Shown piece after piece: positions 1-30,586 of a stretch of DNA of 30,586 nt. Within the stretch, counting starts at the first letter, position 1. Each line of letters begins with the position of its first letter. A program made the translations under genes and the position numbers. A model generated the notes under the pieces. It saw only the letters and a program-made list of their open reading frames with translations. It did no database searches and was not told where the DNA came from. Source of the stretch: a virus; the IMG/VR virus record IMGVR_UViG_3300007345_000160, positions 1 through 30,586 of that record, one strand, 5' to 3'.

Positions 1-540
1 GATGTACCTAATAGTAAATTTTTTTTAGAATATATTGCTAGACCTCAAACTGCAGAAATATTTTTTGAAGATGTTTTAATGGCGTGTGTATTTTATGGAA
101 TGCCGATATTAGCAGAAAATAATAAACCTAGATTATTATATCATTTAAAACGTAGGGGTTATAGAGGATTTTCTATGAACCGTCCTGATAAAACAAAAAT
201 TAAATTATCTAAAACAGAATTAGAGTTGGGTGGTATACCCAATTCATCTGAAGACATTAGACAAGCACATGCTGCAGCAATTGAAACATATATAGAATCC
301 CACGTGGGCAATCTAGGAGAGTCTCACGGTAATATGTATTTTCAAAGAACCTTAGAAGACTGGGCTAGATTTGATATTTCAAAAAGAACAGCGCATGATG
401 CTTCTATTAGCAGCGGACTTGCTATAATGGCTTGTCAAAAACATTTATACCGACCCGTCGGTGAAAGAAAAACAAAAAAGCTTGATTTTGGATTTTCTAA
501 ATATACAAATTCAGGATTAAGAAGTCAGATAATAAAATAA
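1..540 (+). CDS. terL: Terminase large subunit, C-terminal part (5' end outside window)
   Basis: The frame is open from base 1 through the first visible ATG (base 79) to the TAA at 538-540, so this is the last 179 residues of a longer protein and base 79 is not a true start. The fragment reads IARPQTAEIFFEDVLMACVFYG, then a basic RRGYRGF stretch, and near the end an HDASISSGLA motif. Large terminases end in an RNase H-like nuclease that cuts concatemeric DNA during packaging; the Asp of HDAS (fragment residue 133) is placed like the last conserved acid of that nuclease. The portal gene begins 3 bases after the stop, the classical terL-portal order. The sequence resembles, from memory, terminases of crAss-like and marine Bacteroidota phages. 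The ATPase half lies upstream of the window. Confidence 0.85.
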   Translation, partial: DVPNSKFFLEYIARPQTAEIFFEDVLMACVFYGMPILAENNKPRLLYHLKRRGYRGFSMNRPDKTKIKLSKTELELGGIPNSSEDIRQAHAAAIETYIESHVGNLGESHGNMYFQRTLEDWARFDISKRTAHDASISSGLAIMACQKHLYRPVGERKTKKLDFGFSKYTNSGLRSQIIK

Positions 541-542
541 AT

Positions 543-2963
543 ATGGCAAAAAATAAAGGACAAATAACACAGTTTCCGAGTCAAGCCGTCTCAGATGCAG
601 TTAAAAAATCTAAAGATTATGGTTTATCTGTAGCTAGAGCGATTGAGCAAGACTGGTTTAACAAGGATAACGGGTCCGGAAGGTATTACCAAACACGTGA
701 TGAATATCATAGGTTGAGATTATACGCCAGGGGAGAGCAATCAATAAGAAAATACAAAGATGAATTTGCTATTAATGGTGATCTTTCTTATTTAAATCTT
801 GATTGGAAACCAGTTCCTATTGTTCCTAAGTTTGTAGACATTGTTGTTAATGGAATGCAAGATAGGCTTTTTAGTATTAAAGCCTTTGCTCAAGACCCTA
901 TATCTACAGGTAAAAGAACAAAGTTTGTTAACAATATTCAAAGAGATTTAGCCGCAAAAAAAATATTAGCGGATATAGAAGCTGAATTAGGTGTTAACGC
1001 TCGTAATGTACCTGAAGAAGAGCTTCCTGCAAATACGGAAGAGCTAGAGCTTTTTATGCAATTAAACTACAAGCAAGGTATTGAAATTGCTCAAGAGCAG
1101 GCTATAAACAACGTTTTTCTTTCAAATAAATATGACGAAATTAAAAGCAGAATTGATTATGATTTAGCTGTTATAGGTATTGGATGTGCTAAGCATTCTT
1201 TTAATAATACAGATGGTATTAAGCTTGATTATGTAGATCCTGCTAATTTAGTATGGTCATATACAGAAGATCCTAATTTTGCTGATTGTTATTATTTTGG
1301 TGAAGTAAAAAAAATAAAATTAAACGAATTAAAAAAGCAATTTCCATCTTTAACAGATGAAAAAATTGCAGAGTATACAAAAAAGGGTTCAAATTGGACA
1401 GACTATAATAATATAGGTAACACAAATGATAATGTTATAGACGACAATAACGTAGTTACAGTATTATATTTTAACTGGAAAACCTGGGAAAATAATGTAT
1501 ACAAAATAAAAGAAACATCTACAGGTGCTGAAAAGGCTATTCCTAAAGATGATTCTTTTGATCCACCTAAAGATAAAAGAACTAGATTTCAAAAAGTTGC
1601 GCAAGCAAGAGAAGTAATATACGAAGGGGCTTTTATTTTAGGTACTACAGAATTATTAAAGTGGGAAAAGGCAACTAACATGATTCGACCATTATCTAAC
1701 ACGAATAAGGTAATGATGAATTATATTGCAAGTGCACCAAGACTTTATAAAGGAAATATCAATTCCTTGGTATCTAAAATGGCACCTTATGCGGATTTGA
1801 TACAGCTAACACATTTAAAATTACAACAAGCAATACAAAGAATGACTCCATCTGGCGTTTATTTAGACGCTGATGGTTTAGCTGAAATTGATTTAGGAAA
1901 CGGTACAAGTTACAATCCGCAAGAAGCGTTAAACATGTACTTCCAAACCGGTTCTATAATTGGGCGATCTCAAACTGTAGATGGTGAAATGAATCCCGGC
2001 AAAGTGCCTATTCAAGAACTACCTGGCGGCGGAGGTGGTCAAATACAGGTTTTAATAGGAGCATATAATCAGTACATACAAATGATGCGTGATGTTACTG
2101 GTTTAAATGAAGCAAGAGATGGATCTGATCCAGACCCAAAAGCTTTAGTAGGTGTTCAAAAACTGGCAGCTGCAAATAGTAATACAGCTACAAGACATAT
2201 ACTAACGAGTAGCATGTTTATTACAACTTCTTTAGCAGAAGCAATTTCTTTAAGATTTAAAGATGTATTAGAATTTCACCCGTCAAAAGAAGCTTTTATA
2301 ACTGCGCTAGGCAGATTTACGGTCGGTTCTTTAGAAGAGCTAAAAGACTTGCATATGCATGATTTTGGTATATTCTTAGAATTAGAACCTGATCAAGAAG
2401 AAAAACAAATGCTAGAGGCTAATATACAAACGGCACTAGCCCAAAAAAGTATATTTTTAGAAGACGCTATTGATATAAGAGAAATTAATAATACAAAATT
2501 AGCTAATCAGCTTTTAAAATTTAGAAGAATTAAAAAGCAACAGGTTGACCAAGCTCAAGCTCAAGCAGCTAGTGCGGCACAAGCAGAAGCTCAAGGCCAA
2601 GCGCAAATTGTTGTTGAACAAGCAAAAGCGCAAGCAGAACAAATTAAAACAGAATCTAAAATTCAAGTTTCTACAGCTGAAAATGAGCTTTCTATTAAAA
2701 AGATGGAAGTTGAAGCAAGAACAAAAAGAGAACTTATGCAATATGAGTTTGATTTAAATGTTAGATTAAAGGAGTTAGAGCTTCAAGCGCAAAAAGAATT
2801 AGTTGAAAAACAAACAGAAACACAAAAAGAAATAGCTAACACAAAAATTAGCGCGTCCAAAATAACTGGACCGCCTGATACGGGCAAACCACAGAAGTCC
2901 TTTGAGTCTAAAGGCAATGATGTTTTAGGAGGTTTCGATTTATCAAGATTTGAACCTAGATAA
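543..2963 (+). CDS. Portal protein with long C-terminal helical tail
   Basis: An 806-residue protein directly after the terminase and before the scaffold and capsid genes, the standard place for the portal: the dodecameric ring at one capsid vertex through which DNA is packaged and ejected. The N-terminal half contains YTEDPNFADCYYFGEV (about residues 240-255), a pattern familiar from portals of Bacteroidota podoviruses. The middle has a Gly-rich loop (LPGGGGGQIQ, near residue 498). Residues about 650-770 are an almost unbroken Ala/Gln/Glu/Lys-rich helix, which could form a P22-type portal barrel projecting into the head. The 800-residue size fits the long P22/crAss type rather than the roughly 500-residue T7 type. 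The start is the only ATG next to the terminase stop, with an A-rich leader and no Shine-Dalgarno sequence. Confidence 0.88.
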   Translation: MAKNKGQITQFPSQAVSDAVKKSKDYGLSVARAIEQDWFNKDNGSGRYYQTRDEYHRLRLYARGEQSIRKYKDEFAINGDLSYLNLDWKPVPIVPKFVDIVVNGMQDRLFSIKAFAQDPISTGKRTKFVNNIQRDLAAKKILADIEAELGVNARNVPEEELPANTEELELFMQLNYKQGIEIAQEQAINNVFLSNKYDEIKSRIDYDLAVIGIGCAKHSFNNTDGIKLDYVDPANLVWSYTEDPNFADCYYFGEVKKIKLNELKKQFPSLTDEKIAEYTKKGSNWTDYNNIGNTNDNVIDDNNVVTVLYFNWKTWENNVYKIKETSTGAEKAIPKDDSFDPPKDKRTRFQKVAQAREVIYEGAFILGTTELLKWEKATNMIRPLSNTNKVMMNYIASAPRLYKGNINSLVSKMAPYADLIQLTHLKLQQAIQRMTPSGVYLDADGLAEIDLGNGTSYNPQEALNMYFQTGSIIGRSQTVDGEMNPGKVPIQELPGGGGGQIQVLIGAYNQYIQMMRDVTGLNEARDGSDPDPKALVGVQKLAAANSNTATRHILTSSMFITTSLAEAISLRFKDVLEFHPSKEAFITALGRFTVGSLEELKDLHMHDFGIFLELEPDQEEKQMLEANIQTALAQKSIFLEDAIDIREINNTKLANQLLKFRRIKKQQVDQAQAQAASAAQAEAQGQAQIVVEQAKAQAEQIKTESKIQVSTAENELSIKKMEVEARTKRELMQYEFDLNVRLKELELQAQKELVEKQTETQKEIANTKISASKITGPPDTGKPQKSFESKGNDVLGGFDLSRFEPR

Positions 2964-2994
2964 AACTATTTAAATTATTTTATTATATACAATT

Positions 2995-4239
2995 ATGGAA
3001 GAACAAGTTAAAGTTAATGTTGTAGAAGACAATACTCCTCCTACAACACCACAAGAAAAAGAAGCTGCTGTTTTAGAACAGGCTATTGAAGAGGGTTCTG
3101 TTGATGAATCGTATGGTCTTCAAGACGACGGCGTTTACAAAGTAAATTTAGATAAACCACCAACACCTAAAGAAGATGCCATTCAAGAGCAAGAAACAGA
3201 GAGCGTATCTGTGGGCGATGGAGCCGAAGATAGCCCGGAAGTGGACGAACAAGTACGGGAGCAAGATACAAAAGAAGAAAACGAAGAAGAAGAAGTAATT
3301 GATGATTCACCATTGCAATTAGTAAATGATGAACCACAAGAAGAAGAAAAACAAGAAGTACAGAAAGAAATCCAGCAAGAAACAAAACAGGAAGTAAAAC
3401 AAGAAGAAACAAAAGTTGTTTTACCTGAAAATGTTGAAAAGCTGGTGCAATTCATGGAAGAAACTGGCGGAACGGTAGAAGATTATGTTAATCTTAATCG
3501 TGACATTTCTAAAATGGATAATACAACTTTATTAAGAGAATATTATAAAAATACAAAACCTCATTTAGACGCAGATGATGTTGATTTTTTATTCAACAAA
3601 AACTTTGCATATGATGAAGAGACGGATGATCCGTCAGAAGTTAAAGCTAAGCAATTAGCTTTTAAAGAAGAATTATATAATGCCCAAAATTATTTCAATA
3701 GTAGTAGGGAAAAATACTATGCCGATCTTAAGTTAAGAAAGCAAGAAAGTGTTGCTCCTGAATATGCTGAAGCTATGGAGTATTATAATAATTCTAAGCA
3801 ACAATCAGAAGAGTATAATAATCTTCAAAAAGAGTTTATTGAAAAAACAAATAAAGTTTTTAATGATAATTTCAAAGGTTTTGATTTTAAGGTCGGAGAA
3901 AACAAATACAGGTTTAAAGTAGATAACACTGAAAAAGTTAAACAATATCAATCAGATATTTCTAATTTTATTAATGAATTTTTAGGTGACGACGGTTCTG
4001 TAGCGGACGCTGCAGGATACCATAGAGCGTTGTTTGCTGCTAAAAATGCAGATAAGATTGCAAATCACTTTTATGAGCAAGGCCGTGCCGATGCTGTAAA
4101 AGAATCTGCAAAAGAAGCAAAGAATATTAATATGGACCCTCGCTCCGATAATTCAACTATAAAAACCGAATACGGAGATAAAATTAGAGTTGTATCTGGA
4201 AATTCATCTGATAAGTTGCGCATTAAATGGAATAAATAA
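2995..4239 (+). CDS. Probable capsid scaffolding protein
   Basis: A 414-residue protein between portal and major capsid genes, the usual site of the scaffold, which shapes the procapsid and is then expelled or cleaved. Residues 1-150 are extremely acidic and low in complexity, with Glu, Gln and Lys runs around residues 95-140. Residues 160-350 are predicted helical. The last 30 residues are basic and polar (ending KLRIKWNK), like scaffolds whose basic C-terminus touches the capsid protein. No protease motif is visible, so a scaffold-protease fusion is unlikely. Function rests on position and composition, not on a catalytic or family signature. The 31-base leader is almost purely A/T. Confidence 0.65.
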   Translation: MEEQVKVNVVEDNTPPTTPQEKEAAVLEQAIEEGSVDESYGLQDDGVYKVNLDKPPTPKEDAIQEQETESVSVGDGAEDSPEVDEQVREQDTKEENEEEEVIDDSPLQLVNDEPQEEEKQEVQKEIQQETKQEVKQEETKVVLPENVEKLVQFMEETGGTVEDYVNLNRDISKMDNTTLLREYYKNTKPHLDADDVDFLFNKNFAYDEETDDPSEVKAKQLAFKEELYNAQNYFNSSREKYYADLKLRKQESVAPEYAEAMEYYNNSKQQSEEYNNLQKEFIEKTNKVFNDNFKGFDFKVGENKYRFKVDNTEKVKQYQSDISNFINEFLGDDGSVADAAGYHRALFAAKNADKIANHFYEQGRADAVKESAKEAKNINMDPRSDNSTIKTEYGDKIRVVSGNSSDKLRIKWNK

Positions 4240-4260
4240 CACAACTTAAAATCAAACAAA

Positions 4261-5793
4261 ATGGCTTTTACTGGTGGCATTCCTGCCGCATTACAACCAA
4301 CTCAGTCTAAAACACTTTATGCTGGGAACTACATTGACTTCACCTCAGCGGCGCATGATCAATGGACACAACAATTTTTACCCGATGTATACGAAAAAGA
4401 AGTAGAGCGCTACGGAAATCGTTCAATCGGATCATTTTTAAGAATGGTATCTGCAGAGATGCCTTCAACTTCAGATCAAATTATCTGGACTGAGCAAGGA
4501 CGTTTACATACTCGTTATGCAAATGTACTTCCTCAAGGAACTGCTGCTAACTTACCAGCTGCTGGCGCTGCTGCAGTTATTGCAGCTAACGCTAACGCAG
4601 GTGGAGTATTAAACTTCACTATTCCTGCTCAACCAACAAGTGTTGGTTTAACATCTAATACTACATCAAACTGTAACTTTAAAGTTGGTCAAACGGCTAT
4701 GGTACAAGTTCAGTCATCTGCAACTTCTGCTGTTGGTGGAACTGCTGATGTTATTAAAGGTGTGGTAACAGCAGTTTCAGGCGCTAGCTTCCAAATTAAA
4801 GCTTACAAAGCTCATGCTGGTGTAACAGCTGCTGAGCGAGTAACTGCAATGGTATATGGATCTGAATTTGCTAAAGGTACTGGAAACTTTACTGAAAAGC
4901 TAGATCCTAGCTATGCTACATTTACTAATGCTCCAATCATTATGAAAGAGCACTATTCAATCAACGGATCTGACACAGCTCAGATTGGATGGATTGAAGT
5001 AACTTCAGAAAATGGAGCGGATGGGTACCTATGGTACCTAAAATCAGAGCATGAAAATAGACTACGTTGGGAAGACTACGTAGAAATGGCTATGGTTGAA
5101 GGTGTTGAAAAAGCTGCTGGAGGAGCTAATATTGCTCTTGGAACTTACGGTGGTAGCCTTGCTGCACAAAATGCACGTGGTACACAAGGTTTCTTTGATG
5201 CAATTGAAGAAAGAGGTAACGTATATTCAGGATTTGGAGCGCAAGCTGCAGGTGGTGGAGCACTTACTGATTTTGATGCTGTTCTTAAGCAACTAGACAA
5301 GCAAGGAGCTATTGAAGAAAACATGCTTTTCTTAAATCGTGATTTATCATTAGAAATTGATGATATTCTTGCTCAACAAAATGGTGGCTACGCTGGTGGT
5401 ACTTCTTATGGAGTATTTAACAATAGCGAAGATATGGCACTTACTTTAGGGTTTACTGGATACCGCAGAGGATCTTATGACTTTTACAAAACTGACTGGA
5501 AATACTTAAATGACTGGTCAACTCGTGGAGGTTTTGGAGATGTTGAAGGTGTTTTAGTGCCTGCTGGTACGTCTACTGTTTATGACCAACAACTTGGTAC
5601 AAACATTAAGCGTCCATTCTTACACGTAAGATATAGAGCTTCAGAAACTGACAACAGAAAAATGAAATCTTGGATTACAGGATCTGTTGGAGGACCTACT
5701 AGCTCAGATATTGACGAAATGAGAATGCACTATCTGACTGAAAGATGTCTTATTACTCAAGCTGCAAATAACTTCGTATTATTTAAAGCTTAA
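4261..5793 (+). CDS. Major capsid protein
   Basis: A 510-residue protein after the scaffold, followed by a strong hairpin. Major capsid proteins of tailed phages have the HK97 fold and form the icosahedral shell. The N-terminal region (residues about 20-100) has the IDFTSAAHDQWTQQFLPDVY and IIWTEQGRLHTRYA segments. Residues about 100-210 are Ala/Gly/Thr/Val-rich and beta-like, as expected for an inserted domain, and the protein resumes at YSINGSDTAQIGWIEV. The C-terminal part has a conserved-looking SETDNRKMKSWITGSVGG run. Codon choice differs from the neighbours, with many AAC, TTC and GGA/GGT codons, which fits very high expression. The leader is A-rich (AAATCAAACAAAATG). HK97 fold is inferred from position, length and layout. 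Confidence 0.85.
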   Translation: MAFTGGIPAALQPTQSKTLYAGNYIDFTSAAHDQWTQQFLPDVYEKEVERYGNRSIGSFLRMVSAEMPSTSDQIIWTEQGRLHTRYANVLPQGTAANLPAAGAAAVIAANANAGGVLNFTIPAQPTSVGLTSNTTSNCNFKVGQTAMVQVQSSATSAVGGTADVIKGVVTAVSGASFQIKAYKAHAGVTAAERVTAMVYGSEFAKGTGNFTEKLDPSYATFTNAPIIMKEHYSINGSDTAQIGWIEVTSENGADGYLWYLKSEHENRLRWEDYVEMAMVEGVEKAAGGANIALGTYGGSLAAQNARGTQGFFDAIEERGNVYSGFGAQAAGGGALTDFDAVLKQLDKQGAIEENMLFLNRDLSLEIDDILAQQNGGYAGGTSYGVFNNSEDMALTLGFTGYRRGSYDFYKTDWKYLNDWSTRGGFGDVEGVLVPAGTSTVYDQQLGTNIKRPFLHVRYRASETDNRKMKSWITGSVGGPTSSDIDEMRMHYLTERCLITQAANNFVLFKA

Positions 5794-5810
5794 TAAGTTT
5801 TTTAACTATA

Positions 5811-5850
5811 GGATACGGGCTCTTCGGAGCCCAGTATTCTTATTTTATAT
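5811..5850 (+). terminator. Intrinsic terminator/attenuator after the capsid gene
   Basis: GGGCTC (5817-5822) and GAGCCC (5827-5832) enclose a TTCG tetraloop. The stem is lengthened by ATAC (5813-5816) pairing with GTAT (5834-5837) across one bulged A, and a T-rich run follows (TATTCTTATTTTAT). It lies 24 bases after the capsid stop and before the next gene on the same strand. The UUCG loop makes the hairpin unusually stable. It probably gives partial termination, or protects the 3' end of a capsid-rich transcript. Confidence 0.8.
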
Positions 5851-5859
5851 TATTTAATT

Positions 5860-6630
5860 ATGACAACAAAAACAACAAAAGCTCCTGACGCTGAAAAAGG
5901 ATGGGAGATAAAAAATAGAACATATGTACTGACCGGTAATAGATCACCTATTTCTTGGACAATACAAACAAAACACACAGCTAGAAAGCCCTTGCTTTAT
6001 TTTGATGAAGCAAACGGGATAAATAGAGAAATACGTTACGCTACAAATCAAAGATCTTTATTCGTAGATGAACAAGATGGGGCTGTAACATTATCTCATG
6101 TAATGTTTTTAGATGGTGTATTATATGTTCCAAAAGAAGAACAAAATTTACAAAAATTGCTTTCTTTATATCACCCAGAAAGAAATAAATTATGGGAAGA
6201 AATTGACGAAGTACAAGAAGCTGAAGACGAAATTGATGTTTTAGAATTAGAACTTGAAGCTTTAAACTTAGTTAATGAAATTGATATTGAACATTTAGAA
6301 GCTATTATGAGAACTGAATTAGGTTCAACAGTAGCTAGTCTTTCTTCTAAAGAATTAAAAAGGGATGCGTATAGATTTGCTAAATCGCAACCTGTTTTAT
6401 TTTTAGAACTTGTTCAAGACGAAGATATAAAATTAAGAAATTTAGCTAACAGAGCTGTTGAAGTTGGAATTTTACAACTTACTGATGACAATACTGTTTT
6501 TAAATTTGCTAATGGCAAAAAAGTTTTAACGGTACCATTTGAACAGCACCCATATGCGGCGTTAGCTCAATATTTTAAAACTGATGAAGGTGTAGATTTA
6601 ATGAAATCTATAACAAAAAAGCTTTCATAA
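5860..6630 (+). CDS. Head-associated protein of unknown function
   Basis: A 256-residue protein that I do not recognise. The first 100 residues are mixed beta-like (for example RKPLLYFDEANGINREIRYA). Residues 105-165 are an acidic helical stretch (EEIDEVQEAEDEIDVLELEL). The C-terminal part (KRDAYRFAKSQPVLFLELVQ onward) looks like a small alpha/beta domain. It stands between the capsid gene and the connector candidates and is flanked by a hairpin on each side, so a role in head completion or decoration is possible from position alone. No signal peptide or membrane segment is seen. Confidence 0.75.
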   Translation: MTTKTTKAPDAEKGWEIKNRTYVLTGNRSPISWTIQTKHTARKPLLYFDEANGINREIRYATNQRSLFVDEQDGAVTLSHVMFLDGVLYVPKEEQNLQKLLSLYHPERNKLWEEIDEVQEAEDEIDVLELELEALNLVNEIDIEHLEAIMRTELGSTVASLSSKELKRDAYRFAKSQPVLFLELVQDEDIKLRNLANRAVEVGILQLTDDNTVFKFANGKKVLTVPFEQHPYAALAQYFKTDEGVDLMKSITKKLS

Positions 6631-6636
6631 ACACTT

Positions 6637-6665
6637 GGCATAGGGTAAGAAATTAACTCTATGCC
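6637..6665 (+). promoter_or_regulatory. RNA hairpin between structural genes
   Basis: GGCATAGGGT (6637-6646) pairs over ten positions, one of them G-U, with ACTCTATGCC (6656-6665) around a nine-base loop. No T-tract follows, so it is not a standard intrinsic terminator. It may be an RNase processing site or an mRNA-end stabiliser separating the head and tail segments of the transcript. Confidence 0.6.
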
Positions 6666-6690
6666 GTCTAAACCAACACAATAAATATAA

Positions 6691-7434
6691 ATGGTAAATA
6701 TAGATAACGTCTACAATACTGTATTAGTAATAACTAATAAAGACAACCGTGGATATATAACGCCAGAGGAGTTTAATAGGCTAGCAAACCAAGCTCAAAA
6801 TGAAATATTTGAAAGCTATTTTAGAAAGCAATCTTCATATGAGCTTAATGCAAATATTACTAGTGATTTTGCAGATCCTGTTTTAAACACTTCTGAGAAA
6901 ATAAATGAATTTTACGGTGATGCTAATTTAGTATTAAGCAATGGTGTTTTTAACTATCCTAGTGACTTTTATAGATTAGGCGTTGTATCTGTTAATAATA
7001 AAGTGGCAGATTTTGCACATCATTCAGATATAAAATATATTAACCAATCACCTTTAACCTACCCTGTTGATAGCCAACCTGTATATACATTAGCTAAAAA
7101 TGGGGTTAAGGTTTATCCTAGCACAATAACTACAGGTGTTAGCATAGATTATTTAAAAAAGCCTAACAGACCTAAATGGGGCTATATTATGCCTACAGCT
7201 GCGCAGATAGCAGCGGGTATACCTAACAAGCCTATTTATGATCCAACTGTATTTGATCCCGCTACGGATAGTTATAGTGCATCTGCAAAGTCTTATAATT
7301 TTGAGCTACATGCTTCAGAAGAATATGATTTAGTTGTTAAAATTTTAACATACGCAGGAGTAGTTATAAAACAAGCTGATATAGCGGGATTTGGACAAGG
7401 TAAAGAACAACAAATAGCAGCAACTGAACAATAA
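6691..7434 (+). CDS. Putative head-tail connector/adaptor protein
   Basis: A 247-residue protein. The N-terminus (NRGYITPEEFNRLANQAQNE, residues 19-38) is a helical motif I associate with small neck proteins in many marine and Bacteroidota phages. The middle is beta-rich (FNYPSDFYRLGVVSVNNKVA) and the C-terminus helical (EEYDLVVKILTYAGVVIKQA). By gene order (capsid, connector, tail ring, nozzle) it would dock on the portal as an adaptor, comparable in role to P22 gp4, T7 gp11 or crAss-phage ring proteins. That role is inferred from position. Its stop overlaps the next start by one base (TAATG), indicating coupled translation. Confidence 0.6.
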   Translation: MVNIDNVYNTVLVITNKDNRGYITPEEFNRLANQAQNEIFESYFRKQSSYELNANITSDFADPVLNTSEKINEFYGDANLVLSNGVFNYPSDFYRLGVVSVNNKVADFAHHSDIKYINQSPLTYPVDSQPVYTLAKNGVKVYPSTITTGVSIDYLKKPNRPKWGYIMPTAAQIAAGIPNKPIYDPTVFDPATDSYSASAKSYNFELHASEEYDLVVKILTYAGVVIKQADIAGFGQGKEQQIAATEQ

Positions 7435-8357
7435 TGGCAATATCAAGAAAACCTTTAGATGTAAATAATTATTCTGCTTTAGATGGCGGAACAGGATTAG
7501 CTATACCGGGATACTATAGTAGAACAAATTTAAATGATATAATTAATAACTTTATGATTGCCTATGTAGGCGATGGTAAAGTTTTAACAAAGGTTCCTAG
7601 ATATGAAGTTGCTTTTTGGGCACAAAGATCTGTTCAAGAATTTAGCTATGATGTTTTACATTCTGAAAAATCTATAGAAATAGAACTAAGCCCAACTAAA
7701 AGCATTTCTTTGCCATCTGACTATGTTAATTACGTTAGAATTGAATATACTGATGCTAACGGTGTAATGAAGCCGATACTGCCAAGCAGAACAACTACAG
7801 CAAATAAATCAGTTGCACAAGATCAAGATTACAAATATATATACGATCAAGAAGGTAATATAGTTTTTAAAGAAATATCTGAAACTATTGAAAAATATCA
7901 ATCAGCTGAAAGATTAATGGATGTTCAACAAACTCAAGATTATTATAACGGCTATTTTGACACTGATGATTATTTGTATTACGGAAGAAGATACGGATCA
8001 ACTCCTGAATACCAAAATATAAATGGCACTTTTGTTTTAGATACAGAAGCTGGAAAAGTTTATTTTGATGCTGCTTTTAAAGAAGGCACTTTTATAACTT
8101 TTACATATATATCTGACGGTTTAGGTGATAATGGTAATTTTGATAATGTATACGTTCCTAAATTAGCAGAAGACGCTGTATACGCTTCAATGCTTTATAA
8201 TTTAGCTAAGCTTAGAGGTTCTGCTGCAGGCGCTGCTGGACTTTACAAAAAAGAAGCTTCTTCTAAAATGCGAAATGCAAAAATAAGATTATCTAATATG
8301 AAGTCTACTGAAATGGCTCAAATATTACGTAATAAAGCAAAGTGGATTAAACACTAA
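7434..8357 (+). CDS. Putative connector/tail ring protein
   Basis: A 307-residue protein coupled by a TAATG overlap to the previous gene. The N-terminal domain is helical (NDIINNFMIAYVGDGKVLTK), followed by the segment SPTKSISLPSDYVNYVRIEY. That segment recalls the N-terminal half of T7 gp11-like and other ring proteins, in which a Leu-Pro-x-Asp-Tyr turn precedes a beta-sandwich. The C-terminal 60 residues are basic and helical (YKKEASSKMRNAKIRLSNMK). It probably forms the second ring between portal and nozzle. Confidence is high that the gene is real and moderate for its role. Confidence 0.6.
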   Translation: MAISRKPLDVNNYSALDGGTGLAIPGYYSRTNLNDIINNFMIAYVGDGKVLTKVPRYEVAFWAQRSVQEFSYDVLHSEKSIEIELSPTKSISLPSDYVNYVRIEYTDANGVMKPILPSRTTTANKSVAQDQDYKYIYDQEGNIVFKEISETIEKYQSAERLMDVQQTQDYYNGYFDTDDYLYYGRRYGSTPEYQNINGTFVLDTEAGKVYFDAAFKEGTFITFTYISDGLGDNGNFDNVYVPKLAEDAVYASMLYNLAKLRGSAAGAAGLYKKEASSKMRNAKIRLSNMKSTEMAQILRNKAKWIKH

Positions 8358-8366
8358 TAAAATTGT

Positions 8367-11300
8367 ATGCCAGAAATTAAAAGAACGTTCAACGTTGGTA
8401 AAATGAACCGCGATTTGGACGACAGACTAGTGCCTCCTGGAGAATACCGGGAAGGTTTTAATATTACTGTTGGGCAATCTGAAAGTTCGGATGTTGGTTC
8501 TATTGAAAACTTATTGGGTAATGAAGCTGTTTCTCAAAGCAATTTAGCTAATGGTAAATGTATTGGATACATAAGCGATACAGGTACAGAAAAAATATAT
8601 TTTTTTGTAACAAGTAATTCTTCTTATAATGAAACAAATACTGGGCAGCATGGTTTATTTGAATATGATCAAAAAACAAAGCAAACTACTGCGTTAGTTG
8701 TTTCAGCCCAACTTAATCTACATCAAAGCTATCCAATAACAGGAATAAACATTGTAGATGATCTATTATTTTGGACAGATAATAGAAATTATCCTAGAAA
8801 AATAAATGTAGTAACCGCTAGAAACAACACATCTTATTATACAGCAGCTAATGATATTGATAATTTAATATCAGTTGCAAAGTTTGCACCTTACGAGTCG
8901 CCAACTTTAGTGTCTGCAACAAGAGAATCTAATATATCTTCTACATTTATGGAAGATAAGCTAATTAGATTTTCTTATAGATGGCAATTTGATGATAATG
9001 AGTATAGCACATTAGCTCCATTTAGTCCTATAGTTTTTTCAAGACTAAATGAAACAGATTCTATAAGTACTTCATTATCTAATTTTGGCGAGATTGAAAC
9101 ATTCGTTAATGCAATTAATCAAGTTCAACTTCAAATACCAACACCTACGGGTTACGGAATAAAAAATGTTGAGCTAATATATAAAGAGTCTGGTTCAGGA
9201 ACGTTGTATGTTGTTGATGACCAAGATGTTACAACTGAGCCTTTTGTAAACTTTACATATTCGTCTACTGACCCGTTTCGAACATTGCCAGGCGATCAAC
9301 TTACAAGAGTTTATGATGCAGTGCCAATTAAAGCAAAGGCACAAGAGGTTGCTGGCGGAAGATTAGTATACGGTAATTTTTTACAAAACTACGATATTCC
9401 AGATATTTCTTTTACAATTACAAGAACAGGTGAAACTTCTGCTAGAAATAATATATTAGAAAACCAATCAGTTAAGTCAAGAAGAACTTATCAGGTGGGT
9501 ATTGTTTTAGCAGATAAATTTGGAAGACAATCGCCTGTTATATTATCAAGCTCTGGTACAGATACTGTTTTTATAGATCCAGGAAATGGAGATGCAGCAT
9601 CTACAACAGCGTTCAATGCTTTGCGTATTACTTTTACAGATACTACGCAAATACCATCTTGGGCATATTCATATAGAGTTGTTGTAAAACAAAGAGAACA
9701 AGAATATTATAACTGGATTTCTACAATAGATGCCGCTAACACTGTTAATCGTTTTGGTGATAGTATAAATAAAATACCTAGAGATCAAACGGCAACTATT
9801 CCGCCAAGTACATCTCCAACAATATCGCCTTGCGATATTTCTGTATATCCTAAATTTTTATCTGGAGGCAATGTGTACACAAAACCGTACGCTAATTTAA
9901 CTAAAGTGCAGTCTATTGCAAATCCATCAGGTGATGCATTAGTAACAACAATTGATAATTCTGGCGCTTCAGTAACTAGTGGGCTTTGTGTTTTTGAAAC
10001 TGAGCCAACATCTTCAGAGCTAGATATATTTTACGAAACTTCAACTGGTGGTTTAGTATCAGAAATACCAGCTACTACAACGGATATTTTGTTTTTTAAT
10101 TGTATACTGCTAACCTTCACATCAGGTAATCACATTGAAATAAATAGAATACGAGCTGGTTTTAACGAACCGTTTTTTGATATAGGTGTTCGAGCTTTTG
10201 TTGTACAAGAAAACTTTACACAAGAAAGAAGAAAAAACACATTAATACATTCTAGTGGGCTTTTAAACTCCAGAACAGGTATTAACTATATAAATCAATT
10301 CAATGAGTCTGAAGGAGGTTTAACAATATCATTAGATCCATTAGACGGTTCCGTACAAAAATTATTTGTTGACGATACTCAAGTTATAATATTTCAAGAA
10401 GACAAGGTTTCTAGGTCTCCTGTAAATAAAAACTTTATATATTCTGCAGAAGGTGGAGCGGTGCCTGTAACTAGTAATACACAATTTTTAGGTACAGTAG
10501 CTGCGTACGCTGGTGAGTTTGGAATATCACAAGATTCTCAATCTTTTGCTAGCTATGGTTTTGCAAAATATTTTACTGATAAAAATCGTGGCACTGTATT
10601 AAGGTTATCTCAAAATGGGATTACTGAAATAGCTAAGTTAGGAATGGGAGATTTTTTTAGAGACGCTTTAAAACAATCTACACAAATAATTGGTTCTTAT
10701 GATGAATACAATCGCTGCTATGAGTTAACTATTATTGGACAAGGATTTGATAGTAATGAAGATACAAATACTGAAACAGCCAGCGATGGATACTTAACGC
10801 TGTCTTTTGATGATAGATCTAATGGCTGGACTAGTTTTAAAGGATTTAAACAAGAGGGTGGTATTTCATTGAATAATTATTATTATACATTTAATGGTGG
10901 AACATTATGGGAACATCATACGGAAAATGTAACTCATAATAATTTTTATAATTCTGGAACCCAAAAATCTTATGTAGTTCCAATATTTAATGATGCTCCG
11001 TCTTTAATAAAACAGTATAATGCTTTGAGTTATGAAGGTGATGAAGGATGGGGAGTTGAATATATTCAAACAGATATAGGTAATTCAGGTGAAATTCCTC
11101 AAACGGCTACTTCTTTTTCTACAACGTTACAACTATCAGGTGCCGCAGATAATTCTGTTTTTAACGGTGCTAATACGGTAATTGCAAAAGAAAACGAAGG
11201 TATTTCTTGGGCAGTATTTGTTGAACCTTTAAATTCACAATTTGAATTTAATAGTGTTAGCGATATTGTTTTAACTCCAGCCGCAGGAAGTAATTTAACT

Positions 11301-12338
11301 GTAACAAACCCTCAGTCTATAACTGAAGGAAAATTAGTTTTCTTAGTTCAGCATACTGTAGGAAATTCAAATACTACTCAAACTTTAAATATATCTGGCA
11401 CTGGCGCTAGTTTAGCATTTACTGTAGCTTTATTAACAGTTAACACTATAGATACTGTTGCTTTTTCTGCAATAACTCCAGCATCTCAAATATTTAATAA
11501 TAGTGGAAGTAATAATGTTGTTTTTTCTACTGCAGCATTTACAAATTATTATATAGATCCTGCTAATATTACAGTTAATACCTCGGGAATGCCTGCAATA
11601 ACAAACCCAGGTACCCTTACTAATGCTAGAAACGGAGATAATGTTGTTTATACTCTTCCTGTAACTGTACCAACAGAAGCTACAGCGGGAACTATAACAA
11701 TAAATGGAACAGCAACGCTTAAACATACATTAACTTGGGAACAAGGTAACGTTGCATCACCGGGAGTTATAGCAACACCTAATGGTACAGCTGTAGGGAC
11801 GGCTTATTATAACTCACCTTTTGAGGCTGCTGCTTCAAGAACAGCAACTATTACGTACACATGCTTAGCTACTGAAATACTAACCACATCTAGTTATACA
11901 GATAGTGGGGCAGGCTACCCTGCAAACACTAGTATAAGTAGTGTATTAAGCAATAACGATGGTCAGCTTACAATAACTGTAGTTGTGCCAGAGCTAACGG
12001 GTGATACCACTGCTACACCTACAATTACCGTAACAGGGGCAGCTACTGCAACCTTAGGAACAACAACAACTCCTCAAGCAATTAATCAAGCAGGAGATAA
12101 CGTTGTAATATCAGGTACTTGGAATGTAAATGGTTCAGCAAGCCCTAGTGATAATTGGTTATTATTAAATGGAGTAAATGGTACAGCTGCGCTAACGCCT
12201 GGCAATTCTTTTACAATAGGAGCTACTGAGAACACGACGGGTTCAACAAGAACAGGAACAATTACGTTAGCAACAACTAACACAAGAGTTTCTGCTAATG
12301 TTCCTAATCAAGTAATAACTATTAATCAAGCGGGATAA
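8367..12338 (+). CDS. Tail nozzle/stabilisation-like protein with C-terminal BACON-like Ig repeats
   Basis: A 1323-residue structural protein. The N-terminus (MNRDLDDRLVPPGEYREGFN, residues 13-32) matches a pattern I know from neck/tail proteins of crAss-like and other Bacteroidota phages, related in role to P22 gp10 and T7 gp12. It is followed by beta-propeller-like strands such as LFWTDNRNYPRKINV. Residues about 915-1323 become Thr/Ser/Asn/Gly-rich and beta-only, apparently three to four sandwich modules. The last (about 1244-1323) has WLLLNGVNG, then ENTTGSTRTGTITL, then a closing ITINQAG, the layout of a BACON (carbohydrate-binding) domain. The module before it also ends in INQAG. The protein would form the tail tip, and the repeats could bind surface glycans. 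No cysteine-rich or enzymatic motif is visible. Confidence 0.75.
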   Translation: MPEIKRTFNVGKMNRDLDDRLVPPGEYREGFNITVGQSESSDVGSIENLLGNEAVSQSNLANGKCIGYISDTGTEKIYFFVTSNSSYNETNTGQHGLFEYDQKTKQTTALVVSAQLNLHQSYPITGINIVDDLLFWTDNRNYPRKINVVTARNNTSYYTAANDIDNLISVAKFAPYESPTLVSATRESNISSTFMEDKLIRFSYRWQFDDNEYSTLAPFSPIVFSRLNETDSISTSLSNFGEIETFVNAINQVQLQIPTPTGYGIKNVELIYKESGSGTLYVVDDQDVTTEPFVNFTYSSTDPFRTLPGDQLTRVYDAVPIKAKAQEVAGGRLVYGNFLQNYDIPDISFTITRTGETSARNNILENQSVKSRRTYQVGIVLADKFGRQSPVILSSSGTDTVFIDPGNGDAASTTAFNALRITFTDTTQIPSWAYSYRVVVKQREQEYYNWISTIDAANTVNRFGDSINKIPRDQTATIPPSTSPTISPCDISVYPKFLSGGNVYTKPYANLTKVQSIANPSGDALVTTIDNSGASVTSGLCVFETEPTSSELDIFYETSTGGLVSEIPATTTDILFFNCILLTFTSGNHIEINRIRAGFNEPFFDIGVRAFVVQENFTQERRKNTLIHSSGLLNSRTGINYINQFNESEGGLTISLDPLDGSVQKLFVDDTQVIIFQEDKVSRSPVNKNFIYSAEGGAVPVTSNTQFLGTVAAYAGEFGISQDSQSFASYGFAKYFTDKNRGTVLRLSQNGITEIAKLGMGDFFRDALKQSTQIIGSYDEYNRCYELTIIGQGFDSNEDTNTETASDGYLTLSFDDRSNGWTSFKGFKQEGGISLNNYYYTFNGGTLWEHHTENVTHNNFYNSGTQKSYVVPIFNDAPSLIKQYNALSYEGDEGWGVEYIQTDIGNSGEIPQTATSFSTTLQLSGAADNSVFNGANTVIAKENEGISWAVFVEPLNSQFEFNSVSDIVLTPAAGSNLTVTNPQSITEGKLVFLVQHTVGNSNTTQTLNISGTGASLAFTVALLTVNTIDTVAFSAITPASQIFNNSGSNNVVFSTAAFTNYYIDPANITVNTSGMPAITNPGTLTNARNGDNVVYTLPVTVPTEATAGTITINGTATLKHTLTWEQGNVASPGVIATPNGTAVGTAYYNSPFEAAASRTATITYTCLATEILTTSSYTDSGAGYPANTSISSVLSNNDGQLTITVVVPELTGDTTATPTITVTGAATATLGTTTTPQAINQAGDNVVISGTWNVNGSASPSDNWLLLNGVNGTAALTPGNSFTIGATENTTGSTRTGTITLATTNTRVSANVPNQVITINQAG

Positions 12339-12339
12339 C

Positions 12340-12579
12340 ATGGCAGATATAATAAAATTTCCTTTTGAAGAAAAAGAAGGCAAGTATTTTACGCCTATAG
12401 TTTCTGAACAAACTAAATATAAGGTTGAAAACGGAACTATAGTAGAAGATGGCAAAGAGTTAATATCAGGTATAAAAGGTGCGTTTGCTATTATAAAATT
12501 AGTATTGCCTATTGAAAATGCGGGCACAAAAAAAGAGCTGTTTGCGTTAAATTCAGAGGCGGTCAATTCATCGAATTAA
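12340..12579 (+). CDS. Small structural-module protein, unknown function
   Basis: A 79-residue protein starting two bases after the nozzle gene stop and ending five bases before the GNAT-like gene, so it clearly belongs to the operon. Composition is mixed, with beta-like strands (KYKVENGTIVEDGKELI and GAFAIIKLVLPIE) and no signal peptide or cysteine. It may be a small chaperone or minor virion component; nothing in the sequence decides this. Confidence 0.65.
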   Translation: MADIIKFPFEEKEGKYFTPIVSEQTKYKVENGTIVEDGKELISGIKGAFAIIKLVLPIENAGTKKELFALNSEAVNSSN

Positions 12580-12584
12580 ATTAT

Positions 12585-13025
12585 ATGAAATTACAAGTAA
12601 GAAAATTACAAGAATCCGATTGGGATTTAATACCAAGTTGGTGGGAAGCCTATGGTTCTGAAGGCTTCCCTCGCGACTTTTTACCCGGAGCATTTCAAAT
12701 GGGTGATGAACAAGAAAAAAAACGTGAAGGACTAGGCGGCTTTATGGTTTGCAAAGGAAACGATCCTATTGCGGCTATGTGGCTGTGGATGACAAATAGT
12801 AAGATGGCAATTCCAGCTGTTGTAGTGAGTGATAGATCTTATCGTGACACCGACAGAAGTGATGCATTGCAACTCTTAGTAGATTTTACAACTGATTTTG
12901 CTGAAGACTTAGGTTATAAATATGCTTTTGCATGGGCAAAGCCAGGTAGATTATTAGAAAAATATAAAAAGGCGGAGTATTATTGCGATGAAACTCCATC
13001 CTATGAATTAATACTAAAATACTAA
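12585..13025 (+). CDS. GNAT-like protein in the T7 gene 13 position
   Basis: A 146-residue protein with the outline of a GNAT acetyltransferase: MKLQVRKLQESDWDLIPSWW (first strand and helix), a central strand pair GGFMVCKGNDPIAAMWLWM, then VVVSDRSYRDTDRSDALQLL leading into a long helix, and a C-terminal YAFAWAKPGRLLEKYKKAEY with a last strand. The usual acetyl-CoA loop (Q/RxxGxG/A) is not evident, so it may be a non-catalytic relative. T7 gp13, an internal virion assembly protein, has a similar outline as I recall it, and the next genes follow the T7 14-15-16 order. It is therefore more likely a virion-assembly factor than a modifying enzyme. It overlaps the next gene by one base (TAATG). Confidence 0.65.
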   Translation: MKLQVRKLQESDWDLIPSWWEAYGSEGFPRDFLPGAFQMGDEQEKKREGLGGFMVCKGNDPIAAMWLWMTNSKMAIPAVVVSDRSYRDTDRSDALQLLVDFTTDFAEDLGYKYAFAWAKPGRLLEKYKKAEYYCDETPSYELILKY

Positions 13026-14203
13026 TGGGAGATATAGTAAAAGGTGTAGCATCACTTTTTGGAGGTAGAAAAAGAAGACAAGAACAGAAAAGAGCAACAA
13101 GAGCTGCTAATCAAGCTATTGCTAGTCAAGATGCTTTTGATTTTCAAAATGTTTATGGCGGAATAGAAGGTCCGACTGTAGAAAGTCAAGGATATGACCC
13201 TTCACAGGCTCAAGTTGGTCAATTAGGTCCCGCTGCTCAGGCTCAGCTAGCAACGTTAGCACCATCACAGGGCTATGAAGCACAAGGTTATACAGCACAA
13301 GGATATGATCCAAGAACAACTTCAGTAGAAGGTCTAGCTAGGGGAGCTGATACAGGATTAACCAACACAATGGCTAACTTGCAGGCTTCAACAGCTGCTG
13401 CAAATATGCAAGCGCAGGAAGCTGATCAGTCATTGGCAGCATCACAAGATTTAGCCGCACAAGCCGGTACAGGAGCAGGTGGTGCTACAGCATTAGCGGC
13501 AGCAGCAGCAAAATCAAAAGCTGGTGTTGCTGCTTCTATAGATCAGCAGGTTAAAAGAAATGAAATGCTTAGAGCTCAAGGTGAAAGTGAATTACAAAGA
13601 TCTCAATTAGCACAAGGAAATTTAGCCTCTCAATTTGATTTAGGTCAAAGTCAGTTTAATGTTGGGGCTCAAAACAGAGCAGCACAATTTGGAGCACAAG
13701 CTCAAAATCAAGCAGCGCAATTTGGGGCGCAGGCTCAAAACCAAGCAGCAAGATTTGGCGCTCAATCTGCTAATCAATTTTCATTAGCGCAATTTGGTGC
13801 TGAAAATCAAATGAATCAATTTAATGTTGGTGCACAAAATCGTTTTGCACAAACACAATTTGGTGCTGAAAATCAATTTGCATTAGCTAATACTCAAGCA
13901 CAAAATCAAGCTGCACAGTTTGGTGCTACCGCAGCTAATCAAGCTGCTGCTAGAAACGCTGATTATCAATTTAAAGCGGATCTTATGGACAGACAAGGAG
14001 AGGCTATGGCTCAGCAATTTGATTTTAAAAGATTACAAGATCAAACAGGTAGAGCAGTAGCTGATAAAAACAACGCTGATGCAGCCAGAGCTCAAGCAAA
14101 GTCTAATCTCATAGGGGGCATTGCAGGTGTTGCTAGCGCGGCACTGGCTCCTTTAGGGGGATTAGGAGGCGCTGTTGGAAAGTTATTTGGAAAAAAAGAT
14201 TAA
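13025..14203 (+). CDS. Internal virion/ejection protein, T7 gp14-like, with 11-residue repeats
   Basis: A 392-residue protein with MGDIVKGVASLFGGRKRRQE at the N-terminus and a Gly/Ala amphipathic tail (GLGGAVGKLFGKKD) at the C-terminus, as in podovirus proteins that insert into the cell envelope during DNA ejection. Residues 55-95 repeat an xQGYxx motif four times. Residues about 205-310 carry tandem 11-residue units of the type AQFGAQAQNQA, later varied to QFGAENQ and QFNVGAQN. The protein has no cysteine and is very rich in Ala and Gln. It lies immediately after the GNAT-like gene and before two more probable ejection proteins. Family membership is inferred from order and composition, not from sequence identity. 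Confidence 0.7.
   Translation: MGDIVKGVASLFGGRKRRQEQKRATRAANQAIASQDAFDFQNVYGGIEGPTVESQGYDPSQAQVGQLGPAAQAQLATLAPSQGYEAQGYTAQGYDPRTTSVEGLARGADTGLTNTMANLQASTAAANMQAQEADQSLAASQDLAAQAGTGAGGATALAAAAAKSKAGVAASIDQQVKRNEMLRAQGESELQRSQLAQGNLASQFDLGQSQFNVGAQNRAAQFGAQAQNQAAQFGAQAQNQAARFGAQSANQFSLAQFGAENQMNQFNVGAQNRFAQTQFGAENQFALANTQAQNQAAQFGATAANQAAARNADYQFKADLMDRQGEAMAQQFDFKRLQDQTGRAVADKNNADAARAQAKSNLIGGIAGVASAALAPLGGLGGAVGKLFGKKD
13666..13945 (+). repeat. Imperfect 33-base tandem repeats inside the gp14-like gene
   Basis: The DNA encoding the 11-residue units repeats with a 33-base period: CAATTTGGAGCACAAGCTCA near 13684, CAATTTGGGGCGCAGGCTCA near 13717 and a third copy near 13750 with AGATTTGGCGCTCAATCT. 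Later units drift further and are separated by spacers. The best-matching copies differ mostly at third codon positions. Confidence 0.8.
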
Positions 14204-14206
14204 AAT

Positions 14207-15724
14207 ATGTCAGAATATAATTACGATTTTTGGGCTAAAAAAAACGAATACGCAGCAGGCGGCGCTAAAGAGCAGCAAATGATTGGAAGTGCAATAGATA
14301 AATCTATTGCGGAAAGAAGATTATTAGCAGATAGAGCTGAGGCTAAAAGGAATAGACAGCTACAAAGAGATATACTAAATTATAATCAAGCCACTAAAAT
14401 GGCTGAAAATTTAGACACTCTTAATTTTATGCCCACCACCGGTGTTAAAGGCATGGACGAAGTGATGGTTGGACTAGGCCGTTCAATTGCAGATCAAGCA
14501 GCTTATTTGAATTCAGAGCTTGCTAGAACGCAAGATACTGCGTCGTATTCTGCTGCTATGGCTAGATTAAAAAGCGAAGTTACAGCCGCTAAAGGATTTG
14601 ATGGTAAAATTAAAGAACTTTTGGGTACTTATGAGCAGGCTGTTCAAAGCGGTAATCTATCTGATTTTACAGATGCAAACACTAGAGCTGTAATTGAAGA
14701 CCTAAGAAGCGGATCTCCTGAAGGTAGATTTGAAAATATTAACGGCGTTACTACTTGGGTTGGTAAAAATGCTTTAGGCGAAGATTATAAACTAGCTATG
14801 AGTCAAGTTGATCAATTGAAAAATCAATTGCAACAAAAAGATGATATTAATACATTAATTGACAAAGGGCTAAACGTACAGCAAACAGCAGATGGTCATA
14901 TATTAAGTTTTGATGAACCCGCATACGGAATAAACAACGAAAAAGGTTTATCCGCAGCTGATCTATCTAACAATATGCTTGTTGATTTAGTTAATTCTGC
15001 TGGAGCAGAAAATAAAGAGCGTAAAAGCGCAGCTATTCTTGTAGATCATTTTGGTTATGATAAAAAGGACGCTTTAAAATTGTTTTCACAAGTTATACCA
15101 GAAGATGAAAGAACAGCACAAGAAAAAGCTGACGGCATAGTTACGATAGGAGATCAACTTTTGCAAAGAGAATGGTTAAATAAAGCTAAAAATTTATACG
15201 GAATAAACCAAGCAGCTGTTCAAAAATACAAACAATCTGCAGAAGATCAATATCAACAACATTATAACGCAAAAGATATACAAAGACAGCTTAGAGCAGA
15301 TAGAGCGCAAACTAAAAATGCTTTAGCTAACGATAGAGATCCTAGGTTTTGGAATACTCCAATAAATAATGATTTGACTAATTTAAAAGGCTTGCCTCCA
15401 AAAGAAGCTTTAACTAAGTTTAATGGCTTAATGCAGAAATTTAAAGGAGATTTAGCTCTATTAGGGTTAAGCAATACTGAAATAAAACTTGGCGATGGCA
15501 CAGTTGTTCCTGCTGTTGAGTTTGAAGATGAAGAAGGCAATACAGTTAAACAAGAAGGATATTTAGCTGCAGGGCCGCCGGTGTCAATGGTTATTCAAAA
15601 CCCTAAAGTACCCGGAGCACCCGCTATTGAAATACCGTTTAACGCTTCACCTGAAGATATAAAAAGAGCTATATTCCAAGCTCAAGGATTACAATCACCA
15701 AATTCAAGAATAGGTTTACCATAA
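14207..15724 (+). CDS. Probable internal virion protein (T7 gp15 position)
   Basis: A 505-residue, largely helical and charged protein without cysteine, signal peptide or membrane segment. The N-terminal 70 residues are basic and helical (EAKRNRQLQRDILNYNQATK), and residues 195-215 look like a short coiled coil (SQVDQLKNQLQQKDD). The C-terminal 60 residues are Pro-rich (PPVSMVIQNPKVPGAPAIEI). It sits between the gp14-like gene and the giant 2336-residue gene, the position of T7 gp15, which helps build the ejected channel. I do not recognise the sequence itself, so the role rests on order and composition. Confidence 0.6.
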   Translation: MSEYNYDFWAKKNEYAAGGAKEQQMIGSAIDKSIAERRLLADRAEAKRNRQLQRDILNYNQATKMAENLDTLNFMPTTGVKGMDEVMVGLGRSIADQAAYLNSELARTQDTASYSAAMARLKSEVTAAKGFDGKIKELLGTYEQAVQSGNLSDFTDANTRAVIEDLRSGSPEGRFENINGVTTWVGKNALGEDYKLAMSQVDQLKNQLQQKDDINTLIDKGLNVQQTADGHILSFDEPAYGINNEKGLSAADLSNNMLVDLVNSAGAENKERKSAAILVDHFGYDKKDALKLFSQVIPEDERTAQEKADGIVTIGDQLLQREWLNKAKNLYGINQAAVQKYKQSAEDQYQQHYNAKDIQRQLRADRAQTKNALANDRDPRFWNTPINNDLTNLKGLPPKEALTKFNGLMQKFKGDLALLGLSNTEIKLGDGTVVPAVEFEDEEGNTVKQEGYLAAGPPVSMVIQNPKVPGAPAIEIPFNASPEDIKRAIFQAQGLQSPNSRIGLP

Positions 15725-15736
15725 TAAATATATAAT

Positions 15737-18700
15737 ATGTTTGAATATAACGGACAACAATTTACATTAGCAGAAGTTGAAGAAGCTGCTGCAAATAAAA
15801 AAATGTCACTTGATCAATATATAAATCAATTTGGTATTAAAAAAATTGATTCACAAATTGTGGAAAAGCCACAACCTGCTGCGGAGATAGCTGCACCTGC
15901 AGCAGGGCAAACTCCCGATACGGGATTGCAGTTGGAAAGTGGTTCTTCGGCTTCAGCAAATAATAACATACTACCTAGAGATCCCAATGAGGTTTTAGCT
16001 GCAATAAATGCCGTAGGTGTGGCACTTCCTTTATCAGATAATTTTAAAAAAGAATTTGTTAAAACAATTTATTCTGGGGTTCAAAGTTTTGATTATACTC
16101 AAGCAAAAAATAGAGCTCAAAAATTAAACGATGCTCAAGCCGCTATTGAAAAAATAAATACTCAGGACCAAAGAGTTAGAGCGCAAGCGGCTGAGGAAGG
16201 CTGGAGTGATAAACGATTAAATCAACAATTAAATTTATTTGTTGATGAAGGAGGTAGAAGCTTAGGTAAAAAAGAAGAAGCATTAAAATACTATAATAAT
16301 AAAATAAAAGAAGCTAAAACAGAATTCGTAAAAGAAATATCTGAAGGTAAAGAATATCAGCAAGTTATAAATGCAATGGGTGAGGGCGCTGAATTATTTG
16401 ATGAAGAAGGAAATTTAGATGTTCAGCTTTCAGATCTCAGCAAAGCCATGGGTAGTCAAGTACCTCAAGTTTTGCAGTCAATATTAACAGCCGGAGCCGG
16501 GACATATATTCAAGAGGCTGGAGGCATGACTGTTGAAGCTTTAGATGCTGCTGCTCAAAAAAAATATGGAGATAAGTTTTTTGAACTACCACAAGAAGAG
16601 CAAACTAATAAATTATTAGAGTTAGTTGAATCTAATGAAGTTGACTTTGATAAAATAGCACCTGCTGCTATGGGTATAGCTGGGTTAGATTTAGTCGGTA
16701 ATTTTTTTGTTTTAGGTAAAGGATTAAAAGTAGCCCCAAAAAGCGTTGCTAGAAATTTTGTTAAAGGAAGAACAAAAGCCGCTTTAAATAATGCTAAAAA
16801 AATTGCTACTGATTATAGAACATATCTTAATCCAGCAATGGCATTGGCTGGTGAATCAGGAACAGAAGCTTTACAAGAAGGCATAAATATGGCGGCTACA
16901 ACGGCTGCATTAGAAGATTTTTCAGAGGGGCCAATAGATACTTTTGATTCAGATAGAATAAGAGATGCTGCTGCTTTAGCTTTAATAACAACAGGCCCAA
17001 TATCAACAACAGCGGGAGGGGTCCGTAAAGGCTCTAAAGAATTATATAGAAAAATATCTGGTATTAGAGACGAAAATTCTGTAAGATCTATTACAAATAC
17101 AAGAAGAAAAAAATTAGAACAAGAATATACAGACGGTATTAAAGACGAACAACAAGTATCGGATGAATTAGATGCTTTAGATTTAGCAGAAGATGTTGCT
17201 TATAATAGAAGGTTTAGAAAATTTGAACCAGAAGCTAAAGAAGAAATGTTTGATCTTGAGCTTGAAAAGCTAAAATTGCAACAAAAAAACGAAGCACTTA
17301 GCCAATCATTAACACCGGATATAGGCAATATATTTGGACAAAATGAAAAACAAAAAAACGAAACTAGATTAAAAGAAATAGAAAATGAGCAGGGTAAAGT
17401 TGTTGCTAAACAGCAATATTTAGTAACTGATAAGCTTTTTGGGGCTTTTGTAAATAATAATAAAGAACTTTTTAACGGCTTTGAATATAAAAGCTTTAAT
17501 ACAAAAGAAGAATTTAAAGAATTTGCAAAAGAAAATAATATACCTTTAAAAGGCAATGTTGAAGGATTAGCTAATGGTGATAATTTTGGTATAGCCATTC
17601 CTGGTAAAAAAATTATTGTTACTGTAAAAGAAAACGTCAATGAGGGTATAAAAGACTTTATGCCTTTAAACCAAGTTTTAGCCGCTAATGTAGTTCACCA
17701 TGAAGGATTACACGCTTTGATGAGTACATTGTCAACTAAGCAATTAGTAGATTTAAAAGCAGAATTAGCTGCTTTGTCAAATGATGGTTCTACTGTTTCA
17801 AAATTAATAAACACAGCAACTGATTTATCAACGGACAGTAACGAAAGGGTGCAAACAGAAGAATTTTTTGCAAAATTATCTGATTTATTAAGAGGTGAAA
17901 ATTTAACAGAGCAAAATGTAACCGTAGATGATGCTAGCATTTTAGGTAAAATAGGAACTATAATTTCTAAAGTTTTAAATTCTAAAGCGCCTTCTTCTAT
18001 AAACTTTGAAAATTTAGAAAATGGTTCTCAAGTTATAGAATTTATTAAAAGATATAATTCTTTTAATGGTAAACCTTCTTTAGAATTAAAATTACCTACT
18101 ATAGGAAGTAAAGGACAACAAACTCCTGAAAAAGAAAATCAACAAGAATTTGAAAGCGCAGCTTCTGCAAATTTATCTGAAATATATAATAAATATAATC
18201 AAGATAAAAACACAATGATCCAGCAGAGTTTATTAAAAACTCCTCAAGGTCAAGAAACATTTGATTTTTCAAAATCAGAATTTGGGCAGTCTATTGGTGG
18301 GTTAGTTGAAGCTATAACAAAAAGATTATATGACCCTGTTTTAGATGATTTAAAAAAAGGTATAACAAGAGATAGGTTTAAAAATGATTTAATATCTGAA
18401 GCTGCTACTATTATTTCTAATGAGTTTAATCCAGATTTACAAGAAATTGGTAAATTTACAACTAATAGATTAAATCTTAGGGCAAATAGATTAGCTGAAA
18501 ATACATTTGAGCAAACTATAACTCAAGATGTAACAGAAGCTAAATCTGTTGTTTCTGATGAGCGTGCTCCTGAAGATATAAAAATAAAACAACCTATATC
18601 TAAATCGCTTAAACTAGATAAAGCTATTTCTAGTGATAAAATTAAAAAGCTTTCTGAATTATCTATTATAAAAGCAACAAATGCTCTTAAAGGTAAAAAT

Positions 18701-21700
18701 ATTGCAGATATAAAAAAAGTAAATATTAAAAATAAAGCTATTAATGAAATATTTAATAAACAATTATTTAAAGATATTGCTAATGAGTTAGGCAAAAATA
18801 CAAAAAATTCAAATAATTTTTCAAAATATTTAAATAATAATTATCCTGCTTTATTAGATGCTGCTATAAATAATATAGACTTTCAAAAAGGAACTGGTAT
18901 TTCGGCTAATTGGAACAAAATACCTCCATCAAAAAAAGACTTTATAGAATATTATGAAGCTAAAAATGAAAAACCATCAACAAGGTCAGATCGCAAAAAG
19001 TCTTTAAATGAGGCTATATCAAGAGAACTAGCAAAGCAAACAATTCAAGACTATGTTTTAAATGATCCCAGTATTAACGAACAGTTTGAGCAAGATACAG
19101 GTATATCTTTAGCTAGCGCTAAATTAAGAAGTATAGTTACGCCTGAAATTGAAGCTAAATTAAAAACAGAATTAAATCAAAAATTACTTTCTAGTAATGA
19201 TTATAATTTTACAAGCGCTTTCAAAACTATTGGGTTAGATAAACTATATAAAGATATTTATGGAGATAAAAAAGGAGAAACCAACTTTAATAATATTGTA
19301 AACCAATTTGAAGAAGTAGGTAAAACTTTAAATCAAAATAAATCAATAAAGCCTACTTTTGAATACAGAGGTAAAGAATATACTTATGTTGGGTTTATTA
19401 CAGATAAAATTTTAGATGAATTACAAAATGGTAGTTATGCAGTTCAAATAAAAGCTATTACGGGTCATGATTTAGATATTGATCTTAGCGATCCTCTTTT
19501 TGTTGCGAGAGCTAGAAATAGTATGTCTATAATAATTAATAACCCAAAAATAGGAAGAGCGTGGGCTAATAGATTTTTAAGAAAAGGATTAGCTGCGCCG
19601 TCTAAAATAGGTAATGGGACTGTAGTAGCAGAAAATAATAAATTAGTATATAAAGAAAATGCTAAGCCTGGAACAAACAGATTAGGTTTATTTGACGGAA
19701 CAGAAGATGTAGATAATTTTATTAAATCCGAAACAACTACAGAATCAAAAAGTGATAGCTATGTTCCTTTTGTAAATAATTCAGCTAAGCCTCTACAAAG
19801 CTGGACTAAAGAAGGTAATACAGACCAAGGACTAAAAGAAATACAATTGTCTGGTAATGAAGACAATAAAGCTTTTAGAACTTTAGTAGATGTCATGAAG
19901 GAAGAAAAAATTGGTATTGATGAGTCAGTAGCGATATTAATGGCTTTAAATGCTAATCCTTTAGGTTTAACTAGAACATCGGCTCCGTTAGACTTTATGC
20001 CTCTAAATTCAAATAAATATAATAAATATAGATTAGAGCATATGGTTCCTGCTTTAGCTATAAATTTAGCGGCATTAGATTATATATTTAACAAAAAAGG
20101 AAATAAAAAAGATTTTGGCAAAATGATGGATTCTTATAGAACCGCTCAGTTGCCAATTAAATATGATAATCTTGTTAATACTTTATATAAGGCTCATATG
20201 CCTTTTTATTTCAAACCGGGAGACACTCCTGTTGTTAGATATTATAATATTGAATTTAAAGAAAAATTTGACTTAGAGATGAAACAAATCTCTACAGGAA
20301 ATGTCATAAATAAAAATTATTATAAAGATAAAAAACAACAAGAACAATCTCAAAAAGATTTAAATAAAGTATTTGAGGTAGAGTCTTTAGCTTCGGCTAA
20401 ATTAAGCAATGAATTTAATCAAATGCTTGAGAGGGTTAAAGGTGTTGCTGCGGACGCTACATATTCTGAAGCTAGAGCTATAAAATTAGGAAAGAAAAAC
20501 AATCCTTTTAAATTTTTTGTGCCATATTCTGCTGAAGATTACATGGGCCTTATATACCCAACATTAGGTAGAGGTAAAGAGGGTGATGCTAATCTTAAAT
20601 GGTATAAAGAAAACATTACTGATGTTTACGCAAGAGGTATTCGTGACTTTGAAATAGCTAAGCAGCAGTCTATGACACAGTGGATTGAGCTTAAAAAGCA
20701 AATTAAAAATTCACCCGCTAAGTTAGGTAATGACGCTGTAAGAGATTTTAGTAATGAAGAAGCTATAAGATTATATTTATGGGACCAGCAAGGTATGCTA
20801 CCTGATAATGTTGCTAAAAAAGATATTGAAGCAATAAATAAATATATTGAAAGCAAACCTGAACTAAAAAGTTTTGCAGAGCAAATACAAGGTTTAACTT
20901 TAGACGGTTATCCAGCGCCAACAGGCGATTGGTTAGCCGGTACAATAACTACTGATTTAGTTAATTATACAAACACAGCTAGTAGGGAACAGTACTTAAG
21001 TCAGTGGCAAGAAAACGTAGATACAGTGTATAGCAAAGATAACATGAATAAACTTCGTGCTATTTATGGTGAAGACTATACTGAAGCGTTGAGCGATATG
21101 CTTTATAGAATGAAGACCGGTCGCAATAGACCTACGGGTGCTAATAAATTAACTAATCAATTTATGAATTGGGTTAATGACTCTGTAGGTACTATAATGT
21201 TCTTTAACACTAGATCTGCATTGCTGCAAACAATATCAGCAGTTAACTATTTAAACTTTACGGATAATAATCCATTAAGAGCTGCTGCTGCGTTTGCAAA
21301 TCAAAAACAGTATTGGGCTGACTTTTCTGAAATATTTAATTCTGACTTTTTAAAACAAAGAAGAGGCGGATTAAAAACAGATGTTAATGCTGATGAAATA
21401 GCTAGAGCTGCTTCAACTTCTGACAACAAAGTTAGAGCTGCATTGGCTGCTGTATTAAAGAAAGGTTTTTTACCAACTCAACTTGCAGATAGTTTTGCAA
21501 TATCAATTGGAGGTGCTGCTTTTTATAGAAACAGAATTAAGTCGTTAATGAAAGACGGACTTACCGAAGAGCAGGCTAAAGAGCAAGCGTTTTTAGATTT
21601 TAAAGAAACAACTGAAGAGTCTCAGCAATCATCAAGACCTGATAGAGTTTCCATGCAGCAAGCAAGCCCGTTAGGGCGCGTTGTATTAGCTTTTGCTAAC

Positions 21701-22747
21701 ACACCTATGCAATATACCAGATTGACCAAAAAAGCTGCTTTAGATCTCTTTAATGGACGCGGCGACTGGAAGACTAATCTTTCTAAACTTGCTTATTATG
21801 GGGCTGTTCAAAATATTATATTTACAGCTTTACAGTCTGCAATGTTTGCAATGCTATTTTCTGATGAAGAAGATGACGACGAAAAAGAAAAGATTGGTAG
21901 AATTGGTAACGGTATTGCTGATACTTTATTAAGAGGTTCGGGTGTATATGGGGCTGGTGTAGCGATGATTAAGAATATTGTTATGGAAGCTATTAAACAA
22001 TACAATAGCGGAAGACCGGATTATACTAAAGCTGCAGCTAAAATAACAAGTATATCACCGCCTGTAGATTCTAAAATAAGAAAGCTACAGTCTGTTGGTA
22101 GAACGTTTACTTATAAGCAAGAAATTGAAAAAATGAAAAATAGAGGTTTTGATATTGACAATCCTGCTTATATGGCTGTAGGCCAAACCGTTTCTGCATT
22201 AGCTAACATACCTTTGGATAGAGCAGTGCGTAAAATGAACAACTTAAAAACTGCAGTTGATCAAGATACTGAATTGTGGCAATCTATTGGTTTAGCTTTA
22301 GGTTATAGTGAATGGGATTTGGGGATGATCGAAAAAAATACAAAGAAAAAAACAATTAAGATATCAAAACCTAAATCTTATAAACAATATAAGCCTATTG
22401 GTGGTAGTAAAAGAAAAAAGAAATCTTTAACCGGTATAGGTTCTGGAATTCCTAAAGTTTTGCCCAAAGGTGTTTTAGGTAGAGCTAATCGCGATGGTAG
22501 CATTGAAGTTGCTAATGGGTTATCTCCTACTAAAAAAAAGCAAGTGATTGCTCATGAACAAAAGCATCAAGAAGATATGCAATCTGGAAAGCTAGATTAT
22601 GATAAAAAATTTATTTATTGGAATAATGAAAAGTATAAAAGAACAGCCGATAAAAAAATAAATTATAAAGGAAAATTATATATTGAAGGTTCTCCGGCTT
22701 TACCTTGGGAAAAAGCTGCAAATAAAGCCGAAAAACAAATTAATTAA
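15737..22747 (+). CDS. Giant internal virion/polyvalent protein with two HExxH zincin sites
   Basis: A 2336-residue protein, the largest in the window, in the T7 gp16 position. The start MFEYNGQQFTLAEVEEAAAN resembles a short N-terminal domain common to long phage and host polyvalent proteins. A first metallopeptidase-like site is HEGLH (residues 655-659), with Glu708/709 about 50 residues later as a possible third zinc ligand. Near residue 1432 is a conserved-looking RLEHMVPA. Residues about 1790-2050 are dense in aromatic residues and include SALLQTISAVNYLN, ADSFAISIGGAAFYRNR, QQSSRPDRVS and LAFANTPMQYTR, followed by a hydrophobic segment (about 2016-2041) and an acidic DEEDDDEKEK run. The C-terminus has a second site, HEQKH (2273-2277), and LPWEKAA (Glu2325). 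No lytic transglycosylase or RNA polymerase motif was found. It is probably packaged and injected; cutting of peptidoglycan, scaffold or host protein is possible. Confidence 0.75.
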   Translation: MFEYNGQQFTLAEVEEAAANKKMSLDQYINQFGIKKIDSQIVEKPQPAAEIAAPAAGQTPDTGLQLESGSSASANNNILPRDPNEVLAAINAVGVALPLSDNFKKEFVKTIYSGVQSFDYTQAKNRAQKLNDAQAAIEKINTQDQRVRAQAAEEGWSDKRLNQQLNLFVDEGGRSLGKKEEALKYYNNKIKEAKTEFVKEISEGKEYQQVINAMGEGAELFDEEGNLDVQLSDLSKAMGSQVPQVLQSILTAGAGTYIQEAGGMTVEALDAAAQKKYGDKFFELPQEEQTNKLLELVESNEVDFDKIAPAAMGIAGLDLVGNFFVLGKGLKVAPKSVARNFVKGRTKAALNNAKKIATDYRTYLNPAMALAGESGTEALQEGINMAATTAALEDFSEGPIDTFDSDRIRDAAALALITTGPISTTAGGVRKGSKELYRKISGIRDENSVRSITNTRRKKLEQEYTDGIKDEQQVSDELDALDLAEDVAYNRRFRKFEPEAKEEMFDLELEKLKLQQKNEALSQSLTPDIGNIFGQNEKQKNETRLKEIENEQGKVVAKQQYLVTDKLFGAFVNNNKELFNGFEYKSFNTKEEFKEFAKENNIPLKGNVEGLANGDNFGIAIPGKKIIVTVKENVNEGIKDFMPLNQVLAANVVHHEGLHALMSTLSTKQLVDLKAELAALSNDGSTVSKLINTATDLSTDSNERVQTEEFFAKLSDLLRGENLTEQNVTVDDASILGKIGTIISKVLNSKAPSSINFENLENGSQVIEFIKRYNSFNGKPSLELKLPTIGSKGQQTPEKENQQEFESAASANLSEIYNKYNQDKNTMIQQSLLKTPQGQETFDFSKSEFGQSIGGLVEAITKRLYDPVLDDLKKGITRDRFKNDLISEAATIISNEFNPDLQEIGKFTTNRLNLRANRLAENTFEQTITQDVTEAKSVVSDERAPEDIKIKQPISKSLKLDKAISSDKIKKLSELSIIKATNALKGKNIADIKKVNIKNKAINEIFNKQLFKDIANELGKNTKNSNNFSKYLNNNYPALLDAAINNIDFQKGTGISANWNKIPPSKKDFIEYYEAKNEKPSTRSDRKKSLNEAISRELAKQTIQDYVLNDPSINEQFEQDTGISLASAKLRSIVTPEIEAKLKTELNQKLLSSNDYNFTSAFKTIGLDKLYKDIYGDKKGETNFNNIVNQFEEVGKTLNQNKSIKPTFEYRGKEYTYVGFITDKILDELQNGSYAVQIKAITGHDLDIDLSDPLFVARARNSMSIIINNPKIGRAWANRFLRKGLAAPSKIGNGTVVAENNKLVYKENAKPGTNRLGLFDGTEDVDNFIKSETTTESKSDSYVPFVNNSAKPLQSWTKEGNTDQGLKEIQLSGNEDNKAFRTLVDVMKEEKIGIDESVAILMALNANPLGLTRTSAPLDFMPLNSNKYNKYRLEHMVPALAINLAALDYIFNKKGNKKDFGKMMDSYRTAQLPIKYDNLVNTLYKAHMPFYFKPGDTPVVRYYNIEFKEKFDLEMKQISTGNVINKNYYKDKKQQEQSQKDLNKVFEVESLASAKLSNEFNQMLERVKGVAADATYSEARAIKLGKKNNPFKFFVPYSAEDYMGLIYPTLGRGKEGDANLKWYKENITDVYARGIRDFEIAKQQSMTQWIELKKQIKNSPAKLGNDAVRDFSNEEAIRLYLWDQQGMLPDNVAKKDIEAINKYIESKPELKSFAEQIQGLTLDGYPAPTGDWLAGTITTDLVNYTNTASREQYLSQWQENVDTVYSKDNMNKLRAIYGEDYTEALSDMLYRMKTGRNRPTGANKLTNQFMNWVNDSVGTIMFFNTRSALLQTISAVNYLNFTDNNPLRAAAAFANQKQYWADFSEIFNSDFLKQRRGGLKTDVNADEIARAASTSDNKVRAALAAVLKKGFLPTQLADSFAISIGGAAFYRNRIKSLMKDGLTEEQAKEQAFLDFKETTEESQQSSRPDRVSMQQASPLGRVVLAFANTPMQYTRLTKKAALDLFNGRGDWKTNLSKLAYYGAVQNIIFTALQSAMFAMLFSDEEDDDEKEKIGRIGNGIADTLLRGSGVYGAGVAMIKNIVMEAIKQYNSGRPDYTKAAAKITSISPPVDSKIRKLQSVGRTFTYKQEIEKMKNRGFDIDNPAYMAVGQTVSALANIPLDRAVRKMNNLKTAVDQDTELWQSIGLALGYSEWDLGMIEKNTKKKTIKISKPKSYKQYKPIGGSKRKKKSLTGIGSGIPKVLPKGVLGRANRDGSIEVANGLSPTKKKQVIAHEQKHQEDMQSGKLDYDKKFIYWNNEKYKRTADKKINYKGKLYIEGSPALPWEKAANKAEKQIN

Positions 22748-22749
22748 TT

Positions 22750-23337
22750 ATGGAAGACGAAAGTTTAAAATTAAAAAAAGCCCGTCAAAAAATGAACGAT
22801 GCTTTAGGTTTAAAAGAATCAAACTCTATTACTCCCGAGCCTAAGCTTAAAACAAAAAAACAAAAAAATAAAGCAAAAAAAAGAGTTGATAAAATTACCC
22901 GTAGAGTAGAAAGAAAATACGATGCTGGAGATCTTAGCACTACTGAAAATATGGCAGCTGCAAGAACAAAAGAGGGTAATTTAATTGATACAAGAAAACA
23001 AAAAAGAAAAGATTATCTTGTTGCTTTTGCAAATGAACTAGCTCCCGCAGAACAATCTGGACAATATAAAGGAGCAGCTTTTGGTAAAGGGCCAAAACCT
23101 ACAAGTAGCGAAGCAAGTATTGCAGGTGCTCAAGCTGCTGTTGACGATAAAAGAGCGGAAACAGCAAAAAATGAGCAGCAATATTCAGATATTTTTAAAG
23201 GATTACAAGATGTATCAAACGATAAATTACTTAATAATTTTTCTTATGATACAGGTGTTTCTGGTTTAAATAAAAATACAGACTCAAATCCTTCTTCTTT
23301 TATGAAAAAAGAATATTTTAAAAAGCGAGGATATTAA
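22750..23337 (+). CDS. Lysine-rich protein of unknown function, last gene of the virion module
   Basis: A 195-residue, highly basic and polar protein starting two bases after the giant gene. Residues 30-65 are Lys/Arg-rich (KTKKQKNKAKKRVDKITRRV). The rest is Ala/Ser/Asp/Gly-rich and probably partly disordered, ending KKEYFKKRGY. There is no cysteine, signal peptide or membrane segment. It may be a small DNA-binding or internal virion component. It lies at the place where T7 has its tail-fibre gene, but nothing about it looks like a fibre. Confidence 0.7.
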   Translation: MEDESLKLKKARQKMNDALGLKESNSITPEPKLKTKKQKNKAKKRVDKITRRVERKYDAGDLSTTENMAAARTKEGNLIDTRKQKRKDYLVAFANELAPAEQSGQYKGAAFGKGPKPTSSEASIAGAQAAVDDKRAETAKNEQQYSDIFKGLQDVSNDKLLNNFSYDTGVSGLNKNTDSNPSSFMKKEYFKKRGY

Positions 23338-23340
23338 ATA

Positions 23341-23383
23341 AAAAAAAGGGGTAACCATTTACGGCTACCCCTTTATTTTTTTT
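23341..23383. terminator. Bidirectional intrinsic terminator between converging operons
   Basis: AAAGGGGTA (23345-23353) pairs with TACCCCTTT (23366-23374). Inside this, CC (355-356) can pair with GG (363-364) across one mismatch, leaving a six-base loop. An A-run lies on the left (23341-23347) and a T-run on the right (23376-23383), so either transcript ends in a U-tract. The plus-strand module stops at 23337 and the minus-strand nrdA gene at 23382. Confidence 0.9.
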
Positions 23384-25127
23384 ACCCATCACAAGATATG
23401 CAACTAGGATCCATTGCTTTTGCGGCTATATCGCCTCGCAATACTGATTCTGTACGCATATAATATAATGTTTTTATACCTCTTTTCCAAGCTTCAAAAT
23501 GAACCTGATTAATCCATCTAGGTTCTGCTTCTGAAGGGAAAGCTAAATTAAGCGATACTGACTGATCTATATAATCTTGTCGTATACCCGCTTGACCAAC
23601 CAATTCTAATTGGTTTATTTCTTTAAATGTTTTAAATACATTTTTAACTGGCTCGCCATCTTCCTGAGTTAGTCGTCCGAGGTGATCGTAAAACCATCCA
23701 TCGAGTTCTTTAATTCCTTGAACGGATCCACCATCTTCCAAAATTTTATCCCAAATTTCTTTGGTATCAATACCAATCTTTTTAAATACTTTTTTAAGTT
23801 CATTATTTTTACGTATAAACGTTCCTTTAGCTGATTGCTCTGTAAACACGTTGGCAGCCCAAGGCTCAATTCCAGGAGATATATTACCGCTAAGCTTACT
23901 ATTAGAGACTGTAGGAGCCACAGACCGAAGATGAGTGTTACGCATACCAGTACCCACACACCAGAGCGGCTCCCCATATATTTCTGCAAGCTTTCTCGAT
24001 GCTCTCTCAGACTCAATTTTAATTTTACTAAATATTTCACGTGTTTTAAATTGTGCTAATAATCCTTCAAAAGCAATTCCTTTTTGCTGCAACAAAGTAT
24101 GCCAACCTAAAACACCTAAACCTACTGCTCGGCCTTTTTCAGCGCTACGTATAGCATTCTCAAAGCCTTTCATGTTTTTAGCTTTTTGTATAAACTCTTC
24201 CATTACTCCATCTAAAAACCAAATAGCATCATAAATAAGATTAGTATTTTTCCATTCATCATACTTTGCAAGGTTTACTGAAGACAAACAACAAACAAAA
24301 CTATGTGATTCATCCGTATGCAATGTAATTTCACTACATATGTTCGTCATATGTACTTTTAAGCTATTGCTTTTGTAAGCATCTGGATTAGCTTTGTTCG
24401 TATTGCCTTTAAAGAGGATATACGGCTCCCCAGTAGCTTTACGTTTTTGGAGTAGTTTTGACCACCTCGATCTTGCTTCTTGATCTCCGCCCTCGAGTCT
24501 TCGCATAAACTTATCGCCAACGACAGCACACTGATGTAGGTTAAGAGATTGCCTGTTGACGTCGCCTTTAGGTTCTCTGATTTCCAACCATTCATCAAAA
24601 TCAGGGTGTTCGATATTGAGATTAACGGATGCAGCCCCTCTTCGTACTGATCCTTGATTGGTCGCGAGTATAGTTGAGTCATAGATTTTGCAAAAAGGGA
24701 CAACTCCATCTGATGTTCCATTACCTGTAATTTTAGCTCCAGCGGGTCTTATCATATTAATGCCAATACCTACACCCCCACCGTGCTTTGCAAGTAGCAT
24801 CATTTCTAAATTTTTTTGTCCAATATCATTTATACTATCTGCTACATCAATACCAAAGCAACTTATAGGTAAACCTCGGTCTGTGCCTGTATTAGACAAC
24901 ACTGGGGAGGCTAAACATAGCCACCCCTTCCATATATACTCAAAAAACTTTTCAGCCAGTTCTGGCTTATATAAACGCCTCGCTACTGAATTAGCTACTC
25001 TTTGATATGCATCTCTAGGTGACTCACCTAAAAGTAAATAACCGCCTGTTATAGTTTTTTTATAAACTTCAGTATCTCCCCAGGACGGATAGTCAACACC
25101 TTTTTTCCATTCTTTATTCCATTCCAT
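23382..25127 (-). CDS. nrdA: Ribonucleotide reductase class I alpha (large) subunit, without ATP-cone
   Basis: A 581-residue enzyme subunit that reduces ribonucleotides to deoxyribonucleotides with NrdB. The active-site set is complete: redox pair Cys90 (ISCFGID) and Cys280 (CCLSSVNLA), the NICSE loop with Asn262, thiyl Cys264 and Glu266, radical-transfer Tyr555/Tyr556 (TLYYMRT), and a C-terminal shuttle pair CISC (576/579). The N-terminus starts directly in the helical domain, about 135 residues earlier relative to the first redox cysteine than in E. coli NrdA, so the ATP-cone that senses dATP is absent. It is the last gene of the operon, one base after the zinc-ribbon membrane gene and upstream of the shared terminator. 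The order is beta before alpha. Confidence 0.95.
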   Translation of the reverse strand: MEWNKEWKKGVDYPSWGDTEVYKKTITGGYLLLGESPRDAYQRVANSVARRLYKPELAEKFFEYIWKGWLCLASPVLSNTGTDRGLPISCFGIDVADSINDIGQKNLEMMLLAKHGGGVGIGINMIRPAGAKITGNGTSDGVVPFCKIYDSTILATNQGSVRRGAASVNLNIEHPDFDEWLEIREPKGDVNRQSLNLHQCAVVGDKFMRRLEGGDQEARSRWSKLLQKRKATGEPYILFKGNTNKANPDAYKSNSLKVHMTNICSEITLHTDESHSFVCCLSSVNLAKYDEWKNTNLIYDAIWFLDGVMEEFIQKAKNMKGFENAIRSAEKGRAVGLGVLGWHTLLQQKGIAFEGLLAQFKTREIFSKIKIESERASRKLAEIYGEPLWCVGTGMRNTHLRSVAPTVSNSKLSGNISPGIEPWAANVFTEQSAKGTFIRKNNELKKVFKKIGIDTKEIWDKILEDGGSVQGIKELDGWFYDHLGRLTQEDGEPVKNVFKTFKEINQLELVGQAGIRQDYIDQSVSLNLAFPSEAEPRWINQVHFEAWKRGIKTLYYMRTESVLRGDIAAKAMDPSCISCDG

Positions 25128-25128
25128 A

Positions 25129-25482
25129 TTAATTATTTAAAAAATATATAGTGTAACCTATCATTACGTTTATATTAACAGCTACTAAATTCCATTGCTT
25201 AGCAAGCCAAACCTGCGGAATAGATATAAGTCCACCTATTATATATATCGTAGGACCAATATCTCCTGCTTTAAGTATATACGGAGCAATCATAATAAAA
25301 GCTGTACCCATATAACCTAATCTTTGAGCTATTCTTTCTTTAGCACTTAATCTTCTATCCTGTACAAGTAATCTTAAAAAGCTTTTTTTCCATCTAAATT
25401 CACAACGCATGCAGGTCTTTTTGCCCTCATGCTTAAACTTAGAATCTTTCTTTTTTTTCTTACATATATTACAAACTCTCAT
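25129..25482 (-). CDS. Zinc-ribbon membrane protein of unknown function
   Basis: A 117-residue protein with an N-terminal zinc-ribbon pattern (Cys4-x2-Cys7 and Cys24-x2-Cys27) in a Lys-rich setting, a basic helix (residues 30-54), and three hydrophobic segments at about 55-70, 74-91 and 97-115. A Pro-Gln pair near the end of the second segment (GGLISIPQVWLAKQW) vaguely recalls PQ-loop/SemiSWEET-type small transporters; this is a weak hint only. It overlaps the lipoprotein gene by four bases (ATGA) and precedes nrdA by one base. It would sit in the inner membrane with the ribbon probably on the cytoplasmic side, judging by positive charge. Confidence 0.7.
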   Translation of the reverse strand: MRVCNICKKKKKDSKFKHEGKKTCMRCEFRWKKSFLRLLVQDRRLSAKERIAQRLGYMGTAFIMIAPYILKAGDIGPTIYIIGGLISIPQVWLAKQWNLVAVNINVMIGYTIYFLNN

Positions 25483-25637
25483 AAGCTAATGCATTCAATT
25501 ATGTATGTACATTCTTGCTGTGTTGAAGATAAATTCTTACAAACCTTGCCTACATATTCACAATCAAAACCGTCTTCTTTATAACAGCTTAATAGTAATA
25601 ATAAACTACCAAATATCATTAAAGTCTTCACCTTCAT
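25479..25637 (-). CDS. Small lipoprotein overlapping the nrdB 3' end
   Basis: A 52-residue protein starting at the ATG at 25637. The N-terminus MKVKTLMIFGSLLLLLSC has a positive n-region, a hydrophobic core and an LLSC lipobox with Cys18 as the lipidated residue. The mature part is only 35 residues and has four more cysteines (26, 33, 43, 49). The gene overlaps nrdB by 32 bases in another frame and overlaps the next gene by ATGA, which supports it being translated. An internal ATG at 25619 would remove the basic n-region, so the upstream start is preferred. Longer extension of the frame into nrdB is considered a shadow. Possible roles are superinfection exclusion (as T5 Llp) or an outer-membrane spanin; no partner was found. 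Confidence 0.65.
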   Translation of the reverse strand: MKVKTLMIFGSLLLLLSCYKEDGFDCEYVGKVCKNLSSTQQECTYIIECISL

Positions 25638-26574
25638 TCGCTTTAGAATAGTCCGTGGGACGTACAGCAAAAAAATCAGTATGAGTGTGGCCGCCAGTGA
25701 GATGGTAAAACCAATCGAGTCGGCTTGCTCCTTCGTCATCGTATTTAAAGTGTTTCCCGATGTTTGTGTAACCGAGTTCATTGATTTTTTCATTAAGTCT
25801 TTTTCTAATAAATTGTTTGAGATCGTTGGCTTTAAGGTTTTCAATATCTCCTTGTTCAAACATTTTGTCGATATACTTTTCTTCTGCTTTAAGCATTGCT
25901 TCTGCTGCATCTATAACGTCTTTTTTACAGTCTTCTAATAACTTAGGATCTTCTTGACACATATGCCTAAACAACTGGCAACCCATTTTACTGTGTAATG
26001 ATTCATCACGCACACTCCACTTCATTTGCTGGCCAATACCTTTTAAAAGGTTTCTTAATTGGAAGCTATATAACACAGCAAAAGCAGAATATAAACTAAC
26101 TCCTTCAGCAAAAGCACTAAAAATAGCCAACGATTTTGCAATACCAATTTTATCAGTTCCTTCATAGCTAACTAAATTATCAAATCTTTCCATTGTTGCT
26201 TCATCTTGCAAAAAAGCTTCAAAGTTTTCTAATCCTAATGTTTCATTTAAATAACTATAAGCTACAGCATGTATTGTTTCCTGAGAACCAAACATCATAG
26301 CCATCTGTTGGATTTCGTGTTTAGGAAACCAGCCTACTACTTTTTGAGTCCAGTAATCTGAAACTGCACATTCTGTTTGAGCAAAGCCTAATAGAATATT
26401 ACCAACTAAGTTTTTTTCTGAATCAGTTAATTTTTCGTTCCAATCCTTAACGTCACCTGACATCGGTATTTCGGTGTGCAGCCAGAATGCTTGAGCTTGT
26501 TTAAGCCATCCCTCAGTATAGTACTCTGAATACTCAAATGGTTTGTACGGTATTCTTTCATCAAATAATCCCAT
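25606..26574 (-). CDS. nrdB: Ribonucleotide reductase class I beta (small) subunit
   Basis: A 322-residue ferritin-like subunit that holds the metal-radical cofactor for NrdA. The ligands are in order: Glu68 (AQTECAVSDYW, Asp in E. coli), Glu99 and His102 (QETIH), Glu157 (FAEGVSLY), then Glu191 and His194 (VRDESLH). Tyr106 (ETIHAVAY) is placed exactly like the radical Tyr122 of E. coli. The C-terminus NEGEDFNDIW is the acidic/aromatic tail that docks on alpha. The first ligand being Glu instead of Asp may bear on metal choice. The start ATG directly follows the TAA of the 65-residue gene (TAAATG), and its end is overlapped by the lipoprotein gene. Confidence 0.95.
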   Translation of the reverse strand: MGLFDERIPYKPFEYSEYYTEGWLKQAQAFWLHTEIPMSGDVKDWNEKLTDSEKNLVGNILLGFAQTECAVSDYWTQKVVGWFPKHEIQQMAMMFGSQETIHAVAYSYLNETLGLENFEAFLQDEATMERFDNLVSYEGTDKIGIAKSLAIFSAFAEGVSLYSAFAVLYSFQLRNLLKGIGQQMKWSVRDESLHSKMGCQLFRHMCQEDPKLLEDCKKDVIDAAEAMLKAEEKYIDKMFEQGDIENLKANDLKQFIRKRLNEKINELGYTNIGKHFKYDDEGASRLDWFYHLTGGHTHTDFFAVRPTDYSKANEGEDFNDIW

Positions 26575-26772
26575 TTACTTTTCTTCTTCTTTTTTAGTTA
26601 AACTTTCTTTTAATTTATCTAATGCTAATTGGTAATCTGGAAACTCTTTAATTAATTCCATAGTACCTATTGATAAATCTTTAAGATTAGTTAACTCTTG
26701 CACAACCCTATTCATAGCTGACCCTAAAGTATCTATTTTATTAGACATTTCTATTAATCTACTTTCTTTCAT
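26575..26772 (-). CDS. Small helical protein upstream of nrdB
   Basis: A 65-residue, all-helical protein (ESRLIEMSNKIDTLGSAMNR onward) with a middle segment SIGTMELIKEFPDYQLALDK. I recall similar small proteins near nucleotide genes of other phages but know no function. It overlaps the upstream 49-residue gene by four bases (ATGA) and ends directly before the nrdB ATG, so it is translated as part of the chain. It has a heptad-like pattern and may form a short coiled coil. Confidence 0.7.
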   Translation of the reverse strand: MKESRLIEMSNKIDTLGSAMNRVVQELTNLKDLSIGTMELIKEFPDYQLALDKLKESLTKKEEEK

Positions 26773-26918
26773 TCTAATATTTTTTTACTTAAAAAAACAG
26801 GTGAGCCGTCTTTTATATACGCAATTATATGTTTGTCACGCTCTTCAATAATTATATTATCACCTTTTTTAAATCTGCTGGGATAATTTTTTAATAAATA
26901 TTCTTCTATATTACTCAT
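26769..26918 (-). CDS. 49-residue protein of unknown function
   Basis: A short gene, MSNIEEYLLKNYPSRFKKGD at the start and SPVFLSKKILE at the end, with a basic beta-like centre. It is supported by its coupling: its ATG lies inside the end of the upstream gene (eight-base overlap) and its TGA overlaps the next ATG (ATGA). No motif is recognised, but the GDNIIIEERDKHIIAYIKDG pattern looks like a small SH3-like beta barrel. Confidence 0.65.
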   Translation of the reverse strand: MSNIEEYLLKNYPSRFKKGDNIIIEERDKHIIAYIKDGSPVFLSKKILE

Positions 26919-27048
26919 AATATATTGTTATTATAAATTCAACAAACGGTAAATAAACTACATGCTCTACAAATTGCTGCTCTGGATAGCTTCTAGCCCC
27001 TATAAGCACCCCGGGATATAACCCTATTGCTAATTCCCAGCCTGTCAT
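26911..27048 (-). CDS. 45-residue protein of unknown function
   Basis: A short gene reading MTGWELAIGLYPGVLIGARS at the N-terminus and ending EFIITIYYE. It is the first possible ATG after an in-frame stop. The pattern of an IGLYPGVLIGARSY segment followed by a hydrophobic VVYLPFVEF strand recalls tiny conserved proteins seen in many phages, of unknown role. It overlaps the next gene by eight bases. A stem-loop lies just upstream of it. Confidence 0.6.
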   Translation of the reverse strand: MTGWELAIGLYPGVLIGARSYPEQQFVEHVVYLPFVEFIITIYYE

Positions 27049-27065
27049 TGCGTTTCATTTAAATA

Positions 27066-27106
27066 ATAAAGAAGCATCTTCATATGAAAAGATACCCTTT
27101 CTTTAT
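27066..27106 (-). promoter_or_regulatory. Stem-loop in the minus-strand operon leader of the tiny genes
   Basis: Read on the minus strand, ATAAAGAA (27106-27099) pairs with TTCTTTAT (27073-27066). After a three-base AGG bulge, GTATCTT pairs with AAGATGC, leaving an eight-base loop (TTCATATG). It sits in the only real gap of the operon (27049-27111), between the 76-residue and 45-residue genes. There is no U-run at its base, so RNA processing or control of the next start is more likely than termination. Confidence 0.55.
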
Positions 27107-27111
27107 AGTGA

Positions 27112-27342
27112 CTACGTAGTGTAAAATCCGTGTCCTCTTGCGATTCTATCAATTTCTCTGTATTTGATTCCACCTTTTTCTTTTTTAGTGTATTGTTTAA
27201 TATCTCTTTCTAATACTCTTCTTGTATACATTAGTCGCGCTTTCTTTTTCTGTTCTCTTTGATCAGCATTACCGTCCGGTCTACTTCCTTCTGGTTTTGC
27301 GGCTTGTAAAGCGTCTTTCCAATCTTGTTTTTCGTAAGCCAT
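27112..27342 (-). CDS. Basic protein of unknown function overlapping the endonuclease gene
   Basis: A 76-residue, highly charged protein (AYEKQDWKDALQAAKPEGSR at the start, IDRIARGHGFYTT at the end). It overlaps the endonuclease gene by 112 bases in another frame. Two starts are possible. ATG 27342 has an A/T-rich leader like other genes here, and the overlap region shows AT-ending codons in this frame. ATG 27231 forms a TAATG junction with the endonuclease stop and would give a 39-residue protein. The codon pattern favours the long form. Helix-rich and basic, it may bind nucleic acid, but no motif supports a function. Confidence 0.6.
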   Translation of the reverse strand: MAYEKQDWKDALQAAKPEGSRPDGNADQREQKKKARLMYTRRVLERDIKQYTKKEKGGIKYREIDRIARGHGFYTT

Positions 27343-27689
27343 AATTTAAATAATTTCCATCTCAAAGGGAAAGACTCATTAGCCCTTCCCTTACATTCTA
27401 TTATGTAGTCTTTTCCAACGAAGTCAGGTGTATACTTAATTCCCAAGATCTTTTTTTGCCCTCTGTTAGTATACTCACCTTTTCCGTTGGATTGTTTTTC
27501 ATAAGATTGATTTTCAAAATTAAATCCTTCGACCAACTGGAAAACTTCATTTTCATAACCTTCAAATAGTTTTTCTTTTTTTAACGCCATATAAGTATAC
27601 CGCTCTAAGCCTGATGCAAAGTTTATTCCGTCGTAAGATATTTTTTTAGCCTGTACAGGTCCTCGTTTTTTACTACGTTTTTTTACCAT
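27231..27689 (-). CDS. T7 endonuclease I-like Holliday junction resolvase
   Basis: A 152-residue PD-(D/E)xK nuclease, close to the 149 residues of T7 gp3. Its expected residues are present: SGLE with Glu29, PDF with Asp89, then IIECKG with Glu98 and Lys100, matching T7 Glu20, Asp55, Glu65 and Lys67. The N-terminus is very basic (VKKRSKKRGPVQAKK). Such enzymes cut four-way and branched DNA, clearing replication and recombination intermediates before packaging. The catalytic part lies before the region shared with the 76-residue gene. It overlaps the upstream 93-residue gene by seven bases. Residues 116-152 (KPQNQKEVDRTVM) keep a family-like C-terminal pattern. Confidence 0.88.
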   Translation of the reverse strand: MVKKRSKKRGPVQAKKISYDGINFASGLERYTYMALKKEKLFEGYENEVFQLVEGFNFENQSYEKQSNGKGEYTNRGQKKILGIKYTPDFVGKDYIIECKGRANESFPLRWKLFKLWLTKNKIGKTLYKPQNQKEVDRTVMLIKENRKRKRD

Positions 27690-27964
27690 GATCTATCTTC
27701 TGTCCATCCCTCAGGACTTCTGTGCTTACTAAAGCTATCTTCTTCTTCATAATCTTTAAGTATTTTTTCTTCAAGAGCATCGCTAGTTTCCATCTTAAGC
27801 TTTTGAATATAGTTTACAGCATCCATTAATTCTTCTTGTAAATGATTAAGCCACTTGTGTAAACTGGGTTCGTCATCATGCAGAGTCACCCCATATTTTT
27901 TATAGCCTATATCGCTTCGTTCTTTGAACTTATCGATTACTTGTTTAATTATTTTATCACGCAT
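27683..27964 (-). CDS. MazG-like all-helical phage protein
   Basis: A 93-residue protein with ERSDIGYKKYGVTL (residues 15-28) and LHKWLNHLQEELMDAVNYIQ (35-54). This is a combination common in phage proteins related in outline to all-alpha NTP pyrophosphatases; Glu44, Glu45 and Asp48 could be metal ligands. A second conserved acidic helix is not clear, so catalysis is uncertain. The C-terminus is acidic and then polar (HRSPEGWTEDRSW). It overlaps the upstream GIY-YIG/MazG gene by eight bases and the endonuclease gene by seven. Confidence 0.65.
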   Translation of the reverse strand: MRDKIIKQVIDKFKERSDIGYKKYGVTLHDDEPSLHKWLNHLQEELMDAVNYIQKLKMETSDALEEKILKDYEEEDSFSKHRSPEGWTEDRSW

Positions 27965-28751
27965 CTTTTACAAATGTTCCGTTAACCATCTTGCCTGTAC
28001 GTCCAGCTATTACTTTATAAGCTGAGTCTATACAGTCTTCTATATTGTAACCCTTAAGCTTAGCTAAATTTGTTAAAACAACAACCATATCACCTATAGC
28101 ATCTATAATTTCAGGTTCATCATTTTTTAGTATAGCTTGTGATAATTCACCGGCTTCTTCTATAAGTTTAAGATATTGAGTTCTTACATCTCCAGTTTTA
28201 TATATACCTCTTTCTTTAGCCCATTCCCTAATTAATTCAAATTGATCTTGATGAGAGTATAGCTTTTCTTTATCTTTTTGAAACGGCCCAGCTGTATGCA
28301 TAGCTTTATTATATACAAAGCTACGGCTTTTATTAAACATAGATTCTTTAATATTGCTTAATATCCATTCTATTTTATCAGTTGAATCTATTTTAATATC
28401 ACCATATGGTGTTTGCCACTCAAGATCTCCTAAAAATGCTCCGTCAATATCATCTTTTGACACAGCAAATGTGGTTGTTTGATCTGTTACATTAACTTGT
28501 TTACTCATAGGTTTTTTAAATAATTTATCATAAGGTTTTATATCAACTTTATATCCTAAGTCTTTTTGTAATTGTCTTTCAGCGTTAGCAGCCTCTTTTA
28601 TATCATCTGTTTCAAATAATATTTCATATTCTCCAGGTTTAAAACCTTGTTCATCAACAACTCTTTTTTGTATATTAGTTGTACAGCCTATCTTTTTACC
28701 TAGTATATGATAAACTTTATATTTACCTGTGCTTACTGCTGATATTCCCAT
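27957..28751 (-). CDS. Fusion of a GIY-YIG-like domain and a MazG-type NTP pyrophosphatase
   Basis: A 264-residue protein with two recognisable ends. Residues 9-70 resemble a GIY-YIG domain: YKVY (11-14), KIGCTTNIQKRV (20-31, with Lys in place of the YIG Tyr), Arg30, and Glu58 in an AANAER helix. Residues 190-262 resemble MazG: LIEEAGELSQAI (Glu198, Glu199, Glu202), then EIIDAIGDMVVVL (Glu214, Asp217, Asp221). The linker (80-185) is unassigned. MazG enzymes hydrolyse NTPs or ppGpp-like nucleotides to monophosphates. The altered GIY-YIG core may act as a nuclease or only as a binding module. Its ATG lies within the end of the secreted-protein gene (19-base overlap). Confidence 0.75.
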   Translation of the reverse strand: MGISAVSTGKYKVYHILGKKIGCTTNIQKRVVDEQGFKPGEYEILFETDDIKEAANAERQLQKDLGYKVDIKPYDKLFKKPMSKQVNVTDQTTTFAVSKDDIDGAFLGDLEWQTPYGDIKIDSTDKIEWILSNIKESMFNKSRSFVYNKAMHTAGPFQKDKEKLYSHQDQFELIREWAKERGIYKTGDVRTQYLKLIEEAGELSQAILKNDEPEIIDAIGDMVVVLTNLAKLKGYNIEDCIDSAYKVIAGRTGKMVNGTFVKDA

Positions 28752-29089
28752 CTTACAATATAATATTTGTTATCTTGACCTCTAAGCAAAGCATCTCTTT
28801 TTATTTCGCCTGGTCTAATCATATAATCAGACTTCCAATTAGATTCAATAACCGCATCCATATCAGAATCTGATTCAAAAGAATCTATAACTTTAGCTTG
28901 AAGCATTATACTTTCATAATCACCTTCATACCTAGGCAAATAATCTGATGTTGCTATAATCCTACCTTGTTGTACCGGCGCAATATAAAAATCGTCTGTC
29001 ATTGTAACAAATTGTGATCCTGAATAATATACATAATCAAATTGTGCAAATGTAAATAAAGGTAATAATAATAATAATAATATTCTCAT
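28733..29089 (-). CDS. Exported protein with signal peptide, unknown function
   Basis: A 118-residue protein starting MRILLLLLLPLFTFAQ, a typical type I signal peptide with a probable cut after TFA (residue 15). The mature part (about 103 residues) is Tyr/Asp-rich and beta-like (FDYVYYSGSQFVTMTDDFYI) and ends IVRWEYQQ, with no second membrane segment and no cysteine. It should reach the periplasm or surface. It starts ten bases after the thyA stop and overlaps the next gene by 19 bases. The leucine core is encoded by six consecutive TTA codons. Lysis helper, superinfection exclusion or host modification are all possible. Confidence 0.7.
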   Translation of the reverse strand: MRILLLLLLPLFTFAQFDYVYYSGSQFVTMTDDFYIAPVQQGRIIATSDYLPRYEGDYESIMLQAKVIDSFESDSDMDAVIESNWKSDYMIRPGEIKRDALLRGQDNKYYIVRWEYQQ

Positions 29090-29099
29090 AATTTTAGTT

Positions 29100-29921
29100 T
29101 TAAGTTCCTACTGATAGTTTTGCTTTTATTGGTTTATGCGGGTTGTAATCAAACAACAACACATCATTTATTTTTGGTAATACTAATTCATTATCTCTTT
29201 CAAATATTCCACAACCTAATTTTAATTTAGGTGGTTTTTTAATACTTCTATTAAGCTGTTCTTTAACTTGATCAAAATGATTATTATATATGTGACAATC
29301 ACCTAAGCTGATAGTTAGCCTTCTTGGTTCTAGTAAAGCTCCTTTAGCTAACATTTCTAATAACAAGCCATACATTGCAATATCGTAAGGCAAGCCTAAA
29401 AATAAATCTGCTGATCTTTGTTGAAGCATTAAATCTAAGTGTGTGCCATCACTATATAATTGGAAACTATGATGACAAGGAGGCAATACCATATCAGGCA
29501 TATCAACTGGGTTCCACGCAGATAGCATAAGTCTACGAGAGGTGGGATTTTCTTTGAGTTCTTTAACAATGGATCTAAGCTGATCAACACCATTAAAATT
29601 GCGCCACTGATGCCCATATACAGGTCCCAATGTGCCATCCGTTCTTCCTGACCTTTTATAATCGGCGTCCCAATACCTAACGCCGTTAGAATGAAGATAA
29701 TCAAGATCAACACGACCGTTGATAATCCATAGTATCTCCGCAATAGCATTTTTAAAATATATTTTTTTAGTTGTTAATAAAGGAAATCCTAGAGCCATAT
29801 CATGCCTGATAATTCTACCAAACACTGATTTAGTTCCAGTTCCTGTTCTATCTGGTTTATCATAACCTCCATGCAACGTACCTGAAAGTAATCCTAAGTA
29901 TTCTTCTTCTATATTAATCAT
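29100..29921 (-). CDS. thyA: Thymidylate synthase (ThyA type)
   Basis: A 273-residue folate-dependent enzyme that makes dTMP from dUMP, close to the usual length of about 264. Motifs are in order: DRTGTGT (residues 24-30), SRR (128-130, phosphate binding), PPCHHSFQ with catalytic Cys149, QRSADLFLGLPYDI (168-181) and the CHIYNNH loop (dUMP binding). It has all the expected residues and is likely active. It overlaps the upstream 91-residue gene by four bases (ATGA). It partners with the ribonucleotide reductase genes downstream to raise dNTP supply. Confidence 0.96.
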   Translation of the reverse strand: MINIEEEYLGLLSGTLHGGYDKPDRTGTGTKSVFGRIIRHDMALGFPLLTTKKIYFKNAIAEILWIINGRVDLDYLHSNGVRYWDADYKRSGRTDGTLGPVYGHQWRNFNGVDQLRSIVKELKENPTSRRLMLSAWNPVDMPDMVLPPCHHSFQLYSDGTHLDLMLQQRSADLFLGLPYDIAMYGLLLEMLAKGALLEPRRLTISLGDCHIYNNHFDQVKEQLNRSIKKPPKLKLGCGIFERDNELVLPKINDVLLFDYNPHKPIKAKLSVGT

Positions 29922-30193
29922 TGTTTATCATAATAGTATTTACACATTTCAAACATTGCATCCCAAACTTGATTTTTATCATATATATGTTTACTTTTAT
30001 AAACTTTTTTATAATTATCAGGTGTTGAAATACCTATATACCATTTGCCTGGAGTATTTTGTATGCCTATAGGACTTATTATAATATTGTTTTTAATACA
30101 ATAATCATAATATTTTTGCTGCTCTTTTGATATATTAAAATCAGGCAATTTATATTTATTCTGCTCTTTTTGTCTTTTACTTAAGACTCCCAT
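29918..30193 (-). CDS. Small protein of unknown function between helicase and thyA
   Basis: A 91-residue protein, Lys/Tyr-rich (RQKEQNKYKLPDFNISKEQQ), with a GKWYIGISTPDNYKKVYKSK strand-turn and a C-terminal helix (WDAMFEMCKYYYDKQ). I do not recognise a family. It overlaps the helicase end by 13 bases and the thyA start by four, so it is translated as part of the operon. No signal peptide or zinc motif is seen. Confidence 0.7.
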   Translation of the reverse strand: MGVLSKRQKEQNKYKLPDFNISKEQQKYYDYCIKNNIIISPIGIQNTPGKWYIGISTPDNYKKVYKSKHIYDKNQVWDAMFEMCKYYYDKQ

Positions 30194-30586
30194 GGCATTT
30201 CATTTATTGTTACATTTTCGTGAGGTACATAATTACCACTTATGTGATCCCATTTGAAATGCGCTTCAGCTTGGTTTTCACCAAGGTTTTGAAATTTAAC
30301 TTTAAGAACTTTAACTTTAACTGTTTTATTATTGTAATCCCTGTGAACAAGAAGGCCGTGATAAGAAGCATCATACCACTCACCACCTCCTTTAATAGAA
30401 TACATAGTCGGTTCATCAATTGTTCCATCGTCTTTTTTATACATTTTAGTTGGATGTGCAACTATTATAACAAGTACATCATATTTTTTAGCAAAAGCTT
30501 CTATGCGTGTTAAATATTCCATAGTCGCATCTGGTATGCTCATCTTTTCAGCACCCTTCATTTTAACTTTATTATATGGATCAATA
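30181..30586 (-). CDS. Replicative DNA helicase, DnaB/Twinkle/gp4 type, C-terminal part (5' end outside window)
   Basis: The frame stays open from the window edge through the first ATG (30561), so the true start is outside and this is the last 134 residues. The visible part starts with IDPYN, the end of a Walker B strand. It is followed by a helix, then VLVIIVAHPTK (the sensor His/Lys segment) and MYSIKGGGEWYDASYHGLLVHRD (residues reaching the inter-subunit Arg region). It closes with KVLKVKFQNLGE, a series of strands typical of RecA-fold helicases of the Twinkle/T7 gp4 group. It unwinds DNA at the phage fork, and a primase domain may be present upstream but cannot be seen. Confidence 0.85.
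   Translation of the reverse strand, partial: IDPYNKVKMKGAEKMSIPDATMEYLTRIEAFAKKYDVLVIIVAHPTKMYKKDDGTIDEPTMYSIKGGGEWYDASYHGLLVHRDYNNKTVKVKVLKVKFQNLGENQAEAHFKWDHISGNYVPHENVTINEMPWES

Follow-up and report, generated by a model that had tools for sequence, protein, structure and literature searches.

A single gene of an environmental phage encodes, in one polypeptide chain of 264 residues, a GIY-YIG domain and a MazG domain with a middle domain between them; this fusion is real and widespread, it is built of known parts, and it is undescribed in the sources that we searched. It was found in a stretch of viral DNA of 30,586 nucleotides (positions 1 to 30,586 of the IMG/VR record IMGVR_UViG_3300007345_000160), hereafter referred to as the window. 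Its most interesting features are a conserved, predicted internal start codon and a neighbouring gene for an enzyme apparently of the dCMP type. The best model, which we hold tentatively and rate a little below an even chance, is that of a T4-like module of a nuclease and a dNTPase, which would clear dCTP and cut unmodified DNA in a cytosine-modifying phage, with an additional short form of the protein made from the same gene.

The fused open reading frame (ORF) runs on the minus strand from an ATG at 28751 to 27957 and is free of stops across all 264 codons; the plus strand opposite to it contains many stops and is not open. It comprises a GIY-YIG domain of the T5orf172 type (residues ~9-77, 28521..28727), a middle domain without a Pfam match (residues ~86-155, 28287..28496) and a phage-type MazG domain (residues ~168-262, 27966..28250). 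Pfam recognizes MazG (PF03819) at residues 193-248 with an E-value of 3.8e-7 and 30.7 bits (cut-off 22), and the GIY-YIG family T5orf172 (PF10544) at residues 19-101 with an E-value of 4.3e-4 and 21.2 bits (cut-off 20). The latter match is weak in the single protein of the window, yet it is seen in 27 of 28 homologues (E<=0.1). The fusion is no artefact of assembly or frameshift, because 284 fused ORFs, corresponding to 221 distinct proteins, are present across the fetched contigs. An initial annotation of the window had proposed a GIY-YIG-like N-terminus joined to a C-terminal MazG motif in an unbroken frame of 264 residues, in a good agreement with the Pfam and structural matches and with the 221 distinct fusions. 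Both of its domains stand, but its two-domain reading missed the minus strand, the middle domain, the conserved methionine between the domains and the dCMP-type neighbour.

Hundreds of relatives turned up in scans of IMG/VR, and these, supplemented by a few contigs from genome collections, make up the set of fused ORFs described above; the fusions come mostly from IMG/VR contigs related to flavobacterial podoviruses, and the gene is present in one copy per genome where found. No full-length relative exists among 50,697 records of isolate phages, in which the C-terminal part alone finds matches, and a tblastn search of isolate phages with the N-terminal half gave no match at E<=1. A match to the GIY domain is also absent from the stretches examined of the phages that are nearest by the portal protein (L114 and L115). 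The architecture is nevertheless present in databases, since BFVD holds one unnamed full-length relative, and no papers on a GIY-YIG-MazG fusion were found in the open literature searched. The remark that this is not a standard architecture is thus upheld for isolate phages and for the searchable literature; as to whether the fusion might already be common and characterized, it is common in IMG/VR, and no characterization was found in the papers searched. The portal and structural proteins of the window are nearest to those of phages of Flavobacterium, Cellulophaga and Maribacter, which makes flavobacterial hosts likely. In the structural gene region of the window lies a single ORF of 2336 aa (15737-22747, plus strand).

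The genes around the fusion follow the order primase/helicase - small ORF - thymidylate synthase (TS)-family gene - (small ORF) - fusion - small ORF - resolvase-like gene - NrdB - NrdA in nearly all loci, and this neighbourhood points to dNTP and DNA metabolism. In the window, all on the minus strand, there are the TS-family gene (29100..29921), an ORF of 118 aa without a family match (28733..29089), the fusion, a conserved ORF of 93 aa directly downstream of it (27683..27964), a gene for a Holliday-junction-resolvase-like protein (phrog_190, DUF1064; 27231..27689), and the genes for the small and large subunits of ribonucleotide reductase, NrdB (25606..26574) and NrdA (23382..25127). The pattern KYGVTL...HLQEELMDAVNYI in the 93-aa ORF recalls a second all-alpha NTP pyrophosphatase, without Pfam support. 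A scan for promoters and terminators at the fusion locus gave nothing above chance.

The TS-family gene lies upstream of the fusion (within 1.5 kb and usually adjacent) in 204 of the 206 distinct loci with enough flanking sequence. Its product in the window matches Thymidylat_synt at 3.8e-86, and the segment LPYDIAMYG aligns with VPFNIASYA of thymidylate synthases, which places Asp180 at the position of Asn177 in the E. coli enzyme. In thymidylate synthases this Asn selects dUMP, and an Asp in its place marks enzymes that act on dCMP. Among the aligned rows with the respective residue, some of which count the same contig repeatedly, the Asp is present in 325 of 325 and the catalytic Cys in 322 of 322. 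The entries 1njc and 1njd, which we take to be the N229D mutant of the L. casei enzyme, score slightly higher against the window protein than other L. casei entries. Some loci carry a divergent version of the TS-family protein, whose best PDB matches are a CMP hydroxymethylase (1.5e-18) and the dCMP hydroxymethylase of T4 (1.6e-14), followed by thymidylate synthases; the two very different versions swap at one site, and both have the Asp. The universal Asp and the hydroxymethylase-like divergent version suggest that these phages probably make 5-substituted dCMP and that the window protein is a putative dCMP (hydroxy)methylase, although the Asp could also reflect the synthesis of 5-methyl-dCMP instead of hydroxymethyl-dCMP, or a relaxed TS.

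The C-terminal domain exhibits a MazG fold with a C-terminal beta hairpin, a feature common to phage MazG-like pyrophosphatases (phrog_715, phrog_1992) and to MazZ-1 of cyanophage S-2L, for which N-terminal fusions are known (PMC8342488). Its top structural match is S-2L MazZ (Z 10.0), followed by SSO3215 (Z 9.8) and further MazG structures. The EExxE motif and the second acidic metal motif are present: E198, E199, E202 and D217 are the same in all 182 aligned homologues, and D221 and R251 are found in 181, the remaining sequence having a gap. The Glu of the ExxD motif of MazG members is replaced here by Ala218 (or by Gly), next to the invariant Asp217. Identity with MazZ-1 and a 2-aminoadenine (Z) genome were considered and dropped: the guanine determinants of MazZ are absent (Asp60 corresponds to Asn228 and Ile56 to Val224), Glu50 of MazZ corresponds to Ala218, and PurZ was not found in 33 phage contigs. 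The structural neighbours of the domain include enzymes for (d)GTP and dUTP as well as dCTPases, and its sequence does not disclose specificity for dCTP; we infer this specificity weakly, and likewise the discrimination of modified DNA by the GIY-YIG domain. A survey of jumbo phages proposed that phage MazG-like enzymes could remove unmodified nucleotides (PMC7824862). Clearance of alarmones, which had been suggested at first, is not favoured, given that a tested cyanophage MazG did not hydrolyse (p)ppGpp (PMC6850273). In other phages, a stand-alone MazG gene is followed by an ORF whose C-terminal half is weakly similar to the middle domain (hhalign E 5.8e-6, probability 85%). In some fusions (L008, L009, L011, L013, L015 and L016) MazG is followed by an additional conserved, proline-rich tail (AYPDPGPPP...), and in two others (L226:1273-2175 and L259:1758-2621) a long additional segment separates the middle domain from MazG.

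In phage T4, the corresponding functions are served by endonuclease II (DenA), the dCTPase gp56 and the dCMP hydroxymethylase gp42. The likeness drawn here is one of function: a GIY-YIG nuclease, a dCTP pyrophosphatase and a cytidylate-modifying TS-family enzyme would act alongside ribonucleotide reductase, with nuclease and pyrophosphatase encoded by separate genes in T4 and by one fused gene here. Counting against the model, a search of 20 contigs, of which several are probably not complete, yielded no T4-type dNMP kinase (PF21448); a family-2 glycosyltransferase was likewise not found in 20 contigs. The fusion would then be a core replication and nucleotide gene of a probably flavobacterial phage group. 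Its MazG part would convert unmodified dNTPs, most likely dCTP and possibly also dUTP, to dNMP and PPi, and the resulting dCMP would supply the neighbouring enzyme that resembles dCMP (hydroxy)methylases, so that plain cytosine would be kept out of the phage DNA. The GIY-YIG domain would introduce nicks or breaks into DNA that lacks the phage modification, either that of the host or unmodified intermediates, and the pair would thereby resemble gp56 and endonuclease II joined in one gene.

An unlikely alternative, which still deserves consideration, is a housekeeping role similar to that of dUTPase, in which MazG would convert dUTP, or else damaged dNTPs, to the monophosphates and so serve a neighbour that is a true TS, and the nuclease would participate in repair or recombination next to the resolvase-like gene. 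Neither dUTPase, dUTPase_2 nor dCMP deaminase was found in 20 contigs, despite the presence of NrdA, NrdB and the TS-family gene, the resolvase-like gene is indeed nearby, and a role in recombination has been proposed for T5orf172 proteins (PMC7824862). However, dUTPase is normally supplied by the host, the divergent TS-family replacement is closest to cytidylate hydroxymethylases, and the idea is weakened by the Asp that occupies the dUMP-selecting position in all 325 aligned copies of the TS-family enzyme.

Returning to the T4-like module, the candidate nuclease was modelled together with the middle domain, and the six best VIA-align matches of the N-terminal part are all GIY-YIG structures, with I-TevI at Z 5.4 (rmsd 3.1 over 63 residues) and UvrC at Z 4.1-4.6; the model is middling (pLDDT 72, pTM 0.43), hence these matches argue moderately for the GIY-YIG fold that had been expected at the N-terminus. 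A Foldseek search of the PDB with the N-terminal model had no GIY-YIG structure in its table, but VIA-align found them among the same candidates. Y14, H15, K20, G22, T24, R30, Q35, G36, E58, Q62, Y67, D70 and Y74 are shared by all 182 aligned fusions, and thus the catalytic residues that characterize the GIY-YIG superfamily, i.e. the Tyr of the GIY motif (Y14), the Arg (R30) and the Glu (E58), are all kept. The Tyr of the second (YIG) motif is replaced by Lys (K20), from which the initial annotation deduced a changed or lost nuclease function. This deduction is unsupported, because a Lys occupies the same position in the nuclease R.Hpy188I (K73; PMC2630997), because Y14, K20, R30 and E58 do not vary, and because dN/dS is low (0.18 for the GIY part and 0.24 for the MazG part), which indicates purifying selection on both halves. 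R.Hpy188I itself is a restriction enzyme, and the spacing of its half-motif residues differs from that in the fusion (10 vs 6 residues). The T5orf172 protein Odn (Gp88) of phage ICP1, which cuts DNA, shares with the fusion the Pfam domain (PF10544), the catalytic Arg and Glu and the joining of the nuclease to another functional part, which is a RepA-like DNA-binding domain in Odn and MazG with the middle domain here (PMC8263062). As far as the sequence can tell, the GIY-YIG nuclease is probably not dead, and activity of both halves, nuclease and MazG, can be inferred with moderate strength. It is improbable that the GIY-YIG fold serves solely to bind DNA and so to tether MazG to the site of replication, without cutting: the Lys that replaces the YIG Tyr would suit such a role, but the same Lys is found in R.Hpy188I, the residues Arg30, Glu58 and Tyr14 are invariant, and Odn is capable of cleavage (PMC8263062).

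At the joint between the GIY-YIG and middle domains, all 284 fused ORFs encode a Met (Met82 in the window, ATG at 28506..28508 of the minus strand), always shortly ahead of the threonines that are conserved in the middle domain and surrounded by a hypervariable linker. The eight positions preceding it underwent 33-48 changes on the tree, a count that is anchored on the Met; the fair test is that of composition, in which at least one Met is found in the variable linker of ~7.8 residues in 106 of 106 non-redundant sequences (100%) vs 17% expected. The mRNA is weakly folded around this codon, with a mean of -1.1 kcal/mol, compared to -4.4 across the whole gene and -2.0 around the start of the gene itself, which is partly due to the Lys/Asn-rich linker. 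Recoding that preserves the amino acids gave an MFE of -1.45 vs the observed -0.66, with the shift in 86% of sequences, so that codon choice itself lowers the structure; controls with other Mets and random codons exhibited no comparable shift. In F. johnsoniae, adenines at -3, -6, -12 and -13 promote initiation (PMC6847099), and at these positions Met82 has on average 2.77 A of 4, vs 2.40 for gene starts and 1.51 for other Mets. Other AUGs nearby are depleted about threefold (37 observed vs 109 expected). The hallmarks of a Bacteroidetes-type start, namely a conserved AUG, upstream A, low structure and few competing AUGs, are thus all present at Met82.

These features strongly suggest that Met82 is an internal start, from which a second, nuclease-free protein of 183 residues, comprising the middle domain and MazG, would be made (27957..28508, minus strand). 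There is little probability that a single protein is made and that Met82 persists because it is needed for folding or is left over from an earlier gene start. Many lineages do have an M-x-I-x-V pattern starting from this Met, possibly a strand, and if two genes had fused, one start codon would remain as a trace; but Leu, Ile or Val never substitute for Met82, the Met is retained in lineages without the strand pattern (MNKHSSS), and the codon has an A-rich start-like context, low structure due to synonymous codons and a depletion of AUGs nearby. Since MazG enzymes are oligomers, the predicted short form would assemble together with the long one and thereby determine the number of nuclease arms per MazG oligomer. 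The fuller proposal, in which two proteins from one gene, a nuclease-MazG and a nuclease-free MazG, together with a dCMP-modifying enzyme would form a compact system that distinguishes self from non-self cytosine, purges dCTP and cuts unmodified DNA, is quite possible, though on balance doubtful.

The closest unfused relatives of the GIY domain are small free-standing proteins encoded amid phage structural genes (L152:3001-3456 and L153:3001-3459), the former of which carries a NUMOD-like domain; both are probable homing endonucleases, and it was probably from a free-standing GIY-YIG gene of this type that the nuclease domain of the fusion was recruited. Among the fetched contigs, the unfused middle-MazG gene was seen only as contig-edge or frameshifted pieces. 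It is very unlikely that a mobile homing GIY-YIG gene inserted itself near nucleotide genes, as in T4, became fused in frame to MazG by chance and serves only its own spread: these relatives do resemble homing endonucleases and GIY-YIG homing genes are common beside phage nucleotide genes, but the fusion occurs as a single copy in a gene order that is constant in nearly all loci, an intact GIY-less middle-MazG gene was not found, and purifying selection is strong, and so this reading was rejected on synteny, the occurrence being fixed in place and not sporadic or mobile. A different type of ORF (L262:3028-3498, L265:3001-3414, L269:3013-3429 and L273:3022-3441) has a conserved, nuclease-like IDF.DEKGFTYQ(V/I)K motif and a C-terminal half that resembles the middle domain of the fusion; those in L262, L269 and L273 are located directly behind a stand-alone MazG gene, and otherwise such ORFs are found near a TS-family gene. 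The motif in the first half of the ORF that follows the stand-alone MazG is reminiscent of PD-(D/E)XK nucleases. With a nuclease-like ORF that also resembles the middle domain placed behind a stand-alone MazG, the association of MazG with a nuclease may therefore have come about in more ways than one.

The fusion unites in one chain two activities that are separate in T4, and it is found in hundreds of environmental phage contigs and in no isolate record searched. If the proposed model is true, a second protein is made from an internal start, and cytosine-modified genomes exist in phages that are probably flavobacterial; such modified cytosine, if present, would affect both the sequencing of these phages and their escape from restriction.
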